A stretch of DNA of 64,000 nt from Candidatus Methylacidiphilum fumarolicum (GTDB taxonomy: Bacteria > Verrucomicrobiota > Verrucomicrobiia > Methylacidiphilales > Methylacidiphilaceae). The stretch covers positions 1 to 64,000 of the forward strand of contig NZ_OX458932.1 in NCBI RefSeq assembly GCF_949774925.1, given 5' to 3'. The position numbers and the translations under genes are program-made. A model generated the notes under the pieces. That model saw only the letters and a program-made list of their open reading frames with translations, was not told the DNA's origin and did no database searches. Below, in pieces: positions 1-64,000 of this stretch; positions within the stretch are counted from its first letter, which is position 1, and each line of letters starts with the position of its first letter.

Positions 1-251
1 ATATTTAAAAAATTTATTTTTTTTAAATGTCAATTTTCTTGTGAGAGAAAAAAAAATTAAAAAGAATAAAAAATCCATTCAAAGAAAACATAATGATGAT
101 GTGAATAACTTTGATTAAAATTTCCATTTTTTATCATTAAATAAATAGTTTCATTGTGAAGAAAATATTAAGCTTTTGATGATTAATGAGTTATAAAAAC
201 TGAGCCAAGACAATATATCTAAAAACAAAAAAAAATAATTGTTAATAACTT
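1..251. other. AT-rich region upstream of dnaA, possible oriC part
   Basis: This stretch has no open reading frame and is very A+T rich, with long A and T runs. It carries two exact matches to the DnaA box TTATTCACA on the minus strand, at 100-108 and 251-259 (read as TGTGAATAA on the plus strand). The second overlaps the dnaA start codon. A consensus box, TGTGGATAA, lies at 1826-1834 inside the first codons of dnaN, and a weaker one (TGTGAATGA) at 1610-1618 just after dnaA. Box clusters around dnaA-dnaN are typical of bacterial origins and would also allow DnaA to control its own gene. That this is the functional origin is inference; GC skew of the whole chromosome is needed. Confidence 0.45.
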
Positions 252-1607
252 GTGAATAAAGTGGCTACTGAATATCATTCTCTTTGGAATGGCATTTGTT
301 TAGAACTTCAAAAAGTAATATCCAGAGAAGCAATCGAAAAGTGGTTTTATCCCATAGAATTGATAGGTATAGAAAACGATATTTTAATCCTGAAGGCTCC
401 CGATCCGATTTATCAATATTGGATAGAAGAAAATTATTTACCCCAAGTTATCGGTGCTTCTTCTAGGATTCTTGGCAAAAATCTGAAGGTCTCCTTTTAT
501 CATGATCAAAAGCAAAAGGGGGTAATAGAAAAATCTTCTAAACAGCCTTTTCAAGAAGAAAAATCTGTTATTGAATCAAAAGGATTAAATTTAAAATTTT
601 CCTTTGAAAACTTCGTAGTAGGACCAAATTGTGAGTTTGCTGCAGCGGCTTCAAAAGCAGTAGCGGAATCTCCAGCCAAAGCTTATAATCCTCTTTTTTT
701 ATATGGAAAAGTTGGCCTAGGAAAGACCCATCTGATGCAGGCAATAGGCAATTATATTCTTAAAAAGAATAAGAGAATCCTTCTTCAATACGTCACCTCA
801 GAGCAGTTTACTAACGAATTTATTGAGGCTATCCAAAAAGGAAATCTTGTGCAGTTTAGGAAAAAATATAGGCAAATCGATGTGCTTTTGATTGATGACA
901 TTCAATTTTTGGCTGGGAAAGAAAGATCACAAGAAGAATTTTTTCACACATTTAACTGCCTTTTTGATGGGAGCAAGCAGATTGTTTTAAGCGGAGATGA
1001 AGCGCCAAGTGCTCTTCAAAACCTAGAAAAAAGGCTTATATCTAGGTTTGAATGGGGACTGACAGCCGAAATACTCCCTCCTGGAATTGAGGTCAGATTA
1101 GCTATATTAAAAAATAAATTAAAAAATTATTCCATTTCTCTCGAAGAGAAAATTTTGGAATTTATTGCAGAAAGAATAAAAACAAACGTACGACAACTGG
1201 AAGGAGCCTTAAATAGACTTTGTGCTTATATTTCCATTCATAAGCGTGAAATAGTTAGTTTGGAAGAAGTAGAATCGCTTCTCAAGGATCTTATCTCCAT
1301 TCAACCATCAAAAACAATTACAATTGAAATGATTCAAAAAATGGTCTGTGAGGCTTACGATATTAGGTATTCGGATATGGTTTCCAAAAGAAGAATATCC
1401 TCGATAGCTTTTCCCAGAATGGTGGCTATGTATTTAGCTCGAAAGCTGACCAATTTTTCATTATCCCAGATCGGAGAAAGCTTTGGCGGGAGAGATCATG
1501 GAACAGTTCTTCATGCACAAAGAACCATTTCAGAAAAAATGGCTCAAGATCCTGATCTAATGCAGCTCATAAAGAAAATTACCGAAAGATTAACTTCTTC
1601 TCAATAA
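252..1607 (+). CDS. dnaA: Chromosomal replication initiator protein DnaA
   Basis: DnaA binds DnaA boxes and opens the replication origin. The 451-residue product has normal length and domain order: an N-terminal helicase-interaction domain (about 1-85), a short linker, an AAA+ ATPase domain with Walker A GKVGLGKTH at 152-160 and Walker B region LLIDDIQF near 215, and a C-terminal DNA-binding domain with the DnaA signature GGRDHGTVLHAQR at 412-424. The start is GTG at 252, with no clear Shine-Dalgarno sequence; a DnaA-box match overlaps it, which would suit autoregulation. dnaN follows after about 200 bases, the usual order near a bacterial origin. Confidence 0.97.
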   Translation: MNKVATEYHSLWNGICLELQKVISREAIEKWFYPIELIGIENDILILKAPDPIYQYWIEENYLPQVIGASSRILGKNLKVSFYHDQKQKGVIEKSSKQPFQEEKSVIESKGLNLKFSFENFVVGPNCEFAAAASKAVAESPAKAYNPLFLYGKVGLGKTHLMQAIGNYILKKNKRILLQYVTSEQFTNEFIEAIQKGNLVQFRKKYRQIDVLLIDDIQFLAGKERSQEEFFHTFNCLFDGSKQIVLSGDEAPSALQNLEKRLISRFEWGLTAEILPPGIEVRLAILKNKLKNYSISLEEKILEFIAERIKTNVRQLEGALNRLCAYISIHKREIVSLEEVESLLKDLISIQPSKTITIEMIQKMVCEAYDIRYSDMVSKRRISSIAFPRMVAMYLARKLTNFSLSQIGESFGGRDHGTVLHAQRTISEKMAQDPDLMQLIKKITERLTSSQ

Positions 1608-1703
1608 AATGTGAATGATTGTGAAAAAAAGACGTTTTTTTAAAAAAATTTGCTTAGAATATGAAATTATTAACAAGAATTGATAAAATATTCAAAATAA
1701 AAG

Positions 1704-1757
1704 AAGGGAAGAAACTCCTTGCTCTATAATGATTAAGAAGCTTTTTCCCTTTTTTTA
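1704..1757 (+). terminator. Hairpin plus T-run after dnaA
   Basis: AAGGGAAGAA at 1704-1713 can pair with TTTTTCCCTT at 1742-1751 (10 pairs including one G-T), followed by a T-run. The shape is that of a rho-independent terminator for dnaA, but the 28-base loop is long. A TATAAT hexamer lies in the loop at 1725-1730, without a good -35 partner, and could be part of a dnaN promoter. Confidence 0.35.
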
Positions 1758-1814
1758 TTATCCTTATGAATTCTATGTATAAGAAAAACAGAGTGTTATT
1801 ATTGGAGAATAAAC

Positions 1815-2930
1815 ATGAAATTTTGTGTGGATAAAAACCAATTCATTGAATCTTTATCGCTGATTCAAAGTATTATCAATCCTAGATCGACTCTTCCTAT
1901 TCTTAGTCATTTGCATTTGACGGCGCAGATTCCTGATTTGGTTGTACTGTTTGCTACCGACCTACAAACAAGCTTAAAATTAAGCCTAAAAGCAACGGTT
2001 ACAGAAAGTGGAATAACCACTTTGCCCGCCCGAAGACTATTAACTATTGTCAGAGAGCTAGAGTCAAATGAACTAACTCTAGAAACGGATTCCAATCATC
2101 TCACAACACTTTCTTCAGGCAACTGTTTATTTAAGATAAACGGGTTGCCAGAGGATGACTATCCGAAATTCTCTCCAGGAAAGTTCAATAATTTTATGGA
2201 AATGCCCCAAAGCAAATTACGGAAGATGCTTAAAATGGTCGACTATGCCATGGCTGACGAAAGCAGGCCTGCATTAAATGGGGCATGGTTTTCGGTAAAA
2301 TCAGGTCGTTTTGAAGTGGCGGCTACAGATGGGAAAAGGTTGGCTTATGTTTTTGATGACTTTGAGACAAGTGGTTTGGAAGCTGAAGGGATTGTTCCAG
2401 CCAAAGCAATCTTGGAAATTTCTAGGATAATAGAAAATTCTGATAAGGCGCTAAAGATGTTTTTGGATCCAAATAAAATATTTTTAGAATACGACAATAT
2501 TCTCTTTTTTTCTAAACTCATTGAAGGCAAGTATCCTAATTTTAAACAGGTTATTCCTAAGGCTACAACAGAAAAAGCGGTTATTGATCGTAACACCTTT
2601 ATGCATTCTATACGCAGGGTTTCCTCTATTGCCTCTAGTGGTACTGGGTCGATTCCAATTTTCCTTAATTTCGTAGGGAATCAAGAATTAATCCTTTCTT
2701 GTCAGGCCCCAGAAATTGGACAAGCCAAAGAAACCCTCATTATAAAAGAATTTAAAGGAGAGCCATTTTCCGTTCCTTTTAATCCTTTCTATCTCTTGGA
2801 TCCTTTAAAAGAAATGGAAAAAGAAGATGTCATTTTAGAATTTGTTAATCCTTCTACCAAAGGTAATCCATGCCTGATAACGGAAGGGACGAATTTTGTC
2901 TATGTTTTAATGCCAATTAAAAATCAATAA
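1815..2930 (+). CDS. dnaN: DNA polymerase III beta subunit (sliding clamp)
   Basis: The beta clamp is a ring-shaped dimer that tethers DNA polymerase III to DNA. The 371-residue product has the family's usual length and three repeated clamp folds. Recognisable stretches are the N-terminal repeat with NPRSTLPILSHL, the conserved middle region ESRPALNGAWFSV followed by ATDGKRLA, and the C-terminal end LITEGTNFVYVLMPIK, which matches the usual ending VLMPMRL of clamps. The ATG at 1815 is preceded by GGAG at 1804-1807. A consensus DnaA box overlaps codons 4-7. It follows dnaA in the same direction, as in many bacteria. Confidence 0.97.
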   Translation: MKFCVDKNQFIESLSLIQSIINPRSTLPILSHLHLTAQIPDLVVLFATDLQTSLKLSLKATVTESGITTLPARRLLTIVRELESNELTLETDSNHLTTLSSGNCLFKINGLPEDDYPKFSPGKFNNFMEMPQSKLRKMLKMVDYAMADESRPALNGAWFSVKSGRFEVAATDGKRLAYVFDDFETSGLEAEGIVPAKAILEISRIIENSDKALKMFLDPNKIFLEYDNILFFSKLIEGKYPNFKQVIPKATTEKAVIDRNTFMHSIRRVSSIASSGTGSIPIFLNFVGNQELILSCQAPEIGQAKETLIIKEFKGEPFSVPFNPFYLLDPLKEMEKEDVILEFVNPSTKGNPCLITEGTNFVYVLMPIKNQ

Positions 2931-2942
2931 AAGCCTGGTTTT

Positions 2943-3329
2943 ATGATACGACGTAGTGGATACATTGGTGTTTTTTTACACCCTTTTACAAAAGAAGAAA
3001 TTGAGAAGTTTGTAGCACATTGGCTGGAGCGTTTTGAAAGAGTGGAGCAGGTAATTCCTGGACAAGGGAACTATACATCAACCATGGTAATAGAAAAACT
3101 GGATGATATTTTTTATGAAGAACATCCTCAATTTCGAATCATTCAGGGTGATGAATTTGCTTGGGTATATCTTTCCCATAACCGACAAATTATAGAAACC
3201 ACGGGTTTTTTCTCCGATCATATTCCACTTAGTCTTGAAGTTCTTCTGGAATTACCGAATCTTGTAGAAGTCGTAGAAGAAACCAATGAAAAAAGACTGA
3301 AGGAACTTGAAGAAGATCATTATTTTTGA
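2943..3329 (+). CDS. Conserved hypothetical protein after dnaN
   Basis: I do not recognise this 128-residue protein. It is acidic and rich in aromatic residues, has no signal peptide or membrane segment, and ends in a charged helix (EETNEKRLKELEEDHYF). It starts with ATG 12 bases after the dnaN stop and runs in the same direction, so it is probably cotranscribed with the clamp gene. Its length, codon use and position in a compact gene string support a real gene. No function can be assigned from the sequence. Confidence 0.7.
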   Translation: MIRRSGYIGVFLHPFTKEEIEKFVAHWLERFERVEQVIPGQGNYTSTMVIEKLDDIFYEEHPQFRIIQGDEFAWVYLSHNRQIIETTGFFSDHIPLSLEVLLELPNLVEVVEETNEKRLKELEEDHYF

Positions 3330-3363
3330 TTATTTACTTTACCCCCAAATCCTATTTTTATCT

Positions 3364-3915
3364 ATGAAGGGGTTTCCATCGACGCCATCTCCTTATCTAT
3401 CAGCCTTGAATAAACCAGAGATTTTCAAATGCTACTTATTCAAAGTCTTTTTCTTTATTCTAAACTTGAGTCTTTTTCTGTTGCTTGATTGGATAACAAA
3501 ATCTTGGGTTTCTTCTTTTTTTATAAATTCCTTTAATAAGCCATTAATTCCAGGTTTTTTAGATCTTGTCTTTGTTGAAAACACAGGTATTGCTTTCGGA
3601 TTATTTGCTGGAAACAATGGATTTTGGGAATATTTTACATTATTATTAATTTTAATAGGCTTTATTTTTTTTAGAAAAAAAATTTTTACGAATATTTTTC
3701 ATATGTTTGTTAGCTCTTTAATTTTTGCAGGTGCCTTAGGTAATTGGATCGATAGAGTGATTCATGGCCATGTGATCGATTTTATAGATGTTCATATTTT
3801 AGAGTATCATTGGCCTGCTTTTAATCTTGCTGATGCGTATCTGACGATCGGTTTTGTTTGTATTTTATTGGAATCGGTATTGTCTTCTAAACGAACATTT
3901 AAAAAAACAACTTAA
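3364..3915 (+). CDS. lspA: Lipoprotein signal peptidase (signal peptidase II)
   Basis: LspA is the inner-membrane aspartyl protease that cleaves signal peptides from prolipoproteins. The sequence has four hydrophobic segments and the family motifs in order: DWITKSW in the first segment, FVENTGIAFGLF (the NTG.AF motif), GALGNWIDR and HVIDFIDVH with the first catalytic Asp region, and FNLADAYLTIG with the second. I chose ATG at 3364 (183 residues). A TTG at 3307 would give 202 residues and overlap the preceding gene by 23 bases, with AAGGA just before it. Most family members are about 160-170 residues, so the N-terminus is uncertain. nadA follows after 7 bases. Confidence 0.92.
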   Translation: MKGFPSTPSPYLSALNKPEIFKCYLFKVFFFILNLSLFLLLDWITKSWVSSFFINSFNKPLIPGFLDLVFVENTGIAFGLFAGNNGFWEYFTLLLILIGFIFFRKKIFTNIFHMFVSSLIFAGALGNWIDRVIHGHVIDFIDVHILEYHWPAFNLADAYLTIGFVCILLESVLSSKRTFKKTT

Positions 3916-3922
3916 AACAAAC

Positions 3923-4849
3923 ATGGATTTAAGGGAAAAAAAAGAAGCTGTTTTAAAACTTAAAAAAGAAAAGCGCGCTATTATTTTGGCCCATAATTAT
4001 CAGTTGCCTGAAATTCAGGAAGTAGCCGATTATATAGGGGATTCCTTAGGGCTTTCTTTTAAAGCCAGAGATACTACGGCAGAACGGATTGTTTTTTGTG
4101 GGGTTCATTTCATGGCTGAAACAGCCAAGATATTAAACCCAAATAGAAAAGTAATCCTTCCTGATCTAGAGGCGGGTTGTTCTCTTTCGGATACCTGTTC
4201 TTATGAAGAACTCCTTGAATACAAAATAAAAAATCCAGAGGTTTTTGTTGTAGCTTATGTCAATACCTCTGCGGCAGTAAAATCACTAAGTGATTGCATT
4301 TGTACTTCTGCTAACGCCATAAAAATCATCGAAAAAGTCCCTCTTGATAAGAAAATTCTTTTCGTCCCTGATCAAAATTTAGGTGAATGGGTACAAAGCA
4401 AGACGGGTAGGCAGATGGACTTGTGGCCTGGAGAATGCTATGTGCATGTAGAATTTACGCATCAATCCCTCTTAAATTTGAAAAAAAATTATCCTAATGC
4501 GCCAATAGTAGCTCATCCAGAGTGTGAAAGAGCCGTAAGAATGCTTGCAGATGAGGTCTGTTCGACTGAACAGATGATCAGGTATTGTAGAAACCATCCG
4601 GCTAATACGTTTATTATTGTGACGGAGGTTGGGATGACTACTAGGCTCAAGAAAGAAATTCCAGAGAAGGATTTCATCCCAGCTTCGACACCCAGATGTG
4701 CTTGCTCTCAATGTAAGTTCATGAAAAAGATCACCATAGATAAGGTTATCTCTTCTCTCGAAAGGGATGATCCTGAGATTGATGTGCCAGAAGAAATCCG
4801 TAAAAAAGCTTTTATTCCTATTCAACAAATGTTGGAGTGGAGTGAATAA
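3923..4849 (+). CDS. nadA: Quinolinate synthase A
   Basis: NadA condenses iminoaspartate with dihydroxyacetone phosphate to quinolinate in NAD synthesis, using a 4Fe-4S cluster. The product is 308 residues from ATG at 3923. The open frame extends upstream to 3854 inside lspA, but the conserved part begins with the chosen start. Family marks are ILAHNYQLPEIQEVADYIGDS near the N-terminus, CGVHFMAETAKIL, and candidate cluster ligands C86 (EAGCSLSD), C201 (HPECER) and the C259/C261/C264 group (RCACSQCKF). nadB and nadC are not in the window, so the pathway is completed elsewhere. It sits 7 bases after lspA in the same operon-like string. Confidence 0.96.
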   Translation: MDLREKKEAVLKLKKEKRAIILAHNYQLPEIQEVADYIGDSLGLSFKARDTTAERIVFCGVHFMAETAKILNPNRKVILPDLEAGCSLSDTCSYEELLEYKIKNPEVFVVAYVNTSAAVKSLSDCICTSANAIKIIEKVPLDKKILFVPDQNLGEWVQSKTGRQMDLWPGECYVHVEFTHQSLLNLKKNYPNAPIVAHPECERAVRMLADEVCSTEQMIRYCRNHPANTFIIVTEVGMTTRLKKEIPEKDFIPASTPRCACSQCKFMKKITIDKVISSLERDDPEIDVPEEIRKKAFIPIQQMLEWSE

Positions 4850-4887
4850 AAGAATCCAGATATAATGATTCTTAAGAGCAGAAAACA

Positions 4888-5496
4888 GTGAAAAAGTTTG
4901 TTCTGGATACCAGTGTCTTTACAAATCCAGATATTACACAACAATTTGGAGATGACGATACAACGGTTTTTTCAAATTTTCTTTCCTTAGCGACCAAAGC
5001 CGATGCTCAATTTTTTATGCCGTCGTCTGCTTATCAAGAACTGAAAATTATGAAAGGAACCGTTTTTTTTTCTTCCGATTTTGAATTGATTGTCCACATT
5101 CGTTCTCCTCGAAAATTTAACCTTCTAATTCCAGGTTTCGTTCTTTATGACTTCATTGAAGAAATAAGGAAAAGAATTGATCATGGACTAAGGATAGCTG
5201 AGGAACATTTGAAACTTGCAGGGCCCAATGGAGGAAATCCTATTCCTTTTGATCAGTTGGTAAACCGCTTAAGAAATCGTTATCGCGAAGCCTTAAGACA
5301 AGGCATCCTTGATAGCAGGGAGGATGTTGATGTCATTCTTTTAGCTTATGAATTGGAAGGGATTTTAGTAACAGCTGATGAAGGTATGAAAAAATGGGCG
5401 GATAAGATGGGTATTGAAGTAATGAATGCAAAATTTTTAAGAGATTGTTTAAAAAGTCTAATCAAACCGGAGGGCTCCGGAGAGCCAGTTTCTTAA
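4888..5496 (+). CDS. PIN-domain 'RNA ligase partner' protein
   Basis: This 202-residue protein has a PIN nuclease-like fold: [13 protein letters not shown] at the N-terminus holds the first conserved Asp, and [19 protein letters not shown] near 155 holds the later acidic residues. It matches my memory of the RNA ligase partner family (TIGR03875), which is found almost only in genomes encoding a Pab1020-type RNA ligase. That ligase is the next gene, convergent and overlapping by 39 bases. The start is GTG at 4888 after a weak purine stretch. A ribonuclease role is inferred from the fold; the true substrate is unknown. It may be the 3' end of the dnaN-lspA-nadA transcript. Confidence 0.85.
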
Positions 5497-6558
5497 AGTG
5501 TCGCTAGTCGAAGGAAAAGTCTTTTCAAACTCCAAGACCCAATAGCTGTTCTCTTGGTATAATTTCTTTATGATAACATGCTCTTGATGTCCTGGAATAT
5601 GTTTCAGATGTTCAATAAAATATTCAGCGTTTTTCGATTCCCTAAATCGACATCGAAAAAATCTAGAGGATCGACCATGTTCTCGCACATTTTTGAGTAC
5701 CTCTTTAATGCCACAAACAAACGCTTTTCCTAGTTTTTCTTCCCAGTTGTTTTCTTCAATCAGTCCCAGTTCTGTTAAAAATAACACGTAGCGTAAGATT
5801 CTATCGATAAAATAGTTAGGACTCACATCTAAAATCTTATGAGAAAAAACAGCAATATCGTTCAAATCAGAATTTGCAGTGACGTATTTTGCCCGCCGAC
5901 CAAATGGCTCTTCTTTAAAAATAACCCCTTCTCTGTATTCGTTGTGAAGTGATAACAAGATTTTTTTTATTTGCCTCAAGTCTTTAGGTTGGTTTTCAAA
6001 AAGATCAAAATTCTTAACTGAAGGCAATCTATATCGACTAATAAGCTCATGTTTCTGTCGTTCAGGCAGAAATTCCATGGTGGAACCTTTTGCAATATCA
6101 AAAATAAAAAGCTTGACATCTTCAGAAACTAATGGAGTGGGTCCCTCAATGTAGGGACTTCCAGGCCCAGTAATTTCACCACATAAAACGAGATTGGGAT
6201 GATCGATGAAAATATCTACATTCAGTAGATCCACTATTCTGTCCGTACTGAATGGGCAGATAAATCCTCCTCGAGTGGCACAATAAATTTGACCTTGATA
6301 GTGAAAAATCCGGACATTATAACCGTCAACTTTTTCTTCCATCCAAAAGGAACCAGAAAATTGTTCTCGTAGTCCGGACTCCAAGGAGTTTATTCTTCCG
6401 ATTTTAGGAAAACCTGCAATGATAAGATCTTTAAAAACAATGCTTCCCTCTGGCCATCCCCCATAGGCATTCGTCAATCTTATATAGGTCCTTTCCTGAA
6501 ACTTTCCTTGGATACCTTTTTTTTTGGCAAGAATTTCTTCAATGAACAATTCAAACAT
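5458..6558 (-). CDS. ATP-dependent RNA ligase, Pab1020 family
   Basis: This is a nucleotidyltransferase-type RNA ligase of the archaeal Pab1020 (homodimeric, RNA-circularising) family. The adenylation motif KVDGYN, with the catalytic Lys, lies near residue 75, and later ligase motifs are visible: [25 protein letters not shown] (motif IV-like) and KYVTAN (motif V-like). I chose ATG at 6558 (366 residues). The open frame extends to a TTG at 6585, but that leader is not needed. The last 39 bases overlap the end of the PIN-domain partner gene. Archaeal relatives join RNA ends in vitro; the cellular role in bacteria is not established. Confidence 0.88.
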
Positions 6559-6800
6559 AAGAAAACTATAATAGGGTAGAGTCAATTTTTTAAGGTTAAT
6601 TGCTATCGGAGGGAATTTATTCTAGGAGAGAAATTTTTTTTAAGTTAAGGGAATAAAGCGGGATTTTTAAAAATTAAAATTGCAAGATATCCGAAAATCA
6701 CTATATCGTTTTTTTGGTTTTTTTTCCGCGTGTAAGAATTCACATTTAAAAAAAGCTAAAATTACCTAAAAAAGACAATAAAAGGTGTCATAGCGTGAAT

Positions 6801-6819
6801 TTTTTGTCGACGACAAAAA
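6801..6819. promoter_or_regulatory. Perfect 19-bp palindrome upstream of ugd
   Basis: TTTTTGTCG at 6801-6809 and CGACAAAAA at 6811-6819 form a perfect 9-base inverted repeat around a single A. It ends 38 bases before the ugd start codon, a usual place for an operator bound by a dimeric repressor. No T-run follows, so it is not a simple terminator. The regulator is unknown. Confidence 0.45.
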
Positions 6820-6857
6820 TCGACAGTATCCATCACAATCATTGAACAATTAAAAAA

Positions 6858-8147
6858 ATGAAAATCTCAATCATTGGTTCTGGTTATGTGGGATTAACAA
6901 CAGGAGCTTGCTTTGCTGATATTGGTCATGAGGTCATTTGCATAGACAATGATTCAAGTAAAATAAAATCTCTTCTTGCAGGAAATATTCCTATTTATGA
7001 ACCTGGCCTGGAAGAGCTGGTCCAAAAAAATGTTAAGAAGGGAACGCTTCATTTTACGGAGAGCATAGAGGAGGGGGTTGAAAAGAGTTTAGTCATTTTC
7101 ATTGCAGTCCCTACCCCTCCCTTGGAAGATGGCAGTGTCGATATGACTTATATTGAAAAGGTCGCCCGACAAATTGCTGCTGTTTTAAAAGATTATAGAG
7201 TCATTGTTGATAAAAGTACTGTTCCAGTCAAAACCGGAGAAAAAGTCTATCAAACGATCAAAAGATATAATAGTCATAATAGCGAATTTGATGTCGTGAG
7301 TAATCCTGAGTTTTTGAGAGAGGGCGTTGCCATCCATGATTTGCTTCATCCTGACCGTGTTGTAATTGGTGCTACCAGTGAAAGAGCTATTAAAATAATG
7401 AAAGAAGTTTACGCTCCTTTTAAGGCTCCGATACTCATTACAGATCTAAATTCCGCAGAACTTATCAAGCATGCCTCCAATAGTTTTCTTGCTTTAAAGA
7501 TTTCGTATATCAATGCCTTATCAAGGATATGCGAGGCAGCTGGAGCCAATGTGCAAATGGTAGCAGAGGGAATGGGGTTGGATCACAGAATAGGCAAGCA
7601 TTTTCTTAAAGCTGGCATAGGGTGGGGAGGATCCTGTTTCCCAAAGGATGTGGCTGCTTTCATCAAAATCTCACAAGAATTGGGCTACGATTTTAAGCTG
7701 CTCAAAGAAGTCTCTCAAATTAATAGTGATCAAAAGGAAATATTTTTACGAAAAATCCGCGATGTTCTATGGGTATTAAAAGATAAAAGGATTGGCCTTT
7801 TGGGCTTAGCTTTTAAGAACAATACGGATGATGTAAGAAGTAGTGTTGCTATGGATCTTGCAAGAGTTTTTTTAAAAGAAGGAGCAATTGTGCAAGCTTT
7901 TGATCCAAAAGCTATGGGAAAGGCAAAAGAAGTACTACCTTCGATTCATTATTGTTCCTCGGCTTTAGATGTCGCTGAAGAGGCTGACTGCGTAGTTATT
8001 GCGACGGAGTGGGAGGAGTTTATAAATTTAGATTGGAAATCAATGAAATCAAAAATGATTAGCCCGATCGTTTTTGATGGTAGAAATCTACTCGACAAAA
8101 AAAGGATGATCGAGATGGGGTATCATTACGTTGGGGTTGGAAACTAA
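6858..8147 (+). CDS. ugd: UDP-glucose 6-dehydrogenase
   Basis: Ugd oxidises UDP-glucose twice with NAD+ to UDP-glucuronate, a precursor for exopolysaccharide and lipopolysaccharide sugars. The 429-residue product begins with the Rossmann motif GSGYVGLTTGACFADIGHEV at about 7-26, followed by GNIPIYEPGL. The catalytic cysteine is C260 in GIGWGGSCFPKDV, and the C-terminal UDP-binding half has GLAFKNNTDDVRSS. The length is normal for the family. The 300-base space before it holds a 19-bp palindrome that may be its operator. purA follows with only 10 bases between stop and chosen start, so the two may share a transcript. Confidence 0.96.
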   Translation: MKISIIGSGYVGLTTGACFADIGHEVICIDNDSSKIKSLLAGNIPIYEPGLEELVQKNVKKGTLHFTESIEEGVEKSLVIFIAVPTPPLEDGSVDMTYIEKVARQIAAVLKDYRVIVDKSTVPVKTGEKVYQTIKRYNSHNSEFDVVSNPEFLREGVAIHDLLHPDRVVIGATSERAIKIMKEVYAPFKAPILITDLNSAELIKHASNSFLALKISYINALSRICEAAGANVQMVAEGMGLDHRIGKHFLKAGIGWGGSCFPKDVAAFIKISQELGYDFKLLKEVSQINSDQKEIFLRKIRDVLWVLKDKRIGLLGLAFKNNTDDVRSSVAMDLARVFLKEGAIVQAFDPKAMGKAKEVLPSIHYCSSALDVAEEADCVVIATEWEEFINLDWKSMKSKMISPIVFDGRNLLDKKRMIEMGYHYVGVGN

Positions 8148-8157
8148 AGGCTGGATC

Positions 8158-9426
8158 ATGAATTCTGTTCTTGTTGGAGCTCAGTGGGGAGATGAAGGGA
8201 AAGGAAAAATAATTGATTTTTTAACCCAAGATGTGGATGTCGTTGTTCGATGCCAGGGAGGCGATAATGCGGGTCATACGGTAGAGGTTCATGACGAGAA
8301 GTTTGTACTCCATCTTATCCCTTCAGGAATCTTATGGCCTGACAAGTTTTGTTTGCTGGGTAGTGGCATGGTTATTGATCCAGTGTCACTAGTCGATGAA
8401 ATAAAAAACATAGAAAAAAGAGGTATTGAAATACGCAGCCGACTATTTATTTCTGAAACAGCTCACATGGTCTTTCCTTATCATAGGATTATTGATGAAC
8501 TTCTTGAAAGGAGACGTGGGAAAAGCCGGATTGGAACAACAAAAAAGGGCATTGGACCAGCCTACGCGGATAAAGTAAGCCGAGTGGGCCTTCGAATCCT
8601 TGATCTGCTTGATAGAAAGAAGTTTTCTGAAAAGCTCAAGATCCTTGTTGAAGAAAAAAACCGCTATATACATTTTCTAGGTGGAGAGCCTGTGTTATGG
8701 AATGAAATAGCTGATGCTTATTTAGCAGCAGCTGATGAAATTGCTTCAATGGTTACAAACACTACTCTTTGGCTGCATGAAGCTTCCCTTTCAAGAAAAA
8801 AAATTCTTTTTGAGAGTGCACAAGGAACATTCCTTGATATCGATTTTGGAACTTATCCTTTTGTAACTTCATCCAATACCACTGCTGGAGGCGCTATTAC
8901 CGGTAGTGGATTGCCTCCACATAAAATCTCTCGAGTCATAGGTTGTATGAAAGCCTATACCACACGGGTTGGAGAAGGTCCTTTTCCAGTAGAAAACGCC
9001 GAGCTTTCCAATATGCTCCATTCGACAGGTAGAGAGTTTGGGTCGACAACGGGTAGGGCGAGACGATGTGGTTGGTTTGACGGCGTTTTGGCTAGATATG
9101 CCTCTTTGATTAATGGTTTTCATGAAGTGGCTGTCACCAATCTCGATGGGCTTGATACTATAGAAAAGATCCCCATTTGTGTGGCCTATGAATATAAGGG
9201 AAAGATTTTGAAATATCCTCCCAACTCTGTAGAACAGTTGGAAGAGTGCATCCCAATTTATGAAGAATTCCCAGGATGGCTCGAATATACAGGAGGAGTT
9301 AGATGTTTTAAAGAGTTACCTAAAGCTGCTCAAGAGTATTTGAACAAGTTGGGAGTTCTTGTGGGCGCCCCAATTAAAATTGTGTCAGTTGGAGCCGATA
9401 GGGAACAGACTTTTTTTGTTGATTAA
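8158..9426 (+). CDS. purA: Adenylosuccinate synthetase
   Basis: PurA joins IMP and aspartate using GTP, the first committed step to AMP. From ATG at 8158 the product is 422 residues and opens with the family signature VLVGAQWGDEGKGKIIDFL, the GTP-binding loop with the catalytic Asp. Other marks are QGGDNAGHTV, IGTTKKGIGPAYADK and the C-terminal TTTGRARRCGWFD. The open frame extends to 8131 within ugd, but the family start fits 8158. The stop is followed by an inverted repeat (TCAGAAT at 9454-9460 with ATTCTGA at 9479-9485) that may help end transcription. Confidence 0.97.
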   Translation: MNSVLVGAQWGDEGKGKIIDFLTQDVDVVVRCQGGDNAGHTVEVHDEKFVLHLIPSGILWPDKFCLLGSGMVIDPVSLVDEIKNIEKRGIEIRSRLFISETAHMVFPYHRIIDELLERRRGKSRIGTTKKGIGPAYADKVSRVGLRILDLLDRKKFSEKLKILVEEKNRYIHFLGGEPVLWNEIADAYLAAADEIASMVTNTTLWLHEASLSRKKILFESAQGTFLDIDFGTYPFVTSSNTTAGGAITGSGLPPHKISRVIGCMKAYTTRVGEGPFPVENAELSNMLHSTGREFGSTTGRARRCGWFDGVLARYASLINGFHEVAVTNLDGLDTIEKIPICVAYEYKGKILKYPPNSVEQLEECIPIYEEFPGWLEYTGGVRCFKELPKAAQEYLNKLGVLVGAPIKIVSVGADREQTFFVD

Positions 9427-9564
9427 TACATCTTAAAAAAATGGGGAAATGATTCAGAATAAATTTTTTTTCAATAAAATTCTGAGCATCTTAATCTATA
9501 CATGTTTTATCCCTAAATTCGGGACAAGAAAAATTGGAGAAGGAGAATTCAAACTTTTATTTAG

Positions 9565-10359
9565 ATGAATATTACAATTGAAAACGAGCATCAAAAAAAT
9601 AATGGGGTAGTCAATACAGAACTTAATTCTTATTTGCTCGATGCGAAGAATGTTCCAAACCATGTGGCAATAATCATGGACGGTAACGGCCGATGGGCTG
9701 AAAAAAGAAATTTGCCTCGAATCGAGGGACATAAGGAAGGGCTGAATGCAGCCAAAGAAGTGGTACAAACAGCCTTAGAAATAGGAATACAGTATTTAAC
9801 TCTTTATGTCTTTTCCATTGATAACTGGAAAAGACCTTATTTTGAGATTCGAGCCTTGATGACGATGTTTCAGGATTTTCTTTTAAAAAACGAGGATGAG
9901 TTAGTAGAAAGAGGTATAAAATTATTAACGATTGGCAGAACGGCGGATTTACCAAGAAGTCTACAAAATCAGTTGATGGCAACCTGCAAAAAAACAGAAA
10001 AAAATTTCAAGCTTATCCTTACTCTTGCTTTGAGCTATGGGGCACGACTTGATATTCTCAATGCCGTGAGGGAAATAGCTAAAAAAGCTCAGTCTAGAGA
10101 AATCAACCTTAACGATATCGATGAGAAATTTTTCAAAGCGCATCTTTCTACACATTTTTCTCCGGATCCAGATTTTTTGATACGGACAAGTGGGGAAATG
10201 CGACTGAGCAATTTTCTTTTGTGGGAGTCCTCTTATACAGAGTTTTATTTTACAAATACCTTTTGGCCAGATTTCCGAAGAGAGGAGTTTTTAGAAGCCC
10301 TAGCTACTTTTGCAAAAAGGCAGCGTAGATTCGGACAAATAACCGCAAAAAAAAGATAA
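9565..10359 (+). CDS. uppS: Undecaprenyl diphosphate synthase (isoprenyl transferase)
   Basis: UppS makes the C55 lipid carrier for peptidoglycan and O-antigen by cis-prenyl transfer. The 264-residue product has HVAIIMDGNGRWA with the essential Asp at residue 39, then GHKEG, LYVFSIDNWKRP, and the C-terminal substrate-binding part DFLIRTSGEMRLSNFLLWE followed by a TEFYFTNTFWPDF stretch. An N-terminal extension of about 30 residues precedes the conserved core. cdsA follows 46 bases later, the common bacterial order uppS-cdsA. Confidence 0.96.
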   Translation: MNITIENEHQKNNGVVNTELNSYLLDAKNVPNHVAIIMDGNGRWAEKRNLPRIEGHKEGLNAAKEVVQTALEIGIQYLTLYVFSIDNWKRPYFEIRALMTMFQDFLLKNEDELVERGIKLLTIGRTADLPRSLQNQLMATCKKTEKNFKLILTLALSYGARLDILNAVREIAKKAQSREINLNDIDEKFFKAHLSTHFSPDPDFLIRTSGEMRLSNFLLWESSYTEFYFTNTFWPDFRREEFLEALATFAKRQRRFGQITAKKR

Positions 10360-10405
10360 CTGAAGCTTTTCTGTTGTCTATTCCCTCGATTTCAACTCTA
10401 TCCTA

Positions 10406-11299
10406 ATGATGACTATTGAAATGTTAAAAGAAGAATCCAGTTTTTATTCTAGATTACTTTCTTCTCTCGTTCTCTGGGGTGTTATTCTTATAGCCCTTTT
10501 ATTCAGCTTAAAAATTCTCGAAATGATCATTTTTATGTGTTTTGGGCTTGTAGCTCAGGAAGAGTTTTATCGGATGCAACAAGCCAAAGGCCACAAGATA
10601 TTTCGCTTGGCAGGTTTTACAGCTGCTTTCTGTCTTTACCTAGGGATATGGTTTTTCCAGAATGTTCATGCTGTTGGTTATTCCTTCTATCCTTTTTTTG
10701 AGCAGATCTTGTATTTTGGATTGTTAACGATTCTTTTTGGTCAAGTTATTTGGAATTGGGATAAGCTAACAAATCCAATAGCATCGATAGCTCTGACCCT
10801 TTTAGGATTTTTTTATGTTGCTTTTCTTTTTAGTTTTCTTGAGCGAATCTCTTTTTGTAAAGGATTACCATTTAATGCCGATGCTGCCTTATTTTATATC
10901 ATATCGGTAACAAAACTAAGCGACACGGGTGCATTTCTTATAGGGAAAAATTTTGGTAGCCATCTACTTATTCCCCATGTTAGCCCTAAGAAAACGTGGG
11001 AAGGTTTGGGAGGAGGCATTTTTTTCTCGTTTTTGGCTGGGACATTCTTACCTATTGGATTTTCAAAATTTTTTGTTGGATTTCCTTTGATCGATTCGAT
11101 TCTTTTAAGCGTCGTGATAGGAATTATTGGAGCGGTAGGGGATTTAGCTAAAAGTGTGGTCAAAAGAGATGCTCATGTGAAGGATTCAGGTCATGTGATT
11201 CCAGGTATTGGAGGTCTATTGGACCTAATAGATAGTTTGCTTTTAAGCGGTCCCTTTTTTTATTTTTATTGTCTTTTCCGCTACCATCTATACCCATAG
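10406..11299 (+). CDS. cdsA: Phosphatidate cytidylyltransferase (CDP-diglyceride synthase)
   Basis: CdsA activates phosphatidate with CTP to CDP-diacylglycerol, the branch point of phospholipid synthesis, in the inner membrane. The 297-residue product has about eight hydrophobic segments and the C-terminal family signature KDSGHVIPGIGGLLDLIDSL, plus KLSDTGAFLIGKNFGSH and HVSPKKTWEG. It lies in a lipid cluster: uppS before it, then psd and pssA, so CDP-diacylglycerol would feed straight into the two enzymes encoded next. Start codons at 10406 and 10409 are both possible. Confidence 0.96.
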   Translation: MMTIEMLKEESSFYSRLLSSLVLWGVILIALLFSLKILEMIIFMCFGLVAQEEFYRMQQAKGHKIFRLAGFTAAFCLYLGIWFFQNVHAVGYSFYPFFEQILYFGLLTILFGQVIWNWDKLTNPIASIALTLLGFFYVAFLFSFLERISFCKGLPFNADAALFYIISVTKLSDTGAFLIGKNFGSHLLIPHVSPKKTWEGLGGGIFFSFLAGTFLPIGFSKFFVGFPLIDSILLSVVIGIIGAVGDLAKSVVKRDAHVKDSGHVIPGIGGLLDLIDSLLLSGPFFYFYCLFRYHLYP

Positions 11300-11329
11300 C
11301 TTCTTGTCCAAACTTTAAACATACCAATT

Positions 11330-11977
11330 ATGAAAGATTCTCTTCTTTTTCGTGAAGCATTTCCCATTGCTTTTACCATGGCGATGCTATCTTTGATCTT
11401 CTTGCTTTTACCCTTCAAACCAGCAAAATTTGTAGGAGTCTTTTTTTTATTAGCCCTGCTTTTTCTCTTTTATTTCTTCAGAAATCCAGAAAGAACTATC
11501 CCTACTGACCCTCATTATATTTTGGCTCCTGCAGACGGCAAAATTGTGGAAATAAAAGTGGAAGAAAAATCCCCTTTCTATGAGGGGAAGACAACAAAAA
11601 TATCTATTTTTCTTTCTATCTTTGATGTGCATGTGAACCGTTCTCCGGTTGATGGCAAAATTATTAAGAAAGAGTATCATAAAGGGATTTTTTTGGATGC
11701 ACGCAATCCAAAGGCCTCTTTATTAAACGAAAGACAGGATTGGTGGATTCAATCGACAAAAGGATGTATTGTAGGAATAAGACAGATTGCTGGGTTTATT
11801 GCACGCCGGTTGGTTTCTTGGAAAGAAACTGGTGATACGATTAAAATGGGAGAAAGAATTGGCATGATTAAGTTTGGATCTAGAACAGAACTTTATCTTC
11901 CTAGTGACTGTATAGTAGTAGTACAGAATGGAGAGAAAGTAGAAGCTGGAAAAACTGTAGTTGCAAAATGGCCATGA
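11330..11977 (+). CDS. psd: Phosphatidylserine decarboxylase, short type
   Basis: Psd decarboxylates phosphatidylserine to phosphatidylethanolamine. This is the short form (215 residues), with an N-terminal hydrophobic pair of segments (about 12-50), FFRNPERTIP, the conserved LAPADGKIVEI, and DVHVNRSPVDG. The autocatalytic cleavage site is G183-S184 in IKFGSRTELYLP, which replaces the LGST of the long form; Ser would become the pyruvoyl group. The stop overlaps the start of pssA by 10 bases, so the enzyme that makes the substrate is translationally linked. Confidence 0.95.
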   Translation: MKDSLLFREAFPIAFTMAMLSLIFLLLPFKPAKFVGVFFLLALLFLFYFFRNPERTIPTDPHYILAPADGKIVEIKVEEKSPFYEGKTTKISIFLSIFDVHVNRSPVDGKIIKKEYHKGIFLDARNPKASLLNERQDWWIQSTKGCIVGIRQIAGFIARRLVSWKETGDTIKMGERIGMIKFGSRTELYLPSDCIVVVQNGEKVEAGKTVVAKWP

Positions 11978-12885
11978 ACGAATGGGATGCAAAAAAAGAG
12001 GAAAAAATATATCTTTTGCCTAATTTGCTGACAGCGGGCAACTTGATTTGTGGTTTTCTTGCCATTCTAAAAATTCTCGAAGGAAGCATTCTACGAGACA
12101 GCGATACAGCAGGATGGATCCATACATACGAAAATAGTTTAGATTTCATTTTAGCTGCATTTGTATTTGATGTTTTGGATGGAAGGCTCGCTCGGTTTGG
12201 TGGCAAAGAAAGCATGTTTGGAAGAGAATTTGATTCTTTGGCTGATCTTATTTCCTTTGGTGTTGCCCCAGCCTTGTTAGTCTTCGAGATAGTTCTCTAT
12301 CAATTCCCTCATAAAATAGGGTGGATTGTTGCTTCTATTTATCTGGTTTGTGGAGCTCTAAGGCTTGCCCGATTCAATGTTTTATCTACTCAGTATAAGG
12401 GATCAAATCTGGAATTTACTGGTTTTCCTATTCCTGCCGCTGCAGGGCTAGTCTGCTCCATTACTTTACTGATGCTTTATTTTTATGAAACAGATAGGGA
12501 ACTGGAGAAAGGCTGGGGAAAGTACATATTGGTTGTCCTGTTGCTTTTTCTCTCTATCATGATGTTTAGTAAGAATCTTTATCCTAGCTTCAAAGGCATC
12601 ACCTGGAAAACGAAGTGGACCGTTCCTAAATTTTTGTTTGTGGTTTGTATTTTAGGATTGACCATAGTTTATTATAAGTGGATGTTGGCAGTTGATTTTT
12701 TGGGATATCTTTTGTATGGCTTCTTTAGACCTTTTATTTCGAAGCCATTGAGAAAAGCTATTGAAGAAGAAGAAGGCGATGAAGAGGAGGAAGGAGAAAG
12801 AGAAGGAGAAGAAAAAGAGGAGGGAAAAAACAACCATTTGAAAATTATTCAGAAAAAGGAAAACTCTGATAGAATTTCTCTTTAA
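11968..12885 (+). CDS. pssA: CDP-diacylglycerol-serine O-phosphatidyltransferase
   Basis: PssA makes phosphatidylserine from CDP-diacylglycerol and serine. The 305-residue product has the CDP-alcohol phosphotransferase motif: D71-G72, A75-R76, D89 and D93 in DGRLARFGG and GREFDSLADLISFGVAP. Several membrane segments follow. The C-terminal 45 residues are odd: a run dominated by Glu and Lys, encoded by a 50-base purine-only tract, then a basic end. This tail is not part of the catalytic domain and may be cytosolic and disordered. The start overlaps psd (ATG at 11968 or 11974). Confidence 0.95.
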   Translation: MAMNEWDAKKEEKIYLLPNLLTAGNLICGFLAILKILEGSILRDSDTAGWIHTYENSLDFILAAFVFDVLDGRLARFGGKESMFGREFDSLADLISFGVAPALLVFEIVLYQFPHKIGWIVASIYLVCGALRLARFNVLSTQYKGSNLEFTGFPIPAAAGLVCSITLLMLYFYETDRELEKGWGKYILVVLLLFLSIMMFSKNLYPSFKGITWKTKWTVPKFLFVVCILGLTIVYYKWMLAVDFLGYLLYGFFRPFISKPLRKAIEEEEGDEEEEGEREGEEKEEGKNNHLKIIQKKENSDRISL

Positions 12886-12970
12886 AGCTTGTCATAAGCT
12901 ACATATTTTATGACTGATAATAAGCTTTATAACGATTGCCAATGTTCGAGGTTAGAAGATTTTTAAAATT

Positions 12971-13053
12971 GGGCAGATACCCAAGTGGCCAACGGGGGCA
13001 GACTGTAAATCTGCTGGCTTATGCCTTCGCTGGTTCGAATCCAGCTCTGCCCA
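12971..13053 (+). tRNA. tRNA-Tyr (GUA)
   Basis: An 83-base cloverleaf can be drawn. The acceptor stem pairs GGGCAGA at 12971-12977 with TCTGCCC at 13046-13052, discriminator A at 13053, and no CCA is encoded. The anticodon stem-loop CAGACTGTAAATCTG gives anticodon GTA at 13005-13007. A long variable arm, typical of bacterial tRNA-Tyr, precedes the T arm CTGGTTCGAATCCAG. A T-run follows directly and may end transcription. Confidence 0.96.
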
Positions 13054-13082
13054 TTTTTTTTCTTTTTATCCTTCTCTCCTTA

Positions 13083-13110
13083 TTGACAACTACAGTCAAT
13101 TCCTTAGGCT
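13083..13110 (+). promoter_or_regulatory. Possible promoter before the aminomutase gene
   Basis: A perfect -35 TTGACA lies at 13083-13088. The best -10 is weak (TAGGCT at 13105-13110, spacing 16). It lies between tRNA-Tyr and the aminomutase gene and points at the latter. The weak -10 makes this only a suggestion. Confidence 0.25.
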
Positions 13111-13185
13111 AATAAACAAAAAAATAAGGTATTTGCTTTGAGTGTTTCCCATCGAGATTTCCTTTCTCCAGGGAAGGGTTGTTGG

Positions 13186-14319
13186 ATGTCAATATCCGAT
13201 AAAGATTGGAATGATTGGCACTGGCAGCTAAAAAATCGATTGCATTCCCTTGAGCAAATTGAAAAGCAACTAGCTCTAAGTCCTGAAGAACAGCGTGGCC
13301 TTAGATTTGCTTCAAAAGAAAAGCTTGCCTTTTCCCTTACTCCCTATTTTTTCAATCTCATCGATCCACAAAACCCTGATTGTCCTATCCGTAGGCAGGT
13401 AATACCAAGAGTCGAGGAGCTGGTGAGCTTGCCCTATGAAATGTCGGATCCTTGCGGAGAAGATAAAGATATGGTGGCTCCGGGACTGGTGCATCGATAT
13501 CCTGACCGAGTTCTATTCCTTGTGACAGATAGATGCGCTAGTTATTGTCGATACTGTACAAGAAGTAGGATTGTCAGCGGGGTTAGTGGGCAAAAACTAG
13601 AAACCGATGACAAATTAGCTTTCGAGTATTTGAAAAACCATCGAGAAGTTAGAGATGTGCTTATTTCGGGGGGAGACCCACTTTTACTATCTGACAGTCG
13701 GCTTGAAAGACTTCTTAGACAATTAAGAGAGATCCCCCACATTGAAATTATTAGGATTGGAACACGGATTCCCATATTCCTCCCACAAAGGATAACGGAT
13801 AGTCTTTGCAAAATGTTGAAGGCTTATCATCCTTTGTGGCTCAATATCCATGCCAATCACCCCAAGGAATTGACAATGGAAGTGAAAATAGCTTTAGAAA
13901 AGTTAGCGGATGCTGGCATCCCGCTAGGCAATCAATCTGTGCTTTTAAAAGGGATCAATGATGACCATCAGATAATATTGGAGTTGGTTAGAAAACTGAT
14001 CCGATGCAGAGTTAGACCTTATTATATTTATCAGTGCGATCTTATTCAGGGAACGGACCATTTTCGTGTGCCAATCAAAAAAGGATTGGAAATCATGAGA
14101 AATCTAAGAGGTTTTACAACCGGTTTTGCCGTTCCGCAATATGTGGTGGATGGACCGGGAGGGGGCGGAAAGATCCCTTTGAATCCAGATTATGTTATAG
14201 GATATTATGAAGATAAAGTACTGTTACGAAATTATGAAGGTAAAATTTATTCCTATCCCGGAGGTCAAGATACAAAACAAGAAGAAAACTATGATCGACA
14301 GTCTGGGACGTGCATGTAA
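13186..14319 (+). CDS. Lysine 2,3-aminomutase family radical SAM enzyme
   Basis: The protein belongs to the KamA/AblA/EpmB family, which moves the amino group of lysine to give beta-lysine using PLP, a 4Fe-4S cluster and S-adenosylmethionine. From ATG at 13186 it has 377 residues. Cluster ligands are C117, C121 and C124 (CASYCRYC), followed by VLISGGDPLLLSD and, near the end, YVVDGPGGGGKIPL. A TTG at 13138 would add 16 residues, but AGGGAAGGG at 13170-13178 favours 13186. The length is between EpmB (modifies elongation factor P) and clostridial aminomutase, so the role is open. No ablB, epmA or efp lies nearby. Confidence 0.88.
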   Translation: MSISDKDWNDWHWQLKNRLHSLEQIEKQLALSPEEQRGLRFASKEKLAFSLTPYFFNLIDPQNPDCPIRRQVIPRVEELVSLPYEMSDPCGEDKDMVAPGLVHRYPDRVLFLVTDRCASYCRYCTRSRIVSGVSGQKLETDDKLAFEYLKNHREVRDVLISGGDPLLLSDSRLERLLRQLREIPHIEIIRIGTRIPIFLPQRITDSLCKMLKAYHPLWLNIHANHPKELTMEVKIALEKLADAGIPLGNQSVLLKGINDDHQIILELVRKLIRCRVRPYYIYQCDLIQGTDHFRVPIKKGLEIMRNLRGFTTGFAVPQYVVDGPGGGGKIPLNPDYVIGYYEDKVLLRNYEGKIYSYPGGQDTKQEENYDRQSGTCM

Positions 14320-14349
14320 AAATAAATCATAAAGAGTTGATTAAGCTGT

Positions 14350-15543
14350 ATGGAGCCATCTCCTTTTTCTGGCAAAGTCTATTTGATAAAGGAGGGAAGG
14401 CACAGAATCTTAGAAGGTCATGTCTGGGTATATCGAACAGAGATTTCCCACTTTGATGAGCATCTTCAAAATGGAGATGTGGTAGAAGTAGTTTCTGCCA
14501 ATGGTCAAAATTTGGGGGTTGGAATTTGGAATAGTCAATCTCAAATTTCTGTAAGGATTTATTCAAGGGAAAGAGTCCCTCTGGATAAAAATATTATTGT
14601 ATCCTTCCTAACCAACGCTTTCAAATATAGGGAACAGATTTTTTCGGGCAAAAGGAGCAACGCTTATAGGTTGTTCTGGTCTGAATCAGATGGATTTCCT
14701 GGATTGGTCATAGATCGATATGCCGATTGGTATGTTGTTCAACTATTGACATCGGGAGCGGATCGAAAACGAGGGGAAATTCTAGATAGCTTACAACAAC
14801 TAACCTCTTCCACTAATATAATAGTTCGAAATGACGCTCCGGTGAGGCTGCTGGAAGGATTACCTCTAACAAAAGAATGCTTAGCTCACCAGGCTCCGGG
14901 GATCTTTTCTGTTACTCTGGATGGGGTGACCATTTTGGTTGACATTCTTAACGGACAGAAAACCGGTCTCTATTTGGACCAAGCTGCCAATTATCGTCTG
15001 ATTGCCAATATAGCCAAAGATAAAAGAGTGCTTGATTGTTTTTCGTATCAAGGTCTTTTTTCAATATTTTGTGCCCTTCAAGGCGCAAAGCATTGTATTG
15101 CTGTGGATCAATCTGCTGCTGCAATCGATATTGGGAAAAAAAATGCCGATTCGCTCGGCCTGCGAATAGATTGGGTATGTGAAAATGCTTTCGATTGGTT
15201 ACGGAAAAAAGAAAAAGAAAAGCAGAAATTTGATTTGATTATTCTTGATCCTCCTTCTTTTACCAAAACAAAAGTTCAAAAAGAATCGGCTTTTCGTGGC
15301 TATCATGAGATCCATCTGCGTGCATTAAATTTGTTGGAGCTGGGAGGCTATTTAGCAAGTTTTTGTTGTTCGCATCATATTATGATGGAAGAATGGAAGG
15401 AGTTGATTGCTAAGGCTTCCTGGGAGACTCATACAACACTTCGCTATCTTAATTGTTTACCACAAAGTGCAGATCATCCCGTTTTATTCAATATTCCTGA
15501 AACCGAGTACCTCAAGGGAGTTTTAGCTCAAAAAATAGACTAG
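14350..15543 (+). CDS. rlmI: Class I rRNA cytosine-C5 methyltransferase, RlmI-like
   Basis: The 397-residue protein has the architecture of RlmI, which methylates cytosine 1962 of 23S rRNA: an N-terminal PUA RNA-binding domain (about 8-85, GHVWVYRTEI), a middle domain, and a C-terminal Rossmann-fold methyltransferase. SAM-binding residues lie in VLDCFSYQGLFSIFCALQGA near 230, and the catalytic region has LIILDPPSFTKTK and a Cys pair in ASFCCSHH near 340. The start is ATG at 14350, after the aminomutase gene. The exact modified base is inferred from family membership. Confidence 0.88.
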   Translation: MEPSPFSGKVYLIKEGRHRILEGHVWVYRTEISHFDEHLQNGDVVEVVSANGQNLGVGIWNSQSQISVRIYSRERVPLDKNIIVSFLTNAFKYREQIFSGKRSNAYRLFWSESDGFPGLVIDRYADWYVVQLLTSGADRKRGEILDSLQQLTSSTNIIVRNDAPVRLLEGLPLTKECLAHQAPGIFSVTLDGVTILVDILNGQKTGLYLDQAANYRLIANIAKDKRVLDCFSYQGLFSIFCALQGAKHCIAVDQSAAAIDIGKKNADSLGLRIDWVCENAFDWLRKKEKEKQKFDLIILDPPSFTKTKVQKESAFRGYHEIHLRALNLLELGGYLASFCCSHHIMMEEWKELIAKASWETHTTLRYLNCLPQSADHPVLFNIPETEYLKGVLAQKID

Positions 15544-15604
15544 CATTATCTTGGCTAAAAGCTCTTTTATCCAATAGTAAAAAGACAGACTGGTCAAAGA
15601 AAAT

Positions 15605-15618
15605 TCCTCTTAAGAGGA
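15605..15618. repeat. 14-bp perfect palindrome upstream of ppsA
   Basis: TCCTCTTAAGAGGA reads the same on both strands. It lies 147 bases before ppsA in the 221-base gap after the methyltransferase gene. It could be an operator or chance; no T-run follows it. Confidence 0.25.
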
Positions 15619-15764
15619 GCTCTATGACCTATCTACCAAAATATCCTTAAAGAAACATAGGGGTTGTTTTTGGGCTAAGATCCCTTTACTTTCCTCCGTG
15701 AGACAAAAGCTTCTTTTTTTCTCTAATACTAAAAATAACAACTTTTACACAAAAGAGGTGATGT

Positions 15765-18203
15765 ATGAATCCTACGCCTAATAGTCTAAAAGACAATAAA
15801 CCCTTTGTCTTATGGTTCGATCAGATAAGTCTCAAAGACGTTCCTCTTGTCGGCGGCAAAAATGCTTCTCTTGGGGAAATGTATTCTCATCTTTCTTCCA
15901 AAGGCATAAAAGTGCCAAACGGTTTTGCTACAACAGCCGAAGCGTATCGATTTTTCTTATCTGAAAACAGGCTTGAAGAAGAGATAAAAGAGTTGCTTTC
16001 AGGCTTGGATCCACATGATCTTGAGAATTTGAGGGATAGAGGTAGGAAAATTAGGGCCTTAATAATTGATTCTCCAATGCCCAAGGAACTTGAAAATGAA
16101 ATTATAGATGCCTATGCAATACTGAATAAAGAAGCTAAACAGCCGGCTGTGGATGTCGCGGTTCGCTCCAGTGCTACCGCTGAAGATCTCCCTGGTGCTA
16201 GTTTCGCTGGTCAGCAAGAAACCTATTTGAACGTTCGGGGCAAGGATAATTTACTGCATTCAATTAAAAAGTGTTTTGCTTCCTTGTTTACTGATAGAGC
16301 CATATCTTACCGGTCGGACATGGGATTTGAACATACAAAAGTAGCTCTTTCTGTTGGGGTTCAAAGAATGGTTAGATCGGATTTGGCTTGCTCGGGAGTG
16401 ATGTTTTCTATTGATACGGAATCAGGTTTTCACAATGCGGTTTTAATCAATTCTTCTTATGGGTTAGGGGAAAATATCGTGCAAGGAATCGTCAATCCAG
16501 ACGAATTTTATGTTTTCAAACCCACTTTGATGCAGGGTTTTCAGCCAATCTTACAGAAAAGGTTGGGGGGCAAAGAAATGAAACTCGTCTATGATATTGG
16601 AGGAGAAAAAATTGTAAAAAATATTCCTGTGCCTCCAGAAGAGAGGAAAAAATTTTCTTTATCCGATGAAGAGATCCTTACTCTTGCCAAGTGGGCTTGT
16701 ATTGTAGAAGAACACTATTCTCAACTCAATGGTCGATTTACTCCCATGGATATGGAGTGGGCAAAAGACGGACTGAGTGGAGAACTTTTTATGCTTCAAG
16801 CTAGACCAGAAACAGTGCATGGCGGGAAAGAGAGGAACGTTTTAGAATTTTATCGACTCAAAGGCACTGGCCCTGTTCTGGTTGAAGGAAGAAGCGTGGG
16901 AGAAAAAATTGTTCATGGGAAAATCAAGATTATCAAAAGTATCCAACAGATAGATCGGTTCGAGCCAGGCGAAATCCTTGTCACTGAAAAGACTGACCCT
17001 GATTGGGAACCTATAATGAAGAAGGCCAGGGCGATTGTAACGAATCGGGGCGGAAGGACCTGTCATGCGGCTATTGTTAGCCGAGAGTTAGGGGTTCCTG
17101 CTATTGTAGGAACAGAAAGAGGGACGGAGATTTTGAAAGATGGTATGATTGTAACCGTTAGCTGTGCAGAAGGAGAGGTGGGTAAAGTTTATAATGGGGA
17201 AATTCCTTTTGAAATTGAAAAAGTTAATTTGCAAAACGTCCCACGGCCTCGGACAAAGATCATGATGAATGTAGGAAATCCGGAAGAGGCCTTTGATCTT
17301 TCTTTTCTTCCCAATGATGGGGTCGGGTTGGCACGGGAAGAGTTTATTTTGACCAATTATGTCAGAATCCATCCTATGGCTTTAGTGCATTTTGACCAGT
17401 TAAAAGAAGGGGAAGATAAAAAGAAGATCATAGAAATGACAGAAATCTATCCAAAAAAAACGGATTTTTTTGTGGAGAAACTCGCCGAAGGAATTGGGAT
17501 GATTGCCGCAGCCTTTTATCCAAAAGATGTCATAGTCAGGCTTAGTGATTTTAAGACCAATGAATATGCCAATTTGATAGGCGGTCAAGATTTTGAACCT
17601 ATAGAACGCAATCCGATGATTGGATTCAGGGGGGCTTCTCGTTATTATAATCCAAGGTATCAGGAAGGTTTTGCTTTGGAGTGCCAGGCTATACGGAGAG
17701 CGAGAGAAACCTTTGGCCTTTTTAATATCAAGGTCATGGTTCCAGTCGTAAGGACGGTAGAAGAGGGCAAGAAGGTGATAGCCGAAATGGAGAAAAACGG
17801 TCTTAAGAAAGGTGAAAAGGGGCTTGAGATTTACATGATGTGCGAAATTCCCAGTAATGTCATTCTGGCCGAAGAGTTTAGCGAGATTTTTGATGGTTTT
17901 TCTATTGGCTCGAATGATTTGACTCAACTCGTCCTTGGGGTAGATAGGGATTCTGAAATTGTCGCTTCCCTCTATGACGAAAGAAATGAAGCGGTCAAGC
18001 GAATGATTTCTTCTGTAATAAGAACGGCAAAACAGAAACAGAAAAAGATTGGGATTTGTGGTGAAGCTCCCAGTAATTATCCTGAGTTTGCCGAATTTCT
18101 CGTCAAAGAGGGAATAGATAGCCTCTCATTGAGTGCGGATGTTGTTATTAAAACGACTTTAAGTATCTTGGAGCTTGAAAAAAACCTTTTTCGAGCATCC
18201 TAA
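15765..18203 (+). CDS. ppsA: Phosphoenolpyruvate synthase
   Basis: PpsA converts pyruvate and ATP to phosphoenolpyruvate, AMP and phosphate, allowing growth on C3 or smaller carbon. The 812-residue product has the three domains in order: N-terminal ATP-binding domain (VGGKNASLGEMYSHL near 30, AVRSSATAEDLPGASFAGQQ near 130), central phosphohistidine domain with H434 in GGRTCHAAIVSRELGVP, and the C-terminal PEP-binding barrel with GSNDLTQLVLGVDRDS and the IGICGEAPS region. GGTG lies close before the ATG (gaGGTGATGTATG). The next gene begins 27 bases downstream and acts on acyl-CoA, so both may serve central carbon metabolism. Confidence 0.96.
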   Translation: MNPTPNSLKDNKPFVLWFDQISLKDVPLVGGKNASLGEMYSHLSSKGIKVPNGFATTAEAYRFFLSENRLEEEIKELLSGLDPHDLENLRDRGRKIRALIIDSPMPKELENEIIDAYAILNKEAKQPAVDVAVRSSATAEDLPGASFAGQQETYLNVRGKDNLLHSIKKCFASLFTDRAISYRSDMGFEHTKVALSVGVQRMVRSDLACSGVMFSIDTESGFHNAVLINSSYGLGENIVQGIVNPDEFYVFKPTLMQGFQPILQKRLGGKEMKLVYDIGGEKIVKNIPVPPEERKKFSLSDEEILTLAKWACIVEEHYSQLNGRFTPMDMEWAKDGLSGELFMLQARPETVHGGKERNVLEFYRLKGTGPVLVEGRSVGEKIVHGKIKIIKSIQQIDRFEPGEILVTEKTDPDWEPIMKKARAIVTNRGGRTCHAAIVSRELGVPAIVGTERGTEILKDGMIVTVSCAEGEVGKVYNGEIPFEIEKVNLQNVPRPRTKIMMNVGNPEEAFDLSFLPNDGVGLAREEFILTNYVRIHPMALVHFDQLKEGEDKKKIIEMTEIYPKKTDFFVEKLAEGIGMIAAAFYPKDVIVRLSDFKTNEYANLIGGQDFEPIERNPMIGFRGASRYYNPRYQEGFALECQAIRRARETFGLFNIKVMVPVVRTVEEGKKVIAEMEKNGLKKGEKGLEIYMMCEIPSNVILAEEFSEIFDGFSIGSNDLTQLVLGVDRDSEIVASLYDERNEAVKRMISSVIRTAKQKQKKIGICGEAPSNYPEFAEFLVKEGIDSLSLSADVVIKTTLSILELEKNLFRAS

Positions 18204-18230
18204 AATCAAAAATCAAAGATACTCCTAGCG

Positions 18231-20972
18231 ATGCAGATCAGCTCCAAGCTCATTGTGGGAACTTACGGCATAAGGAATTTTCTTCCTCCCAAGCGAGTAG
18301 CTCTTATAGGTGCCTCAGAACAACCATTTTCTGTAGGAAGGGCTTTGATGGAAAATCTAATCAAATGGGGAGGCATATTTTACCCGGTTAATCCTAATCA
18401 TACGGAAATTTTTGGAAGAAAGTCTTATCCCACCATCAAAGATATTCCCAGTTCCATTGACCTAGCGATTATTGCAACGCCGGCTATCACTGTTCCTCAG
18501 ATCATAGAAGATTGTGTGCATGCCTCTGTTAAAGGAGCTGTGATTATTTCGGCCGGTTTTAAAGAGATTGGCGAGACAGGAAGGTTGTTAGAACAAAAGA
18601 TTGTTGAAACAGCCAGACGGGGGGGACTTAGAATCATTGGTCCTAATTGTGTAGGGATCATGCTTCCTTCTGTTCGATTCAATGGCACATTTTTACCGCA
18701 AATGCCTAAAGTAGGGCATATCGCTTTTTTGAGTCAGAGTGGTGCACTAGGGGCTGCTGTATTGGATTGGAGTTTAAGTCGAGACATTGGATTTAGCGCT
18801 TTTTTTTCTTTGGGTTCTTTAGCTGATGTAGATTGGGGGGACATTCTTTTTTATCTCGCTGAAGACCATTTAACAAGGGTGATTCTTATATATATGGAAT
18901 CCATTGGGGATCCAGCATCATTTCTTTCTGCTGCCAGACAACTGAATTTCCAAAAGCCTATTTTGGTATTGAAAGCTGGAAGATCAAAAGAAGGTTCTCA
19001 GGCAGCGTTATCTCATACGGGCTCCATGACAGGTAGTGATGCCGTTTTGGATGCTGCTTTTCTTCGGACGGGGGTTCTGAGAGTGGACTCTTTTTCTGAA
19101 TTTTTTTCTCTGGCCTCTTTTTTCAGCCAAAGGCCTCTGCCGTTAGGTCCGAAGCTTGCCATCTTAACAAATGCTGGAGGGGCTGGCGTCTTGGCAACCG
19201 ACAAGCTTGTGCTTACTGGTGGTAAACTTGCCGAACTTTCAGAGGCTACCGTTCGCAAATTAGACGCTTTTCTTCCTCCAGCATGGAGTCATGCCAATCC
19301 GGTGGACATATTGGGGGATGCTGATGTGGAGCGCTATCGAAAGGCTTTAGAGGTCCTCATAGGAGAGGAAAATGCCGATGGTCTGCTTGTTATCCTTACA
19401 AAACAAGCTATGACTAAACCTAAAGAAACGGCTCAAGAAGTGGCTTTGCTTGCGAAACATTATTCTAAGCCACTCCTTTGCTGTTGGATGGGAGGAGAAT
19501 CTGTCTTTGAAAGTAGGAGTATTCTTGAAAAAGAGGGAATACCAACTTTTGATTTTCCCGAAGAAGCCGCACAGTCTTTTTCTTTTGGTTGGCTTCATAG
19601 GAAAAATTTTTCAGCGATCTATGAAACTCCAATCCTTGTTAGTCCCTCAGAAGAGATCCTCAAAGCCAAAAAAAATACGCAGGAAGTTTTTTCGCAACTA
19701 AAAGAAAAGAACCAAACACTTTTAACTGAGTATCAATCCAAAGAAATCCTCCGTTTTTATGGGATTGGCGTCAATGAAACTTTCCTGGCAAAAAACGAAC
19801 AGGAAGCCCTCTCTATTGCCGAAGAAATTGGCTATCCAGTGGTTGCTAAGTTAAATTCGACAAAAATTTCTCATAAGAGCGATGTAGGAGGGGTGATCCT
19901 TGGTATATCCGATAAAGCTTCTCTGGAAAAAGCCTTTCGAAAAATTAGGGATAATACAATAAAACATGCTTCCGAAAGTGCCTTTGAAGGCATATCGATT
20001 CAAAGAATGATATCAGAAAAAGGGATTGAACTGATCTTGGGGGGAACAACTGATCCTCAGTTTGGGCCAGTCATGCTCTTTGGATCTGGGGGTATGTTTG
20101 TCGAAATTTATAAAGACAATGCGCTTGCCCTTCCCCCTCTGACTACGACCCTTTCTTCTATTCTTATTGAGCGGACTAAAATAGAAAAAGCTCTTCATGG
20201 ATTTAGGGGCATCCCGCCGGTGGATATGAGAAAGCTTAATGAAACGCTTGTCCGGTTCAGTGAACTACTCGTATATGAAACCAGAATAAAAGAGATAGAT
20301 ATTAATCCACTCTTAGTCTACGGTTCTATGGTTATAGCTCTGGATGCAAGGATTGTTCTTCATCCCTTTACAATCGATGAGAGCACTATTCGTTCACCTG
20401 CAATTCGGCCTTATCCCTTAGAGTATATATGGAAGGAGAGGCTTTTGGATGGAACAAGCGTTTTGATTAGACCAATTAGACCTGAAGATGAACCATTGAT
20501 GGTTGAATTTCATAAAGGCCTTTCTCAAGAATCAGTATATTACCGTTATTTTCAAAATCTATCCTTTGAAGAAAGAGTAGATCATTTGAGATTATCTCGA
20601 ATATGTTTTTCAGATTATAATATTGAAATTGTCCTTGTGGCGCAGATTCTTGCAGCAGATGAGCCTCGAGAAATCATTGGTGTAGGAAGACTTGGAAAAT
20701 TTCATGGATTTGAAGGAGCTGAATTTGCCATTATTATCCAGGACCAATGGCAGCATAAGGGGCTTGGAACGCTTCTTTTACGCAAGCTTAAAGAGATTGG
20801 TCTAAAAGAAAAGCTATCATGGATCATTGGCAGAATGTTGCCACTGAATGAATCGATGAAAAAAATTGCTGATAAAGAAGGCTTTACCTTATACTTTGAT
20901 GAGTCTGCACAGGAATACATTGCAGAGTTGGATTTGCGTAAAATGGATTCTCGAACTAGGACAAATGAATAA
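18231..20972 (+). CDS. ADP-forming acyl-CoA synthetase fused to GNAT acetyltransferase
   Basis: The 913-residue protein has four parts: a CoA-binding domain (about 10-150), a succinyl-CoA ligase-like domain with GPNCVGIMLP and the phosphohistidine region SHTGSMTGSDAVLDAAF near 260, an ATP-grasp domain (about 490-715; YPVVAKLNSTKISHKSDVGG), and a C-terminal GNAT fold (about 740-905; KGLGTLLLRKLKEIG). This layout is that of bacterial Pat-type lysine acetyltransferases, in which the synthetase part senses acetyl-CoA and the GNAT part acetylates proteins such as acetyl-CoA synthetase. Whether the synthetase part is active here cannot be told by eye, though the candidate His is present. Confidence 0.9.
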   Translation: MQISSKLIVGTYGIRNFLPPKRVALIGASEQPFSVGRALMENLIKWGGIFYPVNPNHTEIFGRKSYPTIKDIPSSIDLAIIATPAITVPQIIEDCVHASVKGAVIISAGFKEIGETGRLLEQKIVETARRGGLRIIGPNCVGIMLPSVRFNGTFLPQMPKVGHIAFLSQSGALGAAVLDWSLSRDIGFSAFFSLGSLADVDWGDILFYLAEDHLTRVILIYMESIGDPASFLSAARQLNFQKPILVLKAGRSKEGSQAALSHTGSMTGSDAVLDAAFLRTGVLRVDSFSEFFSLASFFSQRPLPLGPKLAILTNAGGAGVLATDKLVLTGGKLAELSEATVRKLDAFLPPAWSHANPVDILGDADVERYRKALEVLIGEENADGLLVILTKQAMTKPKETAQEVALLAKHYSKPLLCCWMGGESVFESRSILEKEGIPTFDFPEEAAQSFSFGWLHRKNFSAIYETPILVSPSEEILKAKKNTQEVFSQLKEKNQTLLTEYQSKEILRFYGIGVNETFLAKNEQEALSIAEEIGYPVVAKLNSTKISHKSDVGGVILGISDKASLEKAFRKIRDNTIKHASESAFEGISIQRMISEKGIELILGGTTDPQFGPVMLFGSGGMFVEIYKDNALALPPLTTTLSSILIERTKIEKALHGFRGIPPVDMRKLNETLVRFSELLVYETRIKEIDINPLLVYGSMVIALDARIVLHPFTIDESTIRSPAIRPYPLEYIWKERLLDGTSVLIRPIRPEDEPLMVEFHKGLSQESVYYRYFQNLSFEERVDHLRLSRICFSDYNIEIVLVAQILAADEPREIIGVGRLGKFHGFEGAEFAIIIQDQWQHKGLGTLLLRKLKEIGLKEKLSWIIGRMLPLNESMKKIADKEGFTLYFDESAQEYIAELDLRKMDSRTRTNE

Positions 20973-20976
20973 ACTC

Positions 20977-21048
20977 TGCGCGGTACAGGGATTGAACCTG
21001 TGACCTCTCGCGTGTGAAGCGAGCGCTCTACCACTAAGCTAACCGCGC
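20977..21048 (-). tRNA. tRNA-Val (CAC)
   Basis: On the minus strand the acceptor GCGCGGT (21048-21042) pairs with ACCGCGC (20984-20978), with discriminator A at 20977 and no encoded CCA. The anticodon arm is CTCGC-TTCACAC-GCGAG, anticodon CAC for valine codon GTG. The T arm is ACAGGTTCAATCCCTGT. The 72-base gene is convergent with the acyl-CoA synthetase gene, ending 5 bases from its stop. Confidence 0.95.
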
Positions 21049-21206
21049 GATTCCGAAGCAATACTTTCAATTTACTTTATTAAAAGCCTAAACATCTTTC
21101 AAAGAAAATGTCTTTGTTCTTTATTTCTCCTTTAGTTGTTTTAAGAAAAATCTTTTTGATTTCTCTTTTCAACCTATTGAACTTGATGGAAAATAGCTAA
21201 GAAGAT

Positions 21207-22085
21207 ATGTCTAAAAGAAGCCTTGGCAAAGGTTTGAGTGAATTAATCAATACAAAATCTCTTTTTTCATCAGTTCCAAGCGAAGAGCTTGGAGAAAAAA
21301 TTAGTTTGATCAAGGTAGACAGGATTTCTCCTAATCCGTATCAACCTAGAAAAGTGATTCGTGAAGAAGAATTGGAAGAACTAACCCAATCGATTAAAGA
21401 AAAGGGATTACTGCAGCCTGTAATTGTAAGACAGCAAAAAGAAAATCAATTCGAGTTGATTGCCGGAGAGAGAAGATGGAGATCGGCCATACGCGCTGGA
21501 CTGGAAACTATTCCTGCGATTATCCGAAGAGCCTCTGACAACGATCTCATAGAGATTGCTTTAATGGAGAACCTACAACGGAGCGATCTGAATCCTATCG
21601 AGGAGGCAAGAGGCTATGCCCTTATGATGGAAAAATTTGGGCTGACCCAAGAGGTAGTAGCACAGAGACTTGGAAAAAGCAGGGCGACCGTTGCCAACAC
21701 TTTGCGATTGTTAACTTTGTCCCAGCCTGTTCAGGATCTTATTGAAAAAGGCAGTTTAAGTCAGGGGCATGGCAAAGTCTTGGTTGGGCTTACAGATAGA
21801 GAAATGCAAGAAAAAGTGGCCGAAAAAATAGTGAAGGAGGGATGGTCGGTCAGAAAAACTGAAGAATTTGTAGGAAATTATAACGAAAAGAAAAAAAAAT
21901 CACTAGTAGTCCAAAAAGAAAGAGAAGCAGATTTCCTTTTCACAAACATCGAAAAAGAGCTTTGCGTAAAATTCGGTTCTCCAGTCAAAATTAAGGGGGA
22001 TAAGAATTCGGGGAAAATAGAAATTACCTTTCGGTCTATTCAAGATCTCCATCGCGTTCTTGGCTTTTTGGGAATATCTTTCTAA
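21207..22085 (+). CDS. parB: Chromosome partitioning protein ParB
   Basis: ParB binds parS sites near the origin and loads SMC. The 292-residue product has the typical start SKRSLGKGLSELI, the ParB/sulfiredoxin-like CTPase domain with PNPYQPRK, LLQPVIVR and the GERRWRSAIRAG box near 90, then a helix-turn-helix (LGKSRATVANTLRLL near 155) and SLSQGHGKVLVGL. The C-terminal dimer domain is present. It is about 19 kb from dnaA, as expected near an origin. The usual partner parA is not directly upstream; a tRNA on the other strand takes that place. The last 50 bases overlap the convergent CAP-domain gene. Confidence 0.94.
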   Translation: MSKRSLGKGLSELINTKSLFSSVPSEELGEKISLIKVDRISPNPYQPRKVIREEELEELTQSIKEKGLLQPVIVRQQKENQFELIAGERRWRSAIRAGLETIPAIIRRASDNDLIEIALMENLQRSDLNPIEEARGYALMMEKFGLTQEVVAQRLGKSRATVANTLRLLTLSQPVQDLIEKGSLSQGHGKVLVGLTDREMQEKVAEKIVKEGWSVRKTEEFVGNYNEKKKKSLVVQKEREADFLFTNIEKELCVKFGSPVKIKGDKNSGKIEITFRSIQDLHRVLGFLGISF

Positions 22086-22638
22086 GAAAATGAGGTAAGG
22101 AGGAAGGCGAATTTCCATTCATTTGTTTGATTGCCGCTCCATTAAAAACTACAAACCCCTCATTATCTGCAAACGCTGCTCCAATTCCGGCTATCTGAAT
22201 GTTTTCATCCAGTAGATTTTTTCGATGCCCAGGACTTTTTTTCCATGCTTCCACGGTTTCTTCTGGATCGGCTCCTTCTGTTGAATAGTGCAGATTTTCA
22301 TTGATTAAACTCCATCCCTCCCTTTGGGTTATTTCTTTTAAGGAGGTTAAAGATCGATGGACAAGTTTTCTTTGTTGTGCAATATGTTCGGCCCATTGTT
22401 GACTAATTCCATTGAGTTCCGGATTTAAGCTTAGTGCGGAGAGATGTTGGTCTTTTCGGAAACGATTAATAAGAAAAAGAGTTTTCTCTCTAAATTCTGG
22501 GAGGGAGAAGGGTGGAGCCTTTTTGTTAGTTGGGAAGGAATTTTCTAAAGCAAATGCAGAGGGAAAAAAAATTAAAATTAAAGAGAATATCTGGAATCTT
22601 TTACTTAAGAAAGCTATTTTCTTTTGTTGGAAGTTCAT
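22036..22638 (-). CDS. Secreted CAP-domain (SCP/PR1-like) protein
   Basis: The 200-residue protein starts with a basic N-terminus and a hydrophobic stretch (FSLILIFFPSAFA), a likely Sec signal peptide. The body is a CAP domain as in bacterial YkwD-like proteins: LINRFRKDQHLSALSLNPELN, AEHIAQQRKLVHRSL, ENLHYST, and W-KSPGHRKNLLDENIQIAGIGAA. The conserved His and Glu of the CAP cavity are present. Functions of bacterial CAP proteins are mostly unknown. Its 3' end overlaps parB by 50 bases on the opposite strand. Confidence 0.85.
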   Translation of the reverse strand: MNFQQKKIAFLSKRFQIFSLILIFFPSAFALENSFPTNKKAPPFSLPEFREKTLFLINRFRKDQHLSALSLNPELNGISQQWAEHIAQQRKLVHRSLTSLKEITQREGWSLINENLHYSTEGADPEETVEAWKKSPGHRKNLLDENIQIAGIGAAFADNEGFVVFNGAAIKQMNGNSPSSLPHFLRKIFPKSQERDGDLE

Positions 22639-22703
22639 AATTAGTAAGGAAAGAAAATATACAAAGACAGCTCAATAATTTGAATCCTTAATTGGGATAG
22701 ATA

Positions 22704-24506
22704 ATGGGAAGGAAAATTCACATTTTGACCGAAGAAGTCTCAAATCAGATTGCGGCAGGAGAGATTATTGAAAGGCCAGCTTCAGTCCTTAAGGAATTGA
22801 TTGAAAATTCTATTGATGCTGGAGCCACCCAAATCGATGTGGAAACCAGATCTGGAGGAATATCATGGATAAAGGTAAAGGATGATGGCTGTGGGATGAG
22901 TAGGGAAGATGCTTTTCTTTCTTTGGAAAGACATGCTACAAGTAAGATTTCCTCGTTGAGTGATTTTTCCAGGCTTACTACTTATGGTTTTCGAGGAGAA
23001 GCCATTCCAGCGATTGCTTCAGTTGCAAAATTTAGTCTAGCCACCCAAGAAAAAGGAACTTCCAAAGGAATCGTTATTGAAGTCCATGGGGGAAAAATAG
23101 TTCAAGTCAATGAATCGGGCGGATTGGAGGGAACTACAGTTGCCGTCAGCTCTCTTTTTTTCAATGTTCCAGCAAGACTTAAATTTTTAAAATCCCCAAG
23201 GACCGAACTGCTACATCTTCAAAAGCAGCTTATTTTTTCTGCTCTGTCTCATCCCGAAATAGGGATTCGATATGATCATAGTCCAGGGGGCAAAGGACGC
23301 TGGGAGAAAGGCGAAGATTTTTGGAAACGAATTTGTTCTGTTTTAGGAGAAACATGGGCAAAAGAACTTTTATGGATTGAAAAGGAAGGGGAGGGATTCA
23401 AAATATATGGGGCCATAAGCAAACCTGGGGTAGGAAGACCTTCTAGAGAAGACATGTTCTTTTTTGTCAACAAACGGCCAGTGGAATCTAAGAGTTTCTC
23501 ATTAGGCGTCTTCGATGCCTATCGAAATTCCCTAATGAAAGGGCTCTATCCTCTTTGTGTTCTTTTTGCCGAAGTCAGTCCTGATGAGATCGACGTGAAT
23601 GTGCATCCAACAAAAAAAGAAGTTCGTTTTAAAAGAGAATATGCTTTTAGAAACTTTGTAAACCAAGTGTTATTGGATGGATTGAAATTTCAAGGAATAT
23701 CGGTACCTTCTTCGTTTTCTTTTGAGAAAAAAGAGCAAAATCTTCCCACTCTTCCAACTACAGATACAGCGCATATTGGAGAAAATGGCCTGAGCTTTGT
23801 CAATGAATCTCTATCTGGAGAAGATCTGTTCACAAATTACACCTCTTCTCATCCCAAAGAAACCCAAGAAACTAAGCTGCCAGACAATCCTTTTGAATAC
23901 AAAATTGTTGGTCTTTTTTCCTCTCTTTACATTGCTGTTGAAATCAAAGAGGGGATTTTAATAATTGATCAACATGCCGCTCATGAAAGGGTATTGTTTG
24001 AGAAAATGATAGAGCAGTTTCATGCTTCTCAAAAGCAGGCACAAAAACTGTTGACGCCGATTCTTATAACCCTTTCTGCTACGGAAGCTGAAATTCTTTC
24101 AAACTCTTTGAGCTTTTTTGAAGATCTTGGCTTTGAGATACGCTCTCTTGGCATTTCTTCTTTTTTGTTGGAGGCTATCCCAAGTGGAATTAAAAGAACT
24201 GATTACGAAATGTTTTTGCGAGAAGTCCTCTTGGAACTTGTTGAGTTGGAAAGGCACAAAAAAACTGCCCGACCCTACTGGCAAAGAGATATTGCTTTAT
24301 CAGTTTGTAAAAAAGCAGTCAAATCAGGGGATTTGCTCACTAGGGAAGAACAGGAAAAACTTGTTAGGGACCTATTCCTTTGCAAATTCCCGCATACTTG
24401 CCCACATGGGAGACCCACATGGATAAAGATTGAATTTAAAGAGCTTGAAAAACAATTTGGTAGAACCGGAGTTCAAGGTTGTGAATTGAAAGGAAAAATT
24501 CTTTAA
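22704..24506 (+). CDS. mutL: DNA mismatch repair protein MutL
   Basis: MutL links mismatch recognition by MutS to strand incision. The 600-residue product has the GHKL ATPase N-terminus: EVSNQIAAGEIIERPASV, ELIENSIDAGA, DDGCGM and TYGFRGEAIPAIASVA. The C-terminal domain carries DQHAAHERVLFEKM, the metal-binding endonuclease motif found in MutL of bacteria lacking MutH, and CPHGRPTWIKI near the end. This predicts an intrinsic nicking activity. The 3' end is convergent with ychF, with a short hairpin between them. mutS is not in the window. Confidence 0.96.
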   Translation: MGRKIHILTEEVSNQIAAGEIIERPASVLKELIENSIDAGATQIDVETRSGGISWIKVKDDGCGMSREDAFLSLERHATSKISSLSDFSRLTTYGFRGEAIPAIASVAKFSLATQEKGTSKGIVIEVHGGKIVQVNESGGLEGTTVAVSSLFFNVPARLKFLKSPRTELLHLQKQLIFSALSHPEIGIRYDHSPGGKGRWEKGEDFWKRICSVLGETWAKELLWIEKEGEGFKIYGAISKPGVGRPSREDMFFFVNKRPVESKSFSLGVFDAYRNSLMKGLYPLCVLFAEVSPDEIDVNVHPTKKEVRFKREYAFRNFVNQVLLDGLKFQGISVPSSFSFEKKEQNLPTLPTTDTAHIGENGLSFVNESLSGEDLFTNYTSSHPKETQETKLPDNPFEYKIVGLFSSLYIAVEIKEGILIIDQHAAHERVLFEKMIEQFHASQKQAQKLLTPILITLSATEAEILSNSLSFFEDLGFEIRSLGISSFLLEAIPSGIKRTDYEMFLREVLLELVELERHKKTARPYWQRDIALSVCKKAVKSGDLLTREEQEKLVRDLFLCKFPHTCPHGRPTWIKIEFKELEKQFGRTGVQGCELKGKIL

Positions 24507-24512
24507 AGATCG

Positions 24513-24529
24513 GCTTCAAACATTGAAGC
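24513..24529. terminator. Hairpin between convergent mutL and ychF
   Basis: GCTTCAA at 24513-24519 pairs with TTGAAGC at 24523-24529 around a three-base loop. It spans the ychF stop and lies 6 bases after the mutL stop, so it could limit read-through in both directions. There is no T-run on either side, which weakens the call. Confidence 0.3.
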
Positions 24530-25616
24530 GAAATTCAACAATTTCTCCATCGGCAATAACATAATCTTTCCCTTCTATCCTTAATTTTCCTGCTTCTTTT
24601 GCCTTAGCAAAGGACCCAAACAAAACAAAATCTTCGAATCGAAGACATTCGGCTGCAATAAAACCTCTTTCAAAATCCGAATGAATGACGCCAGCTGCTT
24701 TGGGAGCTGTATCGCCTGCATGGATGGTCCATGCACGGGTTTCCTTCGGTCCAGTTGTAAAAAAAGTTCGTAGTCCTAATAGCTTATAAACTTTTTGAAC
24801 GAGTTGGTCACAACCAGAATCCTTTAGACCGAGCGATTGCAAGTACTCTTTTTTTTCTTCTAAATCAAGATCATTTAAATCAGCTTCTAGCTGTGCTGAA
24901 AGAATGACATAGTCATAAAAAGGATGTGTTTTTATATAATCAATGACTTTATGAACGAGGGGGTTTTTTTCACCAAGACTAAGCTCATTTTCCTCAACAT
25001 TGCAAACAAGAAGAATAGGTTTTGTTGTTAATAAAGAAAGCTGTTTAAGTTGGTTCATTTCCTGTTGATCAAGATTTAAGGAAAAAAGAGGGATTCCTTT
25101 ACTCAAGAAATGAGATGCTTTTTCTAGTAGTGAAGGATCGATAAGGATTTTTCCTTTTGCAGAAGCACGCTTTTTGACTTTCTCTAACTGTTTTTCTATG
25201 GTGGAAAAGTCAGCTAAAGACAATTCGGTCAGAAGGATGTCTAGATCCTCCACGGGATCGACTCTACCCGTGATATGATGCACTTCTGTTCCCTCAAAAC
25301 AACGGAGAATCAAAAGAATGGCATCCACTTCCCTGATGTGGGCTAAAAATTGATTCCCTAGCCCTTCTCCTTGGCTTGCACCTTTTACTAATCCAGCAAT
25401 GTCGACGATTTCAATCGCTGCAGGTATAGTTTTTATTGATTTTGAAATTCTTGCCAGCTCCTCCAGTCTTTCATCCGCTACAGCAATAATGCCGATGTTA
25501 GGATCGATCGTGCAGAATGGATAATTAGCTGCCTCAGCTTTTTTGCTTTTTGTCAAAGCATTAAAAAGAGTGCTTTTACCGACATTTGGTAGTCCAACTA
25601 GTCCAGCTTTTAACAT
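24516..25616 (-). CDS. ychF: GTPase-like translation-associated ATPase YchF
   Basis: YchF (OLA1 family) is a ribosome-associated P-loop NTPase that prefers ATP and takes part in stress responses. The 366-residue product has GLPNVGKSTLFNAL at 7-20, the switch region NYPFCTIDPN, DIAGLVKGASQGEGLGN with Walker B, a helical insert of about 100 residues, and a C-terminal TGS domain with the usual ending ADGEIVEFRFNV. The NTP-specificity stretch LVCNVEEN is in the place where other GTPases have NKxD. The length is normal. Confidence 0.96.
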   Translation of the reverse strand: MLKAGLVGLPNVGKSTLFNALTKSKKAEAANYPFCTIDPNIGIIAVADERLEELARISKSIKTIPAAIEIVDIAGLVKGASQGEGLGNQFLAHIREVDAILLILRCFEGTEVHHITGRVDPVEDLDILLTELSLADFSTIEKQLEKVKKRASAKGKILIDPSLLEKASHFLSKGIPLFSLNLDQQEMNQLKQLSLLTTKPILLVCNVEENELSLGEKNPLVHKVIDYIKTHPFYDYVILSAQLEADLNDLDLEEKKEYLQSLGLKDSGCDQLVQKVYKLLGLRTFFTTGPKETRAWTIHAGDTAPKAAGVIHSDFERGFIAAECLRFEDFVLFGSFAKAKEAGKLRIEGKDYVIADGEIVEFRFNV

Positions 25617-25764
25617 GGCAATAAAATTAGCTTAGAAGCTTTAGAACTCCTACTGAATCAGTAGAAGCGCTTCTCTGGTAAGATAATGTTTTTTTTCCCC
25701 TCGCGTTTTATTAAAATATAAATGAATTATTTTCAATAGCATAGCCTAACTTTTCGGGGGAAAT

Positions 25765-26316
25765 ATGGAAAAGCAATGGACAAATGAATCTTTATGGTAT
25801 TGTCTTTCTGTTCACCCTAAAAAAGAAAAATTTGCTATAGAAAACTTAAAAAAAGAAAATATTGAAGTTTTTTTTCCTCAGATTCTCTATAAAAAAATTA
25901 GAAGCAAAAAATCCTGTTTGGTTTTGGAACCTCTTTTCCCTGGATATCTCTTTGCAAAATTTAACCTTTTATCCAAACTAATTTTCGTTCGTTCTGCTAA
26001 AGGAGTAAGGACCGTTGTCCATTTCGGCTCTACCTATCCTGTCGTACCGGAATGTTTTATCACAGAATTAAAAACACAGTTTGGTGAGCAAGGAATTAAA
26101 ATGGTTCAAGAAAAAGTCAATATTGGATCGAAGATCAATATTGCTGAAGGACCTTTTAAGGGATTTTCATGCATTGTTTTGGGTTTTGTCCCAGCTAGAG
26201 AGCGGATCAAAGTGCTACTGGAGTGGCTAGGTAGAACAGTGCAAACCGAAATAAAATATGATGATATAGGGGTTAAGGATTCAGAAATTTTTAGAAAGAA
26301 TTTAGAATTGGACTAA
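25765..26316 (+). CDS. NusG/RfaH-family transcription elongation factor
   Basis: The 183-residue protein has a NusG N-terminal domain (LWYCLSVHPKKEKFAIENL at about 9-27, then EPLFPGYLFAKF near 65) and a C-terminal KOW domain (EGPFKGFSCIVLGF near 130). A housekeeping NusG gene would sit with secE and rplK; this one stands before a nucleotide-sugar reductase and an aminotransferase gene. That places it with RfaH/UpxY-like specialised factors, which let polymerase read through long surface-polysaccharide operons. The pairing with those genes is inference from order. The start is ATG after a GGGGGAAAT stretch. Confidence 0.85.
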   Translation: MEKQWTNESLWYCLSVHPKKEKFAIENLKKENIEVFFPQILYKKIRSKKSCLVLEPLFPGYLFAKFNLLSKLIFVRSAKGVRTVVHFGSTYPVVPECFITELKTQFGEQGIKMVQEKVNIGSKINIAEGPFKGFSCIVLGFVPARERIKVLLEWLGRTVQTEIKYDDIGVKDSEIFRKNLELD

Positions 26317-26459
26317 CGCTGAATAACTTTCTTATCCTTGTTGAGAAAAGAAAGAACAGGAATGAGGGGATGGAATCCTTAGTCTCCTAGTTATATTTCA
26401 TCCTTAACCGCCAAACAATCGTTCTTGAACGAAAAATAAGGATTTCATACAAAATTATC

Positions 26460-27365
26460 ATGATAGTCTTGTTTGGATCGAGCGGGTATGTGGGCAGTTT
26501 TTATAAAAAGATGCTTCAATCCAAAGGATTGGATTTTATTGCTCCAACCCACAAAGAAGTCGATCTGGCGGACGAAAAAAAACTCACTGAGTTCCTTGAT
26601 AAAATTGAGGCTGACTTCATTATCAATGCAGTAGGATATACGGGCAAACCGAATGTAGATGCATGCGAAGAAAACAAAGTTGACTGTCTTTTAGGCAATG
26701 TCATTATTCCTGGCATTCTTGCCAAGGTGTGCACAAAAAAAGGAATTGTATTTGGTCAGGTCTCCTCAGGTTGTGTCTATCAGGGGGATAAGGGGATTAG
26801 ACAAGATGGAGAGCGAATAGGATTTCAGGAGGAAGATCCACCAAATTTCTCTTTTAGGGCTTCTCCCTGCAGTTTTTATAGTGGATGTAAAGCTCTTGCT
26901 GAGGAGCTTTTGGTTGGTGCCTCTTGTTATATTTGGAGATTGCGTATGCCATTTCACTGGCAGGATCATCCCAAAAATTATCTTTCTAAGCTTTTGTTTT
27001 ATCCACGTTTATTGGATGCTCGGAACTCTCTTTCCGAAATCGAAGAGTTTGTGAGAGCTTCATTTGAATGTTGGGAAAAGAGATTACCCTTTGGCATCTA
27101 TCACATAACTAATACAGGATCGATAACCACCCGAGAGATCATTGAAAAAATACTTGTTTCTCCATTGGGTAAAAAACTCAGAGACAAAGGAAAGAAATTC
27201 CTTTTTTTTGAGAACGAAAAAGAATTTTTAAAGCATGTCAAAGCTCCAAGATCCAACTGTGTGCTTGATAATTCGAAGCTACTAAGTTGTGGAATCAAAA
27301 TCCGGAACATCGAAGAGGCTTTGGAAGAAGATCTTTTGAAATGGCAAGAAAGCTCCTACCAATAA
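26460..27365 (+). CDS. NAD(P)-dependent sugar epimerase/reductase, RfbD-like
   Basis: The 301-residue protein is an extended short-chain dehydrogenase. It has a glycine motif FGSSGYVGSFY at 5-15, INAVGYTGKPNVDACEENK (like the start of dTDP-4-dehydrorhamnose reductases), and SSGCVYQGDKG with a Y-x3-K-like pair further on (FYSGCKALAEELL). It probably reduces or epimerises a nucleotide sugar or related surface-glycan precursor, but the substrate is not clear. It stands between a NusG/RfaH-like gene and a DegT-type aminotransferase gene (16-base gap), so an amino- or deoxysugar path is likely. Confidence 0.78.
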   Translation: MIVLFGSSGYVGSFYKKMLQSKGLDFIAPTHKEVDLADEKKLTEFLDKIEADFIINAVGYTGKPNVDACEENKVDCLLGNVIIPGILAKVCTKKGIVFGQVSSGCVYQGDKGIRQDGERIGFQEEDPPNFSFRASPCSFYSGCKALAEELLVGASCYIWRLRMPFHWQDHPKNYLSKLLFYPRLLDARNSLSEIEEFVRASFECWEKRLPFGIYHITNTGSITTREIIEKILVSPLGKKLRDKGKKFLFFENEKEFLKHVKAPRSNCVLDNSKLLSCGIKIRNIEEALEEDLLKWQESSYQ

Positions 27366-27381
27366 GAGTTGAGAGGTCAAT

Positions 27382-28623
27382 GTGGAAGAAAAAAATAGTT
27401 GTGAAGTTCCATTCATGGATTTAAGAAGAATGCTCAGCCTTGAAAAAAAGAGCATAGAACAAGCTTTCTCTCGTGTGCTTGAAAGTGGAAGATACATTCT
27501 TGGTCAGGAAGTACGGAGCTTCGAACAATCAGTGGCAAGGTATTTAAATGTAAGACATTGCCTAGGAGTTTCTTCAGGAAGCGATGCTCTTTTGTTAGCG
27601 CTCATGGCTTTCGGGGTAAAGGCTGGAGATGAAGTAATTTGTCCAGTCTTTACCTTTTTTGCCACTGCTAGTTCTGTCGCGAGGGCTGGAGCAAAACCAG
27701 TCTTTGCAGATGTTTGTCCAGGCTGCTTTCAGCTTTCTCCTTCCGAAGTACAAGCAAGGATCAGTTCCAATACCCAGGGGATAATCCCTGTGCATCTTTT
27801 TGGACAATGTGCCGATATGGAAGGGTTCAAAGCAATCGAAGAAAAAAAGCATCTTTTTCTTATAGAAGACAGCGCTCAGGCATTCGGTGCTTCAATTGGT
27901 AATAAGAAAGCGGGGACATTCGGCTCGGTAGGTTGTTTTTCTTTTTTCCCTACCAAAAATTTGGCTGCTTTTGGTGAAGCTGGTTTAGTCTCTACCTCTT
28001 CAGATGACATAGCTAGCAAAATCCAGGCTTTAAGAGTCCACGGTTCTTCAAAAGAGAAATATTCCCATGAATGGCTTGGCGGTAATTTCAGAATGGATGA
28101 GATGCAAGCTGCTTTTCTCAGTGTGAGACTGGCCGCTGTCGATAGTCTTATTGCCCAAAGAATAAAAAACGCGCAATTTTATGAGAAAGCTTTCCTTTCC
28201 TCAGGTGTTGCCATAAAATGTCCAGATCCTTGTCTTTGTCAGACTAGGCAACAGGAGGAAAATTCTCGATGGTTAGAAAAAGAGTGGGGTTATCCCATTT
28301 TTCTACCGAATAGGGTTCGTGGCACCCACACGTTCAACCAGTATGTCATCAGAGTAAAAAAAGACAGGGACAGGCTCAGAAATTATTTGAGGGAGCAGAG
28401 GATCCAAACAGAAATCTATTATCCTATTCCTTTGCATCTGCAACCCTGTTTTTCTTTCCTTGGCTATAGGAAAGGGGATTTTCCTATAGCTGAAAAGCTT
28501 TCCGAGGAAGTTCTAGCTTTGCCTATTTTTCCTGGACTCCGTGAAGAAGAGATGGAAAGGGTTGTGGAAACCATTCGTCAGTTCTATGCTCATAAGGGGA
28601 AGAGAAAAAACGGTGTGAATTAG
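27382..28623 (+). CDS. DegT/DnrJ/EryC1-family sugar aminotransferase
   Basis: This family transfers an amino group from glutamate or glutamine to a keto-sugar nucleotide using PLP. The 413-residue product has FMDLRRM, SGSDALLLALMAFGVKAGDEV, the DSAQAFGASIG stretch with the PLP-contacting Asp, and the PLP lysine K192 in FFPTKNLAAFGEAG, then GGNFRMDEMQAAFL. The start is GTG at 27382, preceded by GAGAGG. It follows the sugar reductase by 16 bases. Its product could be an amino sugar for lipopolysaccharide or glycoprotein; the exact substrate cannot be read off. Confidence 0.9.
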   Translation: MEEKNSCEVPFMDLRRMLSLEKKSIEQAFSRVLESGRYILGQEVRSFEQSVARYLNVRHCLGVSSGSDALLLALMAFGVKAGDEVICPVFTFFATASSVARAGAKPVFADVCPGCFQLSPSEVQARISSNTQGIIPVHLFGQCADMEGFKAIEEKKHLFLIEDSAQAFGASIGNKKAGTFGSVGCFSFFPTKNLAAFGEAGLVSTSSDDIASKIQALRVHGSSKEKYSHEWLGGNFRMDEMQAAFLSVRLAAVDSLIAQRIKNAQFYEKAFLSSGVAIKCPDPCLCQTRQQEENSRWLEKEWGYPIFLPNRVRGTHTFNQYVIRVKKDRDRLRNYLREQRIQTEIYYPIPLHLQPCFSFLGYRKGDFPIAEKLSEEVLALPIFPGLREEEMERVVETIRQFYAHKGKRKNGVN

Positions 28624-28735
28624 GTCTAAAAACAAATGTTTTGAACTTGTAAAGGAAACCTTTTTGTCATAATTGTGGAACTGAAATGTCGTGAAAATTC
28701 TACTTTTGCCATTCTTTTCTTTCTTTCCCAAGCTT

Positions 28736-31198
28736 ATGGCAAGTAAAAAAGGACCGTTTTTCGTAGTGTTAGCATGCCTTTTGATAACTTTTTCTCTCTC
28801 CTCTTTTGCCCAGGATTCAGATGAAACGGAAACCGAGGAAGAACAGCAAAAGGTTCCTCCTGGACAGATTCCTGTGGAAATTACCGCTGAAGAAACTCAC
28901 TTTGTAGGCAACATTGCTGTTGCTAAGGGCAATGCGGTGGCCCATTATGGAGCAACAGATATATATGCAGATGAGATAAGCTATGACTCGGTAAAAAGGG
29001 AAGTCATTGCCGATGGCAACGCTAGGGTTTATACCGAAAAAAGGGTCTTTAGAGCTTCTCATATCGTGTATAATTTGGATACTAAGGCCATAACTGCTCT
29101 AAATTGGAGCCTCTTTGATACTCCCCTTTTATCCTCCGGTCAAACACTTACCACTCCTGAAGAGGATCATTATCATGTGGAAAATGGCATGTTTACAGTA
29201 GAAAATAGAGAGCATCCCTATTTCCAAACAAAAGCCAAAACGATTGATATTTATGCGAATGATAAGATAGTGATGAAAAACGTCACGGTTTATATGGGGA
29301 AGATTCCAGTGCTATGGCTTCCAGTGGTCAGCCAGCCTTTGAATAGTGAAGAGAGCAGTTACAATATCATACCTGGGGAACGTTCTTATTGGGGATGGTT
29401 TGTCACTTTTACCTATAACTATAAATTCAGTGAAAAAGCGGCAGCGACTTTTCAACTTGACTATAGGTCCTTAAGAGGCCCTGCTGGGGGAGCCATTCTC
29501 AAGTTCATTCCTAGTGAAGGAGGAATGGGATTCTTAAGAACCTATTATGCCAATGATTTCGATTTTCAGCTTAATCCGACATCTATCCCAAGGTTTGATG
29601 TGGGGCCAAATCGAGGGATGTTTAATCTGGCTATGAAGATGCCATTGACTCAAGAATTTACTCTTTCTACGGATTTAAATTACTGGACGGATCCCTATGT
29701 GCTAGAGGATTTTCTTTGGAATACCTATATGTATAATAGACAGCCTGACAATGTGGCTTGGCTTAATTATTATAATTCTAATTTTACAGCGGATCTTCTT
29801 GTCAGAGATAATTTAATGCCTTTTTTTAATTCGATAAACAGATTGCCTGAATTATCAATTTTGACGAACCGAACGCGAATTTTCAATACCCCAATTGCCT
29901 ATCAATCCCGGTATAGTGTAGTCAATTTCGAGCAGCAATTTTCAAACCTTAATTTTACACCGGGCAACATATTCGGCCTTTTTTATCCGTGGCAGCCTCT
30001 CAATCGTTTTCTTTTTCCTCTAGCTCGGACTCAAACCTTAACGCCCGCCCAACTCCTGGCTCTTCCTTCACCATACTTTCTAAGTAATTATGGCGGGTAC
30101 CGTTGGGATACCTATCAGGAATTGAGCTATCCAAAAGAATATTTCCATTGGCTTTCAGTGACTCCAAGAATTGGATTTGAAGGGACATATTGGAGTGATC
30201 AAAATGTGCTAAGTGCCGTCCCTACGGCTAGTCGATTGGATTTTAGCAGGGCCCTGTTTGTTGCAGGCCTTGAAAGTTCCTTTAAGCTTTCGAAAGTTTG
30301 GGAAAATGTAGACATCCCTTTGCTGGGGATTCATGGGATACGACATGTCGTTCAGCCTTTTATGAATTTTCAATATATTCCCAATCCTTATGACAATCCT
30401 TATCAAGTTTTAGGATTTGATAATTTTCTCCCAACGATTACCCCCCCTGTGATTAATCTCATGAATTATCCTTCGATTGATTCCCTTTTTGGTATGACGT
30501 ATCTTAGAAGTGGAATACGGCAAAGGATTCAGACAAAAAGAGATGGGAATACATATAATCTGGCTGAATTTACTGCCTTTGTAGATGCGAATTGGGATAG
30601 AAAATATAATCAGCTACTCATTCCCATGAGTGATACGGTAGATGAAGTCTATGGAGTATTAGATATCAACCCTGTACCTTGGTTTAATTTGCATTCAGAT
30701 ATCGCACTACCTACAGCTGATCTAGGGTACACCAACTGGACGACAGCCATAACCTATCAATTTCATAGAGCCAATGATCTGACCTTCGGCTATTCCTATT
30801 TGAATAATGTGGAAGTTCCAGTCAGCTTTCTGACCATTCCCCTTGCGGCGACATTCCCTGCTGTAGGTCCCAATGGTATGTCGAGCTTAAACGGATCGTT
30901 GCTAAATGCCTATCAACAGGCTTTTATTGGGCAGCAAAACACTGTTTTCATTTCTGATTTTTGGCGAATCAATAAAGACTGGCAGGTCATGGGTATGTTA
31001 ACCTATCAAGGAACAGGAGGTTATATTCCTTTTGAAAATTTCACCATTTATAGAGATCTCCAAGATTGGGTTTTTTCGTTTAACTTTCAAAACATCATGT
31101 TTCCTGGAAGCCCTTCCATTCAAATGTACTACATTGCTTTAACACTCAAAGCGTTCCCATCCCTGAAGGTAGATTATGGTTGGGGTAGTGGAATGTAA
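28736..31198 (+). CDS. lptD: LPS-assembly protein LptD (OstA family)
   Basis: LptD is the outer-membrane barrel that places lipopolysaccharide on the cell surface. From ATG at 28736 the product is 820 residues with a signal peptide (FFVVLACLLITFSLSSFAQ), an acidic linker, an OstA/LptA-like N-domain (ITAEETHFVGNIAVAKGNAV and a repeat of beta strands to about 200), then a long C-terminal region rich in aromatic, alternating strands expected of the barrel. GTG at 28691 is an alternative start. The protein shows that the cell has an LPS-bearing outer membrane. The paired LptE is not obvious nearby. Confidence 0.85.
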   Translation: MASKKGPFFVVLACLLITFSLSSFAQDSDETETEEEQQKVPPGQIPVEITAEETHFVGNIAVAKGNAVAHYGATDIYADEISYDSVKREVIADGNARVYTEKRVFRASHIVYNLDTKAITALNWSLFDTPLLSSGQTLTTPEEDHYHVENGMFTVENREHPYFQTKAKTIDIYANDKIVMKNVTVYMGKIPVLWLPVVSQPLNSEESSYNIIPGERSYWGWFVTFTYNYKFSEKAAATFQLDYRSLRGPAGGAILKFIPSEGGMGFLRTYYANDFDFQLNPTSIPRFDVGPNRGMFNLAMKMPLTQEFTLSTDLNYWTDPYVLEDFLWNTYMYNRQPDNVAWLNYYNSNFTADLLVRDNLMPFFNSINRLPELSILTNRTRIFNTPIAYQSRYSVVNFEQQFSNLNFTPGNIFGLFYPWQPLNRFLFPLARTQTLTPAQLLALPSPYFLSNYGGYRWDTYQELSYPKEYFHWLSVTPRIGFEGTYWSDQNVLSAVPTASRLDFSRALFVAGLESSFKLSKVWENVDIPLLGIHGIRHVVQPFMNFQYIPNPYDNPYQVLGFDNFLPTITPPVINLMNYPSIDSLFGMTYLRSGIRQRIQTKRDGNTYNLAEFTAFVDANWDRKYNQLLIPMSDTVDEVYGVLDINPVPWFNLHSDIALPTADLGYTNWTTAITYQFHRANDLTFGYSYLNNVEVPVSFLTIPLAATFPAVGPNGMSSLNGSLLNAYQQAFIGQQNTVFISDFWRINKDWQVMGMLTYQGTGGYIPFENFTIYRDLQDWVFSFNFQNIMFPGSPSIQMYYIALTLKAFPSLKVDYGWGSGM

Positions 31199-31520
31199 AT
31201 CACTGTGGAAAAGCTAGATATGGATCCTGTTACATAAGAAAGAAAGATTTCATTCTTTTAACAACTGCAATTTCATCTTCTTACTAGCAAAGGTGTAGAT
31301 TTTAAATCCCTATAATTTTCCATCTAAAATCGCCCAAGCCATTCCATCCAAGTTGAGAAAACCTTAAGGATTTTACTGTAGTTTGCATGTTGTCTTTTCA
31401 TTCATCAAACGCAGGCTTAAAAAAGTGAAACTCTCCTCTAATGCTATTACCATTGAAGAAAAAATGGCAGCCTCCCTCTAGAAGGAAAGCTAGGGATGGA
31501 GTCTCCTTTTCATGAAAACT
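31199..31520. other. Gene-free gap after lptD
   Basis: About 320 bases between the convergent lptD and flavin-binding protein genes. I see no conserved reading frame or RNA. An imperfect inverted repeat (CATGAAA at 31511-31517 with TTTCATG at 31526-31532) lies across the stop of the minus-strand gene. Confidence 0.4.
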
Positions 31521-32114
31521 CTAGCTTTCATGGCTTGTTGCCTCCTCTTTCCGTTTAGGTACTAAAAAAGAATCGTCAAAAAAGGGAGTTGGAATTCCAT
31601 CAATACTTTTAGCGTTTTTTTCTTTCCAGTACGTACGGATTCCATTCTCTCCCTTTTTCCTTGTCCATTGGATGAGGTTATCCCTATTTCCTTTAAATTC
31701 AAAAAGAGGAACACCAAATCCACAGGAAGTGGTCACAAGATCAACATCGACTTGAATGATTTGTCTGGCGCCAGGAAAAGCGGGGAAAAGAATAATAAAT
31801 TCTCCCCATTGTTCTTCCCATGGATGAATCACTCTTCCTTTGCCGTAAAGCCTCAAAATGAGAGGCTTCCCTTCAAAAGAACAAAACATAAGGGTGATTC
31901 TTCCATCGGTGGTGAGATGAGCCGCGGTTTCGTTACCACTCCCAGTTAAGTTGAGCCAAAGAATCTTTTTAGGACTAATAATTCGAAGCGTATCTAATCC
32001 CTTGGGAGAAAGGTTAATTCGGCTGGTAGCGGTGGCGGTAGCTACAAAGAAAATCTTTTGGTTTACAATAAAATCTTGTAATTCGTTAGTGATTTCTTTG
32101 TAACTTTTACCCAT
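31521..32114 (-). CDS. Pyridoxamine 5'-phosphate oxidase-like FMN-binding protein
   Basis: The 197-residue protein has the split-barrel fold of the PNPOx-like family: LQDFIVNQKIFFVATATATSR, NLSPKGLDTLRI, LWLNLTGSGNETAAHL and RITLMFCSFEGKPLILRLYG. This subgroup (small flavin- or F420-type reductases) is mostly uncharacterised and lacks the extra C-terminal part of true PdxH, so vitamin B6 oxidation should not be assumed. It lies 12 bases downstream of kdpC on the same strand and may be read through from the kdp operon. Confidence 0.8.
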   Translation of the reverse strand: MGKSYKEITNELQDFIVNQKIFFVATATATSRINLSPKGLDTLRIISPKKILWLNLTGSGNETAAHLTTDGRITLMFCSFEGKPLILRLYGKGRVIHPWEEQWGEFIILFPAFPGARQIIQVDVDLVTTSCGFGVPLFEFKGNRDNLIQWTRKKGENGIRTYWKEKNAKSIDGIPTPFFDDSFLVPKRKEEATSHES

Positions 32115-32126
32115 TATCCCTATACA

Positions 32127-32750
32127 TTAGGGCAGTGGATACTCCTTGTCGAGCTCAAGGTTTAATTTTAGGACATTGACGCTTTCTTCCCCAAAAACAT
32201 TCGCAAGAGGATGTTGCGTGTTTTTCAAAATAAGATTCTCTATAGCTTTTAGATCCGCTTTCCTTGCTTTAGCTACTCTTGGAGCTTGCAGAAGAGCATT
32301 TTTGAGGCTGATGTGTGGATCAAGCCCACTGGCAGAGGCGCAGACGGCATCCGCAGGGATAAGGCTTGAAGGGGCTATCTCATTTTCCTTTCTATAGGAA
32401 ATGGCTCTTTTTTTTATCGTTTCAATGAAGTCTGAAGATGAAGGACCAAGGTTACTGCCTCCAGAGCTAAGGCCATCGTAGTTGGAAGCTGAAGGTCTCG
32501 GATGAAAATATGCTGGAGATTCAAAATTCTGTCCTATGAGTAAGGAGCCTCGGACATGGCCTTGCGAATCAATGATTAGGCTTCCTGCTGACTGATAAGG
32601 GAATAAGAGTTTTCCCAAAATATATACCGTAAATGGGTAGAGGCCTGAAAGAATCAGCAGCAACAGAAGTGTTAGTTTGACGGAAAGAACTAAGCTATGG
32701 AAGGGCTTCATAAGTATTATTAAGTATTCTTTTAAGTATTTTTTAGACAA
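32127..32750 (-). CDS. kdpC: K+-transporting ATPase subunit C
   Basis: KdpC is the single-span inner-membrane subunit that stabilises the KdpFABC potassium pump. The 207-residue product has one N-terminal membrane segment ([21 protein letters not shown]) and the family stretches [35 protein letters not shown] and [15 protein letters not shown]. Its start overlaps the end of kdpB by 8 bases. Confidence 0.96.
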
Positions 32751-34791
32751 GGTGTAAAAAATAGAGCAGTTGGTCTATAAGTTTAATGCCTACAAAAGGG
32801 GCTATGACTCCACCTAGGCCGTAAATTAAGATGTTTTTGATCAACAGATTCTCTGCAGAAACGGCCTTTAGCGTCACTCCTTTCAGAGCTATAGGGATTA
32901 AGAGAATAATGATGACCGCGTTGAATATGACAGCACTGAGGATAGCGCTTTCGGGAGTATGGAGTTGCATAATGTTCAGTGGGGATATTGCTGGAAAAGT
33001 GGACATGAGCATGGCAGGAATAATGGCAAAATATTTAGCCACATCATTGGCGATGCTAAAAGTGGTTAAGGCCCCACGCGTCACTAGCAGCTGTTTGCCA
33101 ATCTCGACGATCTCTATCAGTTTTGTAGGATTACTATCCAGATCAACCATATTGCCAGCTTCTCTAGCAGCTTGAGTCCCTGTGTTCATGGCCACGCCAA
33201 CATCTGCTTGTGCCAGTGCAGGAGCATCATTGGTGCCATCTCCGGCCATGGCGACAAGGTGACCAAGAACTTGTTCTTGGCGGATTCTTTTTAGCTTTTG
33301 TTCCGGGGTCACCTGAGCCATGAAATCATCGACACCTGCTTCGGCAGCGATAGCCGCGGCTGTCAGCGGATTATCTCCGGTGATCATTATGGTCCTTATG
33401 CCCATTTTTCTTAGCCTTGCAAAGCGCTCTCTAATCCCCCCTTTGATAATATCCTTTAGTTCAATCACCCCAAGGACATCTTTGCCTTCGACGACAACAA
33501 GAGGCGTGCCTCCATTTTTAGCGACATTTTCTACTATTTCTTTTACCGATTGGGATATGCTACCTCCCATTTCTTGCAAATATGCTTCGATTGCATCCAT
33601 GGACCCTTTTCGAATCTTTCTTTCGCAACAAGATCCATCAGCAGAAAAAAAATCAACTCCACTCATTCGTGTTTTGGCACTGAAAGGGATAAATTTTGCT
33701 CGAGTATCAAGTACTTCTCTACCTCTTAACCCATATTTTTCTTTGGCCAGAATGACAATCGATCTTCCTTCAGGAGTTTCATCGGCCAAGCTAGCAAGTT
33801 GAGCGGCATCAACCAGTCTATAGTGATCTATACCAGGGGCAGCTATAAATTCGGTGGCCATCCGATTTCCTAGAGTAATCGTCCCGGTTTTATCCAGCAG
33901 GAGCACATCGATATCCCCAGCTGCTTCGACAGCTCTACCACTTGTGGCTATCACATTGTGTTGCACTAACCTGTCAATGCCGGCAATCCCGATGGCATTT
34001 AATAAGCCGCCTATTGTGGTTGGAATCAGACAGACAAATAAGCTCGTCAAAATAGGAATCGAAATAGGAGCCTGAGAGTACTTTAAAAAGGGAACGAGAG
34101 TCACCACCACTAATAGAAAAATGAAGGTTAAAGAGGCTAATAAGATGGTTAAGGCAATCTCATTAGGCGTTTTTTGCCTTTTGGCTCCTTCCACCATTTC
34201 AATCATCCTGTCAAGAAAGGTATTCCCAGGCTCAGCAGTGATTTTTATGACAATACGATCACTAATGACTCGAGTCCCACCCGTAACTGCACTTCTATCC
34301 CCACCACTTTCCCGTATGACTGGAGCAGATTCACCAGTAATCGCTGATTCATCCACTGTTGCGGCTCCTTCTACCACTTCTCCATCAGAAGGGATGATAT
34401 CCCCCGCAATGCATACTACTAGATCTCCTTTTTTTAACTCACTGGCATTGACAAGGACTTCTTTCCCTTGGACAAGTTTCTTTGCCATGGTCACCGTCCG
34501 GGTCTGCTTTAAACTTTCGGCTTGAGCCTTTCCCCTACTTTCGGCAATAGCTTCTGCAAAATTCGCAAAAAGAACAGTAAACCAAAGCCAGAGACTAATC
34601 TGAAGAGTGAAGGAAAAAGATTCCGAAGAACGAAACATTTCAATGGTAGTAATAAAGGCACCAATTTCGGTGACAAAAATCACAGGGTTTTTCCAAAGAC
34701 TGAAAGGATTGAGTTTTATAAAAGCTTCTTTTATTGCGGTTGCAATAAGAAATAAGCTCCAAAAAGAAACAACATTCTTTGAGGTTTTCAT
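32743..34791 (-). CDS. kdpB: K+-transporting P-type ATPase subunit B
   Basis: KdpB hydrolyses ATP to drive K+ uptake by the Kdp complex. The 682-residue product has the P-type hallmarks: TGES at 152-155, the phosphorylated D300 in [10 protein letters not shown], the nucleotide-binding domain, and the hinge motif [22 protein letters not shown] followed by [23 protein letters not shown]. Membrane segments flank these. It lies between kdpA (28-base gap) and kdpC (overlap). The kdpDE sensor-regulator pair is not in the window. Confidence 0.98.
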
Positions 34792-34819
34792 GATTTTAAA
34801 CCATTTTTTAATGTTTTCT

Positions 34820-36538
34820 TTAAAACATTTTGCCTGTACCTATCAGTAGATGCTCCAGGACAGGTCCTAAGGTAAAAACTGGGAAAAAGTTAAGAGCTGC
34901 AACCAGGAATATGGCTGCCCCAAGGATAAAAACAAAAAGGGCACCACTGGTCGGGAAAACCGTTTGGCTAATGTAGCGTTTCTGACACACAAGCGAGCCA
35001 GCAACGGCAAGCACAGGGATAATAATAAAATAGCGACCAAAAAACATAGCCAAGCCAAGGAAAATAGCATAGGGAACGGAAGTAGCGGACAACCCTCCAA
35101 AAGCGCTTCCATTGTTTTCAGTGGTCGAGACAAAAGCATAAAGAGTTTCGGTCAATCCATGTGGCCCTTTGTTTCCTAGAGCTGTTAATCCCCATGAAGA
35201 ATGTATGGCCAGTGCCGACAGGCCTAAGATTGAAATATACTGAATCATGAGCGCTAGCACCGCCATTTTGATCTCGTAAGCACCAATTCTCTTTCCCAAA
35301 TAGCCCGGAGTTCGGCCTGTCATCAGACCGAATAAAAATACTGAAAGAATGACGAAAAGCAGCATGCCATATAATCCAGAGCCCACTCCCCCAAAGATGA
35401 TTTCTCCTAAGCTCATATTGAACAGAGGAATCATTCCGGAAAGAGGCAAAAAAGAGTCATGCATGGAGTTAACCGCTCCACAGGAAGCAGAGGTCGTGAC
35501 AGCAGCAAAAAGGGTCGTTTCAAATATTCCAAATCTCGTTTCTTTGCCCTCCATATTGGCTTGTTGTTCAATGCCAAAAGGTTTAAAAAACGGATTGCCT
35601 GCATGCTCTAACCAATAACAGCTAAGGCTAAGCACAAGAAAAAGAAGCACCATGGTGATCCAAATAGACCAACCATGAGATAGCTTCTTACAACTTAATC
35701 CAAAGTAATAGGTTAAGGCACTAGGGATGAGAAAAATAAGGAGCATCTCCATAAAATTGGAAAGGGGAGTAGGATTTTCATAGGGATGAGCAGAGTTGGC
35801 GTTAAAGAATCCCCCTCCATTAGTTCCAAGAAGTTTTATCACTTCTTGAGAGGCGATAGGACCCTGAGGTAGTATGCAAGCTTCTTCATGAGCTTTGCTA
35901 TCTAATGGAAGATAGCGGAGGTAGGGATGGAAATTTTGAGGGACTCCTTGTGAAATCAGTAGTAAGGCACCAACAAGAGATAGAGGTAATAGAACATAAT
36001 AATTGATTCTTACCAGGTCTACCCAGCAATTGCCAACAGTTTTAGCCTCTGTTCGAACAATCCCTCGAACGAATGCGGCGGCGACGGCAATACCCGTAGC
36101 TGCCGAAGTAAAATTTTGGAAAGCAAGCCCAACCATCTGAGAAAAGTAGGACACTTCTTTTTCTGGTACATAGGATTGCCAGTTGGTGTTTGTTCCAAAA
36201 CTAATGGCCGTATTGAACGCTATATGAGGGGCCATAGGTCCTATATGTTCAGGGTTAAGGGGAAGAAAATGCTGCATTCTTGGCACAAAATAAGTCATCA
36301 ACATGCCTGCAAAATTAAAGAGTAAAATGCCAACCGCGTATTCTATCCAATTGTGCTCTTTGGACTTATCAATCGAGCAAATTTTGTATGTTAAATTTTC
36401 CAGTGGTTTTAAGAAGGCATCGAAAATAGTTTTCCCTTCTCTATCCAGGACTCTATAAATATGTATTCCCAAAGGTTTGTTTAGGACCGCAAGGATAGAT
36501 ATAAAAAGACCAAGTTCTATCCAATTTGAAGTTTTCAT
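34820..36538 (-). CDS. kdpA: K+-transporting ATPase subunit A
   Basis: KdpA is the K+-binding, channel-like subunit of the Kdp pump. The 572-residue product is polytopic and has family motifs such as [58 protein letters not shown] (a selectivity-filter region) and [21 protein letters not shown]. Its length is normal. It follows kdpF by 14 bases; the order on the minus strand is small ORF, kdpF, kdpA, kdpB, kdpC. Confidence 0.98.
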
Positions 36539-36552
36539 TGTTTTTGTAACAT

Positions 36553-36633
36553 TTAAAATTTTTCAGGCCAGAGGATGACGATCAGCAAATAAACCAGCAG
36601 TAGAAGTGAGACTAAAAATAGAATAAAAAGCAT
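36553..36633 (-). CDS. kdpF: KdpF, 26-residue Kdp subunit
   Basis: Reading ATG at 36633 gives a 26-residue, almost wholly hydrophobic peptide, MLFILFLVSLLLLVYLLIVI followed by LWPEKF and TAA. This matches the single-helix KdpF with its typical WPEKF end, which stabilises the KdpFABC complex. AAGGAG lies 8 bases before the start codon, an excellent ribosome-binding site. It is too short for most gene finders and stands exactly where kdpF is expected, before kdpA. Confidence 0.9.
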   Translation of the reverse strand: MLFILFLVSLLLLVYLLIVILWPEKF

Positions 36634-36645
36634 AGGCTAGCTCCT

Positions 36646-36729
36646 TCACACTTTATCGCATAGCTGGCAGTAGAGTAGGCAGCAAACTATCAAACCAACA
36701 AAGAACAAAACATACAAAACATCGATCAT
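36646..36729 (-). CDS. Tiny membrane peptide at head of kdp operon
   Basis: A 27-residue frame begins with ATG at 36729 and ends with TGA at 36646, 12 bases before kdpF. It starts MIDVLYVLFFVGLIV and ends in a Cys-rich stretch with charged residues (YCQLCDKV). It looks like one short transmembrane helix with a cytosolic polar end. I recall similar short ORFs, ending in a Cys-Asp-Arg-Leu-like tail, just ahead of kdpF in other bacteria. Its role is unknown. The gene call rests on position, hydrophobicity and compact spacing. Confidence 0.6.
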   Translation of the reverse strand: MIDVLYVLFFVGLIVCCLLYCQLCDKV

Positions 36730-36815
36730 CGTCTATAGGTATAGTTCCTCTTTCTGGTCTTTTATAGTTAAATATAGTGGAAAGAAGATCAAAATTTTAT
36801 TAATCCCGACACTAT

Positions 36816-39110
36816 TTATTTTAAAAGATCTTGAGGATCGACATCTATTCTAATGTTGATACCCATTTCAGACTCTTTGCCAAAAATTAGCTTCTTTAGC
36901 TTTTGACTGATCTCCATGACTTTTTGACAGCGTATGAATAACTGATAATGATATTTGCCTTTGATTTTGGCAATTGGGGCCTGTGTCGGTTCGCCAATAA
37001 TAGCATTAGAATCTTTCAATGCTTCTTTAATTTCTTTGGTGAATGCTTCTGTCATAAACTTCACTTTTTCTTCTGGACTCCCTATGAAGCGAATCAATAT
37101 GGCTCTGCAGAAGGGGGGATAAAAAAGAGTTTTTCTAAATTCTAGTTCCTGATCAACAAAACCAAGATAATCGTGATGCCTTGCAAATTGGATGGCTGGA
37201 TGGTAAGGGGTTCGTGTCTGTACAAAGACTTCTCCTTCCACAGATCCCCTGCCTGAACGGCCTGAAACCTGTAAAAGTTGTTGGAAACTTTTTTCTGATG
37301 CTCGAAAATCAGGGAGATGGAGAAGACCATCTATGGAAACAATTCCCACAAGACTTACATGAGGAAAGTCCAGGCCTTTGGAAACCATCTGAGTACCAAC
37401 AAGAATATCAAATTGCCGTTCTCCAAAGGCCCTTAATGCTCTTTCCACTGCCCCCTTTTTTTTCATTGTATCTGAATCCATTCTTAAAACTCGAGCAGAG
37501 CAAAACAATTGTTGAATTGCTTCTTCTACTTTTTCTGTGCCGCTTCCCAAAAATTTAAAAGCTCCTACTGCGCGACACATAGGACAGAAAGAAGGAACAG
37601 AAGCAGAATAATTGCATAGATGACAATTCAAAATCCCAAGGTTTTTATGAAAACTAAGGGAAATCGAACAATTTGGACATGGAAGGACATAGCCGCAGTC
37701 TGAGCATTGCAGTGAAGAGGAATAGCCCCTATGATTTATATAAAGGATAATTTGCTCTTTTCTTTCCAGTCTTTTTTCTATGGCCTCTTTTAGTTCATCT
37801 GAGATCAATTCTTCAGGCTTTAGATAAAAATCGGTTCCTTTCTTTTCTTGTTGTGAAAGGTTCCTTTTGCGTTTTCTTAGATCAACAATGCTGACAGAAG
37901 GGAGTTTTCTTTCTTCGACCCTTCTTTTAAGTTCTATCAGTTTATATTTACCACTCATCGCATTATAGTACGATTCTAAGGAGGGAGTGGCCGAACCCAA
38001 AATAATAAGGGCTCCTTCAAGTCTAGCACGCATTACGGCAACGTCTCTGCCGTGGTAGCGTGGGCTTTCCTCTTGTTTGAATGAGCTTTCATGTTCTTCA
38101 TCCACAATGATTAACCCTAGGGAGGGGAAGGGAGCGAAAAGAGCCGATCTGGTGCCAACAAGGATATTAATCTTGCCACGGAGTATATCGTACCAAAGAG
38201 TTGCTTTTTCACTACGGGAAATGCGGCTATGCCAGCAACCAATAGAGGCTCCTTGTGCTGTAAATCTGGCTTTAATTCTCTCCAGGAGTTGGGGTGTTAA
38301 AGAAATTTCAGGGACTAAAAGAAGAACCTGTTTTTTTTGGGTTAAGCATTTTTCAATTGTCCGCATATAGACTTCTGTCTTCCCGCTACCAGTGACTCCA
38401 AAGAGAAGAATCGGTTGAGGTAGGCCTTTATGCATTTCCTCTTCGATCAAGCGGACTGCGTGGCTTTGTTCTTTTGTCAAGCATTTTGGGAAAGAAAGAT
38501 CCGGAACAATAGGGAAATAGTTTCCGTCTTTTTTTTGGGAAAGTCCAACTATTAACCCTTTGCGCAAAAGATTCTTCCAGATGTTTCGAGAAATCCCAGT
38601 CTTTTTAGGAAGCTCAGAAAGCCAAGCGGGTTGCCATTTTTGGAGGAAATCCAAAGCCTCTTTTTCTTTTTTGGCTCTTTTTATTTTGCTTTGAATAGAA
38701 AGAGGATCCAAATGCGCTGGCAGGGATAATAGAAGGTCTTCTTTTGGTTTAATGGTCGCTCTAATGGAATCAGGCAAGGCGGCTTGTAACGCTGAAATCA
38801 ACGGGCTACAGTAGTAGTCTGCAATCCACTTGCATAATTTGAGGATGTTTTGAGGAACTAATAATTCTTTATTTTCCCTGCAGAGAAGGGGCTTGAGCGC
38901 AGAGTTTTGTTTTTCAAGAATATCCACCACGATTCCCTTGCCAAATCCGTTCTTAAACGGAACGCGAACATGAGTGCCTAAAACAATTTCTTTCTCCAGG
39001 GCTTCGGGAATAGCATAGTCTAGGAGAAAGTCTCTTTTGTTATCAAGAAGCACTCGAGCGATATGGAGACTGGGAAGAGAAGGGGGTGGGAAAAAAAATT
39101 CCTGTTCCAT
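36816..39110 (-). CDS. priA: Primosomal protein N' (replication restart helicase PriA)
   Basis: PriA recognises abandoned replication forks and reloads the replicative helicase. The 764-residue product has an N-terminal DNA-binding domain (ARVLLDNKRDFLLDYAIPEAL), the helicase Walker A GVTGSGKTEVYMR, the DEEH box IIVDEEHESSFKQEE, and a zinc region with eight Cys (CSDCGYVLPCPNC and CHLCNY ... CPMC), then VGTQMVSKGLDFPHVSLVGI and the QVSGRSGRG motif. The length is normal. Confidence 0.96.
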   Translation of the reverse strand: MEQEFFFPPPSLPSLHIARVLLDNKRDFLLDYAIPEALEKEIVLGTHVRVPFKNGFGKGIVVDILEKQNSALKPLLCRENKELLVPQNILKLCKWIADYYCSPLISALQAALPDSIRATIKPKEDLLLSLPAHLDPLSIQSKIKRAKKEKEALDFLQKWQPAWLSELPKKTGISRNIWKNLLRKGLIVGLSQKKDGNYFPIVPDLSFPKCLTKEQSHAVRLIEEEMHKGLPQPILLFGVTGSGKTEVYMRTIEKCLTQKKQVLLLVPEISLTPQLLERIKARFTAQGASIGCWHSRISRSEKATLWYDILRGKINILVGTRSALFAPFPSLGLIIVDEEHESSFKQEESPRYHGRDVAVMRARLEGALIILGSATPSLESYYNAMSGKYKLIELKRRVEERKLPSVSIVDLRKRKRNLSQQEKKGTDFYLKPEELISDELKEAIEKRLERKEQIILYINHRGYSSSLQCSDCGYVLPCPNCSISLSFHKNLGILNCHLCNYSASVPSFCPMCRAVGAFKFLGSGTEKVEEAIQQLFCSARVLRMDSDTMKKKGAVERALRAFGERQFDILVGTQMVSKGLDFPHVSLVGIVSIDGLLHLPDFRASEKSFQQLLQVSGRSGRGSVEGEVFVQTRTPYHPAIQFARHHDYLGFVDQELEFRKTLFYPPFCRAILIRFIGSPEEKVKFMTEAFTKEIKEALKDSNAIIGEPTQAPIAKIKGKYHYQLFIRCQKVMEISQKLKKLIFGKESEMGINIRIDVDPQDLLK

Positions 39111-39234
39111 GTAGAACCTTTTAAAAAATAAATTAAAGCTAGGCAGAGAAAAAAGAGAAATGATTTGATGCGTTTAAAAATGCTTTTATCTTGCAGCCTT
39201 ATGATGTAATTTGAAAGCAAAAAGGATTAATCCA

Positions 39235-39444
39235 ATGTCAGAAAAAGTATATAAGATCGTTCATGTCATTGGCACTTCCAGCGAAAGCATCCAACATGCG
39301 GTTCGCAATGCTATAGAAAGAGCAAATAAAACACTTCGTAATTTGGATTGGTTCGAGGTCAAAGAGATTAGAGGATCGGTTAATAAAGAGGGAGAACCTC
39401 TCTTTCAAGTAGAGGTAAGAATAGGCTTTAGGCTAGAAGACTGA
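39235..39444 (+). CDS. Dodecin family flavin-binding protein
   Basis: The 69-residue product (from ATG at 39235, after AAAAGGATT) has the dodecin pattern: VYKIVHVIGTSSESIQHAVR, a Trp-containing strand NLDWFEVKEIRG, and a final strand FQVEVRIGFRLED. Dodecins form 12-subunit shells that store or buffer flavins. A TTG at 39211 would add 8 residues but is not needed. It is monocistronic by appearance. Confidence 0.88.
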   Translation: MSEKVYKIVHVIGTSSESIQHAVRNAIERANKTLRNLDWFEVKEIRGSVNKEGEPLFQVEVRIGFRLED

Positions 39445-39497
39445 CAAGATTATTTTTCAATCTTTCTTGACCTAAGCCATGTGTGTTTGAATATAGA

Positions 39498-39980
39498 TCA
39501 ATAAATGACTTTTAGCGGGGACTCTTCCCAGCTTTTCAAAATAGATAGTCCTTCCTCTCTTAACAGTTGGATAGATTGCAGTTGTCTTTGATTGGATGGT
39601 TTTTTAAGTTCTTCGTACAAGAAAACATCTCGAAACCCAATTTTTTGAGCATCTTCTGCAGAACAACCAAAATATATTTTATTGATCCCAGCCCAATAAA
39701 TTGCCGAAAGGCACATTGGGCAAGGTTCACTACTACAATAGATGATCGTCCCATTTAAATCGAATTTAGCCAGTTTTTTGGCTGCCCTACGAATCGCAAG
39801 AATTTCAGCATGAGCGGTTGGATCTTGAGTTGAAAGCACCTCGTTATGGGCTAAGCCAATCGCTTCTCCTTGAAGCACCACAACTGCTCCAAAGGGTCCG
39901 CCTTCTCCTTGTTCCGAACCATATTTTGCTAGCTCAAAGGCTAGCCTCAGCCAAAACTCAGGATTATCCTCATTCTTCAT
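39498..39980 (-). CDS. Guanine deaminase-like nucleoside/base deaminase
   Basis: The 160-residue protein belongs to the cytidine-deaminase fold family. Zinc ligands lie in TAHAEILAIRRAAKKL (HAE with the catalytic Glu) and EPCPMCLSAIYW (PCxxC). The C-terminal part, GFRDVFLYEELKKP and the ending SPLKVIY, resembles Bacillus GuaD rather than TadA, so conversion of guanine to xanthine is the best guess. tRNA adenosine deaminase is the alternative. Confidence 0.82.
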   Translation of the reverse strand: MKNEDNPEFWLRLAFELAKYGSEQGEGGPFGAVVVLQGEAIGLAHNEVLSTQDPTAHAEILAIRRAAKKLAKFDLNGTIIYCSSEPCPMCLSAIYWAGINKIYFGCSAEDAQKIGFRDVFLYEELKKPSNQRQLQSIQLLREEGLSILKSWEESPLKVIY

Positions 39981-40796
39981 AAAACAACTTACGAGATATT
40001 TCTTCTTTTTAGGGAAGACTTCTATTTAGGGAAGAAAAATATTCTGCCCTTTTTCCCTTCCTGCTTCTATCTTTGGAAATACATCTAGCTAACCATCTTG
40101 ATGATAACCCGCTTCCTGTGCATTACCATCAGTTGCCTAATGTTAATATAGTAAATCGCAACGATCTCCAAACGTCTGATATAATCCGACCTTCTTCATG
40201 TTCCCGCAACCTAAACTTTTATAGCTTCTGAAACCAATGGCTCTCTTTAGCCATGGACGATATCTCCCCTTTAGATTACTATGCTGACCAAGATAAGTTC
40301 TTTGATGTCTGCCATTCCAAGAGCCCTTAGCCTAAGCTATTGGATGCATTCCTAGTAAATTCAACTCTTCTTAAGTATATGGCATCCAAGTAGTTGACTT
40401 TCAGAATCGATAACTTGTTCTACAGTCCCATATCGTTCTTCCACCTGTCCTACCAAGACTGGAAATTTCTATATCTATAGTCAATTGAAAAAGAGACCAG
40501 CGTAATTTGTTGATTTCTCCGCATTACTTCATGGCGATTGTGCCTGAAAGAGAATATAATCTTGTATCTTTCGCCTTATTTTTTCATCTCTCTAATAGGC
40601 AGAAGTATTCTTTTTCTTTTAGTTTTGTCCATCAATAGGCCCCTTTAATAGCTCTGCTAAATTCTGTTTTTATCCTTGTTATCCTGCCTCAGGTTTGCAT
40701 GAACAAATCAACAGCTATGGTTTACCCCTCTAAGGAATGATCCAAAAGGAAAATTATCATTGGATGGCTTTTATTTTTTTGTAAAATGATTCCAAC
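39981..40796. other. 816-base gap before norC, with decayed frame
   Basis: No intact gene is present. From ATG at 40253 a frame reads MDDISPLDYYADQDKFFDV and continues in the same frame, through three TAG codons, to about 40480. The composition is coding-like (aromatic and charged residues), so it may be a pseudogene, but I recognise no family. The remainder is A+T rich. A promoter-like pair for norC may lie at 40760-40787 (TTGGAT, 16 bases, TAAAAT). Confidence 0.35.
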
Positions 40797-41471
40797 ATGA
40801 AATTTGGGTGGCTTGAAATCACTCTCTTTTCCATTGTCCTTACCGTGGTGATTTCAGCCATATTAGTTAGAGGAAAAAATTGGTTGGAGCCTGGATTTTG
40901 GGGGGTATTCGCCATTGTGGGCTCTCTTGTAATGTTTAGTGTTCTCTGGCTTTTAACATTTGATACATTAAAGAAGATTTCATTTGGTTCAAATAGAGTC
41001 CCCTCTCCAACGGTTATAAATCATAAAATCGGCTATGAATATGATCCAGATAAAAAGCGGTATATACCAACTATTGGGGAAGAAGAACCTTTTTTTGGGA
41101 AGCAATGGTCAGAAAAGGAAGCGACTTCCTTATTAACAAAAGGAAAATTAGTGATTCAGAGCAGAAATTGTATGGACTGTCATACCTTGTTGGGCAATGG
41201 TGCCTATTTTGCTCCTGACCTGACAAAATCTTGGCTTGATCCTAAATGGGAGACTATGATCCAACCAATGACAGGAATGAAGACAAAAGAAGAGGCTATG
41301 GCTAAATGGCTTCAAAACCCTGAATATTATGGGACATGGCAGAGAAGAATGCCTAATTTAAAGCTGACTGAAGCAGAGGCTAAAGCAATCGTTGGCTATC
41401 TTAAATTTATGTCGGCAATTGATACTAATGGGTTTCCTGATCATTTTGGCAGAGCGCCATCCGTTTTTTGA
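40797..41471 (+). CDS. norC: Nitric oxide reductase subunit C (cytochrome c)
   Basis: NorC is the membrane-anchored cytochrome c that passes electrons to NorB. The 224-residue product has two hydrophobic segments at the N-terminus (9-24 and 34-55) and a heme c site C125-x-x-C128-H129 (CMDCH), followed by LLGNGAYFAPDLTKSW, which is typical of NorC and NorZ, and a Met ligand candidate in RRMPNLKL. The usual NorC has about 150 residues and one anchor; the extra N-terminal part here is unusual. The stop touches the norB frame directly. Confidence 0.9.
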   Translation: MKFGWLEITLFSIVLTVVISAILVRGKNWLEPGFWGVFAIVGSLVMFSVLWLLTFDTLKKISFGSNRVPSPTVINHKIGYEYDPDKKRYIPTIGEEEPFFGKQWSEKEATSLLTKGKLVIQSRNCMDCHTLLGNGAYFAPDLTKSWLDPKWETMIQPMTGMKTKEEAMAKWLQNPEYYGTWQRRMPNLKLTEAEAKAIVGYLKFMSAIDTNGFPDHFGRAPSVF

Positions 41472-41480
41472 TTGAGAAAA

Positions 41481-42902
41481 ATGAAAGATAAAAATGGTCT
41501 TTATGAATCCCAAAAATTAGCTATTGGTTATTGGATCACGGCTTTATGCCTTTTTGGGATCCAGCTCATTTTTGGACTGATTATTGCCTATCAATATATA
41601 CGACCTGAATTTCTTCATAACCTCCTAAACTTTTCTATTTGTCGGATGATTCATCTCAACACGATGATTCTTTGGCTGCTTTTTGGTTTTATTGGAGGAA
41701 TCTATTGGTTTTTACCATTGGAAACAGAAAGAGAAGTTGTAGGTATTTTTCTTGGCAAAATCGCTTTCATAGTTTTGACATGTGCTGTTGGTATTGTCGC
41801 GCTAGTCTTTTTATTTGTCCAAATAGGCAAGGGAGAGATGCTAACTCTTTGGCTTATCACTGAAGGCAGAGAATATATCGAAGCTCCAAGATGGGCTGAT
41901 ATTGGCATTGTTGCTGTTTTTTCAATAATATTTTTCAATGTTTTTGCATCTATTTGGAAAGCCAAAAAGCTGAAAGGAATGCTTTGGGTTTTGACAGTGG
42001 ACTTACTAGCCATTATTGGATTTTACATTGCTGGAATGTTCTTCAGTCCAAATATCTCGGTGGATCAGTTTTGGTGGTGGTGGGTGGTGCATCTTTGGGT
42101 AGAAGCAACTTGGGAAGTTCTTGTTGGAGTGCTTGTTGGATGGATCCTTATGACCGTTTTAGGAACACCGAGAAAGATCATTGAGGGATGGCTGTATTTA
42201 GAAGTTTTCCTCATTTTTGGAACGGGAATTTTAGGACTGGGACACCATTATTTCTGGATTGGTGCACCCGAATATTGGTTAGGTATTGGGGGTTTTTTTT
42301 CTGCTTTAGAGCCTCTACCTCTTGTCGCAATGATTGTTCATGCGGTCTATGATGCTGGAGTCCACAGATTGAAAACAGTAAATAAACCAGCTTTTTTTTG
42401 GATTGTGGCACAAGCTTTTGGCAATTTTATAGGGGCAGGGGTATGGGGCTTTATGCATACCTTGCCCCAAATCAATCTTTACAGTCATGGCACGCAATTA
42501 ACGGCTGCCCATGGACATCTTGCTTTTTTTGGTGCATATGTTGCTACTAATCTTTCTTTAATTTATACAGCTCTTCAGAAAATTCGGCTGCATGAAGGCT
42601 CTGTGCTTGATGGATCACTTTGGAAATGGGTGTTTATTGGCTTAATTTTGACTATGTTAGGAATTACTGCTCCTTTAACAGTGGCTGGTTTTGCTCAGAC
42701 GTTTATTGAGCGTGCCGTTGGGGGATCGACGTGGCAGGCTTATATTGACGGCCAGATGCATCCTTGGTTTAAAGAATCGATGATATGGCGAATGGGATTT
42801 GGTATTCTGTTTTTTGTTTGTTATTTGTTACTGGTTATCGATCTATTAACTATTGGTAAAAGTTCATTAAACAAAACCACGACTCTTTCTCATGAGTGCT
42901 GA
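41481..42902 (+). CDS. norB: Nitric oxide reductase subunit B (cNOR catalytic subunit)
   Basis: NorB is the heme-copper oxidase-type subunit that reduces NO to N2O, with a non-heme iron in place of CuB. From ATG at 41481 it has 473 residues and about twelve membrane helices. Key stretches are the heme-ligand His in MIHLNTMILWLLFGFIGGIY, the iron-site HLWVEATWEVLVG with Glu, a His pair GLGHHYFWIGAPEYW, and AAHGHLAFFGAY near 340. A TTG at 41472 abutting norC is the longer alternative. The NorD/NorQ maturation proteins are not in the window. Confidence 0.94.
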   Translation: MKDKNGLYESQKLAIGYWITALCLFGIQLIFGLIIAYQYIRPEFLHNLLNFSICRMIHLNTMILWLLFGFIGGIYWFLPLETEREVVGIFLGKIAFIVLTCAVGIVALVFLFVQIGKGEMLTLWLITEGREYIEAPRWADIGIVAVFSIIFFNVFASIWKAKKLKGMLWVLTVDLLAIIGFYIAGMFFSPNISVDQFWWWWVVHLWVEATWEVLVGVLVGWILMTVLGTPRKIIEGWLYLEVFLIFGTGILGLGHHYFWIGAPEYWLGIGGFFSALEPLPLVAMIVHAVYDAGVHRLKTVNKPAFFWIVAQAFGNFIGAGVWGFMHTLPQINLYSHGTQLTAAHGHLAFFGAYVATNLSLIYTALQKIRLHEGSVLDGSLWKWVFIGLILTMLGITAPLTVAGFAQTFIERAVGGSTWQAYIDGQMHPWFKESMIWRMGFGILFFVCYLLLVIDLLTIGKSSLNKTTTLSHEC

Positions 42903-43212
42903 AGCTGTTTTAGGGCTGCTTATGGCCAGTCTTTCTTTCGTTCTTACTGCGGGTTTATATGCTTTTTTTTATGCATTCGGCAGGCTGAAAGAATCTTTCT
43001 TTTGGGAACTCTTTTCTTTTATTTTTGCGTTTTTAATGATATGTAGTGGTTTTTTTCTTGTTGTCTCTCCCGCTTTTACCCTTTTTTGGAAGCTTCTTCT
43101 AATTTTTTCTATTTTTAGCTATTTAATCATTCCAAAAGCCATGTTATGGGTTGTCAAAAAAATTCATCAAAAAGAAGGGGAAGAAGAAGGAAGACTAAAG
43201 ACACTCAAATAG
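42892..43212 (+). CDS. Small membrane protein downstream of norB
   Basis: The 106-residue protein has three hydrophobic segments (about 5-28, 37-58 and 63-88) and a charged C-terminus (HQKEGEEEGRLKTLK). It overlaps the end of norB by 11 bases, so it is probably translated with it. I do not recognise the family. Its place suggests a helper or extra subunit of the NO reductase, but that is inference. Confidence 0.65.
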   Translation: MSAEAVLGLLMASLSFVLTAGLYAFFYAFGRLKESFFWELFSFIFAFLMICSGFFLVVSPAFTLFWKLLLIFSIFSYLIIPKAMLWVVKKIHQKEGEEEGRLKTLK

Positions 43213-43260
43213 ATAAAAAAAGCTTGTTTTAATTTATAAGAAATTTTAAAGAAATGATGC

Positions 43261-43779
43261 ATGCCTGATATCTCACTGAGTGCTGTCTATTCCTCTTTGG
43301 AGGATGCTGAAAAGGCTCTAAAGAGCCTGGAGCAAAGTCAATTCCCTCTTACACGAGTTTCTATTCTTGCTCAGGATCTATCCAGTGAAAGAAAAGTTCA
43401 TGGCTATATCACTGCTGGAGATATAGCCAAAACGGGTGCAACTATTGGGGGATGGGTTGGCGGGCTTTTTGGTATCCTTGTTGGTGCAGCCTTTGTTTGG
43501 GTTCCAGGATTTGGTCCATTGATTGTTGCTGGTCCTCTTTCAGCAGCTTTACTTGGGGGGCTAGAAGGATTGGTTGCTGGTGGAGTTGCTGGAGCAGCTC
43601 TTGGATTTTTGTCTGGATTGGGGATACAAAAACAACATATTTTAAAATTTGAAGAACATCTCAAAGCAGGAAAATATCTTCTTGTTATTCGGGGGACTGA
43701 AGAAGAGATCGAACGGGCTAAAAAGATTCTTGAAGCGACGCAGCCGCTTGAGATGCAGGTTCATAAAGAAAGCCCATAA
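43261..43779 (+). CDS. Glycine-rich stress-type membrane-associated protein
   Basis: The 172-residue protein has an N-terminal ferredoxin-like part (AVYSSLEDAEKALKSLE and ILAQDLSS), a middle of about 65 residues very rich in Gly and Ala (GGWVGGLFGILVGAAF and GLEGLVAGGVAGAALGFLSG), and a C-terminal strand-helix part (GKYLLVIRGTEEEIERAKKIL). This layout resembles the general-stress / DUF1269-like family, in which a glycine zipper pair inserts in membrane. No enzymatic residues are seen. It follows the nor genes by 48 bases and may be cotranscribed. Confidence 0.7.
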   Translation: MPDISLSAVYSSLEDAEKALKSLEQSQFPLTRVSILAQDLSSERKVHGYITAGDIAKTGATIGGWVGGLFGILVGAAFVWVPGFGPLIVAGPLSAALLGGLEGLVAGGVAGAALGFLSGLGIQKQHILKFEEHLKAGKYLLVIRGTEEEIERAKKILEATQPLEMQVHKESP

Positions 43780-44935
43780 TCAGAGATTTTTTTTGGTGAT
43801 GCTTCCTTTTTTCCCTTGATCTTGACATAGGATTTGGGAATCAATTGATATCCTCTTCGAATAGAAAACTGCTGATATAGAAAATTTGAGCTGCGCCAGA
43901 GAGTAATGAATCGTTAATGATCTTACTATCCCAATCTAGTTAAATGTTTGCATAGCCAACCTATATTTGCCGAAGAAGTTTGGCACGCTGATCGGTCGGA
44001 GCGTCAACAGGCAGTAGCAAAAGACGGCGAGAGCGACGAACAGGTGCCTACACATGAGTCTCCAGCGCTGGTCAAAAGGGGAATCTGAAGGATAAGCGGA
44101 AAGCTCTGGCAAAGTTTTGTCTGGCATTATGTAAAACGGTGGACAAAGGGTTGGGGGCTTGAAATCATGCGGACTAAACGACAAGGGAAAGAAATTTTTC
44201 ACGTCTGATGGAGCTCGGGGGAAGAGGGCAATCTTTCCGATGGTCATGGTGGCTCACAAGGACTGGATAATCCAGTTCGGTTTCGAATGGGTCGAGAAAT
44301 TTTACTCCTCTCTTAGGACCAAAATCCCCGGCATGAACGGGCAATTCCCTCTCTTTCCAGGAAAAGATGCCCAAGGAGCTCCTTTCGGTCAATTCCTGCC
44401 TTCTCAAGCCCTCTTTATAGTTTACACCAATACAAAAGAAAAGATCATGTGGCCCTGAGGAAAGTTGGTGAGGCCTTATAAGACGAGGCGCCGAACGATC
44501 CTGAGTGGAGAGCCTACCGCACAACCAAAAGAAGCGAGAGATGCTAGCGGATCTCTTGCCTTCGCTACGCAGCTGAGAAGGAGCGATTTCTCATCTCTTT
44601 CTTCTTCTTAGACCGCTTCGAGGAAAGTCTTTTGCGAACGCGGGGTGCGGGACAGCCTTGTGGCGGAGGGCTACGCTAGCCCAAGCAGGTACCGGCAAGA
44701 ATATAGAAGGTAGCCCTCAAAGATGGCTAGGAAGTGATCAAAAAGTGGGTGTTAGCCTCCTCTGAGATGATCAACCCAAAGATTCGCCGCCGCCTGAGAT
44801 AGCCCATCTTCCGCAAGTTTTTGGTCATTTTGTTGATGTATCAATGACTTATGTATATTTGTGTAGGACTCAATAATTTATTATTTTTCTATTATTTTGT
44901 AGGCATCGTAGTGGAAAAATGTTAGCCTGATAGGC
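43780..44935. other. Degenerate region left of the IS element
   Basis: About 1.15 kb without an intact gene; base composition shifts toward G+C from about 43960. Short overlapping frames occur on both strands (44159-44458 plus, 43936-44247 and 44174-44524 minus), but none shows a conserved motif I know. The overlap of frames and many stops suggest decayed mobile DNA rather than genes. Confidence 0.45.
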
Positions 44936-46597
44936 ATGTACTTGCAGGAGGTCCGCACACGCCACAAAGGGAAGATTTATCGATCCTATATTGTCCGAGA
45001 GTCCTACCGGGTGGGGAAGCAGGTGAAGACACGCCGGATCGCCAACGTGACCCGGTTGCCGGAAGAAGCTCGGGAAGTGCTGGCGGCGGCCTTGCAAAAG
45101 AAGCGTCTTGTCCCTGTAGAGGGGCTCGAAGTCCAGGAGGCACTTGATTACGGAGGATTGGCCGTTCTCGAAGAAGCCTGGGGTCGCTTTGGCCTCGATG
45201 AAGTCTTTGCCAATGTTGGCTCGGAGCGGAAACGAAGGCTTTTGAAGGCGATGATTTTTGGCCGGATTCTCTTTCCTTCCTCGAAGCTGGCCCTTCGGGA
45301 GGAAGCGCAAGGGACTCTTCTGGCCAAGGCTTGTGGGCTTGAGGAGAAGGATCTGGATGAGGACGAGCTCTACCGGGCGATGGATGAGTTGAACGGCTGT
45401 TGGAGTGGGATTGAGAAGAAGCTTTACCAAGGGAGTCAACCGCAGGGGGCGAGCCTGGTGCTCTACGATCTATCAAGTGTTTACTTCGAAGGGGAGGGCC
45501 CTGAGGGACTGGCGCAATATGGCTATAGTCGGGATCACCGGCAGGATCGGCGACAAGTTCTTCTGGCGGTGGCTACGGATGGTCGGGGGATTCCGTTCCA
45601 TGTGGAAGTGCTGAGAGGGAATCGGGCGGACCGCACGACCTTGACGGGGCTCTTGGTCACGCTCAGACGGAGGTTTGGGATCCAAGAGGCGACCTTCGTC
45701 TTCGACGGGGGGATGAGGAGTTGGTGGAACTTGGAGATCCTGACTGGCATGGAGCTGGAGTACGTGACCCGGTCGACTCGGGCCAAGCTTCTGGAGATCC
45801 TCAGTCGTCTGCCCGAAGACCAGCAGCTCTGGCTAACGGACCGGACGCGGGTACTGGAGATCGAACAGGAGGGAGTGCGCTATGTCATTGCGGGAGGAGA
45901 ATGGCGGGCTCAGCGGGACCGCGAACGGCGGCAAAACCGCATTGCCCAAGCAGAAGAAGTGCTCCGCCAGATCACGAAGGCGACACGCCGAGAGGTGAAT
46001 CCCGTGAATCTCGGCAGCCGGGTTGGCCGAGCGCTGCAGAAGCTCAAAGCGCACAAATACTTCCAGTACGGCGTCGACGCAGGCGGCCGGTTCTGGTGGA
46101 AACTGGATCAGGAGCGGGTCAAGGAAGAAGAGGCGACTGACGGCTGGTATCTCTTGGAGACCAATCTCCCGGCGACCAAGGCTTCGGGCCAGGCGGTGCT
46201 CACCCACTATAAGCAGCTGGCTGTGGTCGAAGCCGCTTTCTCGGAGCTCAAGAGTTACCTGGAAGTCCGTCCCGTCTATCACTGGCGACCGGACCGAGTC
46301 CGCAACCATGTAAGGATCTGCTTCCTGGCCTTCTGGATGAGTGCGCGGCTCGGAGCCGAATGGGGGGCTAAGGGCTTTACCGAAGAGGTGCCCAAGGTGC
46401 TTCGGCGTCTCCAGACGATCCGCTTGGTCAAACTCTCTCTAAAAGGACAACCGCTGATTGGGCTCTTCTCTCAGATTCCCCCTGAGTTGAATGCCCTGCT
46501 TCAAAAGCTCGATCTGCTTTCCCTCTTCGCTTCTCCGCCCAAGTGGGCAATGTAGGCAGAACAAAAAATCTATTTCGTTCTGTTGCAATCACTTATG
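44842..46597 (+). mobile_element. IS1634-like insertion sequence (boundaries tentative)
   Basis: The element contains one transposase gene and is far richer in G+C than the flanks. A nearly exact 12-base direct repeat, CAATGACTTATG at 44842-44853 and CAATCACTTATG at 46586-46597, surrounds the gene and could be a target duplication, giving an element of about 1.73 kb. I could not find convincing terminal inverted repeats just inside, so the ends are uncertain. An inverted repeat CAGAAC / GTTCTG (46557-46582) follows the transposase stop. Confidence 0.55.
44936..46555 (+). CDS. IS1634-family transposase
   Basis: The 539-residue protein is a full-length DDE transposase of the IS1634/IS4-type group. 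The catalytic acids are visible in SLVLYDLSSVYFEGEG (first Asp), TFVFDGGMRSWWN (second Asp) and VVEAAFSELKSYLEVRPVYHW (Glu), and the N-terminal part has the usual YIVRESYR and RIANVTRLPEE. No stop or frameshift interrupts it, so it may be active. Its codons are G+C rich, unlike neighbouring genes, which suggests recent arrival from a host with higher G+C. Confidence 0.92.
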   Translation: MYLQEVRTRHKGKIYRSYIVRESYRVGKQVKTRRIANVTRLPEEAREVLAAALQKKRLVPVEGLEVQEALDYGGLAVLEEAWGRFGLDEVFANVGSERKRRLLKAMIFGRILFPSSKLALREEAQGTLLAKACGLEEKDLDEDELYRAMDELNGCWSGIEKKLYQGSQPQGASLVLYDLSSVYFEGEGPEGLAQYGYSRDHRQDRRQVLLAVATDGRGIPFHVEVLRGNRADRTTLTGLLVTLRRRFGIQEATFVFDGGMRSWWNLEILTGMELEYVTRSTRAKLLEILSRLPEDQQLWLTDRTRVLEIEQEGVRYVIAGGEWRAQRDRERRQNRIAQAEEVLRQITKATRREVNPVNLGSRVGRALQKLKAHKYFQYGVDAGGRFWWKLDQERVKEEEATDGWYLLETNLPATKASGQAVLTHYKQLAVVEAAFSELKSYLEVRPVYHWRPDRVRNHVRICFLAFWMSARLGAEWGAKGFTEEVPKVLRRLQTIRLVKLSLKGQPLIGLFSQIPPELNALLQKLDLLSLFASPPKWAM

Positions 46598-46714
46598 ACG
46601 CAACGTTGCGGAAGATGGGATAGACAGGAGAAGCAAATAGAAAAAAGGGTTTATGGAGTAAAGCTAGATGCATCTGCGACTACAATCTGGGAGAAGAAAA
46701 GGCGATAGCCTCAT

Positions 46715-47248
46715 GTGCGCAAGAGGCAAGCTGAAATCGAGCGGCAAATAAATACAAGCCTAAGCTTTCTTCTTACATTACGAAGAGCCTCAGTACTTGT
46801 TTTTTTAGGATCTTACCTATATATAAGAAATGCCCCAAGCAAAGAGCATTCCAGGCGCATCCTACCAATGCGCAGCTGTGTGCTTCAGGGGCGAATCGAA
46901 TTTCTGGCGCCAGCGGGAGGCTCTCGGCTGGAGAGAAGGTCAATCCAGCCTGTAGCTTTCTGGTTTTGTCCGCAGTGTGGGTAGGTCAATCCGAAGAACA
47001 GCGGGGGGGATAAGTTTGTATGCCGGCATCGTTAGTTTATGAGCTGTGCGGATACGGTTGGCGCATACAACCTCAAGAAAAGGATCGGAGATCTGGAGAT
47101 AGGTCTGTGGACGCCGCGGAACCGGCTGTATGCGATTCTTTTGGTGAGGTTTACCTATAATAGCGGGCTACGACGGATTGGGAAATCGATGAGAAGAACT
47201 GTTCCGGGGCGGACGACTCCAGCCAGAGCGGGAAGATATCCTCTTTAA
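46715..47248 (+). pseudogene. Decayed IS605 OrfB/TnpB-like gene (C-terminal part)
   Basis: One frame runs through two TAG codons (46982-46984 and 47033-47035). Around them the reading is FCPQCG-stop-VNPKNSGGDKFVCRHR-stop-FMSCADTVGAYNLKKRIG. This is the zinc-ribbon and final catalytic end of a TnpB protein: CPQCG as the first Cys pair, then the later Cys residues, and SCADTVGAYNLKKR in place of the usual HADxNAAxN. Both stops fit single changes from a sense codon such as TGG or GGG/CAG. Upstream residues of the frame are less clearly TnpB. It is inactive as a nuclease. Confidence 0.7.
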
Positions 47249-47599
47249 TTGTTAAGATGATACGTTAATTCTATCTCGCCCCCCGGGGAACGAAATAGGT
47301 TTGGCAGTCTTGAGACCTCTCGGTACAATACCAAGGCGAAAAGAACGAACTTGGGGTAGGCATAAGCAGGTCCCGAGTATGTTTTTAGGAACAGTTTTAT
47401 AGATAAAAAGAAGCAAACGAGCGGATGGACGTAAGTGGATGTTTTAAACGGAGCTAGATAGCTCTACGTCTTTTGCCAGTTCCTCGATTGGCAACAGTAC
47501 TACTACTAAACTCTAAGGAAGGCTGCAAACACTGCAGTCCTCTTCCCAAAGCGATGAGTCTTATGTTTGTTTAATACCTGATCAAAACGTGCTATAAAA
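47249..47599. other. Gene-free right flank of the TnpB remnant
   Basis: About 350 bases after the TnpB remnant. In intact IS605-type elements this side holds the guide RNA and right end; here G+C-rich segments and a CCCCCCGGGG tract (47280-47289) are seen, but I can fold nothing convincing and see no gene. Confidence 0.35.
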
Positions 47600-48238
47600 T
47601 TACATTATAGGAAGATTCTTTTCTATCTCCTTCCAATCTAGATCGTTAAAAAATTCTTCAATGTAAGCTTCTTTGTCCGAACCAAAGTCTGACTCATAGG
47701 CATGTTCGGCAAGATCAATAGCTAGCAGAGGACTCATACCTGAAAATGGAAAAGCATCTTCCCTATTAGAAGATAGGTTAAAGAGTTTACCAGTATAATG
47801 ATCCATAATCAGCCAGACCCAGCCTGTAGAATAAAGGGCCTTAATTTTAAAATCTAGCTTGAATCGCACTACGGAATCAAAATTGATTTCTAGGAGTTCT
47901 TTGATTTTCCCTTCGCAATTTCCATTTCTGCCTAGAGAAGAGAAATACAATTCATGGCTTGCAATCTTACCATAAAGGGAAAACCATTGACCTATCTTTG
48001 AGGTGACAAGCTCTTTCTTGAAAGATTCTTCCGCTGCCTCTGTGTTTTGAAAAGAAGGCCAGTTGTCAAGATATTGGGAAAATTCATTGGCTATGGAATT
48101 AGCCTCTTGCAAAAGATGACTGTATAAAGCCACATGCTTATTTAAAGCGTTTGCAGAAAATTTCCCAATTCCATTTTCAAATTTTTTTAAAAAGACTTCA
48201 GACTTATCCGTTAAAACTTTCAGTGAATCAGTAGCCAT
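47600..48238 (-). CDS. Superoxide dismutase (Fe/Mn family), divergent
   Basis: The 212-residue protein aligns with Fe/Mn superoxide dismutases of the HxxLY type. The four metal ligands can be assigned as H35 (NKHVALYSHLL), H95 (SHELYFSSLG), D175 and H179 (AIDLAEHAYESDFG). GWVWLIMDHYTGKL matches the conserved GWxWL core. Two changes stand out: the usual Trp/Tyr after Asp is Ala (DLAEH), and the usual GG after the second ligand is GRNG. It probably still binds metal, but activity cannot be assumed. No signal peptide, so it is cytosolic. Confidence 0.8.
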   Translation of the reverse strand: MATDSLKVLTDKSEVFLKKFENGIGKFSANALNKHVALYSHLLQEANSIANEFSQYLDNWPSFQNTEAAEESFKKELVTSKIGQWFSLYGKIASHELYFSSLGRNGNCEGKIKELLEINFDSVVRFKLDFKIKALYSTGWVWLIMDHYTGKLFNLSSNREDAFPFSGMSPLLAIDLAEHAYESDFGSDKEAYIEEFFNDLDWKEIEKNLPIM

Positions 48239-48298
48239 CCTGCATATAATAATAGGAAAATTCTTAGGTTTATGGCAAGGATTCGTTTTTTTCTCTTG

Positions 48299-50002
48299 CT
48301 ATTGGAGTAATTTTTCTAGGCTCTTTTCTTCTTTGTTCCCCTTGGCTACGGAAAGTAGCTTGCGAGCTAGTCTTATTGCTTCTTCGTTTTCTCCTCCAAG
48401 CATTCTTGCAATTTCCTTCAAACGGTCTTCTTCAACCATTTCCTTCAATAGAACTCGGGTAACATTTTCTTCCGATTCTTTCATGACCTTGAAATGAGCA
48501 TCCCCTCCGGCAGCCATGGATGGAAGATGGGTTATGCAGAGTATTTGATGATTTATTGAAAGTTCCTTCAATAAAGAACTTACTTTCCAGGCTATTTCCC
48601 CACCAATATTAGCGTCTATTTCGTCGAAAACAAGTATTGGGATAGGATCGACTCGGGCAAAGACTGCTTTTAGGGCTAGCATGACTCTGGCTGCTTCTCC
48701 ACTTGAAGCAATTTCTTTGAGTGGTTTGCATGGAATGCCTGGATTAGGAGAAAAAAGAAATTCTATTTCGTCCTGACCAGAAGGACCAACCTTTTCTTTG
48801 TTATCAAAACTTATGGAAAACCCTGACTGGGCAAAACCCAATGATTGGAGCACAGTTTGAATAGAAGTGATTAATTCTTCGGCTGTTTTTTTTCTTTTGG
48901 AACTTAAATGCAAGGCTTCGTTTTGAAGTGCTTCTAAAAGTTGTAGTTCTTCTTTAGCAATATTTCGAGCCAAGTTTTCTTCTTCCTTTATTTCGGCTAA
49001 TTGTTCGCTAATTTTAGATTTATAATCGATTAATTCATCTATCTGCAAAGCATACTTTCTTTTTAAATTCTCAAGGAAATTTTTTCTTTGTTCTAATTTT
49101 TCGAGTTCTTCTGGATCTATTTCTATTTTAGAAAAATAATCTTCGATCAATCTATCGAGTTCTAGCAGATCATGAGCTGCTGACTGTTCCAGGGCTATTG
49201 CCTGAGCGCCTTTTTGAGGATCAAATTTCTCCAATGCGCAAAGGTGCCTATGCAGAGAAGACAACAAAGAAAGAATAGAGGGATTGTTCTGGGAAAGCAA
49301 ACCACGAATGGCTCCAAGACAATCGTAAATTTTCCAGCCGGTTCTAGCTAGATTTAGCTTTTGATCGATTGCTTCTTCTTCTCCTGGAATAAGATTGGCA
49401 GCAACAATCTCCTGCAGTTGCTCGTTAAGTCTCTGTTTCTTTTTGAGCAGCTCTTCTAAAGAAAGAGAATTTTTTTTCTTCAGCAGTTTTTGATGATTCT
49501 CATAAAGGGTTTTTACTCGATGGGATAACTCATTTAAAGAGCCAAAAGTATCAAGGAGCTTTAATTGGATTTTTTTGTCAAAAAGGGATTGATGATCGTG
49601 AGGACCAAGAACATCGATCAGATTATCTCCAAGTTCTTTTAAAAGGGAAAGCGGAATGAGTTCCCCATTAATGAATTGGCGACTCGATCCCGAAGGCCGG
49701 ATTTCTCTTCTCAAAATAAAAGAAGAGCTATCTAATTCATCCAATCCTTTTTCTTTGAAAAGATCAGAAACCCTGGTCCAGAAAGTCTCTGATAATTGAA
49801 ATTCTCCTTCGACTATGCCTGGCTTTTCTTTATTTTTTAGAAAAGTCAGAGAAGCTCTTTCTCCCAACAGAAACTTTAAGGAGTCGATGACTATCGATTT
49901 GCCTGCACCGGTTTCTCCAGTTAAAACATTGAGTCCCGGGACAAGGTCCCATTCTAGCTCTTCAATAAGGGCGAGGTTTTCAATCCTTAACTTGAGTAAC
50001 AT
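48299..50002 (-). CDS. recN: DNA repair protein RecN
   Basis: RecN is an SMC-like ATPase acting in double-strand break repair. The 567-residue product has Walker A GETGAGKS at 29-36, a central coiled-coil part of about 200 residues (rich in Glu, Lys and Leu), the ABC signature region EIASSGEAARVMLALKAVFA, and Walker B PILVFDEIDANIGGEIAWKV. The end is KLLQ. prfB lies just upstream, 38 bases away on the same strand. Confidence 0.95.
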   Translation of the reverse strand: MLLKLRIENLALIEELEWDLVPGLNVLTGETGAGKSIVIDSLKFLLGERASLTFLKNKEKPGIVEGEFQLSETFWTRVSDLFKEKGLDELDSSSFILRREIRPSGSSRQFINGELIPLSLLKELGDNLIDVLGPHDHQSLFDKKIQLKLLDTFGSLNELSHRVKTLYENHQKLLKKKNSLSLEELLKKKQRLNEQLQEIVAANLIPGEEEAIDQKLNLARTGWKIYDCLGAIRGLLSQNNPSILSLLSSLHRHLCALEKFDPQKGAQAIALEQSAAHDLLELDRLIEDYFSKIEIDPEELEKLEQRKNFLENLKRKYALQIDELIDYKSKISEQLAEIKEEENLARNIAKEELQLLEALQNEALHLSSKRKKTAEELITSIQTVLQSLGFAQSGFSISFDNKEKVGPSGQDEIEFLFSPNPGIPCKPLKEIASSGEAARVMLALKAVFARVDPIPILVFDEIDANIGGEIAWKVSSLLKELSINHQILCITHLPSMAAGGDAHFKVMKESEENVTRVLLKEMVEEDRLKEIARMLGGENEEAIRLARKLLSVAKGNKEEKSLEKLLQ

Positions 50003-50040
50003 GAAAAATCTGTATCATTTTAAAATAATCGAAACGGTGT

Positions 50041-51175
50041 TCAAGTTTCCTCTATTTCTCTTTCTTCTTGTCCCTTCTTTTTTCCTAGCAAATACGCCCA
50101 GATAAAAGAATCGAGATCGCCGTCAAGAACTTCCTCCACCTGAGATCTGCTTTCTCCTGTCCTCAAATCTTTAACCATCTTATAGGGTTGTAGGACATAA
50201 GATCGAATCTGCCTTCCCCAACCTATTTCTCCTTTTTGTCCGTAAATTCTTTCCATTTCGGCTCTTTTTTTGTCTTTTTCTAATTCATAAAGCCGCGAAC
50301 GAAGGATCTTCAACGCAGTGGCTCTATTTTGTAATTGGCTGCGTTCATTCTGACATACCACAACTAATCCTGTAGGTAAATGGGTAATACGAACAGCCGA
50401 ATCAGTTGTATTAACACCTTGGCCTCCATGACCGCTGGAGCGGAACACATCTATCTTTAAATCACTTTCTTTGATTTCTATGTCAATGGTTTCGTCAACT
50501 TCTGCAACCACGTCAACGGAAGCAAAGGAAGTTTGTCTTTTCCCCTGAGCGTTAAAAGGAGAAATCCTGACAAGACGGTGCACGCCGCGCTCTGCTTTTA
50601 AATAACCATAGGCATAATTACCTGAAACGAGGATGCTTGCGGATTTGATCCCTGCTTCTTCTCCTGGAAGAATATCGACTAGACTCACCTTGTAGCCATG
50701 CCTTTCTGCATAGCGCTGATACATGCGCAAAAGCATTGCAGCCCAATCGCATGCTTCTGTCCCTCCTGCTCCAGCATGGATCGATAATATAGCATTCTTC
50801 TGATCCAGTGGATCAGAAAGAATGAGTTTGACTTCCACCGAATCAAGCAAGTCAGAATAATTTTTTATTTCCCTTTCTAATTCTTCTAGAAGGGAAACAT
50901 CTCCGCTTTCCTTTAATAGATCAAAGAGAGCTTCTAAATCTTTGAATCTGTTGAGGATAGTGTAATAATCGGATAGTTTTGCTTTAAGTTCTTTTGATTT
51001 AGATATCGCTTTTTCTGATTTTTCGCTTGATTGCCAAAAACCTGGATCGGTCATTTCTTTTTCTATCGCTTGAAGTTCTGCTTCAAGCTGCGTAGGGTCA
51101 AAGAAACCCCCGTACTGAAAATAATCTCTGTTTGAGTTCGCTAAGTTGGTTAGAGAGTATATGTAAGTCGGTCAT
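50041..51175 (-). CDS. prfB: Peptide chain release factor 2 with programmed +1 frameshift
   Basis: RF2 ends translation at UGA and UAA. The main frame (51099-50041) has the stop-recognition SPF motif in VRISPFNAQGKRQTS and the catalytic GGQ in RSSGHGGQGVNTTDSAV. The true start is ATG at 51175 in another frame: MTDLHILSNQLSELKQRLF leads to codon 26, an in-frame TGA (51100-51098) in the slip site CTTTGAC, preceded by CGGGGG. A +1 shift gives DPTQLEAELQAIEKEMTDPG and joins the main frame. This is the well-known RF2 autoregulation signal, with the stop at the same codon number as in E. coli. Confidence 0.95.
51097..51112 (-). promoter_or_regulatory. prfB +1 frameshift signal
   Basis: Minus-strand CGGGGGTTTCTTTGAC contains a Shine-Dalgarno-like CGGGGG three bases before CTT TGA C. 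Low RF2 makes the ribosome pause at TGA and slip from CTT to TTT, so RF2 level controls its own synthesis. Confidence 0.92.
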
Positions 51176-51500
51176 GTTCAAAATTTACGAAATTTCTCTT
51201 GAAAAACAAGGCTTCTTTATCTTCTCATCTATCCTTCTATTGTATGTGTAGCTGTTTATTGGTCCCAGAACGCAAATCTTAGTCTATTTCCATATCCTAA
51301 GAAGCAGGTCTGCCTTTTTTAGCCAGGCAATTTTTCTAAGCGCTTAAGCTAGCCCCTATCCCATAGCCGCTTTGCCAGTTGGCTTGGCAAAAAAATCTCC
51401 TAAGAAAACAGAAGGTAGCTAGAAGCCATTTGCCAATCTTTTCAAACGAGTTTTAATGATTAATTCCTCTTTCTAATCATTGGGCACTTGGGCTATACGA
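51176..51500. other. Gene-free gap between prfB and a secreted protein gene
   Basis: About 325 bases without a frame that looks coding. One clear hairpin, TTTGCCA (51371-51377) with TGGCAAA (51385-51391), is followed by A on the plus strand and so is not a normal terminator for either side. Confidence 0.4.
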
Positions 51501-52100
51501 TCAAGTAGAGGAATTGGTGAAGTGTTTTTTTTCCCTTTCTAGTCTTTGGATCGCCTTGTGGATTCTATATAGAGTCAGATCGATGTTATCGAGATTTTTT
51601 TCAACTTGATACAGGTTTCCAGACTTATCATAGATTAAGATTTGAGTTGCGTTTTTAGGAACTCCAAAGTCATGGGTTAATGTGCCATTCATGTCGAGCA
51701 CAGGAAAGGGACGAGAGTTTTCATTAAAATTTTTTTTTATGTGAGAAAGAGCCAATCCTTTAAAAAACCCTGCGTGAGAAATGTCTTCCACTAAGATCAA
51801 TGCCACCTCATCAGGCAGTTTTGTTTTAGGATCCTCTCCAAGTAGTCGCGCCCATTTTTCTTGCTTTTTACCCTGAGTCATGTTGGGTACAGAAACGATA
51901 AAAACAGTGATTTTGCCTAGAAACTGATTTATGGAATGCTTCTTACCTAAGGGATCTATCAAGGTATAGAAGGGAAAATGACGAGCGTATCCATCGTAGT
52001 GAACAGAGTAGTTGGGGGAAGTTTTTTCAGCTGCTTTCAATAATGATGAACTCCATAAAAGGAGCAGGATGAATAGAACCATGTTTGGAATAATACGCAT
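51501..52100 (-). CDS. Secreted thioredoxin-fold protein
   Basis: From ATG at 52100 the product is 199 residues with a signal peptide (MRIIPNMVLFILLLLWSSSL then LKAAE). The body has a thioredoxin/AhpC-like layout: FPFYTLIDPLGKKHSINQFLGK, TVFIVSVPNM where a redox Cys pair would be expected, FPVLDMNGTLTHDFGVPKNATQ and ILIYDKSGNLYQVEKN. It has no Cys in the active-site loop, so it is unlikely to be a thiol reductase. An upstream start at 52178 would bury the signal peptide. The function is unknown. Confidence 0.75.
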   Translation of the reverse strand: MRIIPNMVLFILLLLWSSSLLKAAEKTSPNYSVHYDGYARHFPFYTLIDPLGKKHSINQFLGKITVFIVSVPNMTQGKKQEKWARLLGEDPKTKLPDEVALILVEDISHAGFFKGLALSHIKKNFNENSRPFPVLDMNGTLTHDFGVPKNATQILIYDKSGNLYQVEKNLDNIDLTLYRIHKAIQRLEREKKHFTNSST

Positions 52101-52301
52101 GCGATAGAATTTCTCTTTGCTATTTATTTCTGGGATAGACCCAATAGCCAACAGTTTCTTTTTGCATGAAATAAGCATAAGGCATATTCTAAGGGAAAAA
52201 TTCTATTTAACTAAAAACATTTTTAGAGGCTTTGTTGTATTTAAAATAACTGAATATATTGTAATTTCTTTCATTTATTGAAAAACAATCAGTCTGATTT
52301 T

Positions 52302-52775
52302 ATGGAGCTAGCAAGCCAGGAAAGTAGAGAGTCGAGCTTTTCCCATCTTTCTCCATCAGGAGAAGCCAGAATGGTTAATGTGACGGATAAAGCTGTACAA
52401 AAAAGAATGGCAATTGCTGAAGGCTTTATAACGCTTTCTCAAGAAACGATTGGTCTTTTGCAGGCTAAGGCTATGCCTAAAGGAGATGTGCTCACCGTTG
52501 CGAAGATTGCATCGATTATGGCGGCTAAAAAAACAGGGGAACTCATCCCTTTAGCCCATACTATTGGCCTTTCTTATGCTGATACACACTTTGAAATCGA
52601 GGAAACCGGAATAAGAGTTGTCGCAAGGGCCGAATCAGTTGCGAAGACAGGGGTGGAGATGGAAGCGCTTGTTATGGTCTCAGTAGCCCTTTTGACTCTC
52701 TACGATATGTGTAAGGCGGTTGACAAATCGATGGTCATTGGGCAAATCAGACTTATAGAGAAGAAAAAGGAATGA
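52302..52775 (+). CDS. moaC: Cyclic pyranopterin monophosphate synthase MoaC
   Basis: MoaC acts with MoaA in the first step of molybdenum cofactor synthesis. From ATG at 52302 the product is 157 residues with ARMVNVTDKAVQKRMAIAEG, KTGELIPLAHTIGLS and the conserved C-terminal block AESVAKTGVEMEALV followed by LYDMCKAVDKSM. TTG at 52278 is a longer alternative. Its stop overlaps the mog start (ATGA), so the two are translationally coupled. Confidence 0.95.
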   Translation: MELASQESRESSFSHLSPSGEARMVNVTDKAVQKRMAIAEGFITLSQETIGLLQAKAMPKGDVLTVAKIASIMAAKKTGELIPLAHTIGLSYADTHFEIEETGIRVVARAESVAKTGVEMEALVMVSVALLTLYDMCKAVDKSMVIGQIRLIEKKKE

Positions 52776-53275
52776 AAATTGGCCGTATTACTTTAAGCGA
52801 CAGAGCCTATGCGGGTATTTACAAGGATCAAAGTGGTCCTGAAATCGAAAAAGTTATCAGGAGTCTATTTGCTGAACCCGTAGAATTCATTTCTGTATTG
52901 ATTCCAGATGAAAAAAATTTGCTTGTTTCCGAATTTTTGAGGCTTGTTGATGAACTGGACTGTCCTCTTGTTCTCACAACTGGAGGCACAGGGCCATCTT
53001 CCAGAGATGTTACCCCTGAAGCAACAAGGCTTGTCTTAGAGAAAGAATTGCCTGGCTTTGGCGAAATCATGAGAATGGAGTCGTATAAGAAAGTAAAGAC
53101 GGCAATCTTATCAAGAGCAGTTGCTGGAATTAGAAAACGCTCACTTATCATTAATTTACCGGGCAAACCCTCTGCCATAGCCGACTGTTTAATGCTTCTG
53201 GGAGAGGCGATCGCCGAATGTTTGGATCATCTTCGCGGCTATAGGCCTCTTCTAGCAATTGGAGAGAGAAAATAG
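52772..53275 (+). CDS. mog: Molybdopterin adenylyltransferase (Mog/MoaB family)
   Basis: This enzyme activates molybdopterin with AMP before metal insertion. The 167-residue product has the family motif LVLTTGGTGPSSRDVTPEAT near 70-88 and a Rossmann-like N-terminus (GRITLSDRAYAGIYKDQSGP), with LPGKPSAIADCLMLL near the end. Its ATG overlaps the moaC stop. Other moa and moe genes are not in the window. Confidence 0.93.
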   Translation: MKIGRITLSDRAYAGIYKDQSGPEIEKVIRSLFAEPVEFISVLIPDEKNLLVSEFLRLVDELDCPLVLTTGGTGPSSRDVTPEATRLVLEKELPGFGEIMRMESYKKVKTAILSRAVAGIRKRSLIINLPGKPSAIADCLMLLGEAIAECLDHLRGYRPLLAIGERK

Positions 53276-53495
53276 AATGCATAGCAGCGGTAGACTGTGT
53301 ACTGTTTATAGAGAAACCAAATAGAAAACCAGTTGATCTACAAAAACTGTGGGAATTATGGTACAAAAAAAGACATAGGAGTTGAAACTTCGACAAATTA
53401 GTTTTTTTACGTTAAGATTTTTTGAATAGAGTCTTGTAAAAAAAAAGGAATAACGGTTTTAATGTAAAGCTTATAAAAGCGGAGTCAGTTATTCT

Positions 53496-53924
53496 ATGAA
53501 GCCAACGGTTTACGAAATTGAAGAAGGGAATAAATTATTGCCACGATTTGATCTTCATGAGTATTTACCTTGTATCACTCTGGATGCGGATACTGGGGAA
53601 GTGCTTATGTTAGGATACATGAATAAAGAGGCTTTGGAAAGAACAATAGAAACAGGGTTGGCAACGTATTATAGCCGATCGCGAAAAAAAATTTGGGTGA
53701 AAGGTGAGGAATCAGGTTTTTTTCAACACGTTAAGGATATTTTTATCGATGATGATCAAGATACCTTGCTTTTAAAAGTGAAAGTCGATGGCGGTGCTTC
53801 CTGTCATGTTGGTTATAGAAGTTGTTTTTATAGAAAGCTAAAAGCGGGAAGCAAAGAAGAGCTCGAATTTACTGAAAAAAATAAAGTTTTTGATCCAAAA
53901 ATTGTTTATAAACATAGCTCATGA
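53496..53924 (+). CDS. hisI: Phosphoribosyl-AMP cyclohydrolase
   Basis: HisI opens the purine ring of phosphoribosyl-AMP in histidine synthesis. The 142-residue product is the single-domain form without the HisE part. It has LPCITLDADTGEVLMLGYMN, TYYSRSRKKIWVKGEESG, the acidic metal site DDDQDTLLLKV, and the zinc Cys motif GGASCHVGYRSCFYRK. Its last 6 bases overlap the stop of the convergent LuxC-like gene. Confidence 0.95.
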   Translation: MKPTVYEIEEGNKLLPRFDLHEYLPCITLDADTGEVLMLGYMNKEALERTIETGLATYYSRSRKKIWVKGEESGFFQHVKDIFIDDDQDTLLLKVKVDGGASCHVGYRSCFYRKLKAGSKEELEFTEKNKVFDPKIVYKHSS

Positions 53925-55022
53925 CTTTACATCCTTATTAGGGATTTCCCAGTCAACCCATCTCACTAAATCCTCGATCCTATTCCTTCCGTCATGATGC
54001 CAAAATGCTGAGGGCTGTTGCATTTGTCCTACAGAACAAAATCTTGTGGCTCCTGCGTTAATAAAGATCCTAACAATATCATCTGGAATTGTTTCGAAAA
54101 CACCTACCGTACTTATCATCCCCTGGATAGGTTTCAACCATTCCTTTAGCTTTGTTTTGTCCACGCTGTCAACGTAAATGGTGCGATAGCCACAAGTGGG
54201 TTCAAAACTGTTGGATCTTCTATGGATTACAGTCCAGGGATTACTCTCCGTTAGGCTACTTCCCCATACACTCCAGCCCAGGGCTTTTGCACAATCCCGG
54301 AGTTGTTTAATGACTGCGAGTTCTTCAATATTAATATCAAAACTTTTTTCTGAGCTTCTTTTGCTCAGACTCTCCGCAAGAGCTTCGCAAAAAGAGAGGA
54401 TGGTGTTGCTAGGTGTTGTCTCTTCGATGAGCATTGATTGAGGAGAAAGACATCCTAATTGGCTAAAAAGACTGATATCTTTAGCGCTTTGGGTTATTTT
54501 TTCTCTGTTTATATTTTCGATTGTGCCTACCCAAATTAGGCTTACTCTATGGCCATGACCGACAAATCGTTTGTCACAAGGGCTCAGCGCTTTGAAATGC
54601 TCAATGGTCCTGTTCCCACCAAAAACAACAATGCAATCGGATTGTTCAAAGGCTTCTTGGTTGAATTCAAAACAAAGTTCGACTTGATTTTTTAATTTGT
54701 TTGGAAGTAAAGAAATAAACCGTAAGAGTGGTTCTCTGACCGGTTGGGGACACTGAACAACATTGAAAGAGCCTACAAGTAGCCCAAGCAAAATACTTTG
54801 AAAACCAGCTACATATAAGTTGGCTGCCAATACATGGTATATTTGCCTGGGAGCGATAGCCTTGGTTTTCGCGTGTCCGTAATCAAAGAAGTCATCCAAG
54901 GCAGTTAGGCTTTTTAATTCCAGTTCCACAAGGTGGATGAGATCCTCTTTTCCCCTGAAGCCAATTTCTGGGAAAAGCTTGCAAATGGCATCCAGCATTT
55001 CAATTCTTTCCAAAGTTTGCAT
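53919..55022 (-). CDS. LuxC-like acyl-CoA reductase
   Basis: The 367-residue protein resembles the LuxC long-chain acyl reductase: HVLAANLYVAGFQSILLGLLVGS, then a nucleotide-binding half with DCIVVFGGNRTIEHFKAL and GHGHRVSLIWVG. LuxC reduces an activated acyl group to an aldehyde with NADPH. It lies 3 bases after the LuxE-like gene on the same strand, so the two form a pair. No luciferase (luxAB) is present, so an aldehyde for lipid, wax or pigment synthesis is more likely than light. The family link is good; the acyl substrate is unknown. Confidence 0.78.
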   Translation of the reverse strand: MQTLERIEMLDAICKLFPEIGFRGKEDLIHLVELELKSLTALDDFFDYGHAKTKAIAPRQIYHVLAANLYVAGFQSILLGLLVGSFNVVQCPQPVREPLLRFISLLPNKLKNQVELCFEFNQEAFEQSDCIVVFGGNRTIEHFKALSPCDKRFVGHGHRVSLIWVGTIENINREKITQSAKDISLFSQLGCLSPQSMLIEETTPSNTILSFCEALAESLSKRSSEKSFDINIEELAVIKQLRDCAKALGWSVWGSSLTESNPWTVIHRRSNSFEPTCGYRTIYVDSVDKTKLKEWLKPIQGMISTVGVFETIPDDIVRIFINAGATRFCSVGQMQQPSAFWHHDGRNRIEDLVRWVDWEIPNKDVKS

Positions 55023-55025
55023 GTG

Positions 55026-56096
55026 CTAGTGGTAGGTGTTTTCAATAAAAGCTATTTCTTCAATGCTTAAAGAACAACCCCTTGGAGGAGCATGATGAGA
55101 TCTTCCTATAAGATAAAATCCTTCTTGAGTTTTTATGGCTAGATCGAGAGTTTGTATGCAAAGAACAGAATCGACATTAGCAAGGTCTATCCAACGGACC
55201 AATCCTTTTTGGCCAACTTGGCATTCTTTTTCTGTTCTAGGATCGATCACTAACACTTTGGCCCAAGGCGGGACTAAAAATGTTCCATCAGTGCCTTTGG
55301 AATAAGCCTGACTAGATAATTCCGTCATCCCATACTCGCTGAAGATACAGTCTAGTGTTATCCCAAAGTAGGAAGATAATTGCTTGTAAAATTCTTGTTT
55401 GTCGATCTCTTTATGCTTTCCTTTCATCCCTCCGGTTTCAAGGATAAAAGAGCCTTGAGGAAGCGATAAAGACTTAGGGTGTTTTTCCATGAGTAAAGCG
55501 AAGCTAAAAGCCGTTCCACATATTCCAACTTTTCTGCCGGCTGAAATGTCCAAATTGAGTTTTTGGATAAAGGGATCAATACACAATGTTTTGTTTTGAA
55601 TCCAAAAATGGGATGGGAAAGGGTTTGATTCTGCCCAAAAAGAAAACATTGCAGAAAGGGAACTATGGGGATTTTCATTAGGAGACTCGGTTAGGAAATG
55701 AAGACATGCAGTATGGATGGGGACAGCCGCTTCGTGAGCTCCCTGCAAAGAGATAGCCTTATAGATCAAGGGATCTAAAAAATAATGTCTTCCTTGGATT
55801 CCAGAGGTGGTGCCACTGGTAAGGTAATAGCCTTTTGCCTGTTCAATAGTGTAACAAAAGATGGTTTCTTTTTTGAAAAGTTCTTGTGGAATGGCAGGAA
55901 TTTCTTTCCAAGAAGAAAGGCGATTTGCAATAGTTTCCGTCAAAGTTCGATAGGGAGGGCAATGTTTTCTTTGAAAATCATATAGTCTAAAAGCTAATGA
56001 TTCGAAATTTTGTGGATTTTCTCGAAGGCTTAATAATTGATGAATCCACCACTGCCTGTTAGCTGGATCTTGAAAAAAACTTCTTTGGCCTTCCAT
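55026..56096 (-). CDS. LuxE-like acyl-protein synthetase
   Basis: The product of 356 residues starts MEGQRSFFQDPANRQWW at 56096, with GGAAAG ahead of it. The frame stays open to 56285, but that part overlaps the divergent bactofilin gene and looks non-coding. It has the adenylate-forming ATP-binding motif TSGTTSGIQGRHYFLDP and LDCIFSEYGMTELSSQAYSK, as in LuxE and acyl-CoA ligases. LuxE activates a fatty acid as acyl-AMP and passes it to the reductase, so with the next gene it would make an acid-to-aldehyde reductase. Operon with the LuxC-like gene. Confidence 0.78.
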   Translation of the reverse strand: MEGQRSFFQDPANRQWWIHQLLSLRENPQNFESLAFRLYDFQRKHCPPYRTLTETIANRLSSWKEIPAIPQELFKKETIFCYTIEQAKGYYLTSGTTSGIQGRHYFLDPLIYKAISLQGAHEAAVPIHTACLHFLTESPNENPHSSLSAMFSFWAESNPFPSHFWIQNKTLCIDPFIQKLNLDISAGRKVGICGTAFSFALLMEKHPKSLSLPQGSFILETGGMKGKHKEIDKQEFYKQLSSYFGITLDCIFSEYGMTELSSQAYSKGTDGTFLVPPWAKVLVIDPRTEKECQVGQKGLVRWIDLANVDSVLCIQTLDLAIKTQEGFYLIGRSHHAPPRGCSLSIEEIAFIENTYH

Positions 56097-56186
56097 AGCT
56101 TTTTCTTTCCTTTTTATCATAGCGAAATAAACTACATTAAAATAGAGCGAGTTTAGAAAAAAATCCCTTTGTAGGGAGAGCATAAG

Positions 56187-56429
56187 ATGCAGAACAAAGA
56201 TGAGGTGACCATTTTGTCTCCATGTATTTCGCTGGAAGGAGAATTGTGGGTGAGGGATAAGGCGATTGTCAATTGTCATATTCAAGGGAAAATAAGAGTG
56301 GGAGGAAAATTAGAGATACTTTCTGAAGCGGTCATCGAAGGGGAAGTCTATGCGCAAGCCATTGAGATAGATTCGGGAGCTATAATAAATGGAAGAATAG
56401 TGATTGGTAAAAACAAGCAAAATAGTTAA
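56187..56429 (+). CDS. Bactofilin (polymer-forming cytoskeletal protein), short
   Basis: The 80-residue protein is a compact bactofilin: repeated hydrophobic strands of a right-handed beta helix, with VTILSPCISLEGELWVRDKA, CHIQGKIRVGGKLEILSEAV and IEGEVYAQAIEIDSGAIING. Bactofilins polymerise into filaments that shape cells or place wall enzymes. This one is shorter than usual (100-180) and lacks long terminal tails. Its stop abuts the next gene (TAATG overlap), so both are translated together. Confidence 0.85.
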   Translation: MQNKDEVTILSPCISLEGELWVRDKAIVNCHIQGKIRVGGKLEILSEAVIEGEVYAQAIEIDSGAIINGRIVIGKNKQNS

Positions 56430-57193
56430 TGCAACCAAGCAGTTCCAAGCAATTAGATAGTAAAACACAACTTATTAGATGTCCTGCTTGTGGACATTCT
56501 CAAGTTGAATCCAGATGGGCTCTGTCGACTATTTGTAAGAAATGCTTTCATTACATTGGGCTTGCTACAAAAAAAAACTCCGTTCCATTTTTTCCTTCTG
56601 TTCCCTCCAAGACACGTGAAATTACTTGCCCTTACTGCCAAAACTCTCAAAAAATTTATGCTCAAGCCCTTTCTGTCGGTTGTGCTTTCTGTGGGGCCTA
56701 TCTTTACGTGGAAAATCTTTGCCTAAAAGGAAAGATCAAAAGAAAAATATCGACTCTTGGAGATATTGATTTTGAGGCTGGATCTGAATATGCGGGAGCC
56801 ACTGTTCAAGGAAGAAAAATAAGAATCAGGGGGATAATGCAATGTTCTTTTAAAGCCACAGAAGAAGTGGAATTTTGCTCGCAGAGTGTTGTAAAAGGGA
56901 TAGTCGTCGCACCACGGGTAATTGTTAATCGATTTGCTTCTGCCAAAGTAAAAGAAGTGATTGCTTACGAGCTTACAGTTAAAGGGCAGCTTGAGTGTGA
57001 GACCATTATTGCCCGAGATTTTTTAAAAATTGAATCTTTCGGTATGATTACGACAAAAAAAATGTTAACCAATAGGCTTGTGGCTGAGCTTTTTTCACGG
57101 CTAGAAGCGGATTTCGAAACTTATTCGTTACTTGCTCGAGATATCCAGAAAAATGGAATAGAGCTCGGAGAAGAGAGGCTCTTTTTAACTTAA
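56429..57193 (+). CDS. Zinc-ribbon protein with bactofilin-like domain
   Basis: The 254-residue protein has two zinc ribbons at the N-terminus (CPACGHSQ ... CKKC near 19-40 and CPYCQNSQ ... CAFC near 68-92), then a beta-helix-like part with bactofilin spacing (GDIDFEAGSEYAGATVQGRK, VEFCSQSVVKGIVVAPRVIV, KVKEVIAYELTVKGQLECE). It may be a regulator or adaptor that binds the bactofilin encoded just before it, with which it shares an overlap of one base. The fusion of zinc ribbons to this fold is unusual in my experience; the function is inferred. Confidence 0.7.
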   Translation: MQPSSSKQLDSKTQLIRCPACGHSQVESRWALSTICKKCFHYIGLATKKNSVPFFPSVPSKTREITCPYCQNSQKIYAQALSVGCAFCGAYLYVENLCLKGKIKRKISTLGDIDFEAGSEYAGATVQGRKIRIRGIMQCSFKATEEVEFCSQSVVKGIVVAPRVIVNRFASAKVKEVIAYELTVKGQLECETIIARDFLKIESFGMITTKKMLTNRLVAELFSRLEADFETYSLLARDIQKNGIELGEERLFLT

Positions 57194-57510
57194 GTTTTTT
57201 TTAGTTAGCTAATTGGTAGTGCTAAGAATTTCACTTTTTCTTATCCCCGCCGATAGTCTCAGTAGAATTCTTCATAATCGGTCTCTCTTCGTGTAATTTC
57301 TTGACAAAAATTGATAGCCTAATTATGATAAGCTTTTTAATTAGGTATTTAACTGGGACTTCGTCTGAGATCAGAAATCTAAGAGTTTGAGAAGGGGGGG
57401 CGTGAAAAACGCGATAGTTTTTTGAGGAAGAGGGAAATCAAAAAGCAGGCCTTTCTTGATCAGACAAGAAGAAATTCTTTAATTTTAAAAACGTATAGTG
57501 GGAGGGTAAG
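57194..57510. other. Gap before small basic protein gene, with long leader
   Basis: About 317 bases without a gene. It holds the promoter described below and then a leader of about 170 bases before the next start codon. The leader contains a GGGGGGG run at 57393-57399 and a purine-rich stretch; I could not fold it into a known riboswitch. Confidence 0.45.
57301..57329 (+). promoter_or_regulatory. Near-consensus sigma-70 promoter
   Basis: TTGACA at 57301-57306 and TATGAT at 57324-57329 are separated by exactly 17 bases. Five of six -10 bases and all -35 bases match consensus. It points at the small basic protein gene and would start transcription near 57336. Confidence 0.75.
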
Positions 57511-57663
57511 ATGTCTCAACATAGAAGCTACCGAAGTGGTTCCATGTTAGCCGCCAAAAGAAACGTGCTCAAAAGATATGAGCGAATTAATATTTTGAAA
57601 AAGCAAGGCAAATGGAAGGAGGGGGATAGGGTTCTTGGTCTCCCAAAGACCAAGCCAGTTTAA
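57511..57663 (+). CDS. Chlamydiae/Verrucomicrobia-type small basic protein
   Basis: The 50-residue product starts MSQHRSYRSGSMLAAKRNVL and ends GDRVLGLPKTKPV. It is strongly basic and matches a family known to me from Chlamydiae and Verrucomicrobia (about 50 residues, with AAKRNVLKRYER and GKWKEGDRVxGLPKTKP). Its role is not established; abundance and basic charge suggest a ribosome- or nucleic-acid-bound protein. GGGAGGG lies 5 bases before ATG, and a strong promoter lies 180 bases upstream, so high expression is expected. It marks the lineage of this window. Confidence 0.9.
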   Translation: MSQHRSYRSGSMLAAKRNVLKRYERINILKKQGKWKEGDRVLGLPKTKPV

Positions 57664-58256
57664 AGATTTCGATATTTAAAAAATAAATTTTCTCCCTCAT
57701 GGCAGTCTAAGGGTGCCTGAAGGAGTCATGAAGAAATCATTTCCTCATTGGGCTTGTTAAACTCTCCTCTCTCCTGTTGTTCTGCTGCGTCCCAATTAGT
57801 GTCTGCTGACTTTAGAAAGGCTTTTGGATGCTATGCGTCGCAAGCCTATACGGCTGTAAGAGATAGGATAGGTTGTCATTAGTGCTTTTAAGGCAAGAGA
57901 GGAGAATTGTGGAATTAGAATTTTTCCTAAGAACAAAGCCATTTCCAAATGTTATATCTCTTAGCTACCTCCCAACAGGAGTTAAAATTGTTCTTTTTAA
58001 CTCTGGAGTTTCAGCAATTAGGCATACGGAAACTTTTTCCTAAAAATTTTCCTAAAAATATACTTGGGGCTTGCTTACAGCTGAGCCAAATTCGTTATTT
58101 TCTCCTTGGTATTGTGCCAAGACGGCTCGTTTGCGGCGATGACTCCGAGATTGATAGTGAACACCAACTCAGTTGCCGCCCCTTTCGACGTAGGAGTGCA
58201 GCTTCACGAGATCAGTCGGTGGACAAAGGCCCCGAGCACTCAACGTTTTGCCTTTT
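57664..58256. other. Gene-free junction to the accessory region
   Basis: Nearly 600 bases with only overlapping, unconvincing frames (57949-58260 and 58106-58321, plus strand). Composition becomes G+C-richer from about 58100. This may be the left edge of the acquired CRISPR-bearing segment; no direct repeat or tRNA marks it. Confidence 0.4.
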
Positions 58257-58690
58257 CTAGAGAAGATGTTCGATTGCCTCGGCTATACAGGAGAATAACG
58301 GTCTACCATAGTCGCATCTAGTCATCTGATTGAGGTTGGCGTGCTGTATGTCTTTGAATTCCCCAAGTTTGCTTGTCAATGTTTCCTCCTCAAGCTGTCG
58401 GCCAGCATGTATGGATGATCCATCCTCTTGAGTATAAATCGCCAATTTCTCCCAATCTGGTTCGATATCCACAAGCTGGCATTCCTAGAATCCAAGCATC
58501 CGAAAAGCCTTAACGAATGCATCCAACGTCTCGCTCTTGGGTGCTCCCTAAGACCAGTAGTACAATCCGAATTTATCCGGCCACCACCAGCGCGGAGTAT
58601 CTCCCACCACCTATGCGATGCAGTTATAGTCCTCCTTTGGTTGACTCGTGATGGCATAATATTCTTTCTTGCACCAAGCCGAAAGAACTA
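58257..58690 (-). pseudogene. Broken gene of a conserved unknown family (DUF7689-like)
   Basis: One minus-strand frame reads YYAITSQPKEDYNCIA-stop-VVGDTPRWWWPDKFGLYYWS-stop-GAPKSETLDAFVKAFRMLGF-stop-ECQLVDIEPDWEKLAIYTQE and then SIHAGRQLEEETLTSKLGEF. The stops are TAG at 58613-58611, 58550-58548 and 58487-58485. I recall this order (NCIAW near the start, GxE...KVAIY, HxARQL, SKLG) from uncharacterised proteins found mainly in cyanobacteria, planctomycetes and relatives, often beside a WFWAL-type protein like the gene upstream. No start codon remains in this frame. The intact relative is about 140-150 residues. Confidence 0.65.
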
Positions 58691-58710
58691 AAAGGTCAAG
58701 TACTCACTCA

Positions 58711-59052
58711 TTAGCGAAGTCTACGTTGTACAGCCCATTCAAGCCAATCCAGAGTCATCTCACGCACGCGACCCTGATTGTCTGAGCGTATGGAATTTCC
58801 GCCCGTAATCGCCCGTAATGCCCAAAACCAGTGGTCTGGATGTCGTTCGAGTTCATCCAGTATATACAGTAGCATGCTTGGGCCCATGCCAATAATCTGC
58901 TGATAGGCAGGATGAAGCACCATGTCCCTGATCGAGGAAAGATGCCTGCATTCCTCGCTCCATCTGTCTGCCAATGCCAGAAACCGCGCGGTAGTCCAAT
59001 CTGTTTCTGTCTGGATGGTAGATAAACCATCCGTTTTGGCCAGGAGAAACAA
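58711..59052 (-). CDS. Uncharacterised conserved protein with WFWALRAITG motif
   Basis: The 113-residue protein has HPAYQQIIGMGPSMLLYILDEL and HPDHWFWALRAITG, then GRVREMTLDWLEWA at the end. I recognise the pattern (LHPAYQxIIGMG ... RPxHWFWALRAITGE) as a widespread uncharacterised family, often followed by the family of the broken gene described above. The start is probably TTG at 59052, with a stop just upstream; the segment ahead of it in another frame also looks coding, so a frameshift is possible. Function unknown. It lies in a minus-strand string of small genes next to the CRISPR-Cas operon. Confidence 0.65.
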   Translation of the reverse strand: MFLLAKTDGLSTIQTETDWTTARFLALADRWSEECRHLSSIRDMVLHPAYQQIIGMGPSMLLYILDELERHPDHWFWALRAITGGNSIRSDNQGRVREMTLDWLEWAVQRRLR

Positions 59053-59131
59053 GAATCAGAATCAACTCTGACCCTTCCGATACATAAATTGTCAATTGAT
59101 CACAAAGATCTAATACTAGAATCGCCTGTTA

Positions 59132-59251
59132 TCAGTCCTCCAGTTCAAATAGATGACAGAGTTGATCAGTAATGCTAGCTTCGAAAGCTCTAATGATATT
59201 CTCATGTGCTTGCCTCACATGCTTGTTTACGATGTCGCTGTCAACATACAT
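59132..59251 (-). CDS. Small hypothetical protein (39 residues)
   Basis: ATG at 59251 opens a frame of 39 residues, MYVDSDIVNKHVRQAHENII then RAFEASITDQLCHLFELED, ending at two adjacent stops (TGA, TAA). It looks alpha-helical and acidic. It lies 21 bases after the end of the gene at 59273-59647 on the same strand. The frame continues past the stops in a coding-like manner (ILVLDLCDQLTIYVSEGSEL), so it may be the first part of a longer, broken gene. No family is recognised. Confidence 0.4.
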   Translation of the reverse strand: MYVDSDIVNKHVRQAHENIIRAFEASITDQLCHLFELED

Positions 59252-59272
59252 AAGTGAACAAAGTCATATAGG

Positions 59273-59647
59273 TTAAGCGCGAAAGCCTGAACAAACTTCG
59301 AGCAAGCTAGGAGCTAGCGCCGTGCCAAAATTGATAAACACCCTGTGATCCGCTTTCAAAACTTCCACTCGCACCAAAAAGAAGTCATGTGTCTTGCCGA
59401 CCCTTTGTGGAAGATTCGGATAGATGGTGAAATAATCTTTTCTTCTTTGGTACCAGCACCTGATTGATGAACGCAGTCCAAGGAGGACCACATTCCTGGG
59501 CTGGGGCAGTTCTCGATACATACTCAGCGCCGGGTACACGTCCGGTTCCCACCCCTCAAAATACGGAAAAGGGAAAATTGATTCATGACCATAAGGTTCT
59601 GCGTCAATTGGATTAATCGTCCGTTTCCGTTTTTTTTGGAAAGTCAC
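59273..59647 (-). CDS. Uncharacterised protein, coupled to upstream small gene
   Basis: The frame starts with GTG at 59647 and gives 124 residues: a basic start (TFQKKRKRTINPIDAEPYGH), an aromatic stretch (FPFPYFEGWEPDVYPALSMY), and an end with KTHDFFLVRVEVLKADHRVF. The GTG overlaps the TGA of the small gene upstream (GTGA), which is a common sign of translational coupling. No known domain is seen. It faces away from cas3, about 600 bases distant. Confidence 0.5.
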   Translation of the reverse strand: MTFQKKRKRTINPIDAEPYGHESIFPFPYFEGWEPDVYPALSMYRELPQPRNVVLLGLRSSIRCWYQRRKDYFTIYPNLPQRVGKTHDFFLVRVEVLKADHRVFINFGTALAPSLLEVCSGFRA

Positions 59648-59814
59648 TGTTGATACGCTTCTAAAACGAATAAGGAACGATCTCGTCCCAGGAGAAACCA
59701 GTGAAGTATATTTCGTAGAGCCTCACGATCACTGGGGGGGAGGCGGTATCTTCGATCAGCAATCACGCAGGCCGACCCGGCATCAGCAAAGTTGCGTGGC
59801 TCTTTCACGCTCAT
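59644..59814 (-). CDS. Small hypothetical protein (56 residues)
   Basis: ATG at 59814 opens a frame of 56 residues without stops, starting MSVKEPRNFADAGSACVIAD and ending FVLEAYQQ. The middle is helical and basic (RRYRLPPSDREALRNILHWF). Its TGA overlaps the GTG start of the next gene. I do not recognise it; small size and coupled neighbour are compatible with the first gene of a toxin-antitoxin or other two-part module, but nothing in the sequence proves it. Confidence 0.5.
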   Translation of the reverse strand: MSVKEPRNFADAGSACVIADRRYRLPPSDREALRNILHWFLLGRDRSLFVLEAYQQ

Positions 59815-60262
59815 GAATCATCTCTTTTCGTATCGAAAAGCGTGCCACCTCTCCCTTCTAAACCCTTGATGGCACAGCGTTTTACACCGCAAGCGAGCAT
59901 GGTCAGGCGTAATTTGCACCTTGCGACTGGCAATTTCTAGTGGCTCTAGCACCCTTCGTTTCGAGGAATATCAGGGGGGATAGCATCCCCTGGACTTTCC
60001 TTAACCACCTCCTTGCTAGCAAAGTCTGTTGAGGAGCTCGTCCAAACAAAACTAATAGACGCCAGGTGCCAAACCCATTAAAAGGGCAGATACGTACTGT
60101 GGCATCCTCGCCTGCTGTAGAGGCAACCACAGTGTGGCAAAAGCATATTTTATAGCAAATACTTTTGACATGCTTGGATGTTCCCTGATATGCTATTGGA
60201 TTGATAAAGGCAAAACAACACTCTCTTTTCTAATCTAGAGTCTTATGAATAACTCCTAAGCG
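59815..60262. other. Divergent intergenic region before cas3
   Basis: This 448-base region separates the minus-strand small genes from cas3 and should hold promoters for both. A hairpin GGGGAT-AGC-ATCCCC lies at 59976-59990. A minus frame at 59903-60130 (75 residues) is open but lacks a recognised motif. No CRISPR repeats are seen. Confidence 0.45.
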
Positions 60263-62758
60263 ATGAAAGATTTCACTAGCCAGTTCTGCCACTTGACCGG
60301 CCATGAACCCTATTACTGGCAGATCCGTCTTTACGAAAAGCTTGTCACCGGCGAATGGGAGGGCTTGCGAAGAATCGTTTTGCCGACCGGGACAGGGAAA
60401 ACCTCGCTCATTCCATGCTACTTGCTTGCGCTAGCCAATTCTCCCATCCGGCTTCCGCGTAGACTTGTATGGATCGTGAATCGACGTGTTGTGGTCGATC
60501 AGGCTAGCGACGACGCAAGATGTTTGACAGAAAAACTTGACAAGCCGGAGTTGGAAGAAGTGAGACGACAGCTGGTAATGCTCTCTGGAGGGCGATGGCC
60601 GAAACAGCCTGTTGCGGTGAGCACCCTGCGAGGGCAGCTCGCCGACAACCGGGAGTGGTATTTGGATCCATCCCGTCCGGCCATCATCGTTGGCACGGTG
60701 GACATGCTGGGAAGCCGCCTTATCTTCCGAGGTTACGGCTGTGGTCCATGGCGGCGTGCCCATCATGCTGGTCTTCTTGGATTTGATTCTCTGATTGTGC
60801 TAGACGAAGCCCATCTTGAGCCCGCGTTCGACGCACTGCTCGATACAATCGAGACCTTGCGTACTGAATCCGAGATTTGCGGACTTGCGCCCTCCCACTG
60901 GATTCGGATGAGCGCCACCCAGCGCAATTCGGAGAACGCCTTCCGCCTCGAAGAGGATGACAAACAAGATCCAGTGTTGAGTAAAAAACTCAAGCGGGCG
61001 AAGCGGCTCACATTTGTCAAAGCCAAATCCAATTTGGCTGCGGAATTGAAGGATCAAGCGATTAAGCTAGGGAAAAAATATCCTGGCTCACGCATCGTTG
61101 TATTTGCCAAGAGCCCGGAAGATGCCGCCAAGGCAGCCAAGCTAATCCGAAAGGAAAGCAAATGCGAGGTTAGCCTGCTCACCGGAGAGATCCGGGGTTG
61201 GGAACGAGACCGAATGACCGATAGTGACACCAACTATCGGCGCTTCACAAGGCCGGATCGTCACGAAATCGGTTCCTCGGCTTACCTAGTGGCGACAAGC
61301 GCCGGAGAAGTGGGAGCTGATCTCTATGCCGATCATGGCGTTTGCGATGCGACGACCGCCGAATCGATGCTGCAACGCTTCGGTCGGATTGGTAGGTCAG
61401 GCGTCGATGAGGAGGCCTTAATAGTCATCGTCATTAGTACAAAAGATGAAAAGGACGAGCGCATATCCAAAACCCTGGAGTATTTGCAAGACACCATTGC
61501 CTGTAACGCCTGCCTGGAACGCATTGCCCAAACTCCTCCCCCTGATGAAACCTTCCGGGAGCCACCGAGCCTCCTGATCCTGGACCGCATCATTCTCGAT
61601 GCCCTGGCAGCGACGTCTGTCCAATTGCCAAAACGGTTGATCAATCTGGATGAGTACCTGCACGGCATCGAGCCTGAGAGAGCTCCGGAATGCCATGTCG
61701 CATGGAGAGCTGATGTTCCGTTATTGGCAGAGGCTAGCCCAGAAAAGATCGAGGAGATCTTGGATTTCTACCCGGTAGAGCCTCGGGAGCTGCTACGGAC
61801 AACGGTTGATCGCCTGCGCAAGGCTATCGGAGGAGCGAAACCTGAGCTCAAATGCATCGTGCAATACCTGGTGGGAGCGGTAGAGGTTATGAACATCGCA
61901 GATCTGTTGAGAACCAACCTACGGGGGGCGATGATCCTGTTGCCCGTCGAGGCGGGTGGCTTCGACGAAGAGATTGGTTGTCTCGTCTATGACGGCGGGG
62001 ACAAGACATCCAATGCAATACTGGATGTGGCCGATAATGATGAGAGTGAGAAACGGCGACGTTACTTGATCCAGGAAGATTCAGATGGCTTTTTTGTATC
62101 GATACGTCTTGGACAAGAGGAAAAGGTTGGTGCCGACTCGCTGGAGGAGTTTTATCGAAAGATTGGGGCGGCTCGAGCCAAACGGAAAGTTGTGCGCCTT
62201 TCGCCCGAAGATGATGTATCCCAACAATTGCTGGCATATATCGTTTGGGCTGACAAGACTGACGCCAGCGAAAAAAACGGAGCGACGACCATTCTATTGT
62301 CCGAGCACCAGGATCGCGTCGCCAAGGAATGCGAGCGCGTCGCGAAGGCATTGGGGTTAGATGATGCACTGATTGAAATGATGCAGCGCTGCGGCCTCAG
62401 GCATGATGACGGAAAAAAGGATGAGCGATGGCAAAAGGCGGCCGGAAACTCAAGCGAGAAGTCTGTGGCGAAATTTCTTACGCAGCATGGGAAACTGCCT
62501 TTCGGCTTCCGCCATGAGTTATATTCAGTATCCGATGCAATGTCGGATCTGGAAGCGCATATAATAGCCGCTCACCATGGATGGTCTAGACCGAATTTCC
62601 CCTCTGCTGCGGTGGAATTCAACCCGAAACGGGCAGCAGAAGCCGACGCTCGATTTGCAAGGTTGCAGTCCAAATATGGCCATTGGGGTTTAGCCTACCT
62701 CGAAAGCATCCTGCGGGCAGCAGATGCCCTAGTTTCCATGGAGGAACAGCAAGCATGA
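60263..62758 (+). CDS. cas3: CRISPR-associated helicase-nuclease Cas3, type I-G (I-U)
   Basis: Cas3 unwinds and degrades DNA recognised by Cascade. The 831-residue product has the helicase first: YYWQIRLYEKLVTG, Walker A PTGTGKTS at 41-48, a D-E-A-H box at 181-184 (LDEAHLEPAFD), SATQRN, and a second RecA-like half with ATSAGEVGADL and LQRFGRIGR. The HD nuclease is C-terminal: SEHQDRVAKECERVA, H714-D715 in LRHDDGKKDERW, and FRHELYSV and HIIAAHHGW. Helicase-then-HD is the reversed order typical of type I-G, the GSU0051 type. The stop overlaps the next gene (ATGA). Confidence 0.93.
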   Translation: MKDFTSQFCHLTGHEPYYWQIRLYEKLVTGEWEGLRRIVLPTGTGKTSLIPCYLLALANSPIRLPRRLVWIVNRRVVVDQASDDARCLTEKLDKPELEEVRRQLVMLSGGRWPKQPVAVSTLRGQLADNREWYLDPSRPAIIVGTVDMLGSRLIFRGYGCGPWRRAHHAGLLGFDSLIVLDEAHLEPAFDALLDTIETLRTESEICGLAPSHWIRMSATQRNSENAFRLEEDDKQDPVLSKKLKRAKRLTFVKAKSNLAAELKDQAIKLGKKYPGSRIVVFAKSPEDAAKAAKLIRKESKCEVSLLTGEIRGWERDRMTDSDTNYRRFTRPDRHEIGSSAYLVATSAGEVGADLYADHGVCDATTAESMLQRFGRIGRSGVDEEALIVIVISTKDEKDERISKTLEYLQDTIACNACLERIAQTPPPDETFREPPSLLILDRIILDALAATSVQLPKRLINLDEYLHGIEPERAPECHVAWRADVPLLAEASPEKIEEILDFYPVEPRELLRTTVDRLRKAIGGAKPELKCIVQYLVGAVEVMNIADLLRTNLRGAMILLPVEAGGFDEEIGCLVYDGGDKTSNAILDVADNDESEKRRRYLIQEDSDGFFVSIRLGQEEKVGADSLEEFYRKIGAARAKRKVVRLSPEDDVSQQLLAYIVWADKTDASEKNGATTILLSEHQDRVAKECERVAKALGLDDALIEMMQRCGLRHDDGKKDERWQKAAGNSSEKSVAKFLTQHGKLPFGFRHELYSVSDAMSDLEAHIIAAHHGWSRPNFPSAAVEFNPKRAAEADARFARLQSKYGHWGLAYLESILRAADALVSMEEQQA

Positions 62759-63534
62759 ACATGGAAAAGTCAATTGTTGGGATTGATCCAAACAATCCTG
62801 GACATGCCTGGGCTTGTTGCGGTCTTGCCGAGCTTTGTGGGCGCATCGAGCCAGAATCCCTCTTTAGATTTGAGCTAGATGAGAAAGACTCGAGATTCGT
62901 GACAAACGGGCCTCTGGATGAGGCATTGCGGCGCCTTCTTTCTGACGAGACAAGAGTGCAACGCGTAGCCAAGAAAAATGAAAAAAGGAAAAAGGAAGAA
63001 TCTGGCGAGAACGAAGACGAGAGCAAGGACGATCCAATTCTACTTCATATTCCCGGCTTAGAGCCGCTTCGGCTGGATTGGTGGCTCAAGTGGTCTGAGA
63101 AGGGGGAACTGAAACCTTTTGCTCCGATGAAACTCTGGGCCGGACAGAGAGACGGCTTGGAGATCTTTAATGGTATACTGCGCGAATGCCGGAGCCAAAG
63201 AAACGAGAATTGGCTGAAATGGAAAGGTGACAATCCAGCCCTTGGCGTGGATCCATCCATAGCCTGGACGACGCGATCCACTGGACATTCCATTGTGCCT
63301 CATGGCAATAAACCGGGAATCGAGCTTTTGGCGTCGATTGGTCTACTGTGGTCCAAACTGTCGACGAGCTATCAGGACTGGCGTGGCAGATACATGCTTT
63401 GGACTAGACCGCTGCCATTGCCATCCGCTCGGCTAGCGATGGTTAGACTACTGGAGGTAGAAGGAAAACGCTACTGGCATGAGATCGAGTGGCGCGGATC
63501 AAACAAAAACTGGAAATACGCTAGAGAGGAATAG
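62755..63534 (+). CDS. csb3: Type I-G CRISPR-associated protein Csb3
   Basis: From ATG at 62755 the protein has 259 residues. It starts with SIVGIDPNNPGHAWACCGLAEL, close to the family start 'D..NPG..FACCGL.EL' of Csb3 (GSU0052 type), then a Glu-Lys-rich segment of about 25 residues and LRLDWWLKWSEKGELKPFAP. GGAGG lies 10 bases ahead. Csb3 is a subunit specific to type I-G; its role in the effector complex is not settled. It overlaps cas3 by 4 bases and is followed by csb1, the same order as in Geobacter sulfurreducens. Confidence 0.85.
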   Translation: MNMEKSIVGIDPNNPGHAWACCGLAELCGRIEPESLFRFELDEKDSRFVTNGPLDEALRRLLSDETRVQRVAKKNEKRKKEESGENEDESKDDPILLHIPGLEPLRLDWWLKWSEKGELKPFAPMKLWAGQRDGLEIFNGILRECRSQRNENWLKWKGDNPALGVDPSIAWTTRSTGHSIVPHGNKPGIELLASIGLLWSKLSTSYQDWRGRYMLWTRPLPLPSARLAMVRLLEVEGKRYWHEIEWRGSNKNWKYAREE

Positions 63535-63546
63535 AAAGGAGGACAA

Positions 63547-64000
63547 ATGAATGCATCAAATGTGCGAAACGTCAGTGTGGAAGAGATGGAGAATTGGATC
63601 ACGGACGAGAACGTGATAGCTGTGGTCGTTGAGGAGCAGTTGGAGCCGGCGGGTGGCTGGCGTTTCCCGGTCAAGCCGCCGACTTTCGGCGCTCTTGATG
63701 AAGAAGAAACAACACCCCCTTACTGCATAGACGAACTGCCGGATGGCCACAATGTGTGCATACTGGATACTCCCGCGAGCGCAAACAATCGCCGGGAGCC
63801 GATTTTCTTGCGCGAAGAGTTTAAGGATCTTGTTCCGAAAATTCAGATTATCATTAACGAAAAGAAGAAGAGCCTTCTTGAGCTTCCTCACCGTGCCGCC
63901 GACGTAATGATAAAGTGCAGCAAAGGGCACAGCAAAATAGCTGAGGCATTAAGTAAATACTTGAATGGGAATGCTTGGCCGTTAGCTGAAATAGCTCCAA
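63547..64000 (+). CDS. csb1: Type I-G Cas7 protein Csb1 (5' part, cut by window end)
   Basis: ATG at 63547, after GGAGGA, opens a frame that runs past the end of the window; 151 residues are visible. The text VVVEEQLEPAGGWRFPVKPP, YCIDELPDGHNVCILDTPAS, REPIFLREEFKDLVPKIQII and SLLELPHRAADVMIKCS matches Csb1 (GSU0053 type), the Cas7 backbone subunit of type I-G that lines the crRNA. The usual protein is about 330-380 residues. The csb2, cas1, cas2 genes and the array should follow beyond the edge. Confidence 0.9.
   Translation, partial: MNASNVRNVSVEEMENWITDENVIAVVVEEQLEPAGGWRFPVKPPTFGALDEEETTPPYCIDELPDGHNVCILDTPASANNRREPIFLREEFKDLVPKIQIIINEKKKSLLELPHRAADVMIKCSKGHSKIAEALSKYLNGNAWPLAEIAP

Follow-up and report, generated by a model that had tools for sequence, protein, structure and literature searches.

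The mechanism of KdpFABC, a textbook P-type ATPase, is known mostly from work on Escherichia coli, and the kdp operon of the window (the whole stretch of 64,000 nucleotides analyzed here) raises the question of whether this pump is encoded together with an additional small membrane protein. The preliminary description of this DNA reported a tiny kdpF gene of 26 residues with an AAGGAG site and, 12 bases ahead of it, a second hydrophobic frame of 27 residues, which was described as probably a missed small gene with a link to potassium uptake. The sequence contains the two frames as reported, and for the upstream small gene we use the working label U. The locus comprises the following features, in the direction of transcription:

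36816-39110: preceding gene, PriA-like helicase by eye
36730-36815, minus strand: AT-rich gap of 86 bases from the end of the preceding gene to U
36646-36729, minus strand: U, ATG start, hydrophobic frame of 27 codons, predicted single-pass membrane protein of 27 aa, MIDVLYVLFFVGLIVCCLLYCQLCDKV
36634-36648, minus strand: stop codon of U and 12-base spacer with the kdpF ribosome-binding site (TGA-AGGAG-CTAGCCT)
36553-36633, minus strand: kdpF, small subunit of the Kdp K+ pump, 26 aa, MLFILFLVSLLLLVYLLIVILWPEKF (Pfam PF09604, above cut-off)
34820-36538, minus strand: kdpA, K+-translocating subunit (PF03814, 712 bits; TIGR00680, 648 bits)
32743-34791, minus strand: kdpB, P-type ATPase subunit (TIGR01497, 1027 bits)
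32127-32750, minus strand: kdpC, TTG start as listed, overlapping the end of kdpB (by eye and position)

The window kdpF passes the cut-off of PF09604 (29.3 bits against 21.2) and falls slightly under that of NCBIfam TIGR02115 (25.7 against 26.85). Twelve bases separate the stop of U from the kdpF ATG, and the kdpF Shine-Dalgarno sequence, GAAGGAG, merges with the TGA stop of U, an arrangement that would fit translational coupling of the two genes. The Shine-Dalgarno sequence of U itself is poor in the window species (AGAGGA, 16 bases before the ATG). The kdp promoter may be located within the 86-base gap; a promoter scan of this gap found no site on the operon strand. A riboswitch and a structured leader were both considered for the window and rejected on the basis of two negative results, namely no Rfam match at E<=1 for the gap and no inverted repeat of at least 10 in the leader. 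At the other end of the locus, 12 bases after the kdpC stop, there is a pyridoxamine 5'-phosphate oxidase-like gene (by eye; 31521-32114, minus strand) that may be part of the kdp operon. The KdpD match of this genome is found at about 1.79 Mb of the 2.48 Mb contig of which the window represents positions 1-64000.

Occurrence of U and its linkage to kdp genes

Among 60 relatives (the window's genome counted), KdpA is encoded in 27. All 12 kdp loci from the family, five from the window's genus (window included) and seven from a sister genus, have U directly upstream of kdpF and intact, with exactly 27 codons and with neither of the defects, stops or frameshifts, that would have spoken against a gene. 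In the other kdpA-bearing genomes of the order, U was recognized, by pattern and by eye, in 10 of 15, and five of these 10 encode a version of 50-51 residues with an extra N-terminal hydrophobic segment. This longer version occurs in one genus of the order (loci L021, L023-L026 and L071, of which L071 and L021 probably represent one contig), where the additional segment is basic and hydrophobic, and is apparently a two-helix form. The remaining five of the 27 kdpA-bearing relatives (L015-L019) lack U; at four of these loci (L016-L019) kdpF was not recognized either, as if the two genes had been lost jointly.

When the 288 genomes of the phylum were searched with a profile of 17 members from the window's order, 16 matches were obtained at E<1e-5, all of them just upstream of kdpA, six of the 16 being in genomes that had fed the profile. 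Five weaker matches were inspected, bringing the linkage check to 21 of the 30 matched loci: two (E 0.0011 and 0.015) are also just upstream of kdpA, and three (L048, L049 and L050; E 0.0015-0.014) have no kdpA alongside.

To assess the spread of U beyond the phylum, we used the best 80 of 584 candidate loci from a KdpA search of named genomes, a sample that leans towards pumps similar to that of the window. Their titles include Verrucomicrobia, Acidobacteria, Aminicenantes, several classes of Proteobacteria, Myxococcus, Chloroflexi, Thermomicrobiales, Gemmatimonadetes, Melainabacteria, a planctomycete, Desulfosporosinus and a Prolixibacteraceae bacterium; two of the 80 came without upstream sequence, leaving 78 to be scored. 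The order-only profile, derived from the window's order alone and hence an independent test, reached at least 10 bits on the sense strand within 400 bases before kdpA in 64 of these 78 loci and at least 20 bits in 56. The controls were virtually empty, with 0 of 78 on the antisense strand, 0 of 78 inside kdpA, 0 of 73 at 1.4-1.8 kb upstream and 1 of 780 dinucleotide shuffles. A broader profile, whose seed includes some of the scanned loci so that the counts are partly circular, detected U in 72 of the best 80 and, over an extended set of 112 loci, in 96. At 20 bits or more, the broader profile covers nine phyla (Verrucomicrobiota, Acidobacteriota, Aminicenantes, Pseudomonadota, Myxococcota, Chloroflexota, Thermomicrobiota, Gemmatimonadota and Melainabacteria), with lower scores in a planctomycete and Deinococcus; examples from Bacillota, Actinomycetota and Bacteroidota were read by eye. 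The carriers include Rhizobium, Sinorhizobium and Myxococcus, with more divergent versions in Deinococcus and Pseudomonas, and a U-like frame precedes kdpF, by eye, in plasmid copies from Streptomyces and Sinorhizobium meliloti. No U-like frame was seen in the E. coli K-12 and Halobacterium records examined. U thus represents a broadly conserved family and not a local oddity, which goes beyond what could be seen from the window.

The association with kdp holds on the scale of whole genomes. In 20 whole named genomes, the wider profile (A3) produced 19 matches at E<=2e-7, distributed over 18 genomes; judged by their coordinates, 18 of the 19 are inside the known kdp locus, whereas the remaining one is beside a second kdp operon, as is a weaker match with E 0.003. 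Strong matches are missing from two genomes, namely those with a U-less kdp locus (L123 and L130). Because A3 includes several of the scanned sequences, the informative part of this result is that nothing else in the 20 genomes scores well: of 13 weaker matches, the one with E 0.003 was located and the other 12 are at chance level (E 0.035-0.96). Among 142 alphaproteobacterial genomes, 20 matches were found at E<=0.001 and all 20 are beside kdpA, one being a locus already known. Altogether, every strong genome-wide match that was examined adjoins kdpA, and U accordingly shows the linkage to transporter genes expected of a transporter component. With the frame intact in all 12 loci of the family as well, sequence comparison supports the earlier suggestion of a missed gene with a link to potassium uptake.

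Present beside kdp in many very different bacteria, the family consists of proteins so short and unremarkable that they could escape annotation. Of 11 plasmid records with both a U-like frame and an annotated kdpA, U falls inside an annotated CDS, by a gene table that is incomplete, in only one, from Phyllobacterium, where the CDS is an overlong 'hypothetical protein'. Two further small frames were encountered in these surveys. In Phyllobacterium, a 55-aa hypothetical protein is annotated between kdpA and kdpB (L152:3215-3382), and all seven Bradyrhizobium loci (L098, L100, L107, L113, L118, L121 and L127) contain a third small hydrophobic frame of 33-34 aa with a basic tail in the kdpF-kdpA interval, at -109 to -4 relative to kdpA.

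Sequence features and signs of translation

The members of the U family share a simple pattern that consists of M-x-D, about 20 uncharged residues and Y-x3-C-[DE]-[RK]-[LIV]. M1, D3, Y20 and C24 are found in every row of the 17-member alignment of the window's order. Among the best 85 members, chosen by profile score, D3 is conserved in 83, F14 in 76, Y20 in 74 and C24 in 84, with D or E after the Cys in 71 and R or K at position 26 in 69. In the core before the Cys of these 85 sequences, only one residue of 1361 is charged, and K or R follows the Cys in 72; by the positive-inside rule, such a distribution suggests a topology with the N-terminus outside and the C-terminus inside. The length is 26-31 aa in 92 of 96 members, with start codons picked to favor about 27 aa, so that U, with its one predicted hydrophobic helix, is of the size of a small accessory subunit (less than about 50 aa). 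The 'Cys-rich tail' of the preliminary description is real in the window, where U contains C16, C17, C21 and C24, but is mostly a local trait, since only C24 is kept in the wider family and even this residue has exceptions. In the members from Deinococcus, Streptomyces, Shinella and Sinorhizobium the conserved Cys is replaced, and a functional Cys motif was rejected on this ground.

Several signals characteristic of translated genes were detected. In all six groups of relatives that were compared (hand-picked, with pairs within a group that are not independent), codon position 3 is the most common site of substitution, and dN/dS(JC) ranges from 0.12 to 0.49. Constraint is weakest in the window's genus (dN/dS(JC) 0.49, pN/pS 0.61), and in five of the six groups it is stronger on kdpF than on U. 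A piece of AGGAGG at least four bases long precedes 60 of 96 U starts (mean of 19.3 and maximum of 27 in 500 shuffles), compared to 45 of 446 other upstream ATGs and 70 of 104 kdpF starts in the same test. At 95 loci with both genes, the median distance from U to kdpF is 11 bases; 91 of the distances fall within -10 to 40, and in 13 of the 95, U overlaps kdpF. With this combination of signals, U is very probably a genuine protein-coding gene.

Evolutionary history and possible role of U

The position of U in the operon is not fixed. Two Deinococcus species, D. psychrotolerans and D. radiodurans, have kdpB at the head of the operon and a U-like frame located between kdpB and kdpF. The spacing from the kdpB stop to U is 8 bases in D. 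psychrotolerans, where the end of U also overlaps with the beginning of kdpF. The corresponding spacing in D. radiodurans is 446 bases, so that U could possibly be on a separate transcript there, although one study (PMC5716572) treats the kdp genes of this species as a single operon with a regulator-binding site before kdpB.

The history of U was traced on a KdpA phylogeny built with FastTree from 132 proteins, of which 105 are accompanied by U, 25 are not and 2 could not be scored (15 of the labels were assigned by eye). The distribution of U on this tree requires 9 changes, compared to a mean of 23.2 for shuffled labels (none of 500 as low). U is present on both sides of the midpoint root and is absent from 16 of the 17 rows of a clade that combines Clostridia-type, Bacteroidota and some verrucomicrobial pumps. 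The plain reading of this pattern is that U is ancestral and was lost several times, including in E. coli; because the tree is rooted at the midpoint and contains long branches, this reading is tentative.

U is a conserved and constrained family with predicted membrane character and with linkage to kdp, and from these features we infer its translation, topology and function. Our preferred reading, to which we assign a probability of roughly 0.6, is that U is an additional small accessory subunit, or an assembly or stability factor, of the KdpFABC pump, encoded by a kdpF-adjacent gene. In this scenario, U would be translated in the kdp operon immediately upstream of kdpF, probably with translational coupling to kdpF; the peptide would insert into the inner membrane with the acidic N-terminus outside and the C-[DE]-[RK]-[LIV] tail inside; and the inserted peptide would join KdpFABC in a capacity similar to that of KdpF. 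We favor this reading because U is single-pass, adjacent to kdpF and probably made together with it, stays with the pump genes across changes of gene order and is not tied to sensor genes. Given the absence of U in E. coli K-12, which encodes the model pump, U must be dispensable for transport as such, and this absence fits a stabilizing or tuning role better than a role in transport. Counting against a subunit are the weakest constraint and the poor Shine-Dalgarno sequence in the window's own genus, the existence of the U-less clade and of U-less relatives (16 of 17 rows and 5 of 27, respectively) and the losses of the Cys.

The main rival explanation, unlikely in our assessment, holds that U acts outside the pump as a small membrane regulator of K+ sensing that binds KdpD in the way MgrB binds PhoQ. 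Small single-pass membrane peptides encoded in operons are frequently sensor regulators, and KdpD is present in 11 of the 12 kdp-bearing genomes of the family, the twelfth genome being only 83% complete. However, U stays with kdpF and kdpA both when kdpD is elsewhere in the genome and when the order of the operon changes. Furthermore, overexpression of KdpF in BCG left kdp expression unaltered (PMC5382158), although this observation concerns KdpF and not U.

We regard as improbable the alternative that U is a leader peptide, itself inert, the translation of which matters only for coupling or attenuation of kdpF and kdpA. The location of U just ahead of kdpF, with the short median gap of 11 bases and the overlaps at 13 of 95 loci, is what such a peptide would display, and in the window U is the first pump-linked frame after the 86-base gap; the 446-base spacing in D. 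radiodurans, with a separate transcript being possible, is compatible with it as well. A leader peptide would be expected always to come first, before the structural genes, and the kdpB-U-kdpF-kdpA order in the two Deinococcus species, in particular the 8 bases from the kdpB stop to U in D. psychrotolerans, makes a pure 5' leader role unlikely. The residues D, Y, C and [RK], which are retained in different phyla, and the membrane composition also argue against an inert peptide, as does the lack of Rfam or inverted-repeat elements in the window leader.

That U is a duplicated and diverged KdpF appears highly improbable. The two proteins are adjacent, of equal length and similar in membrane pattern, and both often end with an acidic-basic-hydrophobic triplet. 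Nevertheless, profile-profile comparison of U with KdpF using hhalign gave a probability of 8.7%, with 2 of 100 column-shuffled controls as high, and neither PF09604 nor TIGR02115 matched any of the 59 U members scanned (17 at E<=1 and 42 at E<=0.1). A paralogy of U with KdpF was rejected on the hhalign result. Finally, short hydrophobic frames are common and the ribosome-binding site of U in the window is weak, as would be expected if U were open by chance. This explanation is refuted in practice by the conservation against controls (64 of 78 loci against no more than one match in any control), and the codon-position bias and the Shine-Dalgarno enrichment also speak against it.

Comparison with KdpF and other small membrane proteins

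The closest point of comparison for U is its neighbor KdpF, with which it shares a length of about 27 aa, a single predicted membrane helix and membership in the same operon. The two differ at the C-terminus, where KdpF has a tail of the PE[KR]F type and U has C-[DE]-[RK]-[LIV]; the more general [PA]-E-[KR]-F type of tail is lacking in U too. They also differ in distribution, as KdpF is retained in some lineages without U. The window U matches no family in Pfam and NCBIfam. For 59 members of the U family, a set of 17 and a set of 42 (library cut-offs being known for the first member of each set only), there was no convincing Pfam or NCBIfam family and none that recurred in more than three members. 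The best library match was PetM, with E 3.4e-4 for a single member. PF09604 and TIGR02115 were matched by none of the 17 at E<=1 and by none of the 42 at E<=0.1, and a third KdpF model, NF011326, matched one member with E 0.099. The comparison of U with solved structures yielded nothing better than E 0.49.

Raw counts suggest that U varies together with the type of the KdpF tail (PE/PT, that is, proline-type, vs AE/AD/TE): both U and the proline-type tail are present in 100 cases and neither in 14, with 6 and 4 mixed cases. Phylogenetically independent pairs do not support this co-variation (median p 1), which is only a lead. Among Bacillota (L178-L197 and others), U accompanies 8 of 9 proline-type KdpF tails and none of 10 AE/AD/TE tails, the eight positives having been labelled by eye.

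One study limits kdpF in Verrucomicrobia to acidophiles (PMC9543262). Contrary to that statement, kdpF-like frames occur in several Verrucomicrobiota outside the acidophilic methanotrophs (L064, L066, L068, L069, L073, L075 and L090), and kdp loci outside the acidophiles contain U as well as kdpF. These kdpF genes have probably been overlooked in annotation. A nonannotated kdpF is also mentioned for Caulobacter, with a leader of approximately 100 nt (PMC8552747), and a kdp leader of 120 nt is given for M. smegmatis (PMC5401905); leaders of such lengths would barely, or just, have room for U. The main text of a Ribo-seq paper on S. meliloti (PMC10117765), searched by term, mentions neither kdp nor potassium. 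A literature search limited to open-licence papers showed no description of a U gene.

A partial precedent may exist in one species, Clostridium acetobutylicum, where kdpZ and kdpY, reportedly small hydrophobic frames, precede kdpA. The position of these two genes follows from the operon name, kdpZYABCXDE (Treuner-Lange et al. 1997), which PMC5401905 gives for a transcript.

Tiny single-pass partners are known for other large membrane complexes, among them AcrZ, CydX and MgtR, as well as sarcolipin and phospholamban on P-type ATPases. Our searches gave no homology between these proteins and U, which is likened to them by kind only: all are tiny and single-pass, and they adjoin or act on a membrane complex. 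The model KdpFABC complex would be incomplete if a further small membrane partner of this kind were present in many bacteria, and we see an even chance that the Kdp pump of most bacteria would turn out to have, beside KdpF, a fifth subunit that is small and so far unrecognized. Such a subunit would be ancestral to the operon and would have been lost in the lineage leading to E. coli, with the textbook KdpFABC, worked out in that species, being a reduced form.
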